A stretch of 64,000 nt of DNA, from the NCBI GenBank assembly GCA_014872815.1, contig WKFK01000014.1, positions 620,001 to 684,000 on the forward strand, in the 5' to 3' direction. A program made the translations under genes and the position numbers. The DNA is from Paracoccaceae bacterium. GTDB taxonomy: Bacteria; Pseudomonadota; Alphaproteobacteria; Rhodobacterales; Rhodobacteraceae. Shown one piece after another: positions 1-64,000 of the stretch (within the stretch, counting starts at the first letter, position 1; every line of letters begins with the position of its first letter). Below the pieces are notes generated by a model. It searched no databases, had not been told where the DNA came from, and was given only the letters and a program-made list of their open reading frames with translations.

Positions 1-2
1 TG

Positions 3-116
3 CTGCTCCAGGTTTGCGCCGTCACCGGCGCGGCCAAGGACAAGATCATTGCGGCTGCAATTAATGAAATACGCGTCATAAAGCCCAAGCTCCAAATGCT
101 GAAACAACGTGGTTAA
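3..116 (+). CDS. C-terminal fragment of an unidentified protein
   Basis: An open frame enters from the left edge and runs 37 codons to a TAA stop at 114-116. The tail is lysine-rich and ends KLQMLKQRG. I do not recognise the family, and the true start lies outside the window. It is convergent with folA, with about 80 bases between the two stops. The call rests only on the open frame and normal codon use, so it could be chance. Confidence 0.4.
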   Translation: MLQVCAVTGAAKDKIIAAAINEIRVIKPKLQMLKQRG

Positions 117-198
117 CTACCGCTAACCTACTGCAAAGCCGTGGAAACTGTCAATTTTCCCTGCAAAACACTGAATTTCAGAATGGGCTCTTTTGGCT

Positions 199-675
199 TT
201 AGCAGCGCAGATATTCACAAACCTCGCACTTTGGGCCTTCCCCCGGCAACAGCCGCGACGACGCCAAACGCCACTGCGACAAGTCCACCTCCGGGAAAAA
301 CGTGTCCGCATCCGGCACATCCATATCGACCTCAGAAATCAGCAACCGATCCGCCAAAGGCAGCATTTCTGAGTAGATGCCAAACCCGCCGATGCCATAG
401 ACTCTGTGATAGCCTTCCGCATAAGCCAGTTTGACTGCTTCCGCCACGCTTGGCACCACCACGTCCGCTGCATCTGCTTGCGAGGAAACAACGATATTAA
501 ACCGCTTCGGCAGCGGCTTCTTTGGCAGGCTCACCCAAGTCGCCCGCCCCATGATGATCGCCCCGCCCAACGTTTCCCGCTGAAACGTCTTCAAGTCTTC
601 CGGCAAAAACCACGGAATATCGCCATCCCGCCCAATCGCTCCGTTGCGCGCCCGTCCAACGACCAGTGAAATCAT
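199..675 (-). CDS. folA: Dihydrofolate reductase
   Basis: FolA reduces dihydrofolate to tetrahydrofolate with NADPH in the cytoplasm, which is essential once thymidylate synthase oxidises the folate. The 158-residue length is typical. The active-site stretch GDIPWFLPEDLKTF holds the conserved acid at D27, MGR at 42-44 is the NADPH-loop motif, and GIGGFGIY at 94-101 is the glycine-rich nucleotide turn. It starts two bases after the thyA stop, so the pair is one transcript (thyA then folA), and FolA regenerates what ThyA consumes. Nothing is missing or odd. Confidence 0.96.
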   Translation of the reverse strand: MISLVVGRARNGAIGRDGDIPWFLPEDLKTFQRETLGGAIIMGRATWVSLPKKPLPKRFNIVVSSQADAADVVVPSVAEAVKLAYAEGYHRVYGIGGFGIYSEMLPLADRLLISEVDMDVPDADTFFPEVDLSQWRLASSRLLPGEGPKCEVCEYLRC

Positions 676-677
676 GA

Positions 678-1511
678 TTACACCGCCACTGCCGCTTTGA
701 TGATTGGGTCCGGGTCGTAGCCCACAAACTCAAAGTCATCATAGGTGAAATCGAAAATCGAACGCACATCGCGCTTCAAGCGAAGCTGCGGCAGCGCCTT
801 TGGCGTGCGAGACAACTGTAAATTCACCTGATCCATATGGTTCGAATAGATATGCGCATCGCCAATAGAGTGCACAAAATCACCGGGCTCATAGCCTGTC
901 ACATGCGCCAGCATCACCTGCAACAGCGCGTAGGACGCAATATTAAACGGCACACCAAGGAACATGTCCGCGCTACGCTGATACAGCTGCAAATGCAGCT
1001 TGCCGTTGATGATCCGGACCTGCCACATTGTGTGACACGGCGGCAGCGCCATTTGCGGCACATCCCCCGGGTTCCAGGCCGACACAATCAAACGGCGGCT
1101 GTCTGGCGAGGTTTTGATCATCTCCACCAGATTGGAAATCTGATCAACGCCCTTCTTCACAAAGAGCGGCTCGCCCTCATGGGCAATACCGGAGGCCTGC
1201 AGCGATGGGAAAGCGCGCCACTGATAGCCATAGACGGGCCCAAGGTCGCCGTTTTCATCGGCCCATTCGTCCCAGATCCGCACCCCGTTATCTTTCAGGT
1301 ACTTGATGTTGGTGTCCCCGGACAAAAACCACAGCAGCTCATGAATGATCGAGCGCAGGTGCAGCTTCTTTGTGGTCACCAGCGGAAAACCATCCGCGTG
1401 GGAATAGCGCGCTTGCATGCCGAAATATGAAATGGTGCCGGTGCCAGTGCGATCGGTGGACTCTTCGCCGTGGTCCAGAATGGTGCGAAGCGCGTCGTGA
1501 TACTGCTGCAA
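678..1511 (-). CDS. thyA: Thymidylate synthase (ThyA type)
   Basis: ThyA methylates dUMP to dTMP, using methylene-tetrahydrofolate as both carbon donor and reductant. The 277-residue protein keeps the family landmarks: phosphate-binding R21 in DRTGTGT, the catalytic cysteine C159 in LPPCHTMWQ, and the [12 protein letters not shown] substrate loop at 179-190. The ATG start gives MQQYHDAL, the usual N-terminus. It is the first gene of the thyA-folA pair and faces away from gloA, so 1512-1718 should hold both promoters. The presence of ThyA with FolA argues against a ThyX-based pathway here. Confidence 0.97.
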
Positions 1512-1718
1512 GGTCTGCTCTGCCTTATTCTGCTAGTGGTCCCGCCATCGTGCCGCAACCGCGTACGAAATTCAACGTGATACCAGCCCACCAGAGCCTT
1601 CATTTCCATCGCTTGCCAAACCCCACAAGATCACAGCCCTGTGAGCATCCAATTCCCGCTGGATTCTCCGCCGCACTCCGTGCTTTGATAGCGCCAACAC
1701 CAAAAAAGGAACTTTTAG

Positions 1719-2147
1719 ATGCACGTGAAATACCTGCACACAATGGTCCGCGTCGCGGATCTGGAAGCCTCCATGGCGTTTTATGCGCTGTTTGGCCTCA
1801 AAGAAATCAAACGCTACGACAGCGAGGAAGGCCGCTTTTCACTCGTCTATCTGGCGGCGGATGGCGACCACGACGCACCGCTGGAGCTGACCTACAACTG
1901 GGATGGCGACGACGGTCTGCCGTCTGACAGCCGTCACTTCGGCCACCTCGCCTATGAAGTGGGCAACATCTACGAGATGTGCCAACACCTCGCCGACAAC
2001 GGCGTGGTGATCAATCGCCCACCGCGTGATGGTCGCATGGCCTTTGTGCGCTCTCCTGACAACATTTCAATCGAGCTGCTCCAGCAAGGCGACGCCCTTG
2101 CTCCAGCTGAGCCTTGGGCCAGCATGGAGAGCACCGGTCACTGGTGA
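1719..2147 (+). CDS. gloA: Lactoylglutathione lyase (glyoxalase I)
   Basis: Glyoxalase I isomerises the methylglyoxal-glutathione hemithioacetal to S-lactoylglutathione, detoxifying methylglyoxal in the cytoplasm. The 142-residue single-module protein starts MHVKYLHTMVRV. All four metal ligands can be placed by comparison with the E. coli enzyme: H7, E56 (LELTYNWD), H76 (HFGHLAYE) and E119 (ISIELLQ). An AAGGAA ribosome site precedes the ATG. Its stop codon overlaps the GTG start of the next gene, so it heads an operon with two secreted DUF1194 proteins. That partnership is not explained by its enzymology. Confidence 0.92.
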   Translation: MHVKYLHTMVRVADLEASMAFYALFGLKEIKRYDSEEGRFSLVYLAADGDHDAPLELTYNWDGDDGLPSDSRHFGHLAYEVGNIYEMCQHLADNGVVINRPPRDGRMAFVRSPDNISIELLQQGDALAPAEPWASMESTGHW

Positions 2148-2884
2148 TCGGCCGCGCGGCCTCTGTCGCGCTTTTGGGGATGGCCCTTTCGGCCTCCCCG
2201 CTTCCCTCTGCGGCCAATACAGCCTCTGAGTGCCGCATCGCGCTTCTTCTGGCACTCGATGTCAGTTCTTCCGTGGATGCCCATGAGGACATGCTGCAAC
2301 GTCGCGGCCTTGCCGCCGCGCTCACAGCGCCTGAAATCCAAGCCGCCTTCCTCAGCAGCCCGCAATCCGTGGCCTTCTCGGTCTATGAATGGAGCGGCCG
2401 CACACAGCAAAGCACATTGCTCGACTGGACCGTCATCGACAGCCGCCAGACCTTATTGGAGAGCGCGGCCAAACTGGCGCTTTCGAAACGCTCTGCCACC
2501 GAATTTCCAACCGCGCTGGGTCACGCCGTTGGCCATGCCGCCCGTCTGTTTGGACAAGCGCCTGACTGTGATGTCAAAGTGCTCGACGTGAGTGGTGATG
2601 GAGAAAACAACGATGGTTTCACCCCGAAACAGGCCTATGATGCCTTTCCGCTCGACGGTGTGATCGTAAATGCGCTTGCCATTGAAACCTTTGGTGAAAA
2701 GGCGGCGGACCTCGCCGCGCAACCGGGCGACATGGTGGCCTACTACACCCGCGAATTGATCCGGGGACCGGACGCCTTTGTCGAAGTGGCCGATGGCTTT
2801 GACGACTTCGAAAATGCGATGCGCCGCAAACTGTCACGGGAACTCTCCGTAACGGTTCTGGGACAGCTGGATCTGCGCCCATGA
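2144..2884 (+). CDS. Secreted DUF1194 (von Willebrand A-like) protein, copy 1
   Basis: This 246-residue protein is assigned to DUF1194, a von Willebrand factor A-like family common in roseobacters whose function is not established. I take the GTG at 2144 as the start because it gives a four-base GTGA overlap with the gloA stop and a clean signal peptide (hydrophobic core at 8-20, processing near PSAANTA). A longer frame opens with TTG at 2114 but would put charged residues before the signal. The DVSSSVD stretch (D39, S41, S43) has the DxSxS form of a metal-ion-dependent adhesion site. It is probably periplasmic. The next gene is a paralogue joined by an ATGA overlap, suggesting paired action. 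Confidence 0.82.
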   Translation: MIGRAASVALLGMALSASPLPSAANTASECRIALLLALDVSSSVDAHEDMLQRRGLAAALTAPEIQAAFLSSPQSVAFSVYEWSGRTQQSTLLDWTVIDSRQTLLESAAKLALSKRSATEFPTALGHAVGHAARLFGQAPDCDVKVLDVSGDGENNDGFTPKQAYDAFPLDGVIVNALAIETFGEKAADLAAQPGDMVAYYTRELIRGPDAFVEVADGFDDFENAMRRKLSRELSVTVLGQLDLRP

Positions 2885-3597
2885 TCCCACACCTACTGCG
2901 CTGTTTCTGCGCCACGGCTTTCCTCTTGGCTGCACCTGACGCTCAGGCCAATTGCCGCCAGGCACTGGCGCTTGGGCTGGATGTCTCCGGCTCCGTGGAT
3001 AGTGCGGAATATCACATGCAACTCAACGGCTTGGCCGCTGCGCTGGAAAACCAAAGCGTGATGAATGCGCTGTTCCAACCTGGCACGGCGCCCGTGCATC
3101 TTGCAGTCTATGAATGGAGCGGTCCGGGCCACCAAAACCTGATTGTTCCCTGGGTACCCATCACCTCTCACATGGCGCTAACCGATCTGACCACCACACT
3201 GCGCCATCACACGCGCCCGAAAATGGACGTGTCAACGGGTCTTGGTCCAGCCATGCTGTTTGGTGCGGAGCTATTGCACTTTCAACCCAACTGCTGGCGC
3301 TGGACGCTGGACATGTCCGGCGATGGCATTGCCAACACAGGCCCCCTCCCGCGCGACCTCTCGCTACCTGATCACATCACTCTCAATGCACTGGTTATCG
3401 GACCGGGGCAGACCCGCCCACATGGCGAATCTCTGGAAGAGACCACCGCCCTCGTGGCCTATTTTGAGGCCCGCGTGATCCGGGGGGCAGATGCTTTTGT
3501 CGAGGTGGCCAACGGGTTTGAGGATTACGAAGCCGCGATGACGCGCAAACTTCTGCGCGAGTTGGAAGGTCTCTCGCTGGTGCAGGCCCACGACTAA
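2881..3597 (+). CDS. Secreted DUF1194 (von Willebrand A-like) protein, copy 2
   Basis: This is a 238-residue paralogue of the preceding protein. Shared landmarks are the metal-site motif LDVSGSVD (D34, S36, S38), the YEWSG stretch, the DMSGDG/DVSGDG block, and the near-identical C-terminal RGADAFVEVANGFEDYE against RGPDAFVEVADGFDDFE. An N-terminal signal peptide ends near DAQAN. The ATG overlaps the previous stop by four bases, so the two are translationally coupled. The pair looks like an old tandem duplication. The ligand is unknown; von Willebrand A folds usually bind proteins through a divalent metal. Confidence 0.82.
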   Translation: MIPHLLRCFCATAFLLAAPDAQANCRQALALGLDVSGSVDSAEYHMQLNGLAAALENQSVMNALFQPGTAPVHLAVYEWSGPGHQNLIVPWVPITSHMALTDLTTTLRHHTRPKMDVSTGLGPAMLFGAELLHFQPNCWRWTLDMSGDGIANTGPLPRDLSLPDHITLNALVIGPGQTRPHGESLEETTALVAYFEARVIRGADAFVEVANGFEDYEAAMTRKLLRELEGLSLVQAHD

Positions 3598-3726
3598 ACC
3601 CCTGCCGCAAAAGCGATCGCGCAGGAGACGCAAAAACTGGACACCCACAAAAGGAAAAGCGCGCCAAGCCATTCTAGGCGGACGCGCAAAAGCCGCGGAT
3701 TCCCCGTTCTAGGGTGTCCGGGGATG

Positions 3727-4224
3727 TTAGTAGATGTAGCGGATCTGGTCGGTCCAGTAACGCTCCACACGGCGCAAAGCGTGTGTGATCTGTTCAATCC
3801 CGTCGTCGCCCAGCACACCTTTGGCCTGCAAACCTTCGGCGTGGCGCGCAAACAGCTTGGAAATCACATCACGGATTTCACGGCCTTTGTCGGTCAGGCG
3901 CACGCGCACAGAGCGGCGGTCAATTTCGCAACGCTGATGATGCATATAGCCTGCATCCACCAACTTCTTCAGGTTGTAGCTCACGTTGGAGCCTTGATAG
4001 TACCCGCGTGTCTTGAGTTCGCCCGCAGTCACTTCATTGTCGCCAATGTTAAACAGCAGCAATGCCTGTACCGCGTTGATTTCGATAACCCCAACACGCT
4101 CAAACTCGTCTTTGATCACGTCCAGCAACAGCCGGTGCAGGCGCTCGACAAGCGCCAGCGAGTCCAGGTAGTCAGCCATAAATGACTGTTCTGTCCCGCT
4201 TTCCATAGATGAATGAAAGCTCAT
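3727..4224 (-). CDS. MarR-family winged-helix transcriptional regulator
   Basis: This 165-residue regulator has the winged-helix core at about 50-115: LKTRGYYQGSNVSYNLKKL is the recognition helix region and DRRSVRVRLTDKG the wing. The ATG at 4224 is preceded by GGAG at seven bases. It resembles the conserved alphaproteobacterial group that includes LdtR, a cell-wall stress regulator described in Liberibacter and Sinorhizobium; that link is from memory and not checked. It stands alone between convergent DUF1194 genes and the sdhE-XRE pair, so its targets cannot be guessed from context. Confidence 0.85.
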   Translation of the reverse strand: MSFHSSMESGTEQSFMADYLDSLALVERLHRLLLDVIKDEFERVGVIEINAVQALLLFNIGDNEVTAGELKTRGYYQGSNVSYNLKKLVDAGYMHHQRCEIDRRSVRVRLTDKGREIRDVISKLFARHAEGLQAKGVLGDDGIEQITHALRRVERYWTDQIRYIY

Positions 4225-4315
4225 TCTAGTTCTCCGTCAGCTTTGTCTAGCAAACAGATTGACCGAAAAAGCCCAACAAGAGGTTAAACCGTCCAAAAGA
4301 CGTCACAAATTCGCG

Positions 4316-4618
4316 TCAATTTGGCCCGCTGATGGCTTTTGAAATGTCCAAAATCATCGCGGAAAAGTGATCAGGCGCCGGTTTTTGCCCCGTAACCCAT
4401 TGATATAAATCCTGATCATTCTCATGCAAAAGCGCATCATAGAGATCGAGGGTCGCCGCATCCATGCTGGACAAATTGTCTGCCGCATAACGTTCCAGAA
4501 TGATGTCCATTTCTTTGATCCCACGCCGCATCGAGCGCATTTGCATGCGTTTTAGGCGATTCTCATGCGTTTCATTTGCGGGATTCGGCGCGGGTTTGGG
4601 GATATCCATTGTCGTCAC
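4316..4618 (-). CDS. sdhE: Succinate dehydrogenase assembly factor SdhE
   Basis: SdhE binds the flavoprotein subunit of succinate dehydrogenase and promotes covalent FAD attachment. The 100-residue protein carries the family signature RRGIKEMD (RGxxE) after the RLKRMQMRSM helix, and the length fits. The first start is a GTG at 4618 that overlaps the stop of the upstream XRE gene; an ATG three codons later is the alternative. The overlap makes it the second gene of an XRE-sdhE transcript. No succinate dehydrogenase structural genes lie in this window. Confidence 0.88.
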   Translation of the reverse strand: MTTMDIPKPAPNPANETHENRLKRMQMRSMRRGIKEMDIILERYAADNLSSMDAATLDLYDALLHENDQDLYQWVTGQKPAPDHFSAMILDISKAISGPN

Positions 4619-5016
4619 ACTTTGTTGCGCAGCGCCTTTTCCAGACGCGCGAGTTTTTCCAGATCATTTTTCATGCGGCTGCGGATCACGCGGATCTCTT
4701 GAACAATCGCCAGCAGGTCCGTGTCGGTTGTTTCTTCGTCACCTGGCATCTCCACGCCGTCGCCGTCGCCGGTCAACAGCCAGCCGACAGACACATTCAA
4801 CAGCCCCGCCAGCATTGACAGCCGGTTGGCACGCGGTTCACTCAGATCACCTTCCCAATTGGCCAGCGTGCCACGCTTCACTCCCAGTCGCTTGGCCAAC
4901 TCACCCTGCTTCAACCCGGCCGCTTCACGCGCCGCCGCGAGGCGATCACCAAAGGTCGCAACGTCCTCGCCATACCAGCCTTCGTCGGTGAGTGGCTCTA
5001 CTTGGTCCTGTGACAT
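4615..5016 (-). CDS. XRE-family helix-turn-helix protein
   Basis: This 133-residue protein has an N-terminal acidic arm, then a Cro/CI-type helix-turn-helix at about 25-80 (AAREAAGLKQGELAKRLGVK followed by TLANWEGD), and an acidic linker plus a C-terminal helix rich in charged heptads (IRVIRSRMKNDLEKLARLEK) that may dimerise. The frame is open further upstream, but AAGGA lies six bases before the ATG at 5016, which decides the start. It ends inside the sdhE start codon (GTGA overlap). Whether it regulates the adjacent sdhE or the divergent aminotransferase cannot be read from the sequence. Confidence 0.85.
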   Translation of the reverse strand: MSQDQVEPLTDEGWYGEDVATFGDRLAAAREAAGLKQGELAKRLGVKRGTLANWEGDLSEPRANRLSMLAGLLNVSVGWLLTGDGDGVEMPGDEETTDTDLLAIVQEIRVIRSRMKNDLEKLARLEKALRNKV

Positions 5017-5064
5017 CTGCATTCCTTTGGTTTCTACCTTGAACGGTATTCGTGCGCACCCTAA

Positions 5065-6300
<1,236 letters not shown>

Positions 6301-6330
6301 TCGAAGCCCCAAGAGACACAAAGGTGGCCC

Positions 6331-6738
6331 ATGAGCAGTGACCTGCCAGACTACTACTTCCGCGTCCGCGAAAACGGCGCCATGGTGTTCCGTGTGGACA
6401 CGGAGAACCGCCAGCGCCGGATCGAAATGGATCAGATTGCGGTCATCAACGTCAAAAACGGCGATGTGAAACCTCATGGTGACACCAAGCTGACCAAAGA
6501 AGACAAAGCTGAGATCGACGCCTGGATGGCGGCACGCCGCGCCCTTTTGGATGAGCGCACCGTGGACGACATCCTGCGCACGGTGGATCACTTGAACCTG
6601 ACCGCGCAATGGGCCCAGTCCAAAGCCTCGCCGGATCAGTTGGAGCAGATCACCGACACCTTGCTTTTGGCGATGCATGATCTGCGCTCCGTCTTGGTAC
6701 GTAAAAAGGCGGATCGTCTGCTCAAAGGCAAAAAGTAA
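6331..6738 (+). CDS. Conserved protein of unknown function, 135 residues
   Basis: The protein has an N-terminal beta-rich part (YYFRVRENGAMVFRVDTENR, then IAVINVKNGDVKPHG) and a highly charged helical second half ending in KKADRLLKGKK. It has no signal peptide, membrane segment or recognisable catalytic motif. It lies 30 bases after aspC on the same strand and may be co-transcribed with it. Normal codon use supports a real gene; I do not recognise the family. Confidence 0.75.
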   Translation: MSSDLPDYYFRVRENGAMVFRVDTENRQRRIEMDQIAVINVKNGDVKPHGDTKLTKEDKAEIDAWMAARRALLDERTVDDILRTVDHLNLTAQWAQSKASPDQLEQITDTLLLAMHDLRSVLVRKKADRLLKGKK

Positions 6739-6740
6739 GA

Positions 6741-6798
6741 GGGGCTTTGCCCCGTCCCATCCTTGATGGGACTCCCCAGGATATTTGTGGAATGAGAA
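6741..6798. repeat. Double-hairpin intergenic module, copy 1 (probable bidirectional terminator)
   Basis: Two perfect hairpins follow each other: GGGGC-TTT-GCCCC at 6741-6753 and GTCCCATC-CTT-GATGGGAC at 6754-6772. They are followed by CCCC, then AGGATATTT, then TGGAATGAGAA at 6774-6798. The same architecture and closing motif recur at 40827-40888, also between two convergent genes. It probably ends transcription of the 135-residue gene and of the MATE gene. Confidence 0.7.
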
Positions 6799-6813
6799 TG
6801 TGGGGCGTCGGTG

Positions 6814-8211
6814 TTAAGCCGACGCCTTTTGCTCTTGGAACTTCTTGCGCAGACGGTTCAGGTCGGTGACCCAGAAGCGGTACATCAACAAGATGCCCGC
6901 CGCGGTTAGTCCACAGACCAGCCCCAACCACACACCTTCGCCGCCCATCCCAAAGGTGAAGCCCAAGACATAGGCGCTTGGCACGCCAATGATCCAGTAG
7001 CTCACCGCAGCAATCACCATCGGCCCCCGGGTGTCCTGCACGCCGCGCAATAGCCCCAAGGCCATCACCTGCGCCCCGTCCATCACCTGAAACAACGCCG
7101 CCACATACAGCAAGGTCACACCGGTGGCGATGATCGCTTCGCGTTGCACTTCTTCGGGGTCAATAAAGAAGCCCAAAAGCTGTTCGGGGAAGATCAAGAA
7201 GATCGCCACAGCGATAAAGGCCGTCAGCAAGGACGCCACAATCGCCACCCAGGCACCGCGCGCCATATGATCCGCGTCCTTGCGGCCCATGGCGGTGCCC
7301 GCCCGCACTGTGGCCGCATTGGACAGGCCAAGATGGATCATAAACGCCAGACTTGCCAACTGCAGCGCAATGCCATGCGCTGCCAGTGTCACTGTGCCAA
7401 GCCAGCCCATCATAATGGAAGACGCTGAGAACAGCCCCACCTCTGCCAGATTGGTGATGCCAATCGGCAGCCCCAGCCGGAACACTTTGGCAAAGACCTC
7501 CCAATCCGGCCGCCAGATCCGCGCAAAGAGATCATGCTGTGGCAACGCTTTGATCGCATAAAGGATCACCCCTGCCAGAGACACAAACTGCACCAGGATC
7601 GAGGCAATCGCCGCGCCCCGCACCCCCATCTCAGGCAGGCCCCAATTGCCAAAAATCAGCCCGTAGTTCACCACCGCATTCACCGGCACAGCCGCGACCG
7701 TGACCCAAAAGACCACACGGGTGTGTTCCAGTGCCGCCAAATAGGACTTCAGCACCATGACCAATAACGCCGGAACCAACCCAAGCCCCGCAATCCGCAA
7801 ATAGGCCTGTGCCAGTTCTGCAACGTCCGGCGCCTGTTTCAGCGACAACAGGATTGGCCCAGACAGCATAAACAGCGGCTGCACCAATACGCCAAAGATA
7901 ACCGACAGCCACAGCCCCATACGCGTCACGCGCCGCAGGGCTTGCTCGTCTCCCTCTGCATCGGCCTCGGCCACTAAAGGCATCACTGCAATGGCAAATC
8001 CCGATCCCAGAATGAAGATCACAAAGAAAAACGTGCTGCCCAGCACCACAGCCGCCAGCGCCTCAACGGAGTACCAGCCAAGCATGACCGTGTCGGTCAA
8101 ACCGATTCCAAACTGTGCCACATGGCCGCCAATCAGCGGAAGGCCAATGCGCAAAAGGGCGCGAACGTGGTCAGACGTCCGCATTGGGGAGGTCGATTGT
8201 GTAGGTGTCAT
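6814..8211 (-). CDS. MATE-family multidrug efflux transporter
   Basis: This 465-residue inner-membrane protein has about twelve hydrophobic segments in two halves and MATE-like stretches (GLTDTVMLGW near the N-terminus; PMVIAAVSYWIIGVP late). The family exports cationic drugs or metabolites using Na+ or H+. A TTG at 8217 is also possible, but the ATG at 8211 is preferred. It stands alone, with ppk2 upstream on the same strand 186 bases away. The substrate cannot be predicted. Confidence 0.92.
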   Translation of the reverse strand: MTPTQSTSPMRTSDHVRALLRIGLPLIGGHVAQFGIGLTDTVMLGWYSVEALAAVVLGSTFFFVIFILGSGFAIAVMPLVAEADAEGDEQALRRVTRMGLWLSVIFGVLVQPLFMLSGPILLSLKQAPDVAELAQAYLRIAGLGLVPALLVMVLKSYLAALEHTRVVFWVTVAAVPVNAVVNYGLIFGNWGLPEMGVRGAAIASILVQFVSLAGVILYAIKALPQHDLFARIWRPDWEVFAKVFRLGLPIGITNLAEVGLFSASSIMMGWLGTVTLAAHGIALQLASLAFMIHLGLSNAATVRAGTAMGRKDADHMARGAWVAIVASLLTAFIAVAIFLIFPEQLLGFFIDPEEVQREAIIATGVTLLYVAALFQVMDGAQVMALGLLRGVQDTRGPMVIAAVSYWIIGVPSAYVLGFTFGMGGEGVWLGLVCGLTAAGILLMYRFWVTDLNRLRKKFQEQKASA

Positions 8212-8397
8212 GCCCAAGCAGTAAGCTTGTTAATTAGGCAGAGCAAGACCCGCTGTGGCGTTGATCAATAATCCTCTGTCCCACGAAATGCGAAGCCGGG
8301 CTTTGCCGCAGACAGCATCACAAAAGGCAGCCTCGAGCCACAGCTTGAGACCGCCTTCCAAGACCTACAGCCGCCACCGCAACTGCTTTCCAAAATT

Positions 8398-9351
8398 TTA
8401 GCGCGGCTTGCGGGTATCTGGGTGCAACGCCGCCCCCAGAATGTGATCGGACTGATGGATCACATGGCTCGCGGTGTTCACAATCAGCGGATCCGCCTGC
8501 CCGACAATGCTGTGATCCTTGCCGGGATAGTCCAGCGACGCCAAGAAATGGCGCATACAGTTCAAACGCGCGCGTTTCTTGTCGTTGGATTTCACCACTG
8601 TCCAGGGCGCATCCGCCGTATCGGTATAGAAGAACATCGCCTCTTTGGCCTCGGTATAATCGTCCCACTTGGACAGCGAGGCCTTATCGATCGGGCTTAA
8701 CTTCCACTGTTTCAGCGGGTCCGTCTCCCGGCTCTTAAAGCGGCGCTTCTGTTCGTCCTGCGTGACCGAGAACCAGTATTTGTAGAGCCGAATGCCCGAG
8801 CGCACCAACATCCGTTCCAAATCCGGTGTCTGGCGCATGAACTCAAGATATTCGCCAGGCTCACAAAAGCCCATCACCCGCTCCACACCGGCACGGTTGT
8901 ACCAGCTGCGGTCATAAAGCACCATTTCACCCGCCGTTGGCAGATGGTCAATGTAACGTTGGAAATACCACTGTCCACGCTCTTCGTCGGTCGGCTTGTT
9001 CAACGCCACCACACGGGCCGAGCGCGGGTTCAGGTGCTCGGTAAAGCGCTTGATCGTGCCACCCTTCCCGGCGGCATCGCGCCCCTCAAACAGCATCACA
9101 AACTTCTGGCCGGTTTCCTGCGCCCAAAGCTGCACCTTCAACAGCTCCGCCTGTAACTGCGCCTTCTGCTTTTCGTATGACCGGCGGGACAGTTTGGTCG
9201 CGTAAGGGTACTCACCCTTCTCAAACGCACGGCGCAACTCCTCCGCCGTTGGCTCGTTACCGGTGCCCGTCACCTCTGAGTCCGCTGCTTCCGCAACGTC
9301 CTTGATTTCACCGTTCTTAACCTGAGCCACACCATCCAACTGGTCATCCAT
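8398..9351 (-). CDS. ppk2: Polyphosphate kinase 2
   Basis: PPK2 transfers phosphate between polyphosphate and nucleoside diphosphates. The frame is open well upstream, but AAGGAG lies before the ATG at 9351, which gives a 317-residue protein close to single-domain PPK2 length. The Walker A segment is GRDAAGKGG at 90-98, and the conserved YDRSWYNRAGVERV block starts near 146. The first 35 residues are acidic and poorly conserved-looking. It is monocistronic by context. Direction (GTP/ATP making or polyP making) cannot be settled from the sequence. Confidence 0.93.
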   Translation of the reverse strand: MDDQLDGVAQVKNGEIKDVAEAADSEVTGTGNEPTAEELRRAFEKGEYPYATKLSRRSYEKQKAQLQAELLKVQLWAQETGQKFVMLFEGRDAAGKGGTIKRFTEHLNPRSARVVALNKPTDEERGQWYFQRYIDHLPTAGEMVLYDRSWYNRAGVERVMGFCEPGEYLEFMRQTPDLERMLVRSGIRLYKYWFSVTQDEQKRRFKSRETDPLKQWKLSPIDKASLSKWDDYTEAKEAMFFYTDTADAPWTVVKSNDKKRARLNCMRHFLASLDYPGKDHSIVGQADPLIVNTASHVIHQSDHILGAALHPDTRKPR

Positions 9352-9760
9352 AAGCGTCTCCTTTCTTGCTTTGTTACGTCGGCTCAAACTTACCACAGGC
9401 CAGAAATTTTCTCTTTGATGCACGTCAACTGGATCCCCCCGCCGAGCGGAAAACCGGACTTTCAGAAACGCGCAAAATACCGAGCCGCCCCTTCGCAGCA
9501 GACTCGTCGCTTCATGTTCACTCAAAAACGGCCGAGCAAGATACAGTAGTATTACGGTATCATAGGCGCTCACATCTCCAAAAACACCTCAACACGACGC
9601 GCCAGAACCTCAAAAATCACCCCATAAGTTATTTAAAATAATAGAGAATAATACGAATGATAAAAAGGCACCCTACCCTTCCCCACATCTAACCCGCAAT
9701 AATCTACTGTTAACGAACACGTGCCTAGGCTGCGTCAGGATTTGCTAGGAGATTGCTCTC
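9352..9760. other. 409-base intergenic region
   Basis: This lies between the divergent ppk2 and periplasmic-binding-protein genes. The stretch 9620-9720 is clearly A+T-rich (TTATTTAAAATAATAGAG and similar) and probably holds promoters. TAGGAG at 9748-9753 is the ribosome site of the downstream gene. I see no open frame with coding character, no RNA gene and no strong hairpin. Confidence 0.5.
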
Positions 9761-10537
9761 ATGAAGTACTTGACTGCCACGGTTTCCGCCATCGCGCTGA
9801 CCGTATCCGCCACCGCGACCATCGCTGACACCGTCACCATTCTTGCCGCTGATCTGCCCCCCATGGTCTACGCTGACGGCTCTGGCCGGGAAGCCGAAAT
9901 TGTCACCCGCGTGATGGAGCACTGCGGCCACGAAGTGAACTACGTGGTGCAACCATTCACCCGCCACTGGGCCACCTATGAGGGCGGCACAGGCGACGCG
10001 GTGATGACCGTGCCACTGGGAATGCCGATGGATGGCGCTCAAACCGCGCCATACATCGCGTATCAGAACGGCGTGTCGTATCTCGCCTCTTCCGGCAACA
10101 ACTTTGGCGCGCTCGATGACCTCGCCGGTCTCAGCATCGCCGCCTTTGAAGGTGCCTCCGGCATCCTTCCTGGCTTGTCAGACGCGCAAGGTTCCTTTGG
10201 CTCCTACCGGGAGATGGCCGACCAGGAAACCCAATCCAAACTGCTTTTTGGCGGCCGCGTTGACGGCATCTTGGGCGACGGCATGCTCTTTGCCGCCTAC
10301 GCTGCCAGCCTGCGTGACGCTGGTGCCTCCGCCGGGGTAGACGCCAGCCAACCGCTGGAATTCCGCGCCATCTTTGAACCTTCCAACTATGCCATGAACT
10401 TCCGCGATCCGGACATGTCGGTGGCCTTTGACCGCTGCTTCAGCGAGTTGGAAGCAGACGGCACCATCGCGGCGATCAACACCAAGTGGGTCGACAAATA
10501 TCGGGACTCTCTGGCGGACAACTATCTCTCTATGTGA
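9761..10537 (+). CDS. Periplasmic substrate-binding protein (SBP family 3-like), orphan
   Basis: This 258-residue protein has a Sec signal peptide (MKYLTATVSAIALTVSATAT, cut near AIAD) and the general layout of amino-acid-type ABC binding proteins: LAADLPPMVYADGSGREAEI near the N-terminus, the NGVSYLASS and LAGLSIAAFEG hinge region, and a final AINTKWVDKYRDS. No permease or ATPase gene is adjacent, so it may serve a distant transporter or act as a sensor-type binding protein. The ligand is unknown. Confidence 0.78.
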   Translation: MKYLTATVSAIALTVSATATIADTVTILAADLPPMVYADGSGREAEIVTRVMEHCGHEVNYVVQPFTRHWATYEGGTGDAVMTVPLGMPMDGAQTAPYIAYQNGVSYLASSGNNFGALDDLAGLSIAAFEGASGILPGLSDAQGSFGSYREMADQETQSKLLFGGRVDGILGDGMLFAAYAASLRDAGASAGVDASQPLEFRAIFEPSNYAMNFRDPDMSVAFDRCFSELEADGTIAAINTKWVDKYRDSLADNYLSM

Positions 10538-10551
10538 CCGCCAGACATAGT

Positions 10552-10615
10552 ATCACATCCCCATGTGATCCTACCCCGCCGGGCATCCCCCTTTGTCCTT
10601 CCAAGTCCGGCGGGG
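10552..10615. terminator. Two hairpins between convergent genes
   Basis: The first hairpin is ATCACAT-CCCC-ATGTGAT at 10552-10569. The second pairs CCCCGCCGG at 10574-10582 with CCGGCGGGG at 10607-10615 across a 24-base loop. There is no long T run, so this is probably a weak or mixed terminator serving the binding-protein gene and the opposing gene. Confidence 0.5.
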
Positions 10616-10617
10616 CC

Positions 10618-11199
10618 TTACGTCCAGTGAAATACCTGAACAATCAGGTCCTCTTGCGGATCAAACAGAAGGACCGAACCAGCGTCTGGCACTCTGCCAA
10701 AATTGGTGGCCTCCAACTCTCCGAGATAAATCGGGTCACGCCCGACGATCTCTTTCGACGTGCGCCCCACATTCCAGTTTGCGTTAGGCCACTGCGTATT
10801 TGCCTCCTCTGGCTCACAATTCGGATCGAATCTGGACCAGCGTAACAGCTCCTGCGCCGTCAACGTGCCGTTTTGGTAGTTGTCACGGGCGTTTCCCGAA
10901 AATCGGGTTTCGTAAACGTCGTGTGCCTCAGCTTCTAGGTCTCCGCCAAGCGCACATGCCGCGCTGTACCGCCCCTGTGCGTCTCGCCGAAACGCGTACC
11001 AACCATCCGGGTAACCTGTCTGTCCCAATATCTGCGGAGGCTCCCCCTCAACAGACACTCTGGGCCGCAAAAAATGCACGGGGCCGGTTTGCCCCGGGAT
11101 CAAAGTGCCAAAGTCGACACTTGCCAGTGGCACGAAAAAATCCCCTTCATCTCCAGCAAAAACGCTCTCAGGTGACGGAAAAAACTGCCAGTGATCCAT
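10618..11199 (-). CDS. Protein of unknown function, 193 residues
   Basis: This is a soluble, acidic, tryptophan- and proline-rich protein without signal peptide or membrane segment. Visible features are an N-terminal beta-rich part (ADFFVPLA-like stretches), a central YPDGWYAFRRDAQGRY, and a C-terminal DAGSVLLFDPQEDLIVQVF. TTGGAG stands seven bases before the ATG, supporting the start. It is convergent with the binding-protein gene and divergent from parE. I do not recognise the family; a DUF1963-like fold was considered but the hallmarks are not clear. Confidence 0.65.
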   Translation of the reverse strand: MDHWQFFPSPESVFAGDEGDFFVPLASVDFGTLIPGQTGPVHFLRPRVSVEGEPPQILGQTGYPDGWYAFRRDAQGRYSAACALGGDLEAEAHDVYETRFSGNARDNYQNGTLTAQELLRWSRFDPNCEPEEANTQWPNANWNVGRTSKEIVGRDPIYLGELEATNFGRVPDAGSVLLFDPQEDLIVQVFHWT

Positions 11200-11368
11200 T
11201 CATTTGCTCCAAGTACTCTCGCACCCAACGGGCACAAGTATCCCGCATTGATAGCACGCAACCGCCATCACTCAACCGACATATCCAAGCTGCCAAAAAC
11301 CACCTTCCCCCCGCCGCAGACCCCTGCCATAATGCGCGTCAAGCAACACCAACAAGAGCAGCCCGCGA

Positions 11369-13327
11369 ATGCCCAACGACCTTCTGGCCGAAACACAGCC
11401 GACCGATTACGACGCCTCCTCTATTGAAGTCCTTGAGGGGCTGGAACCTGTCCGAAAACGGCCTGGTATGTATATCGGCGGCACGGATGAACGCGCGCTG
11501 CACCATATGGTCGCCGAGGTGCTCGACAACTCGATGGACGAAGCGGTCGCAGGCTTTGCCAACCGCATCGAGGTTGAGCTGCACGAAGACTATTCGATCA
11601 CCATCCGCGACAACGGCCGGGGCATCCCCGTTGATCCCCACCCAAAGTTCCCGGACAAATCCGCCTTGGAGGTCATCCTCTGCACCCTGCACGCGGGCGG
11701 CAAATTCTCCGGCAAAGCCTATCAGACTTCGGGCGGTCTGCACGGCGTGGGCGCGTCGGTTGTGAACGCGCTATCGGATCTCATGGTGGTGCAAGTTGCA
11801 CGCGACAAAACCCTGTTCGAACAACGCTTCTCCCGCGGCATCCCGCAAGGCCCGGTCGAGAAAATCGGCGCCGCCCCCAATCGCCGTGGCACCACCGTGA
11901 CCTTCCACGCGGATGAGCAAATCTTCGGCTCCCACCGTTTTAAGCCGGCCCGCCTGTTCAAATCGATCCGCTCCAAGGCCTACCTCTTCTCCGGTGTCGA
12001 AATCCGCTGGAAAACCGCCATCGACGACGGCGAAACCCCAACCGAGGCCACCTTCCACTTCCCCGGCGGTCTGTCTGATTACCTCAAAGAAACCATGGAC
12101 AAGGCGACCACCTACGCCGAGCAGCCTTTTGCCGGCACCGTGGACTTCCAGGAGCGTTTCAACGTCCCAGGCAAGGTCGAATGGGCGATCAACTGGACGC
12201 CATCCCGCGACGGCTTCATTCAGTCCTACTGTAACACCGTCCCCACCCCCGAAGGCGGCACGCACGTCTCTGGCTTCTGGGCCGCTGTGCTCAAAGGCAT
12301 CAAGGCTTACGGCGAGCTCATCAACAACAAAAAGGCCGCGCAGATCACCCGCGACGACCTGATCACCGGCGGCTGCGCCCTCGTGTCCTGTTTCATCCGC
12401 GAGCCGGAATTTGTCGGCCAGACCAAAGACCGCCTTGCCACCGTCGAAGCCCAGCGTCTGGTGGAAAACGCCGTGCGCGACCACTTTGACAACTGGCTTG
12501 CGGCAGACACCAAATCCGCCGGCGCCATCCTCGATTTCTTAGTCCTGCGCGCCGAAGAACGTCTGCGCCGCCGTCAGGAAAAAGAGACCGCCCGCAAAAC
12601 CGCCACCAAAAAACTCCGCCTACCGGGCAAGCTGGTGGACTGTTCCGCCACCAACCGCGACGGCACCGAGCTTTTCATCGTCGAGGGCGACTCCGCGGGC
12701 GGCTCCGCCAAAATGGCCCGCAACCGCAAGACCCAAGCGCTCCTGCCGCTCCGTGGTAAAATCCTCAACGTTCTGGGCGCGGCCAGCTCCAAGATCGGCA
12801 CCAACCAGGAAATCAACGACCTGACCCAAGCCCTTGGCGTCGGGCTTGGCACCAAGTTCAACGTCGACGACCTGCGCTATGACAAGGTCATCATCATGAC
12901 CGACGCGGACGTCGACGGCGCCCACATCGCCGCGCTCCTGATGACCTTCTTTTACACCCAAATGCGCCCGATGATCGACGCAGGCCACCTCTACATGGCC
13001 TGCCCCCCGCTCTTCCGCCTGACCCAAGGCGCCAAACGCGTCTACTGTGTCGATGAGGCCGAGAAAGACGAGTGGCTCGCCAAAGGTCTTGGCGGCAAAG
13101 GCAAAATCGACGTCTCTCGCTTCAAAGGTCTGGGTGAAATGGACGCCAAAGACCTGAAAGAAACCACCATGGACCCGGGCAGCCGCAAGCTCATCCGCGT
13201 GACGATTGACGAAGACGAGCCCGGTGAAACCGACGCGCTGGTGGGTGATCTGATGGGCAAAAAGCCGGAGAAGCGCTTCCAGTACATTCAGGAGAATGCG
13301 CGGTTTGTGGAGGAGTTGGATGTTTAA
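11369..13327 (+). CDS. parE: DNA topoisomerase IV subunit B
   Basis: ParE is the ATPase subunit of topoisomerase IV, which decatenates daughter chromosomes with ParC. The 652-residue protein shows the GHKL ATPase site (E50 and N54 in AEVLDNSMDEA, DNGRG at 81-85, GGLHGVG at 122-128), the QTKDRL block at 351-356, and the TOPRIM metal site (EGDSAGG at 439-445, TDADVDG at 511-517). The length fits ParE better than the longer alphaproteobacterial GyrB. The partner parC is not in the window. The gene stands alone, with a lower-G+C gene following 59 bases later. Confidence 0.94.
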   Translation: MPNDLLAETQPTDYDASSIEVLEGLEPVRKRPGMYIGGTDERALHHMVAEVLDNSMDEAVAGFANRIEVELHEDYSITIRDNGRGIPVDPHPKFPDKSALEVILCTLHAGGKFSGKAYQTSGGLHGVGASVVNALSDLMVVQVARDKTLFEQRFSRGIPQGPVEKIGAAPNRRGTTVTFHADEQIFGSHRFKPARLFKSIRSKAYLFSGVEIRWKTAIDDGETPTEATFHFPGGLSDYLKETMDKATTYAEQPFAGTVDFQERFNVPGKVEWAINWTPSRDGFIQSYCNTVPTPEGGTHVSGFWAAVLKGIKAYGELINNKKAAQITRDDLITGGCALVSCFIREPEFVGQTKDRLATVEAQRLVENAVRDHFDNWLAADTKSAGAILDFLVLRAEERLRRRQEKETARKTATKKLRLPGKLVDCSATNRDGTELFIVEGDSAGGSAKMARNRKTQALLPLRGKILNVLGAASSKIGTNQEINDLTQALGVGLGTKFNVDDLRYDKVIIMTDADVDGAHIAALLMTFFYTQMRPMIDAGHLYMACPPLFRLTQGAKRVYCVDEAEKDEWLAKGLGGKGKIDVSRFKGLGEMDAKDLKETTMDPGSRKLIRVTIDEDEPGETDALVGDLMGKKPEKRFQYIQENARFVEELDV

Positions 13328-13352
13328 ACTGTTGACATAGAACCTGACTCCA

Positions 13353-13378
13353 CCTCCGATAGAATTATTTATCGGAGG
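13353..13378 (+). promoter_or_regulatory. Hairpin enclosing the ribosome binding site of the next gene
   Basis: CCTCCGATA at 13353-13361 is perfectly complementary to TATCGGAGG at 13370-13378, with an eight-base loop GAATTATT. The 3' arm contains the GGAGG ribosome binding site, spaced eight bases from the TTG start at 13387. Folding would hide the site. There is no T run, so it is not an ordinary terminator for parE. This is the form expected of a translational switch or RNA thermometer. Confidence 0.6.
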
Positions 13379-13386
13379 ACATTTTA

Positions 13387-14241
13387 TTGAAGAGTGACAA
13401 GATAACACTTGGCTACGATGGCGGAGACACTGATCACGGAATTGACCCTCGCGTTTTAGCAAATGCGATCTTGGGATTTACGCAGCTGGCAAACAAGGCA
13501 ATCGCATTGGAGTTTGGCGAACAAGCCCCATTCGAGTTAAGAGTAAAAGAGGTCAAGCCAGGCTCGGTTAATCCTGAGTTTATTTTCCATGCCATTGAGG
13601 CGATTGAACACACTGACGAGTTAGTCGGCGCATTTCTTTCTTTATCTGACCTTATCAAACAAGCTGTGCATCTCACAAAACACCTTTCAGGCCATTCACC
13701 GGAAAAAAGAGAACCTGACGGTCAAGGAAGTGTTCGCGTAACCAATCGAGATGGAAACGTACAGGTGTTCAATGTGAACGCTGAACATTTGACTCTGAAT
13801 GTTGGTGGAGCGTCGGACGCAGAGAAATTTGTTCGTTCCCCGTTAGTTCAAGCCGCGGAAGGGTTTTCATTTACCCCAAGCCGCGGGAAAGGGTTCAGTT
13901 TAGATCGCAAGGAAAGCAGCACAGTTCTGCCGGTTAAATCTGGCGCGGAAATACTGGAAAATACCTATGCCGCTTGGCTAACAATTGTCAGGCCAGTTTT
14001 GCAGGGCACAGGAAAATGGACTTTTTCGGATGGAAACAGAAAAATTTCAGCAGATATTTTGGACAGTGAATTCGTAGATCGAGTGCAAAACGGGGGAGAA
14101 AGCTTTGCAGGGGGCGACAGCTTACTTGTCGAAATTCGCGCCGTTCAAGAAAAATTAGGCGGGAAACTATCTGCCAAATTTGAAATTCTAAATGTGATTG
14201 AACATGAAAAGGCAGAAAAAAACGGTGAGTTGAGCGTCTAA
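13387..14241 (+). CDS. Low-G+C gene of unknown function, 284 residues
   Basis: The start is TTG (KSDKITLGYDGG), fixed by GGAGG eight bases upstream and an in-frame stop at 13360-13362; there is no early in-frame ATG. The protein is soluble. Its N-terminal 100 residues are mostly helical (GIDPRVLANAILGFTQLANK) and the second half is beta-rich (VTNRDGNVQVFNVN, NVGGASDAEKFVRSP). I do not recognise the family. A hand-counted 60-base sample at 13561 has 28 G+C (47%), far below parE, and codon use is visibly relaxed, which suggests acquisition by transfer. It is flanked by a hairpin-rich spacer. No transferred neighbour or integrase is seen. Confidence 0.8.
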   Translation: MKSDKITLGYDGGDTDHGIDPRVLANAILGFTQLANKAIALEFGEQAPFELRVKEVKPGSVNPEFIFHAIEAIEHTDELVGAFLSLSDLIKQAVHLTKHLSGHSPEKREPDGQGSVRVTNRDGNVQVFNVNAEHLTLNVGGASDAEKFVRSPLVQAAEGFSFTPSRGKGFSLDRKESSTVLPVKSGAEILENTYAAWLTIVRPVLQGTGKWTFSDGNRKISADILDSEFVDRVQNGGESFAGGDSLLVEIRAVQEKLGGKLSAKFEILNVIEHEKAEKNGELSV

Positions 14242-14321
14242 TACTTTCAATTTTCTGCCTTAAGCGCCTGACCCGAGGGTGGGTGCGGAACGCGCCCTCT
14301 CATGGGGTGAAGAGTGACCGT

Positions 14322-14492
14322 CGCGCCAGTGGCGCGGCGTAAGCGCTCTGAACGGTCGGGCGCGGCGGAATGCAAGGCATTCCGCATTGGTCTGCACCTT
14401 AGACGCTGTGGTTTCCCCGTAGGGTGCGCAGTCCCTGCGCACCATCCACCATCCCCAACACGCAAACCGGTGCGCATAAATGCGCACCCTAC
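14322..14492. repeat. Cluster of perfect hairpins (REP/MITE-like spacer)
   Basis: Four perfect inverted repeats lie in 171 bases: CGCGCCA-G-TGGCGCG at 14322-14336, GCGGAATGC-AAG-GCATTCCGC at 14365-14385, GGTGCGCAG-TCC-CTGCGCACC at 14423-14443, and GGTGCGCA-TAAA-TGCGCACC at 14469-14488. The last two are also joined by a 12-base outer inverted repeat, GTAGGGTGCGCA at 14419-14430 with TGCGCACCCTAC at 14481-14492, making a 74-base element. No coding frame here looks real. Confidence 0.65.
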
Positions 14493-14530
14493 GTCTTGCC
14501 CGCCATAGGTCCCCCTGCCAAACTCCCCCC

Positions 14531-14965
14531 ATGCGCCCTGCCCTTGCCCTGATCCTCGCCCTGCTGCTGCCCGTCCCCGACGCCACAGCCCAAGCCCGCA
14601 AGGACTCTGCGCGGCATCAAAACAACTTCATGTCCCCTGAGAGCCAGCAATCTCGCCCGCCAAAGCGTCAGACGCCGGACCTGCAGCAATGGCCGCAGAA
14701 ACAACCGCGCACAGAGCTCTTCTGTGATCAATACGCCCGCGCCGCCACAGGCATGCGTGGCACCGTGCAAGGCAGCCGTACCGGCACCAATCTCGGCCAA
14801 GGCACGGGCTACATCGGCACGCGGGATCGCAAACAGGCCGAAGCCTTCGGCATGATCGGCGGCGCCATTGGTTCCTCAGCTGGCGAAGCGCAAGACCAGC
14901 GATTTTACCAATTCCATTTCACCGAATGCATGTCCGGCGGCCGCTTGGTCACCACCCCCAAGTAA
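14531..14965 (+). CDS. Small exported protein of unknown function
   Basis: The ATG at 14531 gives 144 residues with a signal peptide (MRPALALILALLLPVPDATA) and a mature part starting QARKDSARHQN. The mature region is polar and glutamine/proline-rich, then contains a glycine-rich stretch FGMIGGAIGSSAGE that resembles a glycine zipper, and two cysteines (LFCDQY and ECMSGG) that could form a disulphide. It is probably periplasmic or outer-membrane associated. It lies 59 bases before another membrane protein gene on the same strand. Confidence 0.68.
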   Translation: MRPALALILALLLPVPDATAQARKDSARHQNNFMSPESQQSRPPKRQTPDLQQWPQKQPRTELFCDQYARAATGMRGTVQGSRTGTNLGQGTGYIGTRDRKQAEAFGMIGGAIGSSAGEAQDQRFYQFHFTECMSGGRLVTTPK

Positions 14966-15024
14966 GTCCGCTGCGACACGCAGCCGTGATCCCTGTTTCA
15001 ACGCAGACCCGCTAAGCTGCCCCC

Positions 15025-15771
15025 ATGGCCGCGTTTTTGCAAACCTATCAACTGCCCCTGATCCTTGTCTGCTTCCTGCTGGGCTGCCTCGGCGCGCTGA
15101 CTCTCTTCCGCCGCACGGAAGACACCAAAGCCTGGCTTATGGCCGATGTGATCTGGGTCGCCTTGGGCGGGGTTGGCGCTGTGGTCGCCATCGCGGCAGG
15201 CATTTATCAAGAAGACAGCACAGCGCTCAACCGTCAGATCACCGTCGCCTACACCGCATCCCGTGCCTTTGACACCGACGCCGCCCGTTTCCGCCTGCGC
15301 TACTGCGCCGAACCTGAGAGCGCTGATCTCTCCAAACTCTGCGAGAAGGTCGAGTTCCTCTCTGCCTCAAGCGCGGAAAACACCGCCCTGCCGCTGTTTC
15401 TGACCATCACAGAGCGCGCCACACCGCTAGAAGGCATCTCGCTGCTGTTTGGCAGCGCCCGTGAGCACGCCGAAATGACCCAAGCTGCCGCCAAACTGGA
15501 GATGGCCGAATTCCTCGCTTTTGAGACCCGCGACGTGCCCACCATCATGGCGCTCGAAGCGATTGAACCCACCCGCCCAGACGTCGCCGCCGACTACCGC
15601 GTGTTGGCGCTGTCTTATGACACGCTGATTGACGACATCGCCGCCCTGCGCGATGCGTGGCAGCGCCTGCAATCCGGCCGCGCCTTGCTGATCCTGCAAA
15701 TCATCGCCCTCTGCCTTGTCGCCTTCGCCGCGCCTTTTCGCTTGGGCCGCACAATCGACAACCTTCTTTGA
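15025..15771 (+). CDS. Inner-membrane protein of unknown function, three predicted segments
   Basis: The 248-residue protein has two hydrophobic segments at the N-terminus (about 8-27 and 38-60), a 160-residue hydrophilic region with three cysteines (RLRYCAEPE, LSKLCEKVEF), and a C-terminal segment (ALLILQIIALCLVAFAAPF) ending near residue 240. The loop is therefore probably periplasmic or cytoplasmic with both ends anchored. I do not recognise the family. The next gene starts 43 bases later on the same strand. Confidence 0.68.
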   Translation: MAAFLQTYQLPLILVCFLLGCLGALTLFRRTEDTKAWLMADVIWVALGGVGAVVAIAAGIYQEDSTALNRQITVAYTASRAFDTDAARFRLRYCAEPESADLSKLCEKVEFLSASSAENTALPLFLTITERATPLEGISLLFGSAREHAEMTQAAAKLEMAEFLAFETRDVPTIMALEAIEPTRPDVAADYRVLALSYDTLIDDIAALRDAWQRLQSGRALLILQIIALCLVAFAAPFRLGRTIDNLL

Positions 15772-15814
15772 TTTCCCACCTTGCCCCCGCAGGGCACTTT
15801 GCTAGTCTCACCTC

Positions 15815-16489
15815 ATGCGCATCTGGCCCGTTTTCCTCTGTCTCGCTTTGATCTCCTGTGGCCGGTCCCTGACCGAAACGGAACAAGCCTTTACTGCCGA
15901 TGTTCTGGGCGACACGATTGACACCAAACCGATCCGCATCACCAAAAACGCGCCGCTGGGCATTCAGACGTTTGAGTACAAAAAACGCCCGCGTCTGGCC
16001 TGTCGCGAGCGCATCAATCCGGAACCCAAAGAGGAAACCATCACCGCCTCCGCCGCCGGTGTGGTGCTCTATGAACACGTCTACACCTCGCGTGACTGGT
16101 CCGTGCCAAACTACCTGCCCAGCTATCCGGAGAAGCTGCATCTGACCGCCGCGATGTTCTTTGCCCATGAAATGGTGCACGTCTGGCAATGGCAGAACCG
16201 CGACATCACCGGCTACACCCCAATGCGGGCCGCACGGGAGCACAAAAACGGCGCCGATCCGTACCAATTTGAAACCGCCTCTGCCGACACCTTTTTGGAC
16301 TACGGCTACGAACAGCAGGCCGCCGTGGTGGAGGAATATCTGTGCTGTTCCCTGCTTGATCCGGAGGCCCCGCGCACGGCACGTCTCAAATCTCTGCTCT
16401 CTCCGCATTTCCCTGTGGAAAACCTTCCCCATCCGGGCTCCGTGGTGGTTTCGTGGGAAGACGCACAGCTTAAGAATATCTGCCGCTGA
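15815..16489 (+). CDS. Lipoprotein with HExxH zinc-metalloprotease motif
   Basis: The 224-residue protein has a lipoprotein signal (MRIWPVFLCLALISC, lipobox cysteine C15). H118-E-M-V-H122 within FFAHEMVHVWQWQ fits the zincin active-site helix, and the downstream QQAAVVEEYLCC could supply a third ligand. It is likely a membrane-anchored periplasmic protein, with a peptidase function inferred only from the motif. It follows two small envelope genes on the same strand, so the three may form one unit. Relatives of this type are usually annotated only as hypothetical. Confidence 0.7.
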   Translation: MRIWPVFLCLALISCGRSLTETEQAFTADVLGDTIDTKPIRITKNAPLGIQTFEYKKRPRLACRERINPEPKEETITASAAGVVLYEHVYTSRDWSVPNYLPSYPEKLHLTAAMFFAHEMVHVWQWQNRDITGYTPMRAAREHKNGADPYQFETASADTFLDYGYEQQAAVVEEYLCCSLLDPEAPRTARLKSLLSPHFPVENLPHPGSVVVSWEDAQLKNICR

Positions 16490-16515
16490 TCGGTGCGTAA
16501 ATCGCCACAGTCGCA

Positions 16516-16549
16516 AAACAGACGCGATACCGACGTTATACCGACGTGG
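16516..16549 (-). repeat. Dispersed intergenic repeat with twin ACGTCGGTAT, copy 1
   Basis: Read on the minus strand this 34-base element has CCACGTCGGTAT, one base, then ACGTCGGTATC, and ends in CTGTTT. The same element lies on the plus strand at 28452-28485 with only three base differences. Both copies sit between the 3' ends of convergent genes. Confidence 0.65.
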
Positions 16550-16560
16550 ATTTCGGGCAC

Positions 16561-16582
16561 AAAAAAGGGGGCCAAAGCCCCC
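16561..16582 (-). terminator. Rho-independent terminator of the PA14-domain gene
   Basis: On the minus strand the sequence reads GGGGGC-TTTG-GCCCCC followed by TTTTTT. It lies 23 bases after the stop of the PA14-domain gene. Confidence 0.85.
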
Positions 16583-16605
16583 AATTAACCTGATTTAACG
16601 GCTGT

Positions 16606-17181
16606 TTACTTGTAGCCAAACGCGCTGTTCGGGATCAGCTGCCGCTTTCCACCGGGCGCTTTCCACTCACTTTCCAGACACGCCGTTCCCTCTTTTTGCC
16701 AGTATAACACCTTGAAATCATACCATCCCGCCTTCGGCACATTCACCTTCGGCCGGCCCGCACTGGCGCAGGGCGTGATCTTGTTCAGCTTCGCGACAGA
16801 CTTGCCGCTGATCCAGACCTGAGAGCCATCATTGCTAAAGAATTCAAGGTCATAGACCCCGGGCTTATCAAATTTGATATAGCCACTAATGTCCGCAACC
16901 ACCAACGTCGGCTTGCCAGATGTCAGCACCGGCGCGCCCTGCCCTTTGTCCGGAAAGTTCAATCCTGGCAAAGGCTTACCGGGCTTGGACCACTTGATCT
17001 TCGACTTCGCTTGGCTCAAATTGCGCACATTGCGCTCCCCGGTGAAATAGTTGACTTTAAGCCCTTGTTTCACACCGGTTGGCTGCGGATTGGCTGGCGT
17101 CAATTCAATCACCTGCGCCGAAACAGCCCCTCCGATGAAAATGGAAACAGCGGCCAAAGCACTGACAATAAAAGATTTCAC
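16606..17181 (-). CDS. Exported PA14-domain protein
   Basis: The GTG at 17181 is preceded by GAGGAG at seven bases, giving 191 residues that begin with a signal peptide (VKSFIVSALAAVSIFIGGAV, cut near VSAQ). A PA14-type beta-sandwich fills the rest: QGLKVNYFTGERNVRNL, GYIKFDKPGVYDLEFFSNDG and VWISGKSV, then WYDFKVLYWQKEG. PA14 modules usually bind carbohydrates. Two cysteines in the second half may pair. The gene is monocistronic, with its own terminator, and is probably periplasmic or secreted. Confidence 0.78.
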   Translation of the reverse strand: MKSFIVSALAAVSIFIGGAVSAQVIELTPANPQPTGVKQGLKVNYFTGERNVRNLSQAKSKIKWSKPGKPLPGLNFPDKGQGAPVLTSGKPTLVVADISGYIKFDKPGVYDLEFFSNDGSQVWISGKSVAKLNKITPCASAGRPKVNVPKAGWYDFKVLYWQKEGTACLESEWKAPGGKRQLIPNSAFGYK

Positions 17182-17284
17182 AAGCAAACTCCTCGCATCT
17201 TGCGTTTGAGGACAGCCTAAATCCATCCGCCCCCAATGGGCAAGTCACAGTTCTTCGGAAAAGACGGAATACGCGTGTTTTGGC

Positions 17285-17938
17285 CTATGCAGGCTGCACA
17301 TCTTCCAGCACCGCCAAAAACGCGCTCCACTTGGAGAACCGCCGATCATGGGGAATATTCTCGACGGAGGTTTTGCGATACCCCTCTGTAAACAAAGCAA
17401 AAGTCACGCCTGCGCGTTGTGCAGTCTCCGCATCTACTTCGCTGTCCCCAACATACAGAACCTCTTGAATGGGCACGTCGCCAATCGTTTCCAATAGCGG
17501 CAAGGGATCAGGCTTTCGCTGCTCAAACGTGTCTCCCCCCACAACCACATGAAAGTACTTTATCAGGTCCAAGCCCTCCAAAACATGCATCGCTGGCTCC
17601 TTGGGTTTGTTGGTGCAAACCCCCATCCGCACGCCTTTTGCCAGCAACACCTCCAGTACTTCTCGCACACCGCCATAGGCCACCGTATGCGCCGACGTAG
17701 ACGCATTGTAGATTTCCAAAACGCGCGCGCTCAGCCGAGGAAACTCAGTCTCTGCTATTTGAAAATGCGCCATCACCCGCTGCACCAAAACCGGTAACCC
17801 GTTACCAATAAAAGAAATCACCGTTGGCAGATCCAAACTTGGCAAGCCCTCTTCGGCGAGCATCTCGTTCACTGAGGCGCGAATATCAGGCGCGCTATCG
17901 ACCAGCGTGCCATCCAAATCAAAGATCACTGTCTGCAT
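17285..17938 (-). CDS. gph: Phosphoglycolate phosphatase (HAD family)
   Basis: Gph hydrolyses 2-phosphoglycolate formed by DNA end repair or by oxygenation reactions. The ATG at 17938 has GGAG nine bases upstream and gives 217 residues starting MQTVIFDLDGTLVDS, with the nucleophile in DLDGT. VCTNKP is motif II, the lysine of QRKPDPLPL motif III, and YVGDSEVD motif IV. The all-helical cap lies between motifs I and II. Related HAD phosphatases with other substrates cannot be excluded. It is divergent from a LysR gene. Confidence 0.85.
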   Translation of the reverse strand: MQTVIFDLDGTLVDSAPDIRASVNEMLAEEGLPSLDLPTVISFIGNGLPVLVQRVMAHFQIAETEFPRLSARVLEIYNASTSAHTVAYGGVREVLEVLLAKGVRMGVCTNKPKEPAMHVLEGLDLIKYFHVVVGGDTFEQRKPDPLPLLETIGDVPIQEVLYVGDSEVDAETAQRAGVTFALFTEGYRKTSVENIPHDRRFSKWSAFLAVLEDVQPA

Positions 17939-18058
17939 GTTGTGCTGCTCCTTGGCCAAAGACTTTATCGGATTTCAACCACGCACGCCCAACAATGGAA
18001 AGCACCAAATGTACCGACCCTCGGTCACACTGGCGCTGTCGACTTTTTTGGGATACCG

Positions 18059-18073
18059 TGGAATACAATTCCA
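18059..18073. promoter_or_regulatory. Palindrome between gph and the LysR gene
   Basis: TGGAAT-ACA-ATTCCA is a perfect 6+3+6 inverted repeat 26 bases upstream of the LysR start. LysR proteins commonly bind interrupted palindromes near their own start, so this is a candidate operator. Confidence 0.4.
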
Positions 18074-18099
18074 GCTTCAAGAAATGCCTGAAGATCGCC

Positions 18100-19026
18100 A
18101 TGTCCTACATCGACAACATCCGTACCTTTGTCCGCGTTTACGAACTTGGCAGCATGTCCGCCGCCGCCCGCGACCAACGGATTTCCGCCGCCGTGGCCTC
18201 ATCGCGTATTTCCCAATTGGAAGAATACCTTAGTGTACGCCTCTTCCACCGAACCACGCGCCAACTCAACCCAACCGAACAAGGCAACACCTTCTATGAA
18301 GGTGCTTGCAAGATACTTGAAACCATTGATGAAGCCGAAGCAGCGGTAAACTCCATCACGCAAAGTCCGCGCGGCCTCCTGCATATCGCAGCCCCGCTGG
18401 GTGTTGGCCGCCGCCTGATTGCGCCTTTGATACCAGAATTCAAAAAGGAATACCCACTCATTGATCTACGCCTGCGACTGTCAGACCGCAAACTCGACCT
18501 GACGGCGGAGGGCCTTGATGTGGCTTTCTTTTTGGGCGTTCCAGAAGACAGCACCCTTAGAATCCGGAAGATTGCAGACTGCCCGCGTGTGCTCTGTGCT
18601 GCCCCGCAATATCTATCTAACCGCGGTACGCCGACCTCAGCAGAGGAGTTGACCAACGGCACGCATGATTGTCTCAACTTACGCTATCCCGGCGCGCCGG
18701 AGTTTCAGTGGCCCCTAGAGACGGACAAGGGCACCCGCCGCTTTGCCGTGAAGGGCCCGTTTGAGTCCGACGATGGGGATGTGCTGACTGACTGGGCCCT
18801 AGAAGGATACGGTATCACATTGAAACCTGTGTTCGAAATCGCGGAGCACCTGTCCTCCGGCGCATTGGTCCCGGTTCTCCCTGAGACGCCTCCTATGCCC
18901 ATTCAGATGGCACTTCTGTACACGCATCGCCGCCACCAAGACCCAAAGACTAGGCTGCTTATTGAGTTTATGACGCCACGGGTTCAGTCCGCACTGCAAG
19001 AAAACCTCTCACTAACAAAGACCTAG
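18100..19026 (+). CDS. LysR-family transcriptional regulator
   Basis: The 308-residue protein starts MSYIDNIRTFVRVYELGS. The N-terminal helix-turn-helix spans about 1-60 (AAARDQRISAAVASSRISQL, then LFHRTTRQLNPTEQG), followed by a periplasmic-binding-like effector domain from about 90 (LLHIAAPLGVGRRLIAPLIP). The frame is open further upstream, but the ATG at 18100 gives the standard N-terminus. It precedes the ureide genes by 129 bases on the same strand and is a plausible regulator of them, although distance alone does not prove it. It is divergent from gph. Confidence 0.88.
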   Translation: MSYIDNIRTFVRVYELGSMSAAARDQRISAAVASSRISQLEEYLSVRLFHRTTRQLNPTEQGNTFYEGACKILETIDEAEAAVNSITQSPRGLLHIAAPLGVGRRLIAPLIPEFKKEYPLIDLRLRLSDRKLDLTAEGLDVAFFLGVPEDSTLRIRKIADCPRVLCAAPQYLSNRGTPTSAEELTNGTHDCLNLRYPGAPEFQWPLETDKGTRRFAVKGPFESDDGDVLTDWALEGYGITLKPVFEIAEHLSSGALVPVLPETPPMPIQMALLYTHRRHQDPKTRLLIEFMTPRVQSALQENLSLTKT

Positions 19027-19155
19027 ATACTATTTGCTCAAGATTTAAGCGCAAGAAGCAACACTCACAACAACAACTCTTTCAAGAAAAATTGGAAAGT
19101 CTCCCCGCGCTTTTTAAGCTAAACCAAAGCAATCACGAACCAGGGGAGTTTTGTC

Positions 19156-20571
19156 GTGACGCGTTACGCACGGGACATGCGGGGCTACGGCCCCAAGCCA
19201 CCACATGCACAATGGCCAAATGACGCCAAAGTCGCTGTTCAGTTTGTGCTGAACTACGAAGAAGGCGGCGAAAATTGCGTACTGCATGGCGATGCCGCGT
19301 CCGAGGCCTTTCTCTCCGACATTCCGGGCGCCGCACAATGGCAGGGGCAGCGTCATTGGAACATGGAGTCGATTTACGAATACGGCGCGCGCGCAGGCTT
19401 CTGGCGCCTGCATCGCCTGTTCACTGGCAAAGACATTCCTGTGACCATCTACGGCGTGGCCAGCGCGTTGGCGCGTAATCCGGAACAAGTGGCAGCCATG
19501 AAAGCCGCGGATTGGGAAATCGCCAGCCACGGCCTGAAATGGGTCGAACACAAGGACATGCCTGAAGACGAAGAACGGGCTTCTATCGCCGAGGCTATTC
19601 GCCTGCACACCGAAGTGGTCGGCGAGCGCCCGCGCGGTTGGTACACGGGGCGTTGTTCGGAAAATACCGTGCGGCTTGTTGCCGAAGAAGGGGGATTTGA
19701 CTATATCTCTGACGCTTACGATGACGACTTGCCCTACTGGCGCGAGTATGGCGATCAGGATCAACTGATTATCCCTTACACGCTGGAAGCCAACGACATG
19801 CGCTTTGCCACGGCGCCGGGGTGGGTGACAGGACAAGACTTTTTCACTTACCTCAAAGATGCCTTTGACGTGCTCTATGCCGAAGGCCGTGAAGGCTCCC
19901 CCAAGATGATGTCCATTGGGTTGCATTGCCGATTGATCGGCCGTCCGGGAAAAATCGCCGGATTGGCGCAATTCCTGGACTACATTCAAGGATTTGAGGG
20001 CGTCTGGACCCCGCGCCGTGTTGAGATTGCCGAACATTGGGCAGAGACCCATCCACACAAACGCTTCGAGCGCCCAAGCGCAATGGACAAATCCCGATTT
20101 GTGGAGCTCTACGGCGGCATTTTTGAGCACTCCGCTTGGATTGCGGAACGCGCCCACGACTTAGAACTCGGACCTGCCCACGATTGTGCTGCTGGCGTAC
20201 ACAACGCCCTCTGCCGCGCCTTCCGCACCGCTAGCGACGAAGAGCGGCTTGGCGTGCTCAACGCCCACCCGGATCTTGCGGGCAAATTGGCGGCAGCTGG
20301 CCGCCTGACAGCCGAAAGCACCTCGGAACAAGCGGGCGCGGGGCTGGATATGCTCACGGATGAAGAGCGTGTAAAATTCACCCAATTGAACAGCGACTAT
20401 GTGTCCAAACATGGCTTCCCGTTCATTATTGCGGTGCGTGACCACACCAAGGCCTCTATCATGGCCGCCTTTGAGCGCCGGATCGGCAATGACAGCGCCG
20501 CCGAGTTTGCAGAAGCTTGCAAGCAGGTTGAACGCATTGCCGAATTCCGCCTGATGGATCTTTTGCCGTGA
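19156..20571 (+). CDS. puuE: Allantoinase (PuuE type) fused to OHCU decarboxylase
   Basis: This 471-residue protein appears to do two steps of urate breakdown. Residues 1-305 are a polysaccharide-deacetylase-like allantoinase (RYARDMRGYGPKPPHAQWP, NYEEGGE and WPLD-type context, EIASHGLKW), which opens allantoin to allantoate. Residues 306-471 are OHCU decarboxylase, which gives S-allantoin, with the hallmark HPDLAG at 371-376 and LNSDYVSKHGFPFIIAV. The GTG start has GGGGAG seven bases upstream. Its stop overlaps the allA start. The intermediate step between the two domains (allantoin) makes the fusion functionally sensible. Confidence 0.92.
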   Translation: MTRYARDMRGYGPKPPHAQWPNDAKVAVQFVLNYEEGGENCVLHGDAASEAFLSDIPGAAQWQGQRHWNMESIYEYGARAGFWRLHRLFTGKDIPVTIYGVASALARNPEQVAAMKAADWEIASHGLKWVEHKDMPEDEERASIAEAIRLHTEVVGERPRGWYTGRCSENTVRLVAEEGGFDYISDAYDDDLPYWREYGDQDQLIIPYTLEANDMRFATAPGWVTGQDFFTYLKDAFDVLYAEGREGSPKMMSIGLHCRLIGRPGKIAGLAQFLDYIQGFEGVWTPRRVEIAEHWAETHPHKRFERPSAMDKSRFVELYGGIFEHSAWIAERAHDLELGPAHDCAAGVHNALCRAFRTASDEERLGVLNAHPDLAGKLAAAGRLTAESTSEQAGAGLDMLTDEERVKFTQLNSDYVSKHGFPFIIAVRDHTKASIMAAFERRIGNDSAAEFAEACKQVERIAEFRLMDLLP

Positions 20572-21077
20572 TTCAAATTGTCATTCAGCCGCTCACCGCA
20601 GAAGCTTTTGCGCCATTTGGCGATGTGATCACCCTCAAATCTGAGGCCGATAAGATCATCAACCAAGGCATGTGTGGCCGTCATCACGACCTGGCAGAGA
20701 TGGACTTTGCCGATGGACGCGCGGGTATCAGCCTGTTCAACGCGCAGCCGCGGAGCCTGCCCTACACACTGGACATGGTAGAGCGCCATCCGGACGGAAG
20801 TCAGGCTTTCATTCCGATGACCGAACACGCATTCCTTGTGATTGTTGCCAAAGATTTAGGCGGCAAGCCGGATACACCCGTGGCGTTTCAGACGCAGCCG
20901 GGACAAGCCATAAACTTCCATCGCAACACATGGCACGGCGTTTTGACCCCGCTTGCAGCCCCTGGCCTTTTTGCCGTGGTGGACCGCATTGGCGACGGCG
21001 CCAACCTCGAAGAATTTTGGTTCGACACAGCTTACCAAGTGGTGGCGGACCAAGACCAACGGTCAGGCATCCCCTGA
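20568..21077 (+). CDS. allA: Ureidoglycolate lyase
   Basis: AllA splits ureidoglycolate to glyoxylate and urea, the last carbon-releasing step of allantoin breakdown. The 169-residue cupin-like protein starts at a GTG overlapping the puuE stop (GTGA). Family features are PLTAEAFAPFGDVI, SLFNAQPRSLPYTLDMVERH, and the NFHRNTWHGVLTPL strand with its histidines, followed by VVDRIG. It is translationally coupled to puuE and followed after 65 bases by the purine permease. The allantoicase and the urate-oxidising enzymes are not in the window. Confidence 0.92.
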   Translation: MIQIVIQPLTAEAFAPFGDVITLKSEADKIINQGMCGRHHDLAEMDFADGRAGISLFNAQPRSLPYTLDMVERHPDGSQAFIPMTEHAFLVIVAKDLGGKPDTPVAFQTQPGQAINFHRNTWHGVLTPLAAPGLFAVVDRIGDGANLEEFWFDTAYQVVADQDQRSGIP

Positions 21078-21142
21078 CCAAACCGCCCTTAAGCCGCTCG
21101 AAAAATGAAGTGGCGGGGCTTAACGACCGACAGGAGAAGGAC

Positions 21143-22483
21143 ATGGCTGACACTATGACAGCTCAGGAAACACAAGGGACCGGACAATACTCGGACCCAA
21201 ACGTCACGCCCCCATTGGGGCAGGCAATCCCACTGGGATTCCAACACGTTCTGGCAATGTTTGCCTCAAACGTAACCCCATCCATCATTGTGGCCGGCGC
21301 GGCCGGGCTCGCCTTTGGCGGCGCTGAGCAGGTTTATCTGATCCAGATGGCCATGCTGTTTGCCGGCGTCGCAACATTGTTCCAAACCGTGGGGATCGGC
21401 CCGATTGGCGCGCGCCTGCCGATCATGCAGGGCACCAGCTTTGCCTTTGTTGGCGTGCTGGCTGGTGTGGCCGCCACTCAAGGTCTGAGTGTCGCTTTGA
21501 CCGCCTGTATCATTGGCGGCGTCATCCACTTTGCGCTTGGCTCGGTGATTGGCAAACTGCGCTGGTTGTTCCCGCCGCTAGTCACCGGTTTGGTGATCTT
21601 GGCTATTGGTCTCTACCTCATTCCTGTTGCGATCAAATACGCCGCAGGTGGCGCCGCACAATTCCAGATGGAAGCGGAAAGCTTTGGCTCTCTAAAACAC
21701 TGGACCGTGGCCTTGACCGTGGTGGTTGTGGCTCTATTTCTGAAGTTCTTCACCAAAGGCACCCTGTCCAGCGCGGCCATTCTGGTCGGCCTGATCGCGG
21801 GTTACGTTGTGGCGTATCTGTCCGGCATGGTGAATTTTGGTGCAGTTGCCAAAGCCTCTTGGGTGACCGGTATCAAGCCACTGCCATATGGCTTTGAGTT
21901 CAGCCTCGGCGCAGTGATTGCCGTGACATTGGTCTCCATCGTGTCCGCGATTGAAACCGTGGGCGACGCCTCCGCCACCGCCAAAGCCGGTGCCGGGCGC
22001 GATGCGACCGACGCAGAGATCCAGGGCGCAACCTACGCGGACGGTCTCGGAACAGCCATTGCTGGTGTATTTGGTGGCCTGCCCAACACGTCGTTCTCGC
22101 AAAACGTGGGCATCGTCGGCATGACGGGCGTCATGAGCCGCCACGTGGTGACTATCGGTGGCATCATCCTGATCCTCTGCGGCCTTATGCCTAAGGTCGG
22201 CGCCGTAATCGCCTCCATGCCGTTGCCCGTGCTTGGTGGCGGCGTGATCGTGATGTTTGGCATGGTGGCCTCGGCTGGCCTGAACGTGCTGTCCGAAGTG
22301 GAACTGAACCGCCGCAACATGGTGATCATCGCCGTATCGCTTGCGGTAGGTCTGGGTCTGAACCTTGTCCCAACTGCTGTGCAATATCTGCCAGGTGTTG
22401 TGAAAACTCTGATGACCTCGGCTGTGGCACCAACCGCGCTCTGCGCGATTGTACTTAACTTGGTTCTTCCTCACGAAGACTGA
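21143..22483 (+). CDS. NCS2-family purine (urate/xanthine) permease
   Basis: This 446-residue inner-membrane transporter has about 12-14 hydrophobic segments. AGGAG precedes the ATG at 21143. The NCS2 signature is SQNVGIVGMTG (Q320 to G329), and ETVGD at 271-275 holds the conserved acidic residue of segment 8. The T-G ending of the signature is seen in several bacterial urate or xanthine carriers. Position in the ureide operon makes urate, xanthine or allantoin the most likely cargo; uracil carriers are related and not fully excluded. Confidence 0.87.
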   Translation: MADTMTAQETQGTGQYSDPNVTPPLGQAIPLGFQHVLAMFASNVTPSIIVAGAAGLAFGGAEQVYLIQMAMLFAGVATLFQTVGIGPIGARLPIMQGTSFAFVGVLAGVAATQGLSVALTACIIGGVIHFALGSVIGKLRWLFPPLVTGLVILAIGLYLIPVAIKYAAGGAAQFQMEAESFGSLKHWTVALTVVVVALFLKFFTKGTLSSAAILVGLIAGYVVAYLSGMVNFGAVAKASWVTGIKPLPYGFEFSLGAVIAVTLVSIVSAIETVGDASATAKAGAGRDATDAEIQGATYADGLGTAIAGVFGGLPNTSFSQNVGIVGMTGVMSRHVVTIGGIILILCGLMPKVGAVIASMPLPVLGGGVIVMFGMVASAGLNVLSEVELNRRNMVIIAVSLAVGLGLNLVPTAVQYLPGVVKTLMTSAVAPTALCAIVLNLVLPHED

Positions 22484-22507
22484 CAAACTCTTTAATTCAA
22501 GTGACTT

Positions 22508-22535
22508 ACAGGGACCTTCGGGTCCCTGTTTTTTT
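22508..22535 (+). terminator. Rho-independent terminator of the ureide operon
   Basis: ACAGGGACC-TTCG-GGTCCCTGT is a perfect nine-base stem with a UUCG tetraloop, followed by a run of T. It lies 25 bases after the permease stop. Confidence 0.93.
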
Positions 22536-22592
22536 GTCTGAAAACTGCGCTACACTCCCACAATATCCTTTTGACCGAGCCTTGCACCACAC

Positions 22593-22642
22593 GCATGGGA
22601 CCCATGCATTTGGCGCACTAGCTTAATTGTTTAATATTAAAC
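22593..22642. promoter_or_regulatory. Two palindromes upstream of aceE
   Basis: GCATGGG-A-CCCATGC at 22593-22607 and GTTTAATATTAAAC at 22629-22642 are both perfect. They lie 42-91 bases before the aceE start, in the only sizeable non-coding gap of the operon. They are candidate operators for one or two regulators. Confidence 0.5.
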
Positions 22643-22683
22643 TATAAGGATCGAAACGCGGATTTCAGTGGAGGAGACGCCGC

Positions 22684-25338
22684 ATGGCGAATGAATTTCC
22701 AGACATCGACCCGGTAGAATCCCAAGAATGGCAGGACGCCATCGAGGATGTCATCGCGCGGGATGGACCAGACAGAGCGCATTACCTGCTCGACAAAGCG
22801 GTGCAGCAAGCCCGCGCAGCTGGCGCGACGCTGCCTTTCTCGGCGACCACGCCCTACCAGAACACCATCCCAACCGACGATCAGGAAGAGTTTCCTGGCG
22901 ATCTGGACATGGAATGGCGCATTCGCACCATCAACCGCTGGAACGCCATGGCAACCGTGGTGCGCCGCAACAAGGTGAGCAGCGAGTACGGTGGGCATAT
23001 CGCCTCCTTCGCCTCATCTGCGGTGATGTATGATATAGGGTTGAACCACTTCTGGCGCAGCAAGTCTGCGATCCACGGCGGCGACCTCGTGTTCTTCCAG
23101 GGTCACGTGATCCCAGGCATCTATGCGCGCTCCTTTATGGAAGGCCGTCTGACAGAAGAGCAGTTGGAAAACTTCCGCTCTGAAGTGGATGGCGGCGGCC
23201 TGTCCTCTTACCCACACCCTTGGCTGATGCCGGACTATTGGCAGTTCCCAACCGTCTCTATGGGCCTTGGCCCACTGATGGCGATCTACCAAGCGCGGTT
23301 CATGAAATACATGCACAACCGCGGCCTGATCGACATGGCCGACCGCAAGGTCTGGTGCTTCCTTGGCGATGGCGAAATGGACGAACCCGAAAGCCGCGGC
23401 GCTATTGACCTTGCTGCACGCGAAGGCCTCGACAACCTGATCTTTGTGGTGAACTGCAACCTTCAACGTCTTGATGGCCCAGTGCGCGGCAACCACAAGA
23501 TTGTGCAAGAGCTCGAAGGTGACTTCCGCGGCGCCGGCTGGAACGTGATCAAGCTGCTGTGGGGCAAAGGCTGGGACGAGCTGCTGGAGAAAGACACCTC
23601 CGGCAAACTGCGCCAGTTGATGGATGAAACCGTTGATGGCGACTATCAAACCTTCAAATCCAAAGACGGCGCCTACATTCGCGAGCACTTCTTTGGCAAA
23701 TACCCAGAGACCGCCGAACTGGTGAAAGACTGGACCGACGAACAGATCTGGTCCCTGCGTCGTGGTGGCCATGATCCTCAAAAAGTCTACACCGCCTTCA
23801 AGCGCGCCAGCGACACCAAGGGTCAACCAACCTGTCTGTTGGTAAAAACCGTGAAAGGTCACGGTATGGGCACCGCTGGCGAAGGCCAGAACACCACCCA
23901 CCAGCAGAAGAAAATGAACGAGGATCAACTGCGCGCCTTCCGCGACCGCTTTGAGATCCCGGTCAGCGACGAAGATGTGGGTGACGCGCCGTTTGTGAAA
24001 CTCAACAACGCGCAGAAAGCCTATCTGGCGGACCGCCGGAAGGCGCTTGGCGGGGAATTCCCCAAACGTGAGAGCCAATCGCCCAAGCTGGAAATCCCAG
24101 CGCTGGACAAATTTGCGGCGCAGCTCAAAGGCACAGGGGATCGCGAGATTTCCACCACAATGGCTTTCGTGCGCATTCTGACGACCCTTCTGCGGGACAA
24201 ACAGATTGGCCAGAACATTGTGCCGATTGTCCCGGATGAAAGCCGCACCTTTGGTATGGAAGGTCTGTTCCGCTCTGTGGGTATCTACAACCCGGAAGGG
24301 CAGAAATACACGCCGCAAGACGCCGATCAGATGATGTACTATAAAGAATCGACCAACGGTCAGGTTCTGCAGGAAGGCATCAACGAAGCCGGTGCCATGG
24401 CGGATTGGATTGCGGCAGCCACCGCCTATTCCAACCACGGCGTGCCGATGATCCCGTTCTTCATCTACTACTCCATGTTTGGTTTCCAACGGATCGGCGA
24501 TCTGGCCTGGGCCGCAGGCGACAGCCGTGCGCGTGGTTTCATGCTGGGCGGCACCGCTGGCCGGACCACGCTGAACGGCGAAGGTCTGCAACACGAGGAC
24601 GGCCACAGCCATATCCTGGCTGGTACCATCCCGAACTGCATTTCTTATGATCCGACCTTCCAACACGAAGTGGCGGTGATTGTGCAGCACGGTATGAAAC
24701 GGATGTATGAAGATCAGGAAGATGTGTTCTTCTACCTCACACTCATGAACGAAAACTATGCCCACCCGGATATGCCGATGGGCGTGGAAGACGAGATCAT
24801 CAAAGGTCTCTACCGTTTCAAAGAGGTAAAGAAACCGTCCAAGAAGCACGTCACGCTGATGGGCTCCGGCACCATTCTGGTGCAGGCCATGCAGGCGGCA
24901 GAGATGCTTGAGGCGGACTTCGGTGTGACGTCGGAAATCTGGTCTGCTACCAGCTTCAACGAGCTGGCGCGGGATTGTCAGGATGTGGCCCGACACAATC
25001 GCCTGAACCCGCTGACAGAGCCAAAAGTGTCCTTCGTGGCGAAACAGCTTGCGAAAGCCAAAGGGCCTGTGATTGCGGCGACCGACTACATGAAGAACTA
25101 CGCGGAACAGATCCGGACCTGTGTGCCGGGCAGCTACACCGTGCTGGGCACCGATGGGTACGGCCGCTCCGACAGCCGCGTGAACCTGCGCCGGTTCTTT
25201 GAGGTGGACGCCAACCATATCGCCGCAGCAGCCATGGTGGACCTCTACAAAGAGGGCGCCGTGACCAAGAAAGACCTTGAGGCCGCATTGGCCAAATACG
25301 ACATCGACGGCGCCAAGCCGAACCCGCGCCTGGTGTGA
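22684..25338 (+). CDS. aceE: Pyruvate dehydrogenase E1 component, homodimeric (AceE) type
   Basis: AceE decarboxylates pyruvate with thiamine diphosphate and passes the acetyl group to lipoyl-AceF. The 884-residue length matches the homodimeric class. The thiamine motif runs from GDGEMDEP at 228-235 to the NCN at 257-259. ESRGAIDLAAREGLDNL lies between, and the second half has the transketolase-like region (RTTLNGEGLQHEDGHSH, LMNENYAHP). GGAGGAG precedes the ATG. It heads an aceE-aceF-lpdA operon. Many alphaproteobacteria use the two-gene PdhA/PdhB form instead, so this type is noteworthy. Confidence 0.96.
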   Translation: MANEFPDIDPVESQEWQDAIEDVIARDGPDRAHYLLDKAVQQARAAGATLPFSATTPYQNTIPTDDQEEFPGDLDMEWRIRTINRWNAMATVVRRNKVSSEYGGHIASFASSAVMYDIGLNHFWRSKSAIHGGDLVFFQGHVIPGIYARSFMEGRLTEEQLENFRSEVDGGGLSSYPHPWLMPDYWQFPTVSMGLGPLMAIYQARFMKYMHNRGLIDMADRKVWCFLGDGEMDEPESRGAIDLAAREGLDNLIFVVNCNLQRLDGPVRGNHKIVQELEGDFRGAGWNVIKLLWGKGWDELLEKDTSGKLRQLMDETVDGDYQTFKSKDGAYIREHFFGKYPETAELVKDWTDEQIWSLRRGGHDPQKVYTAFKRASDTKGQPTCLLVKTVKGHGMGTAGEGQNTTHQQKKMNEDQLRAFRDRFEIPVSDEDVGDAPFVKLNNAQKAYLADRRKALGGEFPKRESQSPKLEIPALDKFAAQLKGTGDREISTTMAFVRILTTLLRDKQIGQNIVPIVPDESRTFGMEGLFRSVGIYNPEGQKYTPQDADQMMYYKESTNGQVLQEGINEAGAMADWIAAATAYSNHGVPMIPFFIYYSMFGFQRIGDLAWAAGDSRARGFMLGGTAGRTTLNGEGLQHEDGHSHILAGTIPNCISYDPTFQHEVAVIVQHGMKRMYEDQEDVFFYLTLMNENYAHPDMPMGVEDEIIKGLYRFKEVKKPSKKHVTLMGSGTILVQAMQAAEMLEADFGVTSEIWSATSFNELARDCQDVARHNRLNPLTEPKVSFVAKQLAKAKGPVIAATDYMKNYAEQIRTCVPGSYTVLGTDGYGRSDSRVNLRRFFEVDANHIAAAAMVDLYKEGAVTKKDLEAALAKYDIDGAKPNPRLV

Positions 25339-25362
25339 TCGGGAAGAGAGGAGATTTTAGAA

Positions 25363-26622
25363 ATGGCAATTGAAGTCAAGGTTCCCGATATCGGCGATTT
25401 CACTGATGTTCCAGTGGTTTCCGTCCTGGTTAGCGCCGGAGACGTGGTCGCGGCCGAAGACCCGCTGATCGAAGTGGAAAGCGACAAGGCCACCATGGAA
25501 GTGCCGTCCCCTGCGGCTGGCAAAGTGGTCGAGATCAAAGTGTCCGAAGGCGACGCCGTATCCGAAGGCTCGCTGATCCTGATGCTGGAAGCAGAGGGCG
25601 ACACCGCAGCAGAGGCCCCTGCCCCAAAAGCGGAAGCAACTGCGCCTGCAGCCGCAGCCCCGGCCCCGGCCGTAGCACCCGCTCCGGCCGCGGTAACAGA
25701 CGCAGGATTTGGCAAGACCCACGCGTCCCCCTCTGTACGGGCGTTCGCGCGCCAATTGGACGTGGATCTGGCCAAGGTGAACGGGTCCGGTCGCAAAGGC
25801 CGTATCCTGCGTGAAGATGTGACAGCTTTCCTGAAAAGCTCTACCGCCGCAGCACCAGCCGCTGGTGGCGCAGCACAGGGTGGCATGGGCATTCCGCCGA
25901 TCCCGGCTGTCGACTTCTCCAAGTTCGGTCCGGTCGAAGACGTGGAAATGCCGCGCATCAAAAAACTGTCCGGCCCGGCGCTGCACCGCAGCTGGCTCAA
26001 TATTCCGCACGTCACCCACAACGACGAAGCAGACATCACCGATCTGGACAAGTACCGCAAGGAAATGGACACGATGGCCAAAGAAGACGGCTATCGAGTG
26101 ACCCTGCTTTCCTTTGTGATCAAAGCATCTGTGTCGGCGCTGAAACAGCATTGGGAAGTGAACTCCTCGATCCACCCAGATGGCGACAAGCTGATCAAGA
26201 AGGATTATTATAACATCGGCTTTGCGGCAGACACACCAAACGGTTTAGTTGTGCCTGTGATCAAAGACGCGGATCGCAAAGGTATTGTGGAAATCTCCAA
26301 AGATCTCATGGAATTGTCCGGCAAGGCCCGCGCAGGAGAGTTGAAGAGTGGCGACATGCAAGGCGCGACCTTCACCATTTCCAGCCTCGGCGGCATCGGT
26401 GGCACATCTTTCACCCCAATCGTGAACGCACCGGAAGTGGCCATCCTTGGCCTGACCCGCTCCAAAATGGCGCCGGTCTGGAATGGGGAAGAGTTTGTGC
26501 CGCGCCTGATGCAGCCGCTGTCGCTCAGCTATGACCACCGTGCCATCGACGGGGCATTGGCCGCACGGTTCACCGTGACGCTAAAGACCCTGCTTGGCGA
26601 CATGCGCAAGTTGATGTGGTAA
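25363..26622 (+). CDS. aceF: Dihydrolipoamide acetyltransferase (E2 of pyruvate dehydrogenase)
   Basis: AceF forms the core of the complex and makes acetyl-CoA. It has one lipoyl domain (1-80, lipoylated K42 in [12 protein letters not shown]), an Ala/Pro linker to about 118, an E1/E3-binding domain at about 120-157 ([17 protein letters not shown]), and a catalytic domain with the active-site histidine H392 in [11 protein letters not shown]. It is 419 residues, shorter than the three-lipoyl E. coli protein. It follows aceE by 24 bases, with a GAGGAG ribosome site. Confidence 0.96.
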
Positions 26623-26633
26623 GGAGAGCTAAG

Positions 26634-28364
26634 ATGGACGTCAAAGTACCTGATATTGGGGACTTTTCCGAAGTTCCTGTGGTCTCCGTTCTGGTCTCTG
26701 TCGGCGACACTGTAGCCGCAGAGGATCCGCTGATCGAGATTGAAAGCGACAAAGCCACCATGGAAGTGCCTTCGCCAGCCGATGGCGTGGTGAAGGACAT
26801 TAAAGTGGCCGAAGGCGACAATGTCTCCGAAGGCAGCTTGATCCTTGTGTTGGAGGCTGAAGGCGCTGCAGAAGCGCCCAAAGCGACGGCACCTGAAGCA
26901 CCTGCAGCGCCACAGGCCGTGGCGGCAACCGGCACTGCATCCGGCGCTGGCGATGTGCACGCCGAAGTGGTGGTTTTGGGCTCCGGCCCAGGGGGCTACA
27001 CCGCGGCGTTCCGTGCGGCTGACCTTGGCAAAAAGGTTGTGCTGATCGAGAAAGACAATTCGCTTGGCGGTGTCTGCCTGAACGTGGGCTGTATCCCCTC
27101 CAAAGCGCTGCTGCACTCTGCCAAGGTGATCACCGAAGCCGAAGAAATGGCGGAGCATGGCATCAGCTTTTCCAAACCCGAGGTTGACCTCGACAAATTG
27201 AGAGGCTGGAAGAAAAGCGTTGTAAAACAACTGACTGGCGGTCTTGGCGGATTGGCGAAGGCCCGTAAAGTACAGGTTGTGAACGGCTATGGCACCTTCA
27301 CTGGCCCCAACATGATTGAGGTCGACAACAACGGTGAAAAATCCACCGTCAGCTTTGACCAATGTGTCATCGCGACCGGTTCCGAGCCGGTTACCCTGCC
27401 TTTCATCCCACATGATGATCCGCGCGTGATCGACAGCACCGGCGCGCTGGAGCTGGAAGATGTGCCGGAGCGCCTGTTGGTGCTCGGCGGCGGCATCATC
27501 GGCCTGGAAATGGCAACCGTGTATGACGCGTTGGGCTCGAAAGTGACCATCGTTGAGTTCATGGATCAGATCATTCCAGGGGCGGACAAAGACGTTGTGA
27601 AACCGCTGCACAAGCGGATTGAGGGACGGTATGAGGCCATCCTAACCAAAACCAAAGTCACTGCGGTTAAAGCAACGGACGCTGGTCTTGAAGTCAGCAT
27701 GGAAGGTCCGAAGGGCGAAGTGGTTGATACGTTTGACAAAGTGCTTGTTGCAGTAGGTCGTCGCCCGAATGGGGCGAAGGTCAATGCAGCGGCGGCTGGT
27801 GTGGCTGTGGATGAGCGCGGTTTCATTGCGGTCGATAGCCAGCAACGTACTGGTGTGCCTCACATTTTTGCCATTGGTGACGTGGTTGGACAGCCAATGC
27901 TGGCGCACAAAGCCGTACACGAGGGCAAAGTGGCCGCGGAAGTGGCTGCGGGCCACAAGCGTCACTTTGATGCGCGGGTGATCCCGTCTGTGGCGTACAC
28001 CGATCCTGAGGTCGCTTGGGTGGGTGTCACAGAGACTCAGGCTAAGGCTGAGGGCATGAAAGTTGGCAAGGGTGTGTTCCCTTGGGCTGCCTCTGGTCGC
28101 TCATTGTCTCTGGGCCGCTCGGAAGGGCTTACCAAGTTGATTTTCGACGAAGAATCCGAGCGCGTGATTGGCGCCGGTATCGTTGGACCCAACGCTGGTG
28201 ACCTGATTGCAGAGGTGGCTCTGGCCATCGAAATGGGAGCCGATGCGGTGGATCTGGGCCATACCATTCACCCGCACCCAACCTTGTCTGAGACGGTGAA
28301 TTTTGCCGCTGAGATGTTTGAAGGCACGATCACTGACTTGATGCCGCCGCGCAAAAAGAAGTGA
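26634..28364 (+). CDS. lpdA: Dihydrolipoyl dehydrogenase with N-terminal lipoyl domain
   Basis: Lpd reoxidises dihydrolipoamide with NAD+ in the pyruvate dehydrogenase complex. Residues 1-80 are an extra lipoyl domain (K40 in [12 protein letters not shown], very like that of AceF), followed by an Ala/Pro linker. The flavin-binding GSGPGG is at 116-121 and the redox disulphide is C148/C153 in [10 protein letters not shown]. The C-terminal HPHPTLSE supplies the catalytic base. AAGGAG sits just before the ATG at 26634. The 576-residue length reflects the extra domain; such fused Lpds occur in other bacteria. Confidence 0.95.
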
Positions 28365-28385
28365 TCCTCACCTAATCCAATTATG

Positions 28386-28417
28386 ACGCGTCGCGGAGCC
28401 TCTGCGGCGCGTTTTTT
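28386..28417 (+). terminator. Rho-independent terminator of the pdh operon
   Basis: ACGCGTCGC pairs with GCGGCGCGT (one G-U pair) across a short loop and is followed by six T residues. It lies about 22 bases after the lpdA stop. Confidence 0.82.
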
Positions 28418-28451
28418 GTTGGTGTATTAACCCAAAATTCTGAGCTCAAAA

Positions 28452-28485
28452 CCACGTCGGTATTACGTCGGTATCACGACTGTTT
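28452..28485 (+). repeat. Dispersed intergenic repeat with twin ACGTCGGTAT, copy 2
   Basis: The element has CC, then ACGTCGGTAT at 28454-28463, T, ACGTCGGTAT at 28465-28474, and ends in CTGTTT. It matches the minus-strand element at 16516-16549 at 31 of 34 positions. Confidence 0.65.
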
Positions 28486-28517
28486 CGCGGAGGTGCGTTT
28501 TTCCGAAGTCCCATAAC

Positions 28518-28552
28518 GCGCAACGGTCAACGCACCGCACGTTGCGCAACGT
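28518..28552. repeat. Inverted repeats between the pdh terminator and the SLC13 gene
   Basis: GCGCAACG at 28518-28525 pairs with CGTTGCGC at 28540-28547 across a 14-base loop, and ACGTTGCGCAACGT at 28539-28552 is itself a perfect 14-base palindrome. It lies just after the SLC13 stop on its transcript and may act as a terminator without a T run. Confidence 0.5.
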
Positions 28553-28562
28553 CTTAACGACC

Positions 28563-30341
28563 TTACAGCGGCCAGAAGAACGGGATCAGCGCAGAGGCCA
28601 AAATGCCAATCGACAGGTTCAGCGGAATGCCCACGCGCATGAAGTCAGTGAACCTATACCCACCCGGACCAAAGACCAGCATGTTGGTCTGATAGCCGAT
28701 GGGGGTTGCGAAGCTGGCAGAGGCGGCAATCATCACGGCCACCACCAAGGGACGCGGATCAACGCCAATGGCTTGTGCCAATCCCACCGCGATTGGCGTG
28801 ACCACCACGGCCACCGCGTTGTTAGAGACCAGCTCGGTCAGAACTGAGGTCAGCAGGTAGATCGCCCAGATCAACAAGAACGGTGGCATGCCTTCCAAGA
28901 GAGGTGCCAATCCGTTCACCACCAAGGCCACAGCCCCCGAATGGGACAACGCCGCCCCTATGGCGAGCATCGAAAAGATCAACGACAGAAGGCGACCGTC
29001 AACAAAGGAAAACGCCTCATCAGCGTCGATACAGCGGGTGAGCAACACCACGGCCACTGCGAGGATTGCCAGATACAAGATCGGCGCGACCCCCATACCG
29101 GCCAACACCACGATCCCAACCATACATCCCAGCGCAATGGGGGCGTGGCTGCGGCGATACTCCCGCTCAGACGGTTGGGAAACATCCACCATGTCCATTT
29201 CCTTGGCCAAACGCTGTATATCTTCGGGCGCGCCTTCCAGCAGCAATGTGTCGCCGACACGCACCACAAGCTGATCGAGCTGATGGCCGATATTCTGGTT
29301 CCGACGGTGTACCGCCAGAGGATACACGCCAAAGCGCCGGCGCAGACGCAGGGCGCCAAGGCGGCGACCTACCATTTTGCAGCCCGGCGTGATCAGCACT
29401 TCCACGGTGGTGGTTTCCACTGCGCCCACCTGATCCAGTCGTTTCAGGGATTTGTTACGCTGCAAGCTTAGCAGTTCTGTCATCTTGGTACGCAAAACCA
29501 CCCGGTCCCCGACCTGAAGGGACACTCCGGCAAGGTTGCGCCGCAGGGATGTGTCACCACGGATCACGTCGATCAGGCGCACGCCGTCCCGTTTGAACAG
29601 CTGAACACCGGTCACTTCCCGACCAATCAGGTTGCTTTCCGGTGGGATCACCGCCTCGGTGAAGAATTTCATCTGGCTGCGGTTGGACAGCAGATCGGCC
29701 ATGCTGGCACGCTCTGGCAGCAAGCGACGCCCGACAAAATAGAGATAGGCCATGCCCCAGGCCACAATGATCAGGCCAAGCGGCGTCACCTCAAAGATGG
29801 TGAAGGGCTCTAAGCCTTCGGCACGCGCAACGCCGTCCACCAAGAGGTTGGTGGAGGTCCCGATCAGGGTCAGCGTGCCGCCCATAATGGCCGCGTAACT
29901 CAGCGGAATCAGAAGCTTAGATGCCGATGTTCCGAGCGTACGGGCCAGTTGGGTGAAAACCGGGATCATCACTACGACCACCGGCGTGTTCGACACAAAG
30001 GCAGAGGCGAGGATGACAAAACACAGCAAAACCGTGATGGCGACTTGCGGGCGCTCTTGCGCCTGCCCGTCTGCAAGTGCGGTGAAGGCAGAAAGCGCCC
30101 CTGTGCGCACCAAAGCCCCCATGACAATGAACATCGCCGCGATGGTCCAAGGTGCCGGATTGGACAGGACTCCGAGAGCGGCTTGATACGGAAGCACGCC
30201 AAGAAACAACAACATGGCAACGCCGCCAATGGCGACCACCTCGGTCGGATAAGCTTCGCGTAGGAACAGCACAAACATGCCCGCCACGGTCAAAAGGGCA
30301 AGCACCGCCTGTGTGGTTTGCGAAAATGCAAAAAGATCCAT
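28563..30341 (-). CDS. SLC13-family transporter with TrkA-C domains
   Basis: This 592-residue inner-membrane protein has two blocks of hydrophobic segments around a cytoplasmic pair of TrkA-C-like modules (about 205-370; VLRTKMTEL, GDTLLLEGAPEDIQRLA). This is the layout of the SLC13/CitT-like sodium-coupled carriers for dicarboxylates or sulfate. NTPVVVVMIPVF and SNNAVAVVVTPIA are the paired re-entrant signature regions. The ATG at 30341 is preferred over an upstream GTG. The substrate cannot be read from the sequence. It is the last of three same-strand genes after a 118-base gap. Confidence 0.88.
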   Translation of the reverse strand: MDLFAFSQTTQAVLALLTVAGMFVLFLREAYPTEVVAIGGVAMLLFLGVLPYQAALGVLSNPAPWTIAAMFIVMGALVRTGALSAFTALADGQAQERPQVAITVLLCFVILASAFVSNTPVVVVMIPVFTQLARTLGTSASKLLIPLSYAAIMGGTLTLIGTSTNLLVDGVARAEGLEPFTIFEVTPLGLIIVAWGMAYLYFVGRRLLPERASMADLLSNRSQMKFFTEAVIPPESNLIGREVTGVQLFKRDGVRLIDVIRGDTSLRRNLAGVSLQVGDRVVLRTKMTELLSLQRNKSLKRLDQVGAVETTTVEVLITPGCKMVGRRLGALRLRRRFGVYPLAVHRRNQNIGHQLDQLVVRVGDTLLLEGAPEDIQRLAKEMDMVDVSQPSEREYRRSHAPIALGCMVGIVVLAGMGVAPILYLAILAVAVVLLTRCIDADEAFSFVDGRLLSLIFSMLAIGAALSHSGAVALVVNGLAPLLEGMPPFLLIWAIYLLTSVLTELVSNNAVAVVVTPIAVGLAQAIGVDPRPLVVAVMIAASASFATPIGYQTNMLVFGPGGYRFTDFMRVGIPLNLSIGILASALIPFFWPL

Positions 30342-30459
30342 GCCTAATCCGTCGTTACCAGCCTTCACGGTGTATCACGAAGCCTCTGGCGAACAACAGA
30401 GATTAGACTTCATCCGACAAGAATGAAGCTGTCAGCGCGCGTAAACGTCGCAACTGTCC

Positions 30460-31278
30460 TTAGTTAGGTCCCGACTGGCTCAACCGGCCGCCTTGCCGCA
30501 CCATTTCAATACGTGTGGCAGCGCCGGTGCGGTCGTCGGTTTCAACATAGACACCGGACAGGGTGGCCTCGCCCAGCGCAGGGGTGAACCGAGATTTCGG
30601 CATGCCGGTCACAAAGCGGCGCATTGGCTCTTCTTTTTGCATACCAATGACGGAGTTGTAGTCACCACACATGCCGGCGTCGGCCTGAAACGCGGTGCCG
30701 CCGGGCAGGATTTGGGTATCTGCCGTTGGAATGTGCGTGTGGGTGCCGACTACAAGGCTCACACGGCCATCGCAGAAATGGCCCATGCCCATTTTCTCAG
30801 ACGTGGCTTCGCAATGCATGTCGACAATCGCTGCCTGCACCAATCCGCCACGCGGATGGGCGCGCAGCACCTGATCCACAGCAGAGAACGGATCGCCATA
30901 GGGCTGTTTCATGAACACCTGCCCCAGCGCCTGGGTCACCAGCACCTTGCGTCCGCCTTGGGCATTGAACACGCGGAAGCCTTTGCCCGGCACGTCACCG
31001 CGCGCGTAATTCAGTGGACGGATCACGCGAGGTTCGTTCTGGATGAATTGCAACATGTCCTTCTGGTCAAAGGCATGATCCCCCAGCGTGATGCAATCGG
31101 CGCCCGCATCCAGAAGCGCTTTGGCATGGGCACCAGACAGCCCCATGCCGTTGGAGGCGTTTTCGCCGTTCACAACGACAAAATCCAACCGCCAGTCTTC
31201 ACGCAGCTTGGGCAGGCGTTCCACCACAGCCGCGCGTCCAGCGCGGCCCATTACATCACCGAGGAATAGAATCTTCAT
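30460..31278 (-). CDS. Metallophosphoesterase of the YmdB type (TIGR00282 family)
   Basis: YmdB-like proteins hydrolyse 2',3'- or 3',5'-cyclic nucleotides and affect RNA or biofilm control in Firmicutes; the role in this group is not established. The 272-residue protein shows the two-metal site: FLGDVMGRAGR at the N-terminus, VNGENASNGMG, LGDHAFDQ, and GTHTHIPTAD late. The ATG at 31278 gives MKILFLGDV; a TTG two codons earlier is less likely. It follows an unknown-function gene on the same strand by 78 bases. Confidence 0.88.
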   Translation of the reverse strand: MKILFLGDVMGRAGRAAVVERLPKLREDWRLDFVVVNGENASNGMGLSGAHAKALLDAGADCITLGDHAFDQKDMLQFIQNEPRVIRPLNYARGDVPGKGFRVFNAQGGRKVLVTQALGQVFMKQPYGDPFSAVDQVLRAHPRGGLVQAAIVDMHCEATSEKMGMGHFCDGRVSLVVGTHTHIPTADTQILPGGTAFQADAGMCGDYNSVIGMQKEEPMRRFVTGMPKSRFTPALGEATLSGVYVETDDRTGAATRIEMVRQGGRLSQSGPN

Positions 31279-31356
31279 GGGCAATGGCCCTACCGCTGTT
31301 CCAGATGCTTCTCAAGTCACGAAGTGCCGCTGGGCGAAATTCCGTAGGATCACGAC

Positions 31357-32547
31357 CTAGGGACGCGCGCTTGAGGCCACGATACTGTCCGGAAGCAGGC
31401 TTTCGGGTATTTGGATTTGTGTGAGCACAAAATAGAGAACCGCCATCCCCAAGGCCAAGCGCCCCAATTTATACACACGGGCGGCACCGCGGGCGACTTG
31501 CGCTTTTGCGCCAACGCTCTGCGCGCCTATGCTGGGGCGGTTGCGTATGTCACGCGGCAGCTTGTTACGTTTGCCGCGCATGGCGGCGCGCAAATTGTTT
31601 TCGCTGCTTGTCATGGTTTTTAGTGCCACCGGCTTGGGCGCCTCATCGCAGCGCCGTTTCAGCAGAATGTAACCGTCGGGTAGTTCGGGAATGTCGCTGT
31701 TGTGCTGCACTTCATACACTGGTGCATCGGGCCCGTCGGCGCCAAAGGTTTCATTGTCACCCAGCAATCGTCCCATACTGCGACAATAGGCGATGAACGC
31801 CAGCATAATCTGGTAGTTTTCCACCCAGTCTTTTGTGTCTGGTGCGCACATCACCATTTTGCCAATCAACGCCTGAGACCCCAATCCGCGCAATCCAAGC
31901 TGCACGTTGCCATTTTCCAGTTGCTTTGCGTCGTAAGGATAGGCCCCTACATAGAGAAGCAGATTGAACCCGTCAGAAGCGAGACGTTTGAAGGTCGCGC
32001 CGTCAAAAGCCTGATGAGATTGTCCCCAATGGACCGCGCCCGGCATCATCTGATCAATCAACGCGCACCCCACGGCCTGTGCGATCAACAAACGCTCCTC
32101 ATAGGAGTCCCGCGTGGTCACCCCGCCGAGAAGACCATCCATCGCCGTAGCCATGGCATCATCAAAGCCTGCTGCCGCAAAAGCCTGAGTAAACCCCGGC
32201 ACACTGCCCGGCCCTACCTCAATCAGCAGGGCGCATTTGTGTTTCAGGAGCGCCTTTGCCACATCCGGACGCAGATTGGTGATCAATGGGTTGCTGAGTA
32301 TGTTGGCAAAACCATTAAGCGGCATCGGTTTGTCAAAGCGCTGAATCGTGACATGCGTATTGTCCGAAGCGACTCCCAACAAATTGGGCGCGCTATAACC
32401 TTTGAGGTGCTTCCATGTCCCGTGCGGATGCAATGCCTTCTGCAGCGGGTCCAGCAGCGCTTCCAAGTGTTTAAACTGTTTGCCAAAGCTGCGCGCGTTA
32501 TCAAATACCAAGACCACCTGAACCGGTTGGGCCGCTTCCTTAATCAT
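31357..32547 (-). CDS. Protein of unknown function with a C-terminal membrane segment
   Basis: The ATG at 32547 (AAGGG nine bases upstream) gives 396 residues; an open extension to 32649 lacks a ribosome site and coding character. The N-terminal part (QVVLVFDNARSFGKQFKHLE) and a central block (CALLIEVGPGSVPGFTQAF, GAVHWGQSHQAFDGATFKR) look soluble. A basic linker (AAMRGKRNKLPRDIRNR) precedes one hydrophobic segment near the C-terminus (LALGMAVLYFVLTQI). It is probably tail-anchored in the inner membrane with a cytoplasmic body. I do not recognise the family with confidence. Confidence 0.72.
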   Translation of the reverse strand: MIKEAAQPVQVVLVFDNARSFGKQFKHLEALLDPLQKALHPHGTWKHLKGYSAPNLLGVASDNTHVTIQRFDKPMPLNGFANILSNPLITNLRPDVAKALLKHKCALLIEVGPGSVPGFTQAFAAAGFDDAMATAMDGLLGGVTTRDSYEERLLIAQAVGCALIDQMMPGAVHWGQSHQAFDGATFKRLASDGFNLLLYVGAYPYDAKQLENGNVQLGLRGLGSQALIGKMVMCAPDTKDWVENYQIMLAFIAYCRSMGRLLGDNETFGADGPDAPVYEVQHNSDIPELPDGYILLKRRCDEAPKPVALKTMTSSENNLRAAMRGKRNKLPRDIRNRPSIGAQSVGAKAQVARGAARVYKLGRLALGMAVLYFVLTQIQIPESLLPDSIVASSARP

Positions 32548-32747
32548 ACCAAATACCCTTAAACGTGTTTTTTCTGATTTTTTGCAATCAAATGTGGCGA
32601 CATCAGGCACGAACTGGGGAGAGAGCGAGGCAAGTTCACCAATCGGCAAAGAATGACGTATGCACTGTTATGTTGGACGGAAGGCTCTTGTTCCGAGTGT
32701 GTGGCGCGATAGATTGAGGCAAGACCCGACAACACAGGATGTTATTG

Positions 32748-33005
32748 ATGAAACCGATTTTGACCCTAACCGCGGTGGGCGCGCTGGCGACGCTGGCTGC
32801 CTGTGATGACTATTCGTCTCCAAACCAAGCAGCCGATGCGGCCAATCCGGCGGCAACCTTCTGTATCAACCAAGGCCACGGATATGAGATCCGCAAGGAC
32901 GCGGAAGGCAACGAATATGGTGTCTGTAAGTTCAAAGGTGGCGGGGAGCAGGATGCCTGGGAGTACTTCCGCACCAATGCGACCGGGGCGAACCCGGACC
33001 TCTAA
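32748..33005 (+). CDS. Small DUF333-type lipoprotein
   Basis: The ATG at 32748 has AGGA eight bases upstream and gives 85 residues; an ATG three codons earlier is possible. The signal MKPILTLTAVGALATLAAC has a lipobox cysteine at 19. The rest fits DUF333 (NPAATFCINQGHGYEIRKD, YGVCKFKGGGEQDAWEYF). These small lipoproteins are sometimes labelled putative hemolysins without proof. It is convergent with the fau gene, three bases apart. Confidence 0.82.
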   Translation: MKPILTLTAVGALATLAACDDYSSPNQAADAANPAATFCINQGHGYEIRKDAEGNEYGVCKFKGGGEQDAWEYFRTNATGANPDL

Positions 33006-33008
33006 GGG

Positions 33009-33563
33009 TTAGAACTCGATGATGCGGGTTTCCGTGATCATCATATCGAGAGGCTGATCGGTGTCTTCCAAGGGCAAGTGGTCAGCCTCTTGTGCGTCAA
33101 AGGCAAAGCCAATGGCCAATGTGGCGCGACGAGACCGCAGGCGCTCCAAAGTCCGGTCATAAAACCCCCCGCCATAGCCAAGCCGTCCGCCTTTGGTGTC
33201 AAAGGCCACCAGCGGCACTATCACGATCTCTGGGTCAAAGTAGTTGTCCTCTACCGGCACCTTTGCGCCAAAGGGGCCGTCGCGCAGGGCACCGTCCGGT
33301 TCCCAGCGGGAGAACTCCAGCGGCGTGGCCTCGCCCTGTATCACAGGCACCCCGACGGGGCCGTGGGCGGAGGCTTCCGCCATTGCGACCAGCGGCGAGA
33401 TTTCTGTGCGGATGGGCATATACCCGGCTAGAGGCACGCCACGGTAGCCTGCCAGCACTTCGGAAAGATGCGCGGATTGCCCCGGGCCTGCACTGTCAAA
33501 GGCGTCTTTACGGCGGGCGAAGGCGGCTTTGCGCGCGGCGGCTTTTTGTTCTGTCAGGTCCAT
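33009..33563 (-). CDS. fau: 5-formyltetrahydrofolate cyclo-ligase
   Basis: This enzyme converts 5-formyl-tetrahydrofolate to 5,10-methenyl-tetrahydrofolate with ATP, salvaging an inhibitory folate form. The ATG at 33563 gives 184 residues (MDLTEQKAAARKAAFARRK). The phosphate/nucleotide motif is RLGYGGGFYDRTL, and IVPLVAFDTKGG precedes it. It starts 16 bases after the mgtE stop on the same strand, so mgtE and fau are probably one transcript. Confidence 0.92.
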   Translation of the reverse strand: MDLTEQKAAARKAAFARRKDAFDSAGPGQSAHLSEVLAGYRGVPLAGYMPIRTEISPLVAMAEASAHGPVGVPVIQGEATPLEFSRWEPDGALRDGPFGAKVPVEDNYFDPEIVIVPLVAFDTKGGRLGYGGGFYDRTLERLRSRRATLAIGFAFDAQEADHLPLEDTDQPLDMMITETRIIEF

Positions 33564-33579
33564 CAACGTGGTCTCCGCT

Positions 33580-34968
33580 TTAAAGCAGCACATGGGCCGC
33601 AAGCCCAAGAAAGAGGAAGAACCCCACCACGTCGGTCACTGTGGTCACAAAGGGGCCAGAGGCCAAGGCCGGGTCGATGTTCATACGCTCAAGCGCCATG
33701 GGGATCAGGATACCGCCCAGCGCGGCGGCGATCTGGGTGAGGAACATGGCCACGGCAATCACAAGTGCCAACATCGGCACGCCAAACCAGACACCGGCCA
33801 CCCCCGCCATGATCAAACCAAAGAGCGCGCCATTAAGCGCCCCGACTGAGACCTCCCGCCGGATCACCCGCCAAGCGTTCTGCGCGGTGAGGTCTTTGGT
33901 CGCCAGCGCGCGCACGGTCACGGTCATGGTTTGCGTGCCTGCATTGCCCCCCATGGAGGCGACTATGGGCATCAACACGGCAAGGGCCACCATCTGATCC
34001 ACGGTATCGGCAAAGAGGTTGATCACCCCGGACGCCAGAATGGCGGTCAGCAGGTTCACAAACAGCCATGTGGCCCGGCCCTTGGCGGCATCAAGGATGG
34101 TGTCTGAGAGGCTGGCCTCGTCACTCACCCCCGCCATGCGCAGGATGTCTTCCTCGTGCTCCTCATCAAGCACGACCATGGCATCATCAATGGTGATCAC
34201 CCCAACCAGACGGTCATCCTCATCCACCACAGGGGCGGAGATCAGGTGATACTGATTGAAGGCATAGGCAACGTCTTCCTCGTCCTGCGTGACAGGGATG
34301 ATCTGGAACACGTCTTCGATCAAGTCTGTGAGTGGCAGATCGCGACGGGATGACATCAACTTACCAAGTGTCACGTTGCCAATGGGCTTCATGCGCGGAT
34401 CGACAAGGATCACGTGATAGAACTGCTCCGGCAGTTCCGCGGCATTGCGCAGGTGGTCAATCGCCTGCCCCACCGTCCAGTGTTCCGGCGCACAGACGGT
34501 TTCGCGCTGCATCAAACGGCCAGCGGTGTTCTCCGGGTAGCTGAGCGCCTGCTCCACCGCGACACGGTCGGCGTCTTCCAGAGTTTCAAGGATGGCTTCC
34601 TGCGCCGGTTCATCGAGATCCTCAACCAGATCAACGATGTCATCGCTTTCCAGCTCCCGCACGGCATCGGCCAGCACCTCGGGATTGAGGATACCCATGA
34701 CCTCTTCGCGCAGACCTTCGTCAAGTTCCGACAGGATGTCCCCGTCAAACTCTTCGCCGTAGAGCTCCACCAGGCGGCGCCGGTCATAGGGGTTGATCTG
34801 TTCCAGAAGGTCGGCGATGTCAGCTGGGTGCAGCGGCTCTGTGAGTTCAACCAGCGTGGCACGGTCCTGTGCTTCCAATGCATAGAGCACGCCAGCGACA
34901 AGTTTTTTGGACAGGGTGTAGTCTTCGACGTCCAATTCGGGGGCGGTCTGCAACTCTGTGTTGGACAT
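33580..34968 (-). CDS. mgtE: Magnesium transporter MgtE
   Basis: MgtE is a dimeric Mg2+ channel whose cytoplasmic domain senses Mg2+. AAGGAG six bases before the ATG at 34968 sets the start; 462 residues follow. The N domain (LVELTEPLHPADIADLLEQ, about 40-140) is followed by two CBS modules (about 145-265; MKPIGNVTLGKLM, DRLVGVITIDDAM), then five membrane segments from about 290, including the conserved GGNAGTQTMTVTVRAL. It is the first gene of the mgtE-fau pair. No Mg2+ riboswitch was recognised in the leader. Confidence 0.95.
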   Translation of the reverse strand: MSNTELQTAPELDVEDYTLSKKLVAGVLYALEAQDRATLVELTEPLHPADIADLLEQINPYDRRRLVELYGEEFDGDILSELDEGLREEVMGILNPEVLADAVRELESDDIVDLVEDLDEPAQEAILETLEDADRVAVEQALSYPENTAGRLMQRETVCAPEHWTVGQAIDHLRNAAELPEQFYHVILVDPRMKPIGNVTLGKLMSSRRDLPLTDLIEDVFQIIPVTQDEEDVAYAFNQYHLISAPVVDEDDRLVGVITIDDAMVVLDEEHEEDILRMAGVSDEASLSDTILDAAKGRATWLFVNLLTAILASGVINLFADTVDQMVALAVLMPIVASMGGNAGTQTMTVTVRALATKDLTAQNAWRVIRREVSVGALNGALFGLIMAGVAGVWFGVPMLALVIAVAMFLTQIAAALGGILIPMALERMNIDPALASGPFVTTVTDVVGFFLFLGLAAHVLL

Positions 34969-35111
34969 GACGCGCTCCTTTTTTGGCGAGAGACCAGTTT
35001 GTGTGGTCTTGGACTTGCTGCGGACCATAGATTAAATCAAAGCTGGGACTCAATGGGAGACGACCGGTTGGGGCCGAAAAAAGACCCGCCCTCAAGAGAT
35101 TGGAGAGAATT

Positions 35112-36398
35112 ATGAGCGCACAGACCTTACTGCTTGGGCAGACTCTGAGCTTTGCCGCCAATCCGTTTGAGGCTGGCGTCGACGCCGCGCGACATGAGAC
35201 TCGCGGCGGGGTTGTTGTGGAGGGTGGCCGGATTGTGGCGGTTGGCACAGCGGACGCCATGCGCGCGGCCTACCCTGTTGCGGAGGTTGTCGACTATGGC
35301 GACAAGATGATCTCTGCGGGGTTTGTTGATGCCCATGTGCACTACCCACAGACCGGCATCATTGCGAGTTGGGGCAAGCGGCTGATTGATTGGCTCAACA
35401 GCTACACCTTCCCCGAAGAGATGCGCTTTGGCGATCGGGCCTATGCCGATCAGATTTCTGCCACCTACCTCGACCTCACCGCCAAACACGGCGTGACCAC
35501 CATGGCGAGCTACTGCACCATTCACCCGGAATCGGTGGAGGCCTTCTTTGAGGCGGCAAAAGCTCGGGGTCAGCGGGTGATTGCCGGTAAGACCTGTATG
35601 GACCGTAACGCGCCAGACGGACTGCGAGATACGCCGCAAAGCGCCTATGATGACAGTAAAGCGCTGATTGAACGCTGGCACGGCGTGGACCGGATTAGCT
35701 ATGCCATCACCCCTCGGTTTTCGCCTACCTCCACGCCAGAACAGTTGGAGGCCCTTGGCAGTCTTTGGGCAGCGCACCCAGATTGTTTGATGCAAACCCA
35801 TCTCAGTGAGCAGACCGACGAAATTGCTTGGGTGGCAGAACTGTTCCCCGACGCACGGGATTATTTGGACACGTATGAGCAGTTTGGTCTCTTGGGCGAA
35901 AAAGGCCTCTATGGGCATGCGATCCATTTGGAAGAGCGCGAGAAGGATCGGCTGCGCGAGGTTGGGGCCGGTTTAATCCACTGCCCGACCTCCAACACCT
36001 TCATTGGTTCCGGCCTGTTTGACATGGGCGGGCTGATGGCAGCCGGTCAACGGGTTGGCCTGGCGAGTGACACCGGCGGCGGGTCCAGCTTCTCGATGCT
36101 GCGCACCATGGCGAGTGCCTATGAGGTTGGGCAACTGCGGCACAACCCACTGCATGCAGCGGAACTGATGTGGCTGGCCACGCAAGGCTCTGCACGGGCG
36201 CTGCACATGGAAGACAAGATTGGCAATCTGGCCGTCGGCATGGAAGCCGATCTAGTGGTGTTGGACTTGGAAAGCACGGCGGAGATTGCACAGCGGTCGG
36301 CGCGGGCCAATGATTTGTGGGAAGCGTTGTTCCCAACCATCATGATGGGCGATGACCGCGCCATCGCGGCCACCTGGATCAACGGCAAGCCTGTCTAG
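35112..36398 (+). CDS. guaD: Guanine deaminase
   Basis: GuaD hydrolyses guanine to xanthine and ammonia in purine salvage and breakdown. The ATG at 35112 has GGAG six bases upstream and yields 428 residues. It is an amidohydrolase: metal ligands H75 and H77 are in VDAHVHYPQTG, and QTHLSE, GHAIHLEE and SDTGGGSSFS carry the remaining histidines and the aspartate. PTSNTFIGSGLFD is typical of guanine deaminases. It overlaps the convergent SnoaL-like gene by four bases. Together with the ureide operon it suggests purine use as nitrogen source. Confidence 0.93.
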   Translation: MSAQTLLLGQTLSFAANPFEAGVDAARHETRGGVVVEGGRIVAVGTADAMRAAYPVAEVVDYGDKMISAGFVDAHVHYPQTGIIASWGKRLIDWLNSYTFPEEMRFGDRAYADQISATYLDLTAKHGVTTMASYCTIHPESVEAFFEAAKARGQRVIAGKTCMDRNAPDGLRDTPQSAYDDSKALIERWHGVDRISYAITPRFSPTSTPEQLEALGSLWAAHPDCLMQTHLSEQTDEIAWVAELFPDARDYLDTYEQFGLLGEKGLYGHAIHLEEREKDRLREVGAGLIHCPTSNTFIGSGLFDMGGLMAAGQRVGLASDTGGGSSFSMLRTMASAYEVGQLRHNPLHAAELMWLATQGSARALHMEDKIGNLAVGMEADLVVLDLESTAEIAQRSARANDLWEALFPTIMMGDDRAIAATWINGKPV

Positions 36399-36778
36399 AA
36401 CAACCCGTTTTTGTTCGCTGAGTCCTCTGGGATGGTCTGCAACACATCCCAGTGCTCGACAATCTTGCCGTTGTCATCAAAGCGAAAGATGTCGATGCCC
36501 GCGTAGTCTTCGTCCCCCGGCCATTCCTGATGGCAGTGCAGCACCACCATGTTTCCTTCAGCAATCGCGCGTTTGAAGTGGACTTTTTTACCGGGATACT
36601 CCACCGCCATGCGTTCAAAATACGCAATGAAGGCCTCTTTGCCGTCGCCCACATGCGGATTGTGCTGAATGTACTCCTCGCCAAGATAGGCCTCCGCAGC
36701 CTCGCGGGGCTTGTTCTGATTGAACATCAGATCGTAGAGCGCCATGGCGCTGGCTTTGTTGGTTTCCAAATCGGCCAT
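36395..36778 (-). CDS. SnoaL/NTF2-like protein
   Basis: This 127-residue cone-fold protein (NTF2/SnoaL superfamily) has a typical ALYDLMFNQNKPREAAEAYL helix, EYIQHNPHVGDG loop, and FDDNGKIVEHWDVLQTIPED end strand. Members include aldol-condensation and ester-like catalysts as well as binding proteins, so no reaction can be assigned. It starts 23 bases after the Lrp-type ligand-domain gene on the same strand and is probably co-transcribed. Confidence 0.85.
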   Translation of the reverse strand: MADLETNKASAMALYDLMFNQNKPREAAEAYLGEEYIQHNPHVGDGKEAFIAYFERMAVEYPGKKVHFKRAIAEGNMVVLHCHQEWPGDEDYAGIDIFRFDDNGKIVEHWDVLQTIPEDSANKNGLF

Positions 36779-36801
36779 GGCGGTCTCCTGTAAGGCAGGG
36801 T

Positions 36802-37041
36802 TTAAAACGCCTTGAACGTCAATGTCGTCAAGGTGCGTTCGATGTTGGGAATGTCGAGCATATGCTGGTTGATGAACTTTCCCACATCCTCACCTGCGGG
36901 GATGTAGAGCTTCATCAGCAGGTCATAGTCGCCGCTGGTGGAGTGCAGCTCGGAGTGGATTTCTTTTAGTGCGATCTCTTCGGCCACGCGGTAGGTGGTG
37001 CCGGGTTTGCAACGGATCTGGATAAAGACGCAGGTGGTCAT
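36802..37041 (-). CDS. Stand-alone Lrp/AsnC ligand-binding (RAM) domain protein
   Basis: This 79-residue protein consists only of the regulatory RAM fold of Lrp/AsnC regulators (VFIQIRCKPGTTYRVAEEI, SGDYDLLMKLYI, IERTLTTLTF) with no DNA-binding helix-turn-helix. GAGGG before the ATG at 37041 favours that start over a longer frame. Stand-alone RAM proteins can bind amino acids and associate with full-length regulators. It is divergent from hisB (131-base shared control region) and followed by a SnoaL-like gene. Confidence 0.85.
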   Translation of the reverse strand: MTTCVFIQIRCKPGTTYRVAEEIALKEIHSELHSTSGDYDLLMKLYIPAGEDVGKFINQHMLDIPNIERTLTTLTFKAF

Positions 37042-37172
37042 AAAAGCCCTCATGTCGGTTTGGGTGTAAGCTGGCACAAATGCCACCCTGACCACAATCG
37101 CAAACTGCGCCCCCTTGGCCCGCGCGGGAGGGCTGCCTATAAGGTGGCCGACTATCAGCGAAGGATGACCAG

Positions 37173-37760
37173 ATGCGTCAGGCAAGCGTGAGCCGCACCA
37201 CTGCGGAAACGAAGATCACCGTGGAGATCAATCTCGACGGGACCGGCACCTATGACAACCAGACCGGCGTGGGCTTCTTTGACCACATGCTAGATCAGCT
37301 GTCGCGCCACAGCCTGATTGACATGACCATCCGCGCCGAGGGCGATTACCACATCGACGATCACCACACGGTCGAGGATGTAGGCATTTCGCTGGGTCAG
37401 GCGCTGACGCAGGCGTTGGGCGACAAGAAAGGCATTCGCCGCTATGCCACCTGCCACCTGCCGATGGACGATGCGCAGGTGCGGGCCAGCTTGGATCTGT
37501 CCGCCCGTCCGTTCCTGATCTGGAACCTGGAGATGCCGACCCAGAAGATCGGCAGTTTTGACACCGAGTTGGTGCGGGAGTTTTTCCAGAGCTTTGCCAC
37601 CCACGGCGGGATCACCCTGCATGTGGATCAGATCCACGGGTTCAACAGCCACCACATTGCCGAAGCCACTTTTAAGGCCGTGGCGCGCGCGTTGCGGGAA
37701 GCGGTGGAAGTGGACCCGCGCAAGGCCGACGCTATCCCGTCCACCAAAGGCGCGCTGTAA
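37173..37760 (+). CDS. hisB: Imidazoleglycerol-phosphate dehydratase
   Basis: HisB removes water from imidazoleglycerol phosphate in histidine biosynthesis. The 195-residue monofunctional enzyme shows the paired metal motifs [28 protein letters not shown], and later [12 protein letters not shown], in accord with the manganese enzyme. AAGGA lies seven bases before the ATG. It heads the histidine locus, with a strong terminator straight after it, so it may be transcribed apart from hisH. Confidence 0.96.
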
Positions 37761-37781
37761 TCCTCCAGCATGACCGACGTG

Positions 37782-37809
37782 AAAAGCCCGCACTGAGCGG
37801 GCTTTTTTT
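37782..37809 (+). terminator. Rho-independent terminator after hisB
   Basis: AGCCCGC-ACTGA-GCGGGCT, extended by A-T pairs, is followed by a run of T. It lies 22 bases after the hisB stop. Confidence 0.92.
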
Positions 37810-37872
37810 GATGGTGCCTTTTCGCAATCCACAATACAAGAAACACGCATAGATTGAGTTGGGTGTCGTGTT

Positions 37873-38712
37873 ATGGATGATTTTGAAGCACAGCAGCGGG
37901 AATGGCAGCGGATCCCCACACGCGAAGAGATGGAAAACCGCCTCAAAGCGGAAACCTGTCGCGGCGTTCAGTTTTACAAAACGGAGTATGCAGACACACC
38001 CGGCGCACCGGGGTGTTGGATTGGCGGCGAGCCAACGCTGCCGCCAGACATTGACTGGCCGACCTATACTGAAGACGACCTCACTGTTCCGATGCATTTT
38101 CTTGGGCAGATCAATTTGGCCGAAGTTGCCAAGTTTGATCACCTGCCCGATATGCCAACAACAGGAACATTGTTTTTCTTCTATGACACGATTTATGCCC
38201 CCGTTTCCGGCACGATGGGTCAACAGGGCTCGCAGGTGATTTACGTGCCGGAAGATGTCTCCGTGTACCCGCCAAGACCAACCCCGCGCTTTCCGACAAT
38301 TGAAACCGAATACGTATCCTATTGGTATCTTGAAACCCCGACGCAGGGCTATGCCAAGTGGAACGTGCAACTGCGCGACTTTGAAGACTACAACTACGAT
38401 TGTGACAACGAAATTATGGATCGAGAACTGTCGTCGCATCATGGGAACGTGATCACCGCACTTCATAACTGGCAAGAACGTCGTTTTAACCCCGATGAAA
38501 ACACGCAAAATCGGGTCAGCTCGGTGACAGTCAACACCATGTTTGGCGGTCGAAATCTAAAAAAATATGCAGACACTACCCGGCTGTTTTCGATCGGTGC
38601 CGATCCGGATATCGGCTTTGAACACGCGGGCAAAAACGTGTGTTTTTGGATCAATCCAGAGGATCTGCGCTTGGGGCGGTTCGACGCGAGTTTTGCACAT
38701 GAGGAAGAGTGA
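37873..38712 (+). CDS. DUF1963 (YwqG-like) protein
   Basis: The 279-residue protein has the DUF1963 hallmarks: CWIGGEPTLPPDIDWP, MHFLGQINLAEVA, GTLFFFYD, and a final DIGFEHAGKNVCFWINPEDL. The fold is soluble; function is unknown, although such proteins often occur in the Imm/toxin-immunity context. No toxin gene is beside it here. It stands between the hisB terminator and a convergent DUF2306 gene. Confidence 0.78.
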   Translation: MDDFEAQQREWQRIPTREEMENRLKAETCRGVQFYKTEYADTPGAPGCWIGGEPTLPPDIDWPTYTEDDLTVPMHFLGQINLAEVAKFDHLPDMPTTGTLFFFYDTIYAPVSGTMGQQGSQVIYVPEDVSVYPPRPTPRFPTIETEYVSYWYLETPTQGYAKWNVQLRDFEDYNYDCDNEIMDRELSSHHGNVITALHNWQERRFNPDENTQNRVSSVTVNTMFGGRNLKKYADTTRLFSIGADPDIGFEHAGKNVCFWINPEDLRLGRFDASFAHEEE

Positions 38713-38754
38713 CGGGGGTGCCCAGTCCCATTGTGTCACAGACCACCGGTTGCC

Positions 38755-39393
38755 TCAGGCCGCTTCCCAGCCGGGTTTCATCCCGCGGAACTCCCGCCGG
38801 ATCAGCCACTCCGCAATGAACATGTTGGGCACCCAGCACAGCCAACAGATCAGAGGGTAGCTGCTCTCTTCGCCAACCGTCAGAGCTCCAACAATCATAT
38901 AGAGCCGAAGCGTCACGGCAGAGACTGTCAGCGCAACAGAGCGGATCATCCAGCGACGATGCGCCGGGATATCTCGGGTGATCGCAAAATACACAGCAAA
39001 CGCAGTTGTCGACAGCCAAGCGACCGCCAATGTGACGAGACCGCTCGCCGCCACAGGACCTTGTATGGTTTGAAGTCCCAAGAAAACACCGGCCGTACCG
39101 GAAATCAGAATGGCCAGGCCGTAGGCCCGCCCAAGCCAACGATGCAATCCCGGACGTGCCAACCGCACCTTTTTACCGAATTGAAAGGGCATGATGGCCA
39201 AGGCAATGGGAGCAAAAAAGATATGTGCAAAGAGCAACACAGGACGCTCCAACGCGTGGTGCAACATCGCGGGCATCACCAGAGCGATATCTGCCACCAG
39301 AAACCTCAGGGAACCAAGCGCAATGGCAAGCGAAAGAAACCACAGCAATGGCAGGCTGCGTGGCAACAGCGGGCGTTTGGGGATGGGATACAT
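38755..39393 (-). CDS. DUF2306-type membrane protein
   Basis: The 212-residue protein has seven or so hydrophobic segments, the histidine-rich pattern HHALERPVLLFAHI, and the family stretch LHRWLGRAYGLAILISG, which supports DUF2306. GGAG precedes the ATG at 39393. It is an inner-membrane protein of unknown role. It is divergent from a TetR gene, and the 97-base gap is full of TTGACACTGT repeats, so its expression is almost certainly controlled by that regulator. Confidence 0.82.
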   Translation of the reverse strand: MYPIPKRPLLPRSLPLLWFLSLAIALGSLRFLVADIALVMPAMLHHALERPVLLFAHIFFAPIALAIMPFQFGKKVRLARPGLHRWLGRAYGLAILISGTAGVFLGLQTIQGPVAASGLVTLAVAWLSTTAFAVYFAITRDIPAHRRWMIRSVALTVSAVTLRLYMIVGALTVGEESSYPLICWLCWVPNMFIAEWLIRREFRGMKPGWEAA

Positions 39394-39410
39394 GGGACAC
39401 TCCGATCAAA

Positions 39411-39470
39411 TTTGACACTGTAAAGTTAATCTTGACACTGTAAAAATCAGAGCAGCTTGACACTGTCAAG
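39411..39470. promoter_or_regulatory. Three TTGACACTGT operator-like repeats
   Basis: TTTGACACTGTAAAG, CTTGACACTGTAAA and CTTGACACTGTCAAG start at 39411, 39431 and 39456. The third is a perfect 7+1+7 palindrome; the others are degenerate versions. The TTGACA cores begin at 39412, 39432 and 39457 (spacing 20 and 25). They lie between the divergent DUF2306 and TetR genes, so they are the likely TetR binding sites and overlap the promoters. Confidence 0.78.
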
Positions 39471-39490
39471 TCACAGATTAGTTTGTGGCC

Positions 39491-40093
39491 ATGAGCACAG
39501 CAAAAACCCGCCACCACCACGGAGACCTCAAACGCGCGCTGATCCAGGCAGGCATTGACCTGTTGGAAGAAGGCGGGCTGGACGCGCTCACGTTGCGCAA
39601 ATGTGCCGCCCGTGCGGGCGTGTCCCATGCGGCTCCGGCACATCACTTCGCTGGCTTGCCGGGGTTGATTACCGCCATTTCCGCAGAAGGGTTTGACAGA
39701 TTTTCCAAATACATGACGGACGCGATTGAAGCGGGCGAACAGACCGACCGAGAGCGCCTGCGCAGCATATGTCGTGGCTATTTGCAGTTTGGATTGAGCC
39801 ACAGCGGGTTGCTTAAAGTGATGTTTGGCGAACATGGGCTGGGCGTCCATGCGCCGCGCGACGGACGCGACGAGGCCGAGGCCTATCTCATTCTGCGTGG
39901 TGTCTGCGCGCCGTTTGTACCAGAGGGTGAAGACCCGCATATCGTTGAGGCGCAGGTCTGGTCCCTGATTCACGGCTTCACGCTGCTTTACATTGGCGGC
40001 GAGTTTGGCTGCACCTCCATGCCCATTGAAGACAGCCCGTTTGAGGCAGTCATGGCGCTGGTTGACCGGATTGGCACACAGGCCAACACCTAA
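39491..40093 (+). CDS. TetR-family transcriptional regulator
   Basis: The 200-residue protein has an N-terminal helix-turn-helix (LKRALIQAGIDLLEEGG, then RKCAARAGVSHAAPAHHFAG) and a helical ligand domain. An upstream GTG at 39485 is possible, but the ATG is preferred. It faces the DUF2306 gene across the operator array and probably represses both. The C-terminal domain is of the YcdC-like or WHG type by eye; the inducer is unknown. It stands between hisB and hisH but appears unrelated to histidine. Confidence 0.88.
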   Translation: MSTAKTRHHHGDLKRALIQAGIDLLEEGGLDALTLRKCAARAGVSHAAPAHHFAGLPGLITAISAEGFDRFSKYMTDAIEAGEQTDRERLRSICRGYLQFGLSHSGLLKVMFGEHGLGVHAPRDGRDEAEAYLILRGVCAPFVPEGEDPHIVEAQVWSLIHGFTLLYIGGEFGCTSMPIEDSPFEAVMALVDRIGTQANT

Positions 40094-40175
40094 AGCGCCG
40101 CCCTGCCCCGCAGCCTCTTGACCCGCGTGGCGTTTCGCTTCACTTGAAAGCAACAGCAAGAACGGGACAAAGATC

Positions 40176-40814
40176 ATGCTCACAGCGATCATCGATTATG
40201 AAAGCGGCAACCTGCACTCTGCCGAAAAAGCCTTTCAACGGATGGCCGCAGAGGTGCATGGCGGCGAGGTTGTTGTCACTTCGGATGCGGATGTGGTGGC
40301 CAAGGCGGACCGGCTGGTGCTGCCCGGTGATGGCGCGTTTCCGGCCTGTGCCGCCGAGCTGCGCGGTCACAAAGGCATCTATGACGCGATGGTGGAAGCG
40401 GTCGAAGTCGAGGGTCGTCCGTTTCTGGGTATCTGTGTCGGCATGCAACTGATGGCGTCGCGCGGTCATGAGTATGAGTTGACCCAAGGGTTGGGCTGGA
40501 TCGAAGGCGACGTTGAGAAAATTGAACCCAGTGATGCCAGTCTAAAAGTACCGCATATGGGCTGGAACAACTTGGTGATCGACCATCCGCACGCGCTGCT
40601 GGATGGGATCAAAAGCGGCGATCACACGTATTTTGTGCACTCCTACCAGTTTCATGTGACCAAGCCGGAAGAGCGTCTGGCACATGTGGACTATGGCGGC
40701 GACGTGACAGCCATCATCGGGCGTGACACCATGGTGGGTATGCAGTTCCACCCGGAAAAGAGCCAAGACATTGGCCTTCGGATGATTGGCAACTTCCTGA
40801 CCTGGGCGCCTTAA
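40176..40814 (+). CDS. hisH: Imidazole glycerol phosphate synthase, glutaminase subunit
   Basis: HisH releases ammonia from glutamine for HisF. The 212-residue class I glutamine amidotransferase has the nucleophile in FLGICVGMQLMASRG and the His/Glu pair in GMQFHPEKSQDIG. VLPGDGAFPACAAELRG is the oxyanion-strand region. Its partner hisF lies about 3.7 kb downstream on the same strand, separated by other genes. A double-hairpin module follows its stop. Confidence 0.96.
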   Translation: MLTAIIDYESGNLHSAEKAFQRMAAEVHGGEVVVTSDADVVAKADRLVLPGDGAFPACAAELRGHKGIYDAMVEAVEVEGRPFLGICVGMQLMASRGHEYELTQGLGWIEGDVEKIEPSDASLKVPHMGWNNLVIDHPHALLDGIKSGDHTYFVHSYQFHVTKPEERLAHVDYGGDVTAIIGRDTMVGMQFHPEKSQDIGLRMIGNFLTWAP

Positions 40815-40826
40815 GAGGTGATGTGA

Positions 40827-40888
40827 GAGGGGCCAGCCCCTCTTGCGCGAATGCGCAATTCACCCCGGGGATATTTCTGGAATGAGAA
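40827..40888. repeat. Double-hairpin intergenic module, copy 2 (probable bidirectional terminator)
   Basis: GAGGGGC-CA-GCCCCTC at 40827-40842 and TTGCGC-GAAT-GCGCAA at 40843-40858 are perfect hairpins. CCCC, GGGGATATTT and TGGAATGAGAA follow to 40888. It matches the architecture and closing motif of 6741-6798 and again lies between two convergent genes (hisH and an AraC gene). Confidence 0.7.
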
Positions 40889-40897
40889 CCTGATAAG

Positions 40898-41653
40898 TTA
40901 AGCCACGCGCAAGGTTGTGGGAGCCACCCCATGGGCTTTGCGAAAGGCGCGGGTGAAGCTTTCCGGGCTGTTGTAGGCATAGCGGCGGGCCACCGCATCG
41001 ACGCGGTCACCGCGGGTGATGTCCTGGTGGGCCAAAATAAGCCGCCAGCGGCGCAGGTATCCCATCGGGGTCTCGCCCACCGTTTGGGCAAAGAGTTCGG
41101 CAAAACGTGACAGGGACAGACCCGCTTCCTGCGCAAGGTCGGCGTTGCTCCACACCCGCCCGGGAAAATCATGCATGGCGACAATGGCGCGGCTGAGGCG
41201 CGGGTCAGCCAGACCAGCCAGTAGTCCCACATCAGTGGAGCCTTGGGAAATTTGATCGCGCAGCAAGCGCACCATCAGCGCTTCGCCAAGGCGATTGATC
41301 ACTGATTGCGCACCGCAGCGGTTGGCGGTGGTTTCTTCCGCCATCAGTCGCACTAAGGCGCGACTGTCCTCCTCGCCACTGAGGTCATAGTGCACTTCAT
41401 CGGGCAACGCGCCCATCAATGGGTTGGTCAATCCCATCCAGTCCACATGCGCGGCAAAGAGCACTTCCCCTGCACAAGAGGTCGCACAGGTGCCACGCGT
41501 GAGAAACACCACGCGCGCCGGGGTGCCATCCGCGCCTGCTTTGGCGATCAGATTGGCCTCCGCCAACGTGGCGGGATGCACGGTGAGGTGAAACTTTTCA
41601 ACAAGTGTCGTCAGGCGGTCCACGGCAGGCTTTCGGATTTTATGCACGATCAA
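40898..41653 (-). CDS. AraC-family transcriptional regulator
   Basis: The 251-residue protein has a cupin-like N-terminal sensor (CATSCAGEVLFAAHVDW, two close cysteines) and a C-terminal AraC domain at about 150-245 (LAQEAGLSLSRFAELFAQ, and FTRAFRKAHGVAPTTLR). It starts at TTG 41653 or GTG 41647; no convincing ribosome site decides between them. It is divergent from a peroxiredoxin-like gene with 64 bases between, and may be a redox-responsive regulator of it. The cysteine pair fits but does not prove this. Confidence 0.85.
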   Translation of the reverse strand: MIVHKIRKPAVDRLTTLVEKFHLTVHPATLAEANLIAKAGADGTPARVVFLTRGTCATSCAGEVLFAAHVDWMGLTNPLMGALPDEVHYDLSGEEDSRALVRLMAEETTANRCGAQSVINRLGEALMVRLLRDQISQGSTDVGLLAGLADPRLSRAIVAMHDFPGRVWSNADLAQEAGLSLSRFAELFAQTVGETPMGYLRRWRLILAHQDITRGDRVDAVARRYAYNSPESFTRAFRKAHGVAPTTLRVA

Positions 41654-41717
41654 TCGGATTTATTTGACACAGAAACCGACAATAAGTCCAGCACGCACAA
41701 AACAAGAGGACAATCCT

Positions 41718-42254
41718 ATGCTGATCCCCCGTCAAAAAACACCCAACCTGACCCTGCCACTTGTGGGTGGCGGCACCTTTGATCTGGCCGCTGAAGGCTC
41801 CGAGCGTGGCACGGTTGTGTGTTTCTATCGCGGCCTGCACTGCCCGATCTGCGCCACCTACCTCAAAGAGCTGGAAAAGCTGGTTGAGGCCTTTGCCGAG
41901 CGCGGTGTGACCTGTGTTGCCGTGAGCAGCGATGGTGAAGAGCGTGCCAAGGACATGGCCGAGAAGATTGGCGCAACCGGTCTGCGCATTGCCTATGACC
42001 TGCCGCTGGATGTTGCGAAGGACTGGGGTCTCTATATCTCCACCTCGCGGGGCAAAACTTCGATTGGCATTGAAGAGCCTGCGCTGTTCAGCGAGCCGGG
42101 TCTGTTCATGGTAAGCCCGGAACAGGCGCTATATTATGGCTCCGTGCAGACCATGCCGTTTGTACGTCCGCATTTCAGCGAGCTTCTGGGCGCGTTGGAT
42201 TTTGCGATCAAGAACGACTACCCGGCGCGCGGCGAATACACCGGCGCGGTGTAA
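41718..42254 (+). CDS. Peroxiredoxin-like (AhpC/TSA superfamily) protein
   Basis: The ATG at 41718 has AGAGGA seven bases upstream and gives 178 residues. The thioredoxin-fold active site is FYRGLHCPICATYLKEL with C42 and C45 in a CPIC arrangement, unlike the single peroxidatic Cys of classical Prx. It is predicted to reduce peroxides or act as a thiol reductant in the cytoplasm. The divergent AraC gene probably regulates it. A bidirectional terminator follows. Confidence 0.85.
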   Translation: MLIPRQKTPNLTLPLVGGGTFDLAAEGSERGTVVCFYRGLHCPICATYLKELEKLVEAFAERGVTCVAVSSDGEERAKDMAEKIGATGLRIAYDLPLDVAKDWGLYISTSRGKTSIGIEEPALFSEPGLFMVSPEQALYYGSVQTMPFVRPHFSELLGALDFAIKNDYPARGEYTGAV

Positions 42255-42275
42255 TCCAACTGGATGGCAACGAAA

Positions 42276-42300
42276 AAAGGCGCGGTCCTGCCGCGCCTTT
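42276..42300. terminator. Bidirectional rho-independent terminator
   Basis: AAAGGCGCGG-TCCTG-CCGCGCCTTT lies between the peroxiredoxin and DUF2147 genes. On the minus strand it is followed by a T run, giving a good terminator for DUF2147. Confidence 0.85.
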
Positions 42301-42321
42301 CCTCGTGTTTGATCGGTCGCT

Positions 42322-42714
42322 TTATTTCACGCGGGTCCATGTGCCGCCGTTGCGGCAGATGCCCAGCACACAGCCACTGACCGCCAAGGAGTTGCCGGAC
42401 AGGGCCAGTTTGCCTTTGTAGGTTTTGTCGCGATCCGGCGAATAGACTTTACCGCCGCCGTAGGCACCGTCGCCATTGTTGACCATGTCCCAGATGATTT
42501 TGCGCCCGTTGTTTGGGCTGTCCAACTCGCTCCCATCAGGATTAAACGACTTGGATAGCGTACCACAAATCTTGCTGCCGCAAGCGGCGACAGAAATCAG
42601 GCCATAGTTGCCATTGTCATCCGGAATGGTTTTCCAGGTGCCATAAATTGGGTCTGCGAAGGCTGTTGTGGCGCCTACAAGTGTCAAAGCCGCAGCCATT
42701 AGCGTTTTTTTCAT
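42322..42714 (-). CDS. Exported DUF2147 protein
   Basis: GGGAGG lies six bases before the ATG at 42714, giving 130 residues with a signal peptide (MKKTLMAAALTLVGATTAFA). The mature part has the DUF2147 pattern (DPIYGTWKTIPDDNGNYGLI, CGSKICGTL, WDMVNNGDGAYGGGKVYSPD, CVLGICRNGGTWTRV) with four cysteines that may form two disulphides. The family is lipocalin-like and periplasmic; its role is not known. It is divergent from hisA. Confidence 0.86.
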   Translation of the reverse strand: MKKTLMAAALTLVGATTAFADPIYGTWKTIPDDNGNYGLISVAACGSKICGTLSKSFNPDGSELDSPNNGRKIIWDMVNNGDGAYGGGKVYSPDRDKTYKGKLALSGNSLAVSGCVLGICRNGGTWTRVK

Positions 42715-42884
42715 CATTTTCCTCCCGAGTATTTGCCCGAAACTCTGCGGCAAGCCTATGAGTCGCATCAACCCTGACTTTGGGTCAGGTGGTGATGTCT
42801 CGCCGCGTTGCAATTTTGACGGCACCATGCAAAACCACACGTAACAGCCGGTATCGGCGCGACATGACAAAAAGGCCCTGCCCC

Positions 42885-43607
42885 ATGATCCTTTATCCTG
42901 CGATTGACCTGAAAGACGGCAATGCCGTGCGTTTGCTACATGGCGACATGGACAAGGAAACCGTGTTCAACGAGAACCCTGCCGCGCAAGCGTTGGAGTT
43001 TGTGGATGCGGGGTGTGAGTGGCTGCATCTTGTGGACCTCAATGGCGCTTTTGCGGGCATTCCGATCAACGCCACGCCGGTCGAAGAAATCCTCAAACAG
43101 ACCAAAGTGCCTGCGCAGCTTGGCGGCGGCATCCGGGATATGGCGACCATTGAGCGCTGGATCTCCAAGGGCCTGTCGCGAGTGATCCTTGGCACCGTGG
43201 CGGTGGAAAACCCGGATTTGGTGCGCGAGGCCGCAAAAGAATTCCCGGGAAAAGTGGCTGTGGGCATTGACGCGCGCAACGGCAAAGTGGCGACCAAAGG
43301 CTGGGCCGAAGAGACCGACGTGGACGTGATTGATTTGGCAAAGTCGTTTGAGGACGATGGCGTGTGCGCGATTATTTACACGGATATTCTGCGCGACGGC
43401 GCGATGAAAGGCCCAAATGTTGAGGCCACTGCGGCACTGGCCAAAGCGGTGTCGATCCCGGTGATCGCCAGCGGTGGTGTGAGCTCTGTTGAGGATCTCA
43501 AAGCGCTGAAAAACTGCGGCGCAGAGCTGAACGGCGCGATCTCCGGACGCGCCCTGTATGATGGCGCAATCGATCTGGGTGACGCGCTCAAAGTCCTGAA
43601 GGCATGA
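42885..43607 (+). CDS. hisA: ProFAR isomerase (HisA)
   Basis: HisA isomerises ProFAR to PRFAR, the substrate of HisF/HisH. The 240-residue (beta/alpha)8 enzyme starts [18 protein letters not shown]; the catalytic aspartates are in AIDLKDG and [10 protein letters not shown]. An open extension upstream lacks a ribosome site, so the ATG at 42885 is used. The next gene overlaps its stop by ATGA. Confidence 0.96.
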
Positions 43608-43915
43608 GACTGCGGCGCAAGATTGCCTATGGCATCTTGACGCTATTGCTGGCCGTATGCGTGTGGCCAGCCTATTCCGTGCGGTGGGCGCAGAGCACTG
43701 CGGAGGCGCACGGCTGTCAGTTCGGTATGGCGATGCACACCGACGGGTGCTGGGTAGAGGGCGAAAATATCGCCACTCAACTGAATGCCGCCTATGCCAA
43801 TGCCGGCTTTTTGTTGCTGAGCATGCCGGTGGGCTTTGTGATTGTGCTCACGCTGTTGGTGATGATCGGCCAAGACCTGCGGCGCAAAACTACACGCCCT
43901 GAGGATGAGGCGTGA
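43604..43915 (+). CDS. Small membrane protein coupled to hisA
   Basis: The 103-residue protein starts inside the hisA stop codon (ATGA), so it is translationally coupled. It has an N-terminal hydrophobic segment ([16 protein letters not shown]) and a second near 70-95 ([20 protein letters not shown]). Between them lie [19 protein letters not shown] with two cysteines. It is probably an inner-membrane protein with an external loop. I do not recognise the family; a link to histidine synthesis is not suggested by sequence. Confidence 0.72.
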
Positions 43916-43984
43916 CCTTCTGACGCCTTGGCGTTTCCTGTTGCGGTTCCCAAGTTGATAGCGCGAACAACTCAGGAGACGCCG

Positions 43985-44452
43985 ATGTCCGTTTCATTCT
44001 TTGATGTCACCGCCACCCCGCTTCCGGAAAGCAGCCACCTGCACGCGCGTATCGGTGCAGAGGACTTTCTGGATTGCTATTGCATCGACAGCGATATGCC
44101 ACCGCGCCAGGCTGCCGAGATTGTCACCAATTTCCCCGGCTGGGCGCAGATGTTGGCCAACTTGCGGACGGTTTTGGTAAAGCCCTTTGGCTTGCGCACT
44201 GAGGCCCCCGAAGGGAAAGACTGCGTGGGAATCTTTCCGGTAGAGAGTGAGAGCGACACCGAGGTGATTGCCGGATTTGATGACAGTCATCTGAACTTCC
44301 GGGTGTCGGTGTTGTCTGAAGGCGGCAAGGTGTTTGTCGCCACATGGGTGCATCGCAACAACCTGTTTGGGCGGATGTATCTGGCGACAATCATGCCGTT
44401 TCACATTCTGATTGCCCGTGATGCGCTGGTCCGCGTGGCACGGGCCACCTGA
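43985..44452 (+). CDS. DUF2867-like protein
   Basis: The ATG at 43985 gives 155 residues. The VLVKPFGLRTE, GFDDSHLNFRVSVL and ATWVHRNNLFGRMYLA stretches fit DUF2867, a cytoplasmic family of unknown function sometimes linked to lipocalin or SRPBCC-like folds. It lies between hisA and hisF on the same strand. It could be co-transcribed with them, but a hairpin and a separate ribosome site stand before hisF. Confidence 0.7.
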   Translation: MSVSFFDVTATPLPESSHLHARIGAEDFLDCYCIDSDMPPRQAAEIVTNFPGWAQMLANLRTVLVKPFGLRTEAPEGKDCVGIFPVESESDTEVIAGFDDSHLNFRVSVLSEGGKVFVATWVHRNNLFGRMYLATIMPFHILIARDALVRVARAT

Positions 44453-44471
44453 TCTCGGCTTGTGACATCCG

Positions 44472-44526
44472 TCTCAGATTGCACGTTGCGCCCTGCCACG
44501 GTAAGGAGAGGCGCAACGCTTTGAGA
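44472..44526 (+). promoter_or_regulatory. Long hairpin in the hisF leader
   Basis: CGTTGCGCC at 44484-44492 pairs perfectly with GGCGCAACG at 44510-44518. Outer arms TCTCA at 44472-44476 and TGAGA at 44522-44526 extend the stem with bulges. The loop contains AAGGAG. It ends 10 bases before the hisF ATG, so it could attenuate translation or protect the mRNA. Confidence 0.5.
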
Positions 44527-44536
44527 AAGCTCCGAT

Positions 44537-45334
44537 ATGCTGAAGACCCGTATCATTCCCTGTCTGGATGTCGCTGATGGCCGTGTGGTCAAAGGCGTGA
44601 ATTTTGTTGGCCTGCGTGACGCCGGCGACCCGGTAGAAGCCGCACGCGCCTATGATGCCGCTGGCGCCGACGAAATCTGTTTTCTGGACATCCATGCCAC
44701 GCACGACAATCGCGGCGTGATGATTGATATGGTGCAGCGCTGCGCCGAGCAGTGTTTTGTGCCGCTGACCGTGGGTGGCGGCGTGCGCACAGTGGCTGAT
44801 GTGCGTCGTCTGTTGCTGGCTGGCGCGGACAAGGTGAGCTTCAACTCTGCGGCGGTGGCCAATCCGGATGTGATTGCCGAAGCGTCGGCGCAATTTGGCA
44901 GCCAGTGCATTGTCTGCGCGATTGACGCCAAGACCATTGGCCATGACGAAAACGGTGAACCCAACAAATGGGGCATCTTCACACATGGCGGTCGCAAAGC
45001 GGCTTTGGACAAGGACGGCAACCCCATTGATGCGGTGGAGTTTGCCAAGCTGGTGGTGGCGAAGGGCGCCGGTGAAATCCTGCTGACCTCGATGGACCGT
45101 GATGGCACCAAGGCGGGCTTTAACCTGCCCCTGACCAAAGCGATCAGCGACGCGGTGAACGTGCCGGTGATTGCCTCTGGTGGTGTGGGCAATTTGGACC
45201 ACCTCGTGGAAGGCGTGACCAAAGGCGGCGCAAGCGCGGTTCTGGCGGCGTCGATCTTCCACTTTGGCGAATACACCGTGCAGGAAGCTAAGCAATACAT
45301 GCACGACGCCGGTATTCCGATGAGGCTGACATGA
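44537..45334 (+). CDS. hisF: Imidazole glycerol phosphate synthase, cyclase subunit
   Basis: HisF uses HisH-derived ammonia to convert PRFAR to IGP and AICAR. The 265-residue (beta/alpha)8 enzyme starts [20 protein letters not shown], with catalytic Asp in CLDVADG and [11 protein letters not shown]. The hairpin leader precedes it. It overlaps hisE by ATGA, so the two are coupled. Confidence 0.96.
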
Positions 45335-45648
45335 GTGTTCTGAACGATCTGGCCGCCACCATTGCTGAGCGCGCCAAAGCGGACCCAGAAAGCAGCTGGA
45401 CCGCAAAACTTCTGGCCAAAGGGCCAGAAAAATGCGCCGAGAAATTTGGCGAGGAAGCCATTGAAGCGGTGATTGAGGCCGTGAAAGGCGACCGCGAAAA
45501 GTTGACCTATGAGGCGGCGGACGTGCTGTATCACCTGCTGGTGATGCTGGAAGCGCGCGATGTGGCGCTTGAGGATGTTTTGAGCGAGTTGGCACGCCGT
45601 CAGGGCGTCAGCGGTGTGGCCGAAAAGGCGGCACGCCCCAAAGGCTAA
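45331..45648 (+). CDS. hisE: Phosphoribosyl-ATP diphosphatase
   Basis: HisE hydrolyses phosphoribosyl-ATP to phosphoribosyl-AMP. The 105-residue all-helical protein carries the MazG-like metal motif [17 protein letters not shown] followed by [11 protein letters not shown]. It starts within the hisF stop (ATGA), making a coupled hisF-hisE pair. It ends the histidine locus; hisI, hisG and hisZ are not in the window. Confidence 0.95.
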
Positions 45649-45714
45649 GCAAACACTTGGGCATTGGCGCCCCTCCGCGTATAGTCGCGCGAAAGTCCAA
45701 GGGGCAGCGAGCAG

Positions 45715-46251
45715 ATGATAGCAAAATTGCGGGTGGCATTGGCGCTTGTGGCGGCGGTGATTTTGGTGGCTTGTGGCGCGCCGCAACAAAAAGCGCCTGC
45801 TGATATCGCGGGCCTTACACAAGCTTTGATCTCCCTTGATCCCGTTGTGGACCCTGCCGAGGCGGCGCGGGCGGCGGAGATTGCCTACAACTACTCGCTG
45901 GTGCTGCGGCAGGACTACAATGTCACCGACGGCGCCCTGATGCACAATGCCAAGGTCAACCAGGGCCTGCGCCCGCGTGGGCTGTGCTGGCACTGGGCCG
46001 ATGATCTGCAAACCCGCCTGCGTCAGGAAGGGTTTCTGACGCTGGACATGCACCGCGCCATCGCCAACCATGACACAATCCTGATCGAGCACAGCACGGT
46101 AGTTATGAGCGCCAAGGGTGGCAAGATGCGCGAAGGCATTGTTTTAGATCCCTGGCGCTATGGCGGCTATTTGTTCTGGTCTCCGGTACTGGAAGACAGC
46201 CGATACAACTGGGAGGAGCGCCACGTGGTTCAGGCTGGGCGGACCCGATAA
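45715..46251 (+). CDS. Lipoprotein with a possible Cys-His-Asp catalytic triad
   Basis: The 178-residue protein has a lipoprotein signal (MIAKLRVALALVAAVILVAC, lipobox C20). The mature part contains RGLCWHWADDLQ (C91), DMHRAIANHDTILIEHS (H113, H119, H126) and GIVLDPWRYGG (D145), an order and spacing like papain/transglutaminase-type hydrolases. This is inference only. It is likely an outer-membrane or periplasmic-facing protein. It stands alone after hisE. Confidence 0.68.
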   Translation: MIAKLRVALALVAAVILVACGAPQQKAPADIAGLTQALISLDPVVDPAEAARAAEIAYNYSLVLRQDYNVTDGALMHNAKVNQGLRPRGLCWHWADDLQTRLRQEGFLTLDMHRAIANHDTILIEHSTVVMSAKGGKMREGIVLDPWRYGGYLFWSPVLEDSRYNWEERHVVQAGRTR

Positions 46252-46358
46252 AATTCCGGTGAATTGTTACCTAAAAGGAGCATTTCCTTCCCGATATTTC
46301 AGGAAAATTAATACATTCAAGCCCATGAAAAGCAGACGCAAAGAAACCAACTGATGTC

Positions 46359-48092
46359 ATGAACACGCAACCACCCACAGGTGTTTTTGCCTTGCTCAAA
46401 GACTATTTTTGGCCTCGGCAGGAAGAAGACCATAGCTTTGAAGAAACCCGCGCAAGGCTATTGTGCGGGTTCTCGGGCATTATTGGGTTCGTGGCTGCGC
46501 TTCATAACCTTCATATTTTGAGCACGGACACACAGTTTTCGACTGCAGTCACTGCCTTGTCTGTGATCTGTGTGATCAGCTACTTTTTCGTTCCGATGAT
46601 CTGGCAAAAAACCCAGAAAACCGGACCGGCGACGTTTGTGTTTATCGCTCTGTATCTGTTCCACACCAACATCCAAATGATGAATGACGTTGGCTACCAC
46701 TGGCGACAGGAGATCTTTCTGATTGGGCCACCGGTATTGGCTTTGTTGCTGGTCGGGCTGCGCGCCGCTGCTCTCGCGACGGGTGTGATTGCAATCAACC
46801 TCATTGTTGCCGCGATTTGGCTGGACCATTTGCCGTTTGGATCGATGGTTGTCGTCGCCGCTGTCTGCGTGACTTTGATGATCGGACTTGCGATGTTTCA
46901 CAACGAGATTGAGCGCAAAGAGCAGCGATTGATCGAATTGCGTGATGAGGCACAACGCGCGGACCGGGAAAAAAGTGATTTCCTGGCAAAGATGAGTCAC
47001 GAAATTCGAACACCCCTCAATGGCTTATCTGGCATTCTTCAGCTGCTTGACGAAAGCGATTTGAACGAAGATCAAAAATCCCTTGTCGCCACAGGACGCA
47101 GCTCTGGACGCAGCCTAATGCGGCTGATCAATGATGTTCTGGATTACTCCAAGATTGCCGCCCATGGGATCACGATTGAGAACACGCCTTTTGCGACCCG
47201 GGAATTGCTCACGTCGGTGTCCACCGCACAAGCCGCCGCCGCAAAGGCCAAAGAGCTGGACCTGGTTCTGGAGGTGGCGGCCGATGTGCCAGCTTGGATT
47301 TCAGCGGACGCGACCCGGCTCAATCAAGTCATCACCAACCTCCTGGGCAACGCAATAAAATTCAGCCAAGAAGGTACCATCACACTGCAAATGTCCGTGC
47401 AGGACACGAACCTATATGTGGCAGTCACCGATCAGGGGATTGGTTTAACCCAGGAAGCGCAAAAGCGGGTGTTCAACAAATTTGAACAAGCCAGCTCTGC
47501 TACAAACCGCCGCTACGGCGGCACGGGGCTCGGTCTGTCTATCTCCAAAGAGCTGATCGAATTGATGGATGGGAAGATTGGCGTGGACAGCACGCCGTTC
47601 AAAGGCAGCACATTCTGGTTCACTGTGCCCCTGATACCTGCCGAGCAACCCAAGTCTCTACCGCAACAACCAGCCCCCAATGCGCTGGCAAGCTTTGAAG
47701 GTGCCGAGATCCTGGTGGTCGAAGACAACCGCACCAACCAGATGATCGTGCGCCGTTTCCTGGAAAGCATGGATGTAAACGTCGAAATCGTCGACGACGG
47801 CCGCCCTGCACTGCAACGCTGCACGGCCAAACGCTATGACCTGATCCTCATGGACATTCAGTTGCTGGACATGGACGGTGTGGAAGCCACTGAAATTCTG
47901 CGCGCGACGCCCGGTCCGAACCAGAACACGCCGATCGTGGCCCTGTCTGCCAATATCCTGCCTGAACAAACCAACGCTTATCTGAAAGCCGGTATGAACG
48001 CCTGTCTTGGCAAACCGTTCCGAAAGGACGAGCTGTCCAAAGTCATCGGTGAGTTGGTAAAAGCGCCCAAGGCCGACAAGCCCGCAGCTTAA
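46359..48092 (+). CDS. Hybrid sensor histidine kinase/response regulator
   Basis: The 577-residue protein has about six N-terminal hydrophobic segments (35-180), a coiled linker, the phospho-acceptor H214 in FLAKMSHEIRTPLNG, an ATPase domain (NLLGNAIKF, DQGIGL, GGTGLGLSISKEL), and a C-terminal receiver (VVEDNRTNQ) with phospho-acceptor D499 in LILMDIQ. It should pass phosphate to a separate Hpt protein. The sensory part has no recognisable extracellular domain. No cognate regulator is adjacent. Its end overlaps the convergent CoA-binding gene by four bases. Confidence 0.94.
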   Translation: MNTQPPTGVFALLKDYFWPRQEEDHSFEETRARLLCGFSGIIGFVAALHNLHILSTDTQFSTAVTALSVICVISYFFVPMIWQKTQKTGPATFVFIALYLFHTNIQMMNDVGYHWRQEIFLIGPPVLALLLVGLRAAALATGVIAINLIVAAIWLDHLPFGSMVVVAAVCVTLMIGLAMFHNEIERKEQRLIELRDEAQRADREKSDFLAKMSHEIRTPLNGLSGILQLLDESDLNEDQKSLVATGRSSGRSLMRLINDVLDYSKIAAHGITIENTPFATRELLTSVSTAQAAAAKAKELDLVLEVAADVPAWISADATRLNQVITNLLGNAIKFSQEGTITLQMSVQDTNLYVAVTDQGIGLTQEAQKRVFNKFEQASSATNRRYGGTGLGLSISKELIELMDGKIGVDSTPFKGSTFWFTVPLIPAEQPKSLPQQPAPNALASFEGAEILVVEDNRTNQMIVRRFLESMDVNVEIVDDGRPALQRCTAKRYDLILMDIQLLDMDGVEATEILRATPGPNQNTPIVALSANILPEQTNAYLKAGMNACLGKPFRKDELSKVIGELVKAPKADKPAA

Positions 48093-48556
48093 AGCTTGGA
48101 CGAAATCACGCCTGTGTTAAAGCCGCCCATGCGCAACTCGCCAAACAAGCGTTGATATTCAATCTTAGGGCAGCGGTTTTGAACCACATCGACCCCCCGT
48201 TTTTGAGCCACAGAAGCGGCGTCTTCATGCTGCACCCCAATTTGCATCCAGATGGTTTGTAGCGCCGGAAACTGCGCCAGAGCCTCTTCCACAATGGGGG
48301 GCACCGCCTCAGACCGGCGAAAGATGTCCACCATGTCCACAGGGCCTTCAATGGCGCTCAGGCTCGGCATGACGGTTGCGCCAAAGAGCACTTTGCCAGC
48401 ATGCCCCGGATTGACCGGGATCACCGTATAGCCTTTCAGAGACAGGTATCGCGCCACATAGTAGCTGGGCCGCACAGGGTTCATCGACACACCGACAACG
48501 GCGATGGTTTTGGTGCGTTTGAGGATGTCGCGCAAGAAAGCATCAGAATAGGTCAT
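48089..48556 (-). CDS. CoA-binding domain protein (YccU type)
   Basis: The 155-residue protein starts MTYSDAFLRDILKRTKTIAVVGVSMNPVRPSYYVARYLSL-like, with GVSMNPVRPS as the nucleotide turn, VIPVNPGHAGKVLFG, and IWMQIGVQHEDAASVAQ before VVQNRCPKIEYQRL. This is the small CoA_binding (Rossmann) family found alone in many bacteria; its physiological role is not settled. The ATG at 48556 is preferred over an open extension to 48634. Confidence 0.86.
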   Translation of the reverse strand: MTYSDAFLRDILKRTKTIAVVGVSMNPVRPSYYVARYLSLKGYTVIPVNPGHAGKVLFGATVMPSLSAIEGPVDMVDIFRRSEAVPPIVEEALAQFPALQTIWMQIGVQHEDAASVAQKRGVDVVQNRCPKIEYQRLFGELRMGGFNTGVISSKL

Positions 48557-48618
48557 GGCGTGGCCCAAACAGAATAAACGTCGCGCCACCCTAACGCGCG
48601 CACGGCGGAACAAAAGCC

Positions 48619-48650
48619 AAAAAAAAGCGCCCAAGAGGAGACTTGGGCGC
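48619..48650 (-). terminator. Rho-independent terminator of the zinc-ribbon gene
   Basis: On the minus strand GCGCCCAAG-TCTCCT-CTTGGGCGC is followed by eight T residues. It lies downstream of the zinc-ribbon gene and upstream of the CoA-binding gene. Confidence 0.88.
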
Positions 48651-48796
48651 AGGTACGGAACGAGGGACAGTGAAGGGAAACACGGAAGCTCCGTAGTCCG
48701 TGTCTCTTATATCACTACGTATGTTCGCAGAATTGGATGACAAGAGCGTGCGAGATTCTCATGAACAAGTGGTTAACGAATTGGGCAAATTTCCGC

Positions 48797-49192
48797 TCAA
48801 TCGAAAATATCTTCAATCACGTCAAACACATCCTCAAACAAATCCTTGGCCCATTTTCCACGCTTTTTCCTGGACTTTTTCTTTTTTGAGGAGGGCGTGT
48901 CGTGCCAATTAGTCTTGGGGTGTGCTGCGCGTTTTTCGGTTTTATACCCAGCTTTGCCTTTGGATTTTGGCGTGCGAATAGGGTGAGAAAAATGCGCCGG
49001 TTCCTTGCCCCGTGCAGGCACCGGCATTTGCTTAAGATTGTGCAGAGGGGCACCGCAACTGCTGCAGGCCAGCTCATGCCGGGTACCCCCAGAGAGCACA
49101 AGCGCGGCCCGTGCGCCGCAGTAGCAACAGGTGGCAATTTTGGAGGGATGGGGCACTGCGCGCTCCTCTGGCTGATGATCTGCCTCATTCAT
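48797..49192 (-). CDS. Small zinc-ribbon protein
   Basis: The 131-residue protein has two CxxC-type knuckles (CCYCGARAAL and ACSSCGAPLHNL) forming a zinc ribbon at about 22-50. The rest is a basic lysine-rich linker (SSKKKKSRKKRGKW) and an acidic C-terminal helix (LFEDVFDVIEDIFD). It may bind nucleic acid or protein. It follows rlmB on the same strand after about 70 bases, so it may be co-transcribed. Confidence 0.78.
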   Translation of the reverse strand: MNEADHQPEERAVPHPSKIATCCYCGARAALVLSGGTRHELACSSCGAPLHNLKQMPVPARGKEPAHFSHPIRTPKSKGKAGYKTEKRAAHPKTNWHDTPSSKKKKSRKKRGKWAKDLFEDVFDVIEDIFD

Positions 49193-49261
49193 CTAGGCAT
49201 CCGAAGGCGCGGATGGGAGCCTCCGGCGGGGAATTTCCCTCCAAATGTAGGGCTGGTCGGC

Positions 49262-50044
49262 TTATTCGCGCGGCAGTGTGGCGTAGAGCGCCACGGCAGC
49301 GGCATTGGACACATTGAGGGAGCCAAAAGCGCCCGCGAAGTTGATCTTGACCAATTGATCCACGGTTTCTTTGGTTTTTTGACGCAATCCTGGCCCCTCA
49401 GCGCCGAGCACCAGCGCGATGGGCGCGTCATAGCGTCCTTCCAGCGCGGTTTCGATGGTGTCCTCAGCTTCGCCATCCATACCCAACACGATGTAGCCCA
49501 TGGACTGCAGTTCGTTGATGGTGTCGGCCAGATTGCGCAGGCGCAGGTAAGGCTGACGTTCCAGCGCCCCGCTGGCGGTTTTGGCCAAAGCACCCGTTTC
49601 AGGGGCGGAGTTGTGGCGTGTGCCAATCACGGCAAGCGCGCCAAAGACTTCAGCGGACCGCAAAATCGCTCCAACATTATGCGGGTCGGTCACGCGGTCC
49701 AACAGGATCAGACGTTGCGGGCGGTCATCATCGGCAATGGCCACATCCGAGAGCTTGCCCCAGTTCAGAGGCTTCACTTCGAGCGCGGCACCTTGGTGTA
49801 CAGATTGCGGATCAAGCGGCGCATTGAATTTGCGCGGGTCGACCACTTCGGGTGTCATACCCGACTCGGCAATGGCCTCCGCCAACTTATCCGCGGCATT
49901 TTTGGTCACGATGAGTCGCAGTTTTTCGCGTTTTGGATTCGCCAGAGCATCACGCACGGCATGCAGGCCGAACAACCAGACGGTTTCCGCCGCATCTTTG
50001 CGCTTTTGTTGCTCTTTCTGCACGACCCATTTGGGTTTTTTCAT
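49262..50044 (-). CDS. rlmB: 23S rRNA 2'-O-methyltransferase (RlmB, SpoU family)
   Basis: RlmB methylates the ribose of G2251 in 23S rRNA. The ATG at 50044 gives 260 residues starting MKKPKWVVQKEQQKR. The N-terminal substrate-binding domain is followed by the SPOUT knot: NVGAILRSAEVFG, LVLGAEGPGL and LNVSNAAAVALY (motifs 1-3). A longer frame to 50350 overlaps the tRNA gene and is rejected. Confidence 0.93.
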   Translation of the reverse strand: MKKPKWVVQKEQQKRKDAAETVWLFGLHAVRDALANPKREKLRLIVTKNAADKLAEAIAESGMTPEVVDPRKFNAPLDPQSVHQGAALEVKPLNWGKLSDVAIADDDRPQRLILLDRVTDPHNVGAILRSAEVFGALAVIGTRHNSAPETGALAKTASGALERQPYLRLRNLADTINELQSMGYIVLGMDGEAEDTIETALEGRYDAPIALVLGAEGPGLRQKTKETVDQLVKINFAGAFGSLNVSNAAAVALYATLPRE

Positions 50045-50182
50045 CGCTCTGACACCTTCAAAATATGGAGGGTTTACCAATGCGGAAAAGAAGCGGGCTC
50101 CGCAAGGTATTTTGTGGTTGACGCCCCATGCGCATGCCAATAAATACCCCCTCACACCGAGGCCAGCGGGCCTCAAGAAAGT

Positions 50183-50266
50183 GGGCGACAGGCCGCAAGG
50201 TGTGGCAGGGGACTGTAACTCCCTCGCGGAGACGCACGCTTGGTTCGATTCCAAGGTCGCCCACCA
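50183..50266 (+). tRNA. tRNA-Tyr (anticodon GTA)
   Basis: The acceptor stem pairs GGGCGAC at 50183-50189 with GTCGCCC at 50256-50262, followed by A and an encoded CCA at 50264-50266. The D arm is GCC/GGC; the anticodon stem GGGGA/TCCCT encloses CTGTAAC with anticodon GTA. A long class II variable arm (CGCGGAGACGCACG) fits tRNA-Tyr. The T arm is CTTGG-TTCGATT-CCAAG. It lies on the plus strand between rlmB and the FMO operon, both on the minus strand. No integrase is beside it. Confidence 0.95.
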
Positions 50267-50355
50267 CTTTCTTCCCTTCTGGAACCAAAAATTGGCGGAT
50301 GCAGGGCATGGCGCGTTCCCAGTAGTTCCGAATTCAGCACCTGTCGGCACACGCC

Positions 50356-51150
50356 TTAGGATTGGCTTTCAGTGCGTATCGCGCGGGCCATAACCCAATC
50401 ATAGAGCCGCGGTGACAGGCGCATCATGAGGTCGGACAGCCTGGCGACACGGCCAACAAAAATGTCCAATTTCCCACGCTTCAATCCACGCAGGATGATG
50501 TCGGCAGCCTCCTCCGGCGTCACCACATCCACCGCGTCTTGTGCAGCGCCAGGGCGTGTAAGCCCGTCTGTATCAGCGTCTGGGTTACCCACGTTGGTGG
50601 CCACAAAAGCGGGTGCCGCAATCACGGTTCTCACACCAAAAGCGGCTTCCTCCACCCGCAAGGAAGCAAAAAAGCCCGTCATGGCGTGTTTAGACGCAGC
50701 GTAGCTGGCACGGTGGCGCAATGGGGCGAACCCGGCCACAGAGGTCAGCGCCAAATGCGTGCCTTTGGAGGCGCGCAGCGCTGGCAGAAAGGCTTGAGCC
50801 ATGGCGGCGGCGGCGAAGTAATTGATGTCAAACAGGCGACGATGCGCCTGATCTTGCAGATCTTCGACCGGTGCAATGGCAGTGACCCCTGCCCCGTAGA
50901 TCACCAGATCAATGCTCTGATGACAGGCGAGAATTTTAGAACAGCAATCCCTCAGGGCGCACGGGTCTGTAACGTCGCATTTCATTGGCAACTGCGTTGC
51001 AGATTGGGACAGGTGGTCGACATTCAAGTCTAGCAAAACCACACGCCACCCTTCGGCTTGCAATTTATCTGACAAGGCCGTGCCAAGTCCTCCGCCACCG
51101 CCAGAAATCACGGCCGTTTTTTTCGGGAGTTTGTGAGGAGGCATGGTCAT
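50356..51150 (-). CDS. Short-chain dehydrogenase/reductase
   Basis: The 264-residue classical SDR starts at an ATG overlapping the upstream stop (ATGA). It has the cofactor turn AVISGGGGGLGTAL (TGxxxGxG-like), the catalytic S in LALTSVAGF and YAASKHA (YxxxK). NADP(H) or NAD(H) preference cannot be set by eye. It is the fourth and last gene of the FMO operon, so it probably handles an alcohol or ketone made by the other enzymes. A divergent C-terminus (ARLSDLMMRLSPRLYDWV) suggests membrane association. Confidence 0.88.
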   Translation of the reverse strand: MTMPPHKLPKKTAVISGGGGGLGTALSDKLQAEGWRVVLLDLNVDHLSQSATQLPMKCDVTDPCALRDCCSKILACHQSIDLVIYGAGVTAIAPVEDLQDQAHRRLFDINYFAAAAMAQAFLPALRASKGTHLALTSVAGFAPLRHRASYAASKHAMTGFFASLRVEEAAFGVRTVIAAPAFVATNVGNPDADTDGLTRPGAAQDAVDVVTPEEAADIILRGLKRGKLDIFVGRVARLSDLMMRLSPRLYDWVMARAIRTESQS

Positions 51151-52085
51151 CGATCTTGCGCCTTCAACCAATGTTCGAACACCTCCCGGCTGTTCTTTTC
51201 GGGGGTGTAGCCAAAATCCCGCTTGAGCGCCTCATTGGACAGCACCGGGCGATATTGCAGAAAGCGCACCTGTTCCGGGCCATATTGGGAGAGACCAAGC
51301 GGTTTTGCGATGGTCAGCGCCAGTTTAAAAACCCAAGCAGGCAAACGCAGAATGGGTTTCCCCATGATATCGGCGATCTCTTGCACCCCAAGCGCACCGT
51401 CGCCGGCAACATTGTAGATGCCGGCGGGGCCACCTAAGGCTGCACGCTTCAGAATGCGGGCCAAATCCTGCGTCCAGATAAAGACAAATAGCCCGTCGCT
51501 GCCGCTGACCGCGAGCTGACGCGGTTTACGGAACAGGTCGGTAATTTGGTTGTCCGTCTCCGCCCCAAGCACAGTGCCTACGCGCAAGATCACCTGCTCG
51601 AGGTGTGGCGCGTTTTGGCGGGTTTCGGCCAAAAACTCTTCGACCAATCGCTTGTGGTGGGCATAGGCAAATTCTTCGTTGCCTCGGATGGCGTCGGTTT
51701 CTGTGAGCGGCACCGAGTTGTCAGCGTGGTAGCCGTAGGCTGCGCCAGAGGAGGTCACTACCAGGCGTTTTGTGCCCGCTGCAAGTGCCGCATTTACCAC
51801 GTTTTTTGTACCGGTGACATCCACGTCATAGGCAAAGTCCCGACCACTGCCCGGCGGTGGGGTCACAATAGACGCGAGGTGCACGATCACATCCGGCTGC
51901 AATCGCGCAATGATCCGCAACGGCGCATCGGTGGTGACGTCCATGGGGTGAAAGCGCGCATTCGCAGGCAAGCCTTCTGGCACCATGACGTCACAGGCGA
52001 TGACTTCATGCTCTGTTTCGGCCAGTTCCGCCAAGAGGCTACGCCCAATCATGCCAGCTGCGCCAGTGATCAGAATACGGGTCAT
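51147..52085 (-). CDS. NAD-dependent epimerase/dehydratase-type extended SDR
   Basis: The 312-residue protein has the extended-SDR turn TGAAGMIGRSLL (G8 to G14), DV-type NAD loops, VTSSGAAYG and YAHHKRLVE (YxxxK). It may oxidise a 3-beta-hydroxy or sugar-type substrate; relatives include 3-beta-HSD-like enzymes and epimerases. Start and stop overlap the neighbours by four bases each, so it is in the middle of the operon. The substrate is unknown. Confidence 0.86.
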   Translation of the reverse strand: MTRILITGAAGMIGRSLLAELAETEHEVIACDVMVPEGLPANARFHPMDVTTDAPLRIIARLQPDVIVHLASIVTPPPGSGRDFAYDVDVTGTKNVVNAALAAGTKRLVVTSSGAAYGYHADNSVPLTETDAIRGNEEFAYAHHKRLVEEFLAETRQNAPHLEQVILRVGTVLGAETDNQITDLFRKPRQLAVSGSDGLFVFIWTQDLARILKRAALGGPAGIYNVAGDGALGVQEIADIMGKPILRLPAWVFKLALTIAKPLGLSQYGPEQVRFLQYRPVLSNEALKRDFGYTPEKNSREVFEHWLKAQDR

Positions 52086-52990
52086 CGTGCTGCCTCTGTT
52101 CGGTTCATGAGAGCGGCCACGCCAAGGCCTGTGATCGCGTGCCAGACGCCCCAGAAGGCAGCGACAACGGCCATACCGCCCAAGCCGCCAAAGAAAGCGA
52201 AGATCAGGATCAGGCCAAGACCGGAGTTTTGGATGCCGGTTTCAACTGTCACGGCCCGGCGGTCATAAGGGGACAAGCGCGCGAGTGTGGCAAGACCATA
52301 GCCGCCCGCCAAGGCCAGCGCATTGTGCAGGACCACCAAGAGCGCAACCGCGCCCGCAAAGAGTTTGAAGTTTTGCCAATTATTGGCCAACGCCAAGACG
52401 ATGAAAGCGAGAAAAATCACCATCGAAAGGGTCTGCAACGGGCCACGCAATTTGCCCGCCAGCGTAGGTTTCGCTGCGCGCAGTGTCACGCCTAGTATGA
52501 GGGGCAGCACCAGCATGAAGCCCACTGTAATCGCCACAGAGACCGGGTCAATCTTGGTCGCTTGAAGGATGTCGCGCGTGGGCGCGTAAATTCCGCCCCA
52601 CAGAGCAATATTGAGCGGTGTCAAAAGGATCGCGCCGACGGTGGCAAAGGCCGTCATCGACACCGACAGCGCCGCATTGCCGCCCGCACGGTGGGTGATG
52701 AAGTTGGAAATATTGCCGCCCGGACAGGCCGCGACCAGCATCAGCCCCAATGCAATAGACGGTTGCGGCTGCGTGATCAGCACCAACACAAACGTCAGCG
52801 CGGGCAACAGCAGGAACTGACTGGCCAGACCGGTCAGCAAGGCGCGAGGTGTATACAGCAAGCGGCGAAAATCGCTTGGTGTGAGGTCAATGGCGATGGA
52901 GAACATCACAACTGCCAAAACCGCGTTTAACACGGTCATGGAGGTCGCACTAAAGTTGAGCGCAACGCTGTCTATGGCAGTGGGGTCCAT
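52082..52990 (-). CDS. BASS-family (bile acid:sodium symporter-type) transporter
   Basis: The 302-residue inner-membrane protein has about nine or ten segments. The BASS crossover regions are ACPGGNISNFIT and VETGIQNSGLGL, with LPALTFVLVLI and LVLPLILGVTL around them. These carriers bring in organic anions with Na+; bacterial members also move other acids. It is the second gene of the FMO operon and overlaps both neighbours, so import of the FMO substrate is the obvious guess. Confidence 0.88.
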   Translation of the reverse strand: MDPTAIDSVALNFSATSMTVLNAVLAVVMFSIAIDLTPSDFRRLLYTPRALLTGLASQFLLLPALTFVLVLITQPQPSIALGLMLVAACPGGNISNFITHRAGGNAALSVSMTAFATVGAILLTPLNIALWGGIYAPTRDILQATKIDPVSVAITVGFMLVLPLILGVTLRAAKPTLAGKLRGPLQTLSMVIFLAFIVLALANNWQNFKLFAGAVALLVVLHNALALAGGYGLATLARLSPYDRRAVTVETGIQNSGLGLILIFAFFGGLGGMAVVAAFWGVWHAITGLGVAALMNRTEAAR

Positions 52991-54303
52991 CAGCCCTGCC
53001 CTGTCTGCAACGATTTGATCCAGCCGGTCACCGCACCGCGATATGTGGCTTTGTCTACATAATACGCCATGCGGGGCACATCGAGATAGTCCATCCCGCC
53101 GGTGGCACGACCAAAGCCGGCGGACTTCTTGGACTGCAATTTTTTCGCAGCCTTTGTACCATCCCGTAAGCCGGTGATGTAGCGCGCCACCATTTCCGCC
53201 TGCTCGTGCCGTCCCTGCCAGCCAAGGCCCGTGGCCTCCACCATGCCCAGCACAAAGAGATCGTCCCGCGCCGGATGGAAGGCATTGAGGTAGAGATGCG
53301 GTGCGTCCCCGCGCCAGTTCAGCAACGTTTTGTCGATGAAAGGATAGTGCAGCTTGTAGCCCGTGGCGGCGAGGATCATGTCGTAGTCCGCCGCGGCGCC
53401 GTCTTTGAACGTCACGGTGTGACCCGAAATGTCTGCGATATCTCCTCGAATGGCGATGTCGCCATGTCCCGCGTGATACAGCACCAAAGAGTTCACCACC
53501 GGATGGCTTTCATAAAGTTTGTAGTCGGGTTTAGGGAAGCCGTATTTCTGCGGATCGCCCACAAACCACTTCAGGATCAGACTGTCGATCGGGCGCTTGA
53601 GCCACATCGGCAGCTTGATCGCCCCGCCCATTGTGTCTGCCGGTTTGCCAAAGACGTATTTGGGCACAAAGTAGTAGCCGCGCCGCATGGAGATATCGCA
53701 GCTTGCGCCATGGTGCACGGCATCTACGGCAATGTCGCAACCGGAGTTCCCTGCCCCCACGATCAAAACGCGCTTGCCGGCAAACTGCTCCGGATGGCGA
53801 TACTTTGAGGCGTGGATCAGTTCGCCGTCAAACTGGCCCGGGAACTGCGGCATGTTGGGCTCGCTCAGCGTGCCATTGGCAATCAAAACACCGGCATAGA
53901 CCGCCTCACTCTGCTGACCGTCTTGACGAGTGACCACCCGCCAGCCCTCGCCGCTCTCCCCCACAGGAGACACCTGCACCACTTCGGTATTGAACTGGTA
54001 GTTACGGCGCAAATCAAAATGCTCTGCAAAGTCGCGGAAATACTGCGCCATCTCGCGATGGGACGGGTATTCGGCCACCTCCGCTTTCATCGGGAAGTCG
54101 GCAAACTCTGTCATGGTTTTAGACGAGATCAGATGCGCGCTCTCATACATGGTGGAGCGTGGCGCCTCGATGTCCCACAGGCCACCCACATCGCCGTGCA
54201 GTTCAAAACCGTCAAAAGAGATGCCCTGCTCCTTCAGAACCTTGGCCATCGCCAGCCCCATGGGCCCCGCTCCAATGAGCGCAAATTTGTCGCTTGTGTG
54301 CAT
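52990..54303 (-). CDS. Flavin-containing monooxygenase
   Basis: The 437-residue class B flavoprotein has the FAD turn GAGPMG at 11-16, the FMO fingerprint FDGELIHASKYR at 158-169 (FxGxxxHxxxYR), and the NADPH turn GAGNSG at 183-188, with ATGYK late. It fits N/S-oxygenases or Baeyer-Villiger enzymes. It is first of four overlapping genes (FMO, BASS carrier, two SDRs) and divergent from a TetR gene. The ATG has GAGAGGAAG upstream. Likely substrates are organic acids, sterol-like compounds or amines, not decided by sequence. Confidence 0.9.
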   Translation of the reverse strand: MHTSDKFALIGAGPMGLAMAKVLKEQGISFDGFELHGDVGGLWDIEAPRSTMYESAHLISSKTMTEFADFPMKAEVAEYPSHREMAQYFRDFAEHFDLRRNYQFNTEVVQVSPVGESGEGWRVVTRQDGQQSEAVYAGVLIANGTLSEPNMPQFPGQFDGELIHASKYRHPEQFAGKRVLIVGAGNSGCDIAVDAVHHGASCDISMRRGYYFVPKYVFGKPADTMGGAIKLPMWLKRPIDSLILKWFVGDPQKYGFPKPDYKLYESHPVVNSLVLYHAGHGDIAIRGDIADISGHTVTFKDGAAADYDMILAATGYKLHYPFIDKTLLNWRGDAPHLYLNAFHPARDDLFVLGMVEATGLGWQGRHEQAEMVARYITGLRDGTKAAKKLQSKKSAGFGRATGGMDYLDVPRMAYYVDKATYRGAVTGWIKSLQTGQG

Positions 54304-54367
54304 CGGCTTCCTCTCCCCCAGAGAGCTTTAAATTGAACATCCGTTAAAAATAAGGCAAGGTCTTTTT

Positions 54368-55048
54368 ATGCTGAAAGATATTCCTCAAGAAAAACAACGG
54401 CAAAGGGCCCCATCCAAACGGGCTTTGGAAACCCGCGCGCGGATTATGGACGCGGCTGAACGGGTGTTTGCCCGCAGCGGATTTGATGCGGCCTCGATTC
54501 GAGACATCGCCGCCGAGGCAGAGGTGCAAGGCGCGCTGGTGAACCACCACGGCGGCAGCAAGGAGGAACTGTTTTGGCGTGTGGTGGCACGGCGGGCGGA
54601 TGTTTTGGGCGATGCCCGTGTCGCCGCATTGGAGACCCGCAAAGCACATGGTCCGCTAACCGTGCCCGCTATTCTGGAGTGTTTCTTCGGGCCGTTTTTT
54701 GAACATGTCGACGTGGGCGGCCCACAGTGGGTGGCCTACGCGCGGATTGTGGCCTTTGTGTCAGCGGATGACCGCTGGAAGGATCTGGCGGCAATCTGTT
54801 TTGACCCGACCGCCAACCGCTTTGTTGAAGAACTAGCCGCGCTCTACGCACCACAGGCCCGCTCCTCCGTGGCAAGCGGATTTGTCTACGCAGTGGCGAG
54901 CATGTTGGCGCTGATCACGTCGCAATGGCGCATGGAGGCGCTCGGTGACGCGCCCATCAACGCAGCTGACCATCTGGACAAACTTGTCGCCTTTTGTGCC
55001 GCAGGGATCGATGCGGCGGCACAGCGTGAAGGGTCGCAAACGACTTAA
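54368..55048 (+). CDS. TetR-family regulator of the FMO operon
   Basis: The 226-residue protein has an N-terminal helix-turn-helix (RALETRARIMDAAERVFARS, then IRDIAAEAEVQGALVNHH) and a long helical ligand domain (about 90-215). It is divergent from the FMO gene with 64 bases between, the usual arrangement for a local repressor. The gap holds A+T-rich TTTAA/TTAAA ends but no perfect palindrome that I can see. Its 3' end overlaps the convergent gene at 55045. Confidence 0.88.
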   Translation: MLKDIPQEKQRQRAPSKRALETRARIMDAAERVFARSGFDAASIRDIAAEAEVQGALVNHHGGSKEELFWRVVARRADVLGDARVAALETRKAHGPLTVPAILECFFGPFFEHVDVGGPQWVAYARIVAFVSADDRWKDLAAICFDPTANRFVEELAALYAPQARSSVASGFVYAVASMLALITSQWRMEALGDAPINAADHLDKLVAFCAAGIDAAAQREGSQTT

Positions 55049-55488
55049 GGGATCAATACCGCAGACCGTTCGTATTGAACCGTGTCCGTGCCCAGATCAT
55101 CGTAGAGCAGCGTCACATACACGGTTTGCACCGAGCCAAGCGGTTGCGTGATGTATATTTGCGTGTCCTCGGGAATGGTCATGGCATTTTCGATATCCGG
55201 CGGGCATTCCGGGATCGGGAAGACCTCCGCCGGGCCGCCGTTAATGACATATTGCACTTCATAAAGCCCGCAGCGCCACGACAGAAGATGGGTGAAATAG
55301 ACCAGATCCTGCCCATCAAATTCGCGCACACCAATCCAGCTGGTTTTGGTCGCCTCCAAGATGGGACGCACTTCGCCTGCGGTGAGAAATTTTCCTGTGG
55401 GGGTTTGATCTTCGGCCACGCGGTCCTCGGCCAGAGCGGTGGAGCCCAACACGCCCAAACAGAGGGTGACCAGCTTGAACAGTTGCAT
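55045..55488 (-). CDS. Exported protein of unknown function
   Basis: The ATG at 55488 gives 147 residues with a signal peptide (MQLFKLVTLCLGVLGSTALA). The mature part is acidic and beta-rich: FLTAGEVRPILEATKTSWIG, LLSWRCGLYEVQYVINGG and VYVTLLYDDLG. Two cysteines (WRCGLY and IPECPP) may pair. It overlaps the convergent TetR gene by four bases. I do not recognise the family. Confidence 0.7.
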   Translation of the reverse strand: MQLFKLVTLCLGVLGSTALAEDRVAEDQTPTGKFLTAGEVRPILEATKTSWIGVREFDGQDLVYFTHLLSWRCGLYEVQYVINGGPAEVFPIPECPPDIENAMTIPEDTQIYITQPLGSVQTVYVTLLYDDLGTDTVQYERSAVLIP

Positions 55489-55593
55489 AAGCGAACGCCT
55501 TTCTATGATTTCTTCAAAAAGTGTAATGCCCGCTTTTGCCACGGGCCTATGCCACGTATAGTCGGCACAAGCATCGTGCAGGGCAATAGAAGA

Positions 55594-56598
55594 ATGACAA
55601 GTAAAGCGCTGAAATCGCAGGTATTCAACGTGGTGGTGGTGGGCCAGAATGGCCGCCTGATGTATGAGGCGGCGCTGTTCGCGGCGTCACTGCGTGCCAA
55701 GTCGCCGATGTTTGCAGGCAAGCTTTATGTGGCAGAACCAGCCCCCGGCCCGCGCTGGGAAAGAGACCCGCGCATCGGTAATCCGGATGTGCGCGCGCTG
55801 CTGGAAGACCTTGGCGCGGAGATTTTGCCGTTTGAGACGCCGGTGTTTGGCGAGCCGTACGCTTATGGCAACAAGATCGAGCTGCTGTCCGCCCTGCCTG
55901 TTGGTGAACCCTTTGTGTTTTTTGACACCGACACGCTGATTATGGATGAACTCAGCACGGTGCCGTTCGATTTTGACCGCCCCTCAGCGAGTTTGCGCGT
56001 GGAAGGCACCTGGCCAATTCCGCCGCTGTATGGGCCGCAATACACCGGCATCTGGAAGGCGCTTTATGACCGCTTTGGATTGGATTTTGAAAGCTCGCTG
56101 GATCTGAGCCAGCCGGATGAGTACTGGCGGCGCTACCTCTATTTCAACGCTGGGTTCTTCTATTACCGCTGCCCCAAAGTGTTTGGCGAGTTGTTCTTGG
56201 AATACGCCCGCAGTGTCAGTGACAATCCACCAGACGAACTGGCCTGTCAGGCGATTTATCCTTGGCTGGACCAAATTGTTTTGCCGCTGGTGATCCATGG
56301 CTTGGGCGGCGGACGCGATGCGTTGCCCAATGGCTACCTGGACGGATCAGTGAGCTGTCACTACCGGCTGATGCCGCTGCTCTATGCGCGGGAACGTGAT
56401 GCGGTGGTGGAGGTGCTGGAAGAGGTCGCTGCGCCCAACAAGATCAAAAAAGTGCTGAAGCAATATGATCCGTTCAAGCGCATGATTTATCAAAACCGCG
56501 GCCACAAGGCGCGCGCGCTGTTTGATCGCGACCACTTGCCACGCAAAGAGCAGGCCATTCGCAACACGCTGAAAAAGAACGGCTATTGGCTGCGCTAG
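55594..56598 (+). CDS. Glycosyltransferase-like protein (GT-A fold)
   Basis: The ATG at 55594 gives 334 residues. FVFFDTDTLIMDELS has the DxD-like motif of GT-A enzymes (as in GT8), preceded by the NKIELLSALP block. The C-terminal third is charged and helical (KKVLKQYDPFKRMIYQNRGH). No signal peptide or membrane segment is seen. It may act on cell-surface glycans, but there is no neighbouring glycan cluster. It stands alone before metY. Confidence 0.75.
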   Translation: MTSKALKSQVFNVVVVGQNGRLMYEAALFAASLRAKSPMFAGKLYVAEPAPGPRWERDPRIGNPDVRALLEDLGAEILPFETPVFGEPYAYGNKIELLSALPVGEPFVFFDTDTLIMDELSTVPFDFDRPSASLRVEGTWPIPPLYGPQYTGIWKALYDRFGLDFESSLDLSQPDEYWRRYLYFNAGFFYYRCPKVFGELFLEYARSVSDNPPDELACQAIYPWLDQIVLPLVIHGLGGGRDALPNGYLDGSVSCHYRLMPLLYARERDAVVEVLEEVAAPNKIKKVLKQYDPFKRMIYQNRGHKARALFDRDHLPRKEQAIRNTLKKNGYWLR

Positions 56599-56815
56599 CG
56601 GACTGGACGGCCAAGGATTGCTGCCCCATTCATCCTCTATCCATCGGTGTGGCTTGGACGGCGTTCGCCCTGCCGTGCTTTTGACGGCCAAACCGTTCCG
56701 GTTGTGAGGTTTTCCAAGGAAATACGACTTTAGACAGTCTTGATCCCCAACTTTGGTTGCGTGACGCCTTTGCTCTGCCTAACACTTGGCGCGAGAATTT
56801 TTAGGGAGAACAACG

Positions 56816-58105
56816 ATGTCTGAAGCGACCTACGGTTTTGACACATTGCAAATTCACGCGGGCGCACGGCCCGATCCGGCCACCGGTGCGCGGCAGACGC
56901 CGATTTACCAGTCCACCGCCTATGTGTTCCGCGACGCCGAGCACGCCGCCGCGCTCTTCAACCTGCAAGAAGTGGGCTACATCTACTCCCGCCTGACCAA
57001 CCCAACCGTGGCCGTGCTGCAAGAGCGTATCGCGACCCTGGAAGGCGGCGTGGGTGCGGTCTGCTGTTCGTCCGGTCACGCAGCGCAGATCATGGCGCTG
57101 TTCCCGCTGATGCAGCCGGGCTGCAATGTGGTGGCCTCCTCCCGCCTCTATGGCGGCACCATCACCCAGTTCAGCCAGACCATCAAACGCTTTGGCTGGT
57201 CCGCGACCTTTGTCGACACTGACGATCTGGACGCGGTGGCAGCGGCGATTGATGAAAACACCCGCGCGGTGTTCTGTGAGTCCGTGGCCAACCCAGGTGG
57301 CTACATCAGCGACATCGAAGCCTTGGCCAAAGTGGCCGACAACGCAGGCGTGCCGCTGATCGTGGACAACACTTCGGCCACGCCCTACCTCTGCAACCCA
57401 ATTGCCTTGGGTGCGACGCTGGTTGTGCACTCCACCACCAAATACCTGACAGGCAATGGCACCGTGACCGGCGGCTGTATCGTCGACAGCGGCAAATTTG
57501 ACTGGTCCGCCAGCGACAAATTCCCATCCCTGAGCCAGCCGGAACCAGCCTACCACGGCCTTCGCTTCCATGAGACCTTTGGGCCGCTGGCCTTCACCTT
57601 CCACGGCATCGCCATTGGTCTGCGCGACCTCGGCATGACCATGAACCCGCAGGCGGCGCATTACACGCTGATGGGCATCGAGACGCTGTCGCTGCGCATG
57701 GAGCGCCATGTGGAGAATGCCAAAACCGTCGCCGGTTGGCTCGAAGGCCATGAGCATGTGGATTACGTGACCTACGCCGGTCTGCCCTCTTCGCCTTACC
57801 ATGATCGTGTAGAGCGGATCTGTCCAAAAGGCGCTGGTGGCCTGTTCACCGTGGCGCTGAAAGGCGGCTATGACGCCTGTGTGAAGTTTGTCGACAGCCT
57901 GGAGATTTTCTCCCACGTTGCCAACCTCGGCGATGCGCGCAGCCTGGTGATCCACTCCGCTTCCACCACCCACCGCCAATTGACACCGGAACAGCAGGAA
58001 GCGGCCGGAGCGGGGCCAAATGTGGTTCGGATTTCGATTGGCATCGAAAACAGCGAAGACCTGATCGCCGATCTGGATCAGGCGCTGAAGAAAGCGCACA
58101 GCTAA
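56816..58105 (+). CDS. metY: O-acetylhomoserine sulfhydrylase / aminocarboxypropyltransferase
   Basis: MetY makes homocysteine from O-acetylhomoserine and sulfide (direct sulfhydrylation) with PLP. GGGAG before the ATG at 56816 gives 429 residues. The PLP lysine is in HSTTKYLTGNG, and TPIYQSTAYVF, YIYSRLTNPTV and SSGHAAQIMALF are typical of the Cys/Met PLP class. No SAM riboswitch was recognised in the 217-base leader. A terminator follows directly. Confidence 0.93.
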   Translation: MSEATYGFDTLQIHAGARPDPATGARQTPIYQSTAYVFRDAEHAAALFNLQEVGYIYSRLTNPTVAVLQERIATLEGGVGAVCCSSGHAAQIMALFPLMQPGCNVVASSRLYGGTITQFSQTIKRFGWSATFVDTDDLDAVAAAIDENTRAVFCESVANPGGYISDIEALAKVADNAGVPLIVDNTSATPYLCNPIALGATLVVHSTTKYLTGNGTVTGGCIVDSGKFDWSASDKFPSLSQPEPAYHGLRFHETFGPLAFTFHGIAIGLRDLGMTMNPQAAHYTLMGIETLSLRMERHVENAKTVAGWLEGHEHVDYVTYAGLPSSPYHDRVERICPKGAGGLFTVALKGGYDACVKFVDSLEIFSHVANLGDARSLVIHSASTTHRQLTPEQQEAAGAGPNVVRISIGIENSEDLIADLDQALKKAHS

Positions 58106-58132
58106 GGCCAAGCCCCTTCTCAAATCGTTCTG

Positions 58133-58170
58133 AAGACCGCCCCAATCACAGCTTTGGGGCGGTCTTTGTT
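58133..58170 (+). terminator. Rho-independent terminator after metY
   Basis: AAGACCGCCCCAA pairs perfectly with TTGGGGCGGTCTT (13 bases) across an eight-base loop and is followed by a T-rich tail. Confidence 0.9.
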
Positions 58171-58320
58171 TACCATAGCCTCACATTGTGGCCGCAAACC
58201 GCCGAAGACACGCCAACTTGCGGCGGCTTTTCCTTCCCCTTCGGCGATAACTTGCTATAAATCCTACAATTCTGAGCAAGGTCGCGCCTTGCCACTCACT
58301 CGCATGCTAGGGCTTGATGC

Positions 58321-60963
58321 ATGACTTCGGATCTCGCGCTTACACTATCTTTTGAGGGCATTGGCCTTTTGACCCGGGTGCCGGGCGGCTGGCATTTGCT
58401 GGGAGAAGTGGGGCTTGATAGTCCGGATTTGGTTGGCGACTTGGCACAGCTCAGGGCACAAGCCGTGGCTGTGGGCGGTGAGGATTTCACCAGCACGCTG
58501 GTGCTGCCCAATGATCAGATCAAGTACCTGACCCTGCCTGCGGGCCGGATGAGCGAGAAAAAGCGCCGTCAGAAGGCGGAAGATGCGCTGGAGGCGGAGA
58601 CCCCCTATCGCGCCGATCAGCTGGTGTTTGACATCGCCATGCGGGATAAGACCCCACACGTGGCCGCCGTGGCGCGCGACACACTGGATGAGGCGGAAGC
58701 CTTTGCAGTGGAGCATGCATTTAACCCGGTGGCATTCACCGCCATCCCTGACGAAGCGAGCTTTTCGGGCGCCCCAGACTTCGGGGACACGGCGCACGCC
58801 CGCGCCGCAGGCATCAAGGTCAAGGCGGACAAGACGGCCATTTTAGTCGTGGGCCAAGGACCACTACCAGAGCCTAAGCCAGAGCCTCAACCTACGCCTG
58901 AGCCGGAGCCAACGCCACAAGCGGAGCTAAAGCTGGACATCCCACCAGCGCCACCAGTAGCGGCGGAAGCAACAGTCGACGCCGTGCCTGCGCCCGCGCC
59001 TGTTAAAGAGACGCAAGCCGAAACGCCCACTGCACCGGCTAAGCCAAAGCAAACCGCAGAGGCAAACGCGCCAAAACCCGAGTCCAAGCCAGCGGCCAAA
59101 CAACCGGCCACGGCGGAAAAAGCTGAGCCCTCCGAACCAGCCGCGCTGAAAGAAGACGCAAAGCCAGAAGAACCAGCGGCAGCTTTTGCATCCATCCGAG
59201 CGCAAAAGAACTCGCCGGAGGAAACCCAAGCCGCGCCCGGACTTAGCGGTGTCACCCGCAAGGTCAGCGGCACTAACGCGCCCAGCATTCCAACAGATAC
59301 CGGAGACGGCAAAACGCCGCCGTTGCGCTTTGATCCCGCGAAAGCCGTTGCAGGGCTCAAAACAGCCAAAGATGAAGACAAGACCGATGGCGCTGCTGCT
59401 GAGGACACATCGGACGCAGACTCAGAGGCAGCAACCTTCGCCAGTGCACGCAGTAAAACCAAGATTGCCGGTCCCGCACCGAAGCTTGGCAAGAAGCAGG
59501 CCAAAAAAGCGGCCAAAGACGCATCTGCGCAAGAAAAGCACAAGATGACCATGTTTGGCGCACGCCCACAGGAGGTTCGCGGCAAACCGAAACACTTGGG
59601 ACTGATCCTAACCACACTCTTGCTGGTGTTGATGGCAATTGTGGCTTTGTGGGCGACATATGCGACCGAGGACGGGCTGGCTGGATTGTTTGGCAAAGAC
59701 GAACCAGAAGCCGTTGACGTAGCGATCGCGCCTACCGTCGCAGACCCCGAGGAGGCACCTGAAACCGCGGTTGCGGAAGACGCCGCTGCTGACATGGCTC
59801 TGACGACGGAGCCTGAGGCGGTTGCCTCCGCAGAGGCTGAGCTGGCACCGGACACCGAATTGCCACCTGCAGACGCGCCTCTGGTCGTTACCGTGCCTGA
59901 TGGCATGACGCCCAACCCGACCGAGAATGTGGATACGGCGCTTTTGGAGCCGCTCGCGCCGGAAAGCATCACCGACAGCGCCGAAATCGAAGCCATGTTG
60001 GACGATGTCGGCGACGGCAACGTAGATCCTGCTGAAGCCGAAGCACGCTATGCCGTGACCGGCATCTGGCAGAGGGCGCCGGAGCAGCCCTTTGAAGTGG
60101 CGACCGACACCAGTGACGACATTTACATCGCTTCGGTGGATCGGGATACAATCGGGTTTGACGCTGTGACATTGCCTGCGCCGGAGGCACTGGCAACAGA
60201 TCTCCCTGCGCGCGCGCAAGTGAACCCGGCAGCGGCCAATACTACCTTCAATTTGGATGAGCGTGGTCTTGTTGTCGCAACGCCGGAAGGGGCGCTCAAC
60301 CCCGAGGGGGTGATGGTCTACGCTGGACGCCCACCTGTGTTTCCAGCCGCCTACCCCAAACGCATCATCGTTGGACAAAACCCGCAAACCGCTGAGAACG
60401 ACAGCAACCGTTTGGCAACTCTGCGCCCCAAACTGCGCCCTAGCGATCTGATGGAGCGAAATGAACGCGCCAATTTTGGCGGGCGGACGCGCGCGGAATT
60501 GGCTGCTGTCCGTCCAAAGTTGCGACCGGAAAATGCCAAGCTGGCCGACGAGAAAGACACGACCCCGACACAGTACGCGGTAAAAGTTTCGCCGCGCCCA
60601 CGACTAAAGCCCGCAAACATTGCGCAGCTGGCAGCTCGCGCAGCGCCTGAAACATCTGGCACCACGGCAACCGCGGCCGCCGTACCAGCAGCGGTCTCCG
60701 TCGCGCCCGACATCCCAACCACCGCCTCAGTTGCGCGCCAAGCCACCATCAAGAACGCAATCAACCTCAAAAAGGTAAACTTGATTGGTGTGTATGGCAC
60801 CTCCTCCAACCGCCGTGCTTTGGTGCGCCTGTCCAGCGGACGCTACAAGAAGGTGCAAGTTGGCGATCGCATCGACGGCGGTCGGGTGTCGGCAATCAAT
60901 CAGGACGAACTGCACTACACCAAGGGCAAACGCCAAGTCGTCCTGAAGATGCCGAAAGGCTAA
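58321..60963 (+). CDS. Large inner-membrane protein with GspL-like and GspC/PilP-like ends
   Basis: The 880-residue protein has an N-terminal domain of about 180 residues with an actin/GspL-like pattern (ALTLSFEGIGLLTRV, FTSTLVLPNDQIKYLTLP). It is followed by a long Pro/Ala/Glu/Lys-rich region (180-420, repeated PEP, EPEPTP and KP runs), one membrane segment at 426-449 (LGLILTTLLLVLMAIVALWA), an acidic Ala-rich outer linker, and a C-terminal domain near 800-880 (KKVNLIGVYGTSSNRRALVR, YKKVQVGDRIDGGRVSAIN) like the GspC homology region or PilP. It may join a secretion or pilus machine. No partner genes are adjacent. Low-complexity parts invite wrong database hits such as initiation factor IF-2. 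Confidence 0.78.
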   Translation: MTSDLALTLSFEGIGLLTRVPGGWHLLGEVGLDSPDLVGDLAQLRAQAVAVGGEDFTSTLVLPNDQIKYLTLPAGRMSEKKRRQKAEDALEAETPYRADQLVFDIAMRDKTPHVAAVARDTLDEAEAFAVEHAFNPVAFTAIPDEASFSGAPDFGDTAHARAAGIKVKADKTAILVVGQGPLPEPKPEPQPTPEPEPTPQAELKLDIPPAPPVAAEATVDAVPAPAPVKETQAETPTAPAKPKQTAEANAPKPESKPAAKQPATAEKAEPSEPAALKEDAKPEEPAAAFASIRAQKNSPEETQAAPGLSGVTRKVSGTNAPSIPTDTGDGKTPPLRFDPAKAVAGLKTAKDEDKTDGAAAEDTSDADSEAATFASARSKTKIAGPAPKLGKKQAKKAAKDASAQEKHKMTMFGARPQEVRGKPKHLGLILTTLLLVLMAIVALWATYATEDGLAGLFGKDEPEAVDVAIAPTVADPEEAPETAVAEDAAADMALTTEPEAVASAEAELAPDTELPPADAPLVVTVPDGMTPNPTENVDTALLEPLAPESITDSAEIEAMLDDVGDGNVDPAEAEARYAVTGIWQRAPEQPFEVATDTSDDIYIASVDRDTIGFDAVTLPAPEALATDLPARAQVNPAAANTTFNLDERGLVVATPEGALNPEGVMVYAGRPPVFPAAYPKRIIVGQNPQTAENDSNRLATLRPKLRPSDLMERNERANFGGRTRAELAAVRPKLRPENAKLADEKDTTPTQYAVKVSPRPRLKPANIAQLAARAAPETSGTTATAAAVPAAVSVAPDIPTTASVARQATIKNAINLKKVNLIGVYGTSSNRRALVRLSSGRYKKVQVGDRIDGGRVSAINQDELHYTKGKRQVVLKMPKG

Positions 60964-60973
60964 ACCTTCTGGC

Positions 60974-62698
60974 TTACTGCGTGACCACGGGATGCACAGC
61001 GCCTTCATAGATGGTGCCCCAGATCTTCACCTCCTTGATCTCAGAGGTGGGCACCTCATAAGGATTGGCCTCCAGCACCACAAAATCCGCCCGTTTGCCT
61101 GCGCGAATAGAGCCGAGATCGTGCTCTCGTTTCATCACCCAGGCTGCATCAATGGTGATGGCACGCATGGCCTCATGCACTGTTAAAGATTCAACCTGAG
61201 CATTCTGCGTGCCGTTTATGGTGGTTCGGTTCACCGCTGCATCGGCCAACGCCAGCGGACTCAACGGCGCCATCGGATTATCAGAGTGCAAGGCAACTGT
61301 CACATTTTGCCGCCGCGCTGCGCCAAGTGGCACCATGTAGCGAGCAATATCTTCCCCCAACCAGTTCTGTGCGTAGATGTCCGCCAGAATGTACTGGTAA
61401 TACGGGTTGGCCGAGACGGCCATGCCAAGCGCGCCCATCTGGCGCAACTGCTCCTCATGAGCAAAGGCAAAATGCTCCAGCGTGGTGCGGTGATCAAACC
61501 GCGGGGTTTCCGCCTGCGCCCGCTGCACAATACCGATCAGCGCTTCGGCTGACTTGTCTCCATTTGTGTGGGCGTGAATCTGAAACCCCTGGTTCCAAAA
61601 AAACCGTGCCCATTTTTCGGTCTCGCTGAGCGGCGCCATCCAGATGCCTTCGTGGCCGTCTTTGTAGCCAGGAAAACCGTACTGGCTGAGGCCAGAGAAG
61701 ATTGCCCCATCCATCATGATTTTGAAGTGATCCTTGATCGCCACCAGCTCGGTATTTCCGGCACGCCAGCCTTCGATTTCTGCCAACGCCTCCTCCGGTG
61801 TCTTCTTCCGTGCAAGAAAATCCGTAATCAACGGCGTCAGAACCAAACGGGTTGGCGGCTTCACACGCGCTGCAGTCGCGCGGATCAGCGCAATCTCCCC
61901 TTCCGGATCCCCAAAGATGCCCGTGCCCATGTCCAGCGCCGAGGTCACACCGGCCTGATGCAGCATCTCATAGAAATTTTCCATGCCCTTGCCGTAGCGA
62001 TCCGGCGCAAACAGGAAGGGCATTTTGGCGACCAAGACTTTAGCGCCGTTTTCCCAAAAGTGACCGTCTTCCCAGCTGGCTTCATCGGGATAGACCTGTG
62101 CGTCCGCCTCGGTAATACCAAGCAAATCAAACGCGGCATCATTGCCAATCACTTCGTGGAAACTGCGGTGCCACAGCATGACCGGCGTGTTCGGGAACAG
62201 CTCGTTTAACAGCGGGCGCTTCACGTCCCCGTGCCATAGTTGGTGATAGCCCCAAGCAATGAACGGCACAGACTGGTCGGGGTTGGACGCTTCATATGTC
62301 GCAACCAACTCTTTTAAGCGCGCTACGTAATCGTCATGGGTTTTGGCCCCCGGAAAGTCGCCCGTTGGCAAATGCCAATCATCCGGTGCCAAAAACGGAA
62401 ACTGTGTCAGTACAGCTGGCAATGACGGATGAATATGCGGGTCAATGAAACCGGGCATCAGCACTTTGTCGGCAAAGCGATCATCGACCACGGCCCCGTG
62501 ATTTTCGACGTAATCGCTCAGGCTGTCCAAACTGCCAACAGAGACAATGCGCCCGTCTGCTACGGCCACAGCCGTCGCTTCGGGAATATTGCTCTCCATC
62601 GTAATGATCTTCTGAGCCGTATAAATTGTCATGCCCTCGGCAAAAACAGCCGTCGACATAAACAGCGCCCCCATGGCGCCAAGCGCAAATTTCAACAT
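60974..62698 (-). CDS. Exported amidohydrolase (YtcJ-like)
   Basis: The 574-residue protein has a signal peptide (MLKFALGAMGALFMSTAVFA) and is therefore periplasmic. The amidohydrolase-3 barrel shows PGFIDPHIHP, then WHRSFHEVIGN, QIHAHTNGDKS and LHSDNPMAPLSP with the remaining ligands. The substrate is unknown; the family includes N-substituted formamide and other amidases. It ends 10 bases from the convergent 880-residue gene. A hppD transcript terminator separates it from hppD upstream. Confidence 0.88.
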   Translation of the reverse strand: MLKFALGAMGALFMSTAVFAEGMTIYTAQKIITMESNIPEATAVAVADGRIVSVGSLDSLSDYVENHGAVVDDRFADKVLMPGFIDPHIHPSLPAVLTQFPFLAPDDWHLPTGDFPGAKTHDDYVARLKELVATYEASNPDQSVPFIAWGYHQLWHGDVKRPLLNELFPNTPVMLWHRSFHEVIGNDAAFDLLGITEADAQVYPDEASWEDGHFWENGAKVLVAKMPFLFAPDRYGKGMENFYEMLHQAGVTSALDMGTGIFGDPEGEIALIRATAARVKPPTRLVLTPLITDFLARKKTPEEALAEIEGWRAGNTELVAIKDHFKIMMDGAIFSGLSQYGFPGYKDGHEGIWMAPLSETEKWARFFWNQGFQIHAHTNGDKSAEALIGIVQRAQAETPRFDHRTTLEHFAFAHEEQLRQMGALGMAVSANPYYQYILADIYAQNWLGEDIARYMVPLGAARRQNVTVALHSDNPMAPLSPLALADAAVNRTTINGTQNAQVESLTVHEAMRAITIDAAWVMKREHDLGSIRAGKRADFVVLEANPYEVPTSEIKEVKIWGTIYEGAVHPVVTQ

Positions 62699-62773
62699 GT
62701 AACCACTCTTTCAAAAGGACTTCTAAATTCACCTTAGAAGTGTGGCCCCACAAAACAACTGGCTTTAGGACAT

Positions 62774-62809
62774 GAAAAAGCGCCGCCCATCATTTGAATA
62801 GACGACGCT
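62774..62809 (-). terminator. Rho-independent terminator of hppD
   Basis: On the minus strand AGCGTCGTC pairs with GGCGGCGCT (two G-U pairs) across a 13-base loop and is followed by TTTTT. A perfect 16-base palindrome, TCCAACCGCGGTTGGA at 62818-62833, lies between it and the hppD stop. Confidence 0.7.
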
Positions 62810-62849
62810 CCCCTCGCTCCAACCGCGGTTGGAAGGATACCTGTAAGGC

Positions 62850-63947
62850 TTATTCGGCGGCTTGGATTTCGCCGTTGTTGATCTGCTCTTGTTCGATGCT
62901 CTCAAACAGCGCCTTGAAGTTGCCTTCGCCAAAGCCGTCGTCACCCTTGCGCTGGATGAACTCGAAGAAGATCGGACCAATCACTGTTTTGGAGAAGATT
63001 TGCAGCAGGATTTTGGTTTCGCCGCCGTCTACAACACCTTCACCGTCGATCAGGATGCCGTGCTTTTTCATGTGGTCGATGGGCTCGTCATGGCCAACCA
63101 CACGCTCTTTGGACAGATCGTAGTATGCATCTGGGGGACCAGGCATAAACTTGATGCCCTTGTCGGCAATCTTATCGGTGGAGGCATAGATGTCATTGGT
63201 ACCCACCGCGATGTGCTGGATGCCCTCACCGTTGTATTTCTTCAGATAGGCCACGATCTGACCGGTTTCGCCGCGGTCTTCGTTGATCGGGATACGGATT
63301 TTGCCGCAAGGCGAGGTCAGCGCACGGGAGAACAGACCGGTGAACTTGCCTTCGATGTCGAAGAACCGGATTTCACGGAAGTTGAACAGATCGCCGTAGA
63401 ACTTGAACCACTTGTCCATGTTGCCTTTGAACACGTTGTGGGTCAGGTGGTCGAGGTAGAAGAACCCATCGCCTTCCGGCTTGGACGTCACCAGCCAGTC
63501 GAATTCTTCGTTGAAGGGCGAGGTGTCGTAATACTGATCGGTGAAATAGATCAACGAGCCGCCAATGCCTTTGATCGCAGGCCACGCCAGAGTTTTATCG
63601 TCTGCATCATAAGGTTCCGCGCCTTTGGAGACCGCGTGCTCATAGGCTTTCTGTGCATCCACAACGCGCCAGCCCATGGACGGGGCACAGGGACCGTGCT
63701 CTTCCACAAAACGGGAGGCAAAGCTGTTTGGTTCGTTGTTCAGGATGTAGGTCACATCGCCCTGCTGCCACAGCTCGATGGCTTTGGTCTTGTGGTTGGC
63801 GACATGGGCATAGCCCATCTTGGTGAAGAGATCGCGCAGCTCCTGCGGCTCAGGATGGGCAAATTCGACAAATTCAAAACCGTCGGTGCCAGCAGGGTTG
63901 AAATCGGAAATTTCGGCGCGTGGCGCATCATGTGGGAATGGACCCAT
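62850..63947 (-). CDS. hppD: 4-hydroxyphenylpyruvate dioxygenase
   Basis: HppD turns 4-hydroxyphenylpyruvate into homogentisate, the entry into tyrosine breakdown. The 365-residue Fe(II) enzyme shows the facial triad: H in FYLDHLTHNV, H in GIQHIAVGTND, and E in GPIFFEFIQRKGDDGFG near the C-terminus. AAGGAG lies a few bases before the ATG at 63947. The 53 bases to the window end contain only its leader; regulators or partner genes upstream are outside. Confidence 0.96.
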   Translation of the reverse strand: MGPFPHDAPRAEISDFNPAGTDGFEFVEFAHPEPQELRDLFTKMGYAHVANHKTKAIELWQQGDVTYILNNEPNSFASRFVEEHGPCAPSMGWRVVDAQKAYEHAVSKGAEPYDADDKTLAWPAIKGIGGSLIYFTDQYYDTSPFNEEFDWLVTSKPEGDGFFYLDHLTHNVFKGNMDKWFKFYGDLFNFREIRFFDIEGKFTGLFSRALTSPCGKIRIPINEDRGETGQIVAYLKKYNGEGIQHIAVGTNDIYASTDKIADKGIKFMPGPPDAYYDLSKERVVGHDEPIDHMKKHGILIDGEGVVDGGETKILLQIFSKTVIGPIFFEFIQRKGDDGFGEGNFKALFESIEQEQINNGEIQAAE

Positions 63948-64000
63948 GTCGCGTCTCCTTTAGGGGATTCTTGGATATTGATGTTCGCTGAGGCAAGAAT

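Follow-up and report, generated by a model that had tools for sequence, protein, structure and literature searches.

Gene organization and recurrence

Four tightly packed genes and a divergent regulator gene, located within the window (the whole stretch of 64,000 nucleotides that was analyzed), recur as a set in many bacterial genomes, and they rather probably constitute a self-contained, locally regulated operon for the uptake and oxidation, that is the catabolism, of an organic anion. The set occupies positions 54303-50356 of the minus strand. The gene for a flavin-containing monooxygenase-like protein (FMO; 52990..54303, 437 aa) is followed on this strand by those for a BASS/SBF-family carrier (52082..52990, 302 aa), an extended SDR of the NAD-dependent epimerase/dehydratase family (eSDR; 51147..52085, 312 aa) and a classical SDR (cSDR; 50356..51150, 264 aa from the ATG at 51150, which was taken as the start, the longest open frame beginning at TTG 51171). 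The gene for a TetR-family regulator adjoins on the plus strand (54368..55048, 226 aa). Both the divergence of this gene and the overlaps of 1 to 4 bases described in the earlier note are confirmed by the open reading frames: the BASS gene overlaps the FMO stop codon by 1 base (TGATG), while the BASS/eSDR and eSDR/cSDR junctions overlap by 4 bases each (ATGA). In 24 close homologues, for which start codons were picked by script, the FMO/BASS junction was -1 in 7 and -4 in 17, the BASS/eSDR junction was -4 in 23 (L034 has a split eSDR frame at this point), and the eSDR/cSDR junction was -4 in 11, -7 in 1, and -25 in 12. This recurrence of overlapping junctions indicates that the overlaps are more than chance. 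The divergent TetR/FMO gap, 64 bp in the window, measured 60-80 bp in all 24 homologues.

A neighborhood search was run for the co-occurrence of FMO homologues with BASS, two SDRs, and TetR. The FMO-BASS-eSDR-cSDR order was found in 77 of 80 loci, the other three ending at a contig edge, where the 80 are the best of 490 confirmed candidates and thus the closest relatives rather than a random draw. All five genes, TetR included, stood together in 24/24 close homologues, so that the possibility raised against the original proposal, that homologues do not co-occur in other genomes, did not hold. Ten of these 24 loci stand on contigs equal in length to contigs of the 80-locus set and were counted once, giving 94 distinct loci. 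Genera carrying the module among the best 80 of 490 include Shimia, Ruegeria, Sulfitobacter, Celeribacter, Thioclava, Hoeflea, and Labrenzia, besides others, with Shimia sagamensis DSM 29734 and Ruegeria marisrubri ZGT118 among the isolates, and the order is constant across genera with differing flanks. Its spread is patchy: within the genus, 20 of the 25 genomes carry the module, as against 3 of the 35 from elsewhere in the family, and it appears to have moved between genomes. Since the same set is found at unrelated places in many bacterial genomes, the four genes and the regulator very probably represent one working pathway.

The flanks were also searched for any additional gene of the pathway that might be conserved. 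The largest non-module family was present in 9 of the 80 loci (best 80 of 490), and as no outside family exceeded that number the candidate was dropped. Of the 80 loci, 72 yielded FMO in the clusters of open reading frames, 64 eSDR, 62 cSDR, 51 TetR, and 50 BASS, and the clusters numbered 5-7, 9, and 17 resemble antisense frames over the operon; the caller is therefore imperfect, and the 9-locus gene may occur in somewhat more loci, although not in most.

Regulator and predicted operator

The regulator contains the TetR_N (PF00440) and TetR_C_30 (PF17939) domains, and its closest solved structures are NicR (5fhp) and next 2fbq. Its probable operator is the palindrome TTTAACGGATGTTCAA (54333..54348, read on the minus strand; consensus TTGAAC-N4-GTTCAA). 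Such a palindrome was found in the FMO/TetR gap of 56 of the 70 loci with a divergent TetR gene and in none of the 10 without (best 80 of 490; Fisher 1.2e-6, a value that overstates independence because the loci are related). By the same test, the other 14 of the 70 TetR-bearing loci are without it (best 80 of 490), and the pattern appeared in 71 of 8000 shuffled upstream regions. At L032 and L060 both half-sites are altered together, to TTGTAC/GTACAA. The palindrome hence goes with the TetR gene, as local autoregulation implies, and TetR probably binds it. Beside the operator lies a conserved TTGCCTTA block (54351..54358, minus strand), which may be the -35 region of the promoter serving the operon; it is present in 23 of 24 FMO/TetR gaps and is replaced by TTGTCTTA in L049. 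A sigma-70 scan of the gap, this block included, scored no site.

Properties of the encoded proteins

The FMO matches the FMO-like family PF00743 with 204 bits against a gathering score of 22 (E 3.9e-60). Both GxGxxG motifs, FxGxxxHxxxY, and ATGY are kept in the alignment, and the FxGxxxHxxxYR motif reported earlier was located at residues 158-169. FxGxxxHxxx[YFW] is found in 77/80 loci (best 80 of 490) and in 33/36 more distant FMO-type loci. At the position of DiatB N57, which we take to be the active-site Asn, the window protein has Ile59, the corresponding motif HLISS[KR] recurring in 79/80 loci (best 80 of 490) and 35/36 distant ones, and it has Glu356 where DiatB has R360; ordinary monooxygenation by the FMO is thus not assured. 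In six less related FMOs, the position of Ile59 is occupied by Ile in three (L035-L037), Asn in one, and Asp in two. The protein has the fold and cofactor sites of an FMO, and monooxygenation is its candidate function.

The BASS carrier matches SBF (PF01758) with 114 bits against a gathering score of 24 (E 7.7e-33). Residues Q58, S95, N96, T113, E250, and Q254 are the same as in 3zuy and invariant in 17 sequences, and Ala114 replaces one Ser of 3zuy; these 3zuy residues, the Ser included, presumably bind Na+. Retention of the residues at the Na+ sites of a solved homologue of bile acid carriers makes import of an anion by BASS reasonable.

The eSDR matches Epimerase (PF01370; 97 bits, E 2e-27) and carries both TGxxGxxG and YxxxK; in the alignment Y141 and K145 are invariant and D32 is nearly so. 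Its predicted model (pLDDT 92) displays the fold of UDP-glucose 4-epimerase (Z 30). The 50 PDB fold matches listed all lie at Z 28-30 and are nearly all sugar-nucleotide enzymes, which tells no function of eSDR apart, and in a PHROGs search a nucleotide-sugar epimerase family was the sole match. Identification of eSDR as UDP-glucose epimerase was dropped, TIGR01179 yielding 62 bits against a cut-off of 262. The cSDR matches adh_short (PF00106; 129 bits, E 2e-37), and its catalytic Ser-Tyr-Lys (S137, Y150, K154) and D41 are invariant in 17 sequences. YxxxK is kept in both SDRs, as is the Asp that follows strand 2, by rule a mark of the NAD type, and by sequence both are predicted to be NAD-dependent dehydrogenases. 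In searches of plasmid records, the FMO gave 21 matches, every one below 60% identity, BASS gave one (Tunicatimonas, without other module genes nearby), and eSDR gave none.

Exchange of the FMO position in distant loci

The distant set comprises 54 loci (L164-L177 and L221-L260), selected for an eSDR match with E no higher than 1e-45. Outside this set stand the close homologues L178 and L179, as well as L220, L154, L156, and L158, which were not among the loci mapped with flanks. Beside the eSDR gene, 36 of the 54 carry an FMO, 12 a CxxCH/beta-propeller protein together with an MFS carrier, and 2 a ThDP enzyme; 4 have none of these partners, and no locus combines two. BASS accompanies 34 of the 36 FMO-type loci (undetected in L256 and L259), and cSDR was undetected in 7 of the 36. 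The TetR of the window was detected in none of the 54. IclR genes lie near 9 and AraC-type genes near 16 of the 36 FMO-type loci. Three distant loci, L166, L172, and L174, have PF12625 AraC-type regulators. In other groups of the phylum (L168, L174-L176), the module persists with its gene order reshuffled, and at one locus, L258, eSDR and cSDR are naturally fused. The proposal of a unit of four genes plus TetR stands with regard to co-occurrence and local TetR control, but since BASS and cSDR went undetected at some distant loci and the TetR of the window at all of them, the core of the module is smaller and more flexible than at first read.

It is conceivable, if doubtful, that all these loci serve one catabolic pathway with BASS, eSDR, and cSDR as its core, in which a single step is performed by any of three unrelated proteins, namely the FMO, the ThDP enzyme, or the CxxCH/beta-propeller protein, and in which the FMO is a C-C-cleaving enzyme and not an N- or S-oxygenase. 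Such a step would be a cleavage or an oxidation beside the carbonyl made by an SDR. With respect to the proteins concerned, the FMO is without the usual active-site Asn, and the CxxCH/beta-propeller protein, which has one CxxCH, is probably secreted.

Proposed pathway and alternative explanations

For the uptake-and-oxidation operon that we favor, the following course can be proposed from the gene and protein features. A TetR dimer on the palindrome in the 64-bp gap would repress both promoters until released by an effector. A single message carrying FMO, BASS, eSDR, and cSDR would then be produced, its translation coupled via the overlaps. BASS may import the organic anion together with Na+, after which eSDR and cSDR would take consecutive hydroxyl/carbonyl steps and the FMO would apply O2 beside the newly made carbonyl. 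As the module has no other dedicated gene that is conserved, the product would then pass into general metabolism. Of the reading given in the earlier note, one unit under local TetR control is well supported by co-occurrence and the palindrome, and anion import remains reasonable in view of the Na+-site residues, but the ordinary monooxygenase role of the FMO has become uncertain owing to Ile59.

It is possible, though we regard it as unlikely, that the operon belongs to a branched-chain or fatty acyl-CoA regulon, its substrate being a fatty-acid-like anion, either branched or long-chain, and its regulator sensing that anion or the CoA ester. Branched-chain and fatty-acid regulators are reportedly treated by Kazakov et al. 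In the 3.96-Mb genome the palindrome TTNAACNNNNGTTCAA occurs at three places, versus one for a reversed control pattern; apart from the operon, it lies 19 bp and 99 bp before acyl-CoA dehydrogenase genes that are read as isovaleryl-CoA and isobutyryl-CoA dehydrogenase, respectively. Neither protein attains an NCBIfam cut-off, which counts against the regulon and makes these substrates our own reading. The gene after the second dehydrogenase is that of a 3-hydroxyisobutyryl-CoA hydrolase (NCBIfam 372 bits, cut-off 274), so that valine fits there. TetR also weakly matches PsrA (61 bits) and 2fbq, presumably a fatty-acid sensor, and in the one FMO plasmid record whose neighborhood was inspected, from Burkholderia, a 41%-identical FMO stands in the order AraC-FMO-SDR-DUF962; the substrates of DUF962 proteins are 2-hydroxy fatty acids. 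However, over 16 genomes of the genus the counts of the pattern sum to 52 against 35 for the reversed control, a modest excess, with neighbors examined for 22 of the 34 sites outside the operon. Genomes G001 and G005, which are without the operon, retain the site before the valine-type dehydrogenase, implying that a different regulator probably binds there, a point that also weighs against the favored operon reading because another protein can thus probably occupy the palindrome. No close TetR paralogue was found in the window's own genome, and the conserved flank families (best 80 of 490) include neither a CoA ligase nor an enzyme of acyl-CoA metabolism.

TetR regulators frequently control detoxification, and DiatB, the closest FMO of solved structure, is likewise a single flavin monooxygenase; both points fit a role in the making or tailoring of a product or in detoxification, with BASS exporting or recycling, instead of nutrient catabolism. 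We consider this rather improbable, as a search of the flanks (best 80 of 490) showed no conserved gene for a synthase, carrier protein, ligase, or efflux pump, BASS retains the residues matching the Na+ sites of a solved BASS protein, and a number of the distant FMO-type loci have nearby IclR or AraC-type genes, which are typical for catabolic genes. Patchy distribution and unrelated flanks would also be expected if the genes traveled together by shared transfer only, as a selfish operon without a common substrate, but the retention of the set in other groups of the phylum despite reshuffled order, the eSDR-cSDR fusion, and the exchange of the FMO position make this very improbable. Trimethylamine/dimethylsulfide monooxygenase (Tmm) is common among marine bacteria and shares a superfamily with the FMO, which matches NF058570; yet this match scores 107 bits where the cut-off is 675, the FMO is nearer DiatB and animal-type FMOs than Tmm, and the neighboring genes seem unsuited to trimethylamine, so that Tmm has almost no probability and was dropped as a candidate.

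The catabolic operon for an organic anion is the reading that we carry forward. A strictly conserved module that is frequent in culturable marine bacteria offers a direct route to some metabolite on which many such bacteria must draw. That three unrelated enzymes occupy one position in related clusters provides a chemical clue to the reaction as well as a comparative test, and with the predicted operator a reporter that responds to the inducer could readily be built. In a search of open-licence papers, a description of the gene combination was not found, which owing to that scope is weak evidence of novelty, nor was a paper naming DiatB found when its structure (8Z12) was sought.

Comparison with known systems

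The mymA operon of Mycobacterium combines FMO and SDR genes under the AraC-type regulator VirS and includes lipase, ligase, and alcohol dehydrogenase genes. It resembles the present module in bringing FMO and SDR genes together, and VirS can be set against the PF12625 regulators of the distant loci, but mymA is not known to include BASS or an extended SDR. DiatB (PDB 8z12, 8z16, 8z17) is closest to the FMO by sequence (8z16, E 2.2e-56; 8z12, E 4e-56), and 8z12 is also its closest solved fold (E 3.3e-34, TM 0.82), as taken from the whole predicted model with a mean pLDDT of 76 and most of residues 208-270 below 50. Length and motifs are alike, whereas identity is 31% and N57 and R360, mutated in 8z16 and 8z17, are exchanged in the FMO. 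GalE (UDP-glucose 4-epimerase) and other extended SDRs have fold and YxxxK in common with eSDR, which differs from GalE in its identity of about 20% and in that no sugar genes adjoin within the module. TetR regulators of the PsrA/NicR type (TetR_C_30) share the domain pair and partial similarity with the window regulator, which lies well under the cut-off of 300 bits for the PsrA model NF053516. Finally, the window BASS stays below the NCBIfam cut-offs of TIGR00841 (175 versus 326 bits) and PanS NF047939 (112 versus 400), but it has PF01758 and the residues matching the Na+ sites in common with the BASS/SBF carriers 3zuy and PanS.

Organization and Conservation of the Module

Four genes lie on the minus strand, encoding a flavin-containing monooxygenase-like protein (FMO, 54303-52990), a BASS/SBF-family carrier (BASS, 52990-52082), an extended SDR (eSDR, 52085-51147) and a classical SDR (cSDR, 51150-50356), with a TetR gene diverging on the plus strand (54368-55048). 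These coordinates, obtained from ORF calls, are those at which the earlier note had placed all five genes, and Pfam families were assigned to each. Its claim of overlaps of 1-4 bases is borne out by junctions of 1, 4 and 4 bases; for cSDR the longest listed frame opens at TTG 51171, while ATG 51150 yields the usual ATGA junction. A tRNA-Tyr gene (50183-50266, plus strand, opposite the operon) is located just past the operon end.

The proposed check of gene order around FMO homologues was run and gave the same picture. The complete TetR / FMO-BASS-eSDR-cSDR arrangement was present in all 24 closest loci, with the FMO/BASS and eSDR/cSDR junctions overlapping in 24/24 and the BASS/eSDR junction in 23/24. 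In the one exception, L034, eSDR is split in two frames near codon 78, reflecting a frameshift or a sequencing error. A scan of named genomes confirmed 490 candidates, and the best 80 were used; the four-gene order was kept in 77 of these loci, the remaining 3 running into a contig end, and a divergent TetR gene was found in 70. The genera included Shimia, Ruegeria, Sulfitobacter, Celeribacter, Thioclava, Hoeflea and Labrenzia, among others. Since ten contigs are apparently shared by the two sets, these represent about 94 distinct loci. When the flanks of the best 80 of 490 were clustered by ORF, non-module families were seen in 9 loci at most, a count made by imperfect clustering that recovered BASS itself in just 50/80. 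Thus, the conserved unit is the module genes alone, placed at many different sites. FMO matches of E 1e-40 or better were obtained in 29/100 genomes, and such FMO-positive genomes made up 20/25 of the same genus and 3/35 of the others of the same family.

Candidate Operator and Its Recurrence

Within the FMO/TetR gaps of the 24 closest loci, TTGCCTTA occurs in 23 and is followed by a palindrome approximating TTGAAC-N4-GTTCAA, located at 54333-54348 in the window as a putative TetR operator. It can be observed that in L032 and L060 both halves are altered jointly, to TTGTAC/GTACAA. Among the best 80 of 490, a relaxed form precedes FMO in 56/70 loci with a divergent TetR gene vs 0/10 without (Fisher 1.2e-6, a guide only, since related loci are not independent), and a match was seen in 71/8000 letter-shuffled copies of those upstream regions; the relaxed test did not detect it in 14 of the 70. 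We infer that TetR binds this palindrome. TetR carries TetR_C_30 and resembles the TetR-type regulators NicR and, weakly, PsrA.

The strict palindrome occurs at three places in the genome to which the window belongs, compared with one for the reversed control. Besides the operon itself, it lies at two places outside the window: L264 5017-5032, 19 bp upstream of a gene for an acyl-CoA dehydrogenase that we read as isovaleryl-CoA dehydrogenase, and L265 4011-4026, 99 bp upstream of a second such gene, whose product we read as isobutyryl-CoA dehydrogenase. Neither product reaches an NCBIfam cut-off; the gene following the isobutyryl-type dehydrogenase passes that for 3-hydroxyisobutyryl-CoA hydrolase. 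Across 16 genomes of the genus there were 34 sites outside the operon, and 17 of the 22 with examined neighbours precede one of these two dehydrogenase genes (isovaleryl-type 5, isobutyryl-type 12), the other 5 lying elsewhere. Either a second regulator, one controlling branched-chain catabolism, uses the TetR site as well, or something else accounts for the resemblance. Two of the 12 isobutyryl-type sites are in genomes without the operon (G001, G005), and the 16 genomes gave 52 pattern rows vs 35 for the reversed control, a modest excess. A second regulator using the same palindrome is likely. Because the palindrome recurs before both dehydrogenase genes, a fatty or branched acyl compound may be considered as the module substrate.

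Features of the Individual Proteins

BASS residues Q58, S95, N96, T113, E250 and Q254 are the same as those of 3zuy, a solved bile-acid-carrier homologue, and are invariant among the aligned homologues; their 3zuy counterparts presumably bind Na+. A further residue that we take to be a 3zuy Na+ site, Ser133, corresponds to Ala114. The predicted eSDR model (pLDDT 92) adopts a UDP-glucose-epimerase fold (Z 30). Identity as GalE was considered, and the family cut-off was not reached. In cSDR, Ser137, Tyr150, Lys154 and Asp41 are invariant in the alignment. An Asp following the second strand of an SDR is associated with NAD preference, and this residue points to NAD as the cofactor of both SDRs.

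The FMO alignment shows conservation of the two nucleotide motifs as well as of FxGxxxHxxxY and ATGY, and an HLISS[KR] motif was found in 79/80 loci (best 80 of 490) and in 35/36 distant FMO loci. The nearest solved structure is DiatB, whose N57 and R360, mutated in entries N57A and R360A, align with Ile59 and Glu356. Both of the latter are invariant in the homologue alignment; Ile59 is not unique to the module, since 3/6 less related FMOs also have Ile there.

Exchange of Partners at Distant Loci

In a wider survey, eSDR homologues of E 1e-45 or better were found in 13/398 genomes of the phylum, 12/385 of the class, 29/194 of one order and 18/150 of one family; three genomes of another family held none besides one known case. 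Flanks were mapped for 54 eSDR loci outside the close set. FMO accompanies 36 of these, with BASS in 34 and a detected cSDR in 29. Twelve others (L172, L173, L221-L225, L229, L237, L238, L244, L257) carry a one-CxxCH, Vgb-lyase-like propeller protein beside an MFS carrier, with BASS in 10 and a detected cSDR in 7; judged by eye, this protein, with the motif CxxCHQQG, is probably secreted. Two loci have a ThDP enzyme belonging to the acetolactate-synthase family, with BASS in one and cSDR in both. At the remaining 4 (L165, L169-L171; eSDR identity 43-50%), no partner enzyme, BASS or cSDR was detected near eSDR; a weakly similar AraC-type gene lies close to it in L169-L171. None of the 54 combined two of the three partners, and the window TetR was detected in none. 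Regulators similar to the query genes at the 36 FMO loci were IclR in 9, AraC-type in 16, LysR in 2 and none of these in 9.

In a quickly built eSDR tree covering 72 loci, at least 4 changes are needed to account for the three partner labels, well-supported branches alone forcing fewer. Moreover, in L258, on a short contig, eSDR and cSDR form a single open frame (2483-4252) with both domains present, adjoining a ThDP enzyme and BASS; it is the sole fusion found. This partner exchange and fusion indicate that eSDR works jointly with cSDR and that the FMO position is replaceable by other chemistry. A related FMO (41%) was also seen on a Burkholderia ambifaria plasmid (L314) within an AraC-FMO-SDR-DUF962 set, where DUF962 presumably suggests lipid chemistry.

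Proposed Mechanism and Comparison with Known Systems

In the proposed scheme, the four genes would be co-transcribed, with TetR repressing them and then releasing. BASS would import an anion, driven by Na+, FMO would perform an O2-dependent step, and the SDRs would carry out NAD-dependent oxidation. The exchange of FMO with a ThDP enzyme, seen at only two loci, may suggest carbon-carbon chemistry adjacent to a carbonyl. In the open-licence literature searched, no description was found of the gene combination, its breadth or the exchangeable partner; every module protein is a member of a known family.
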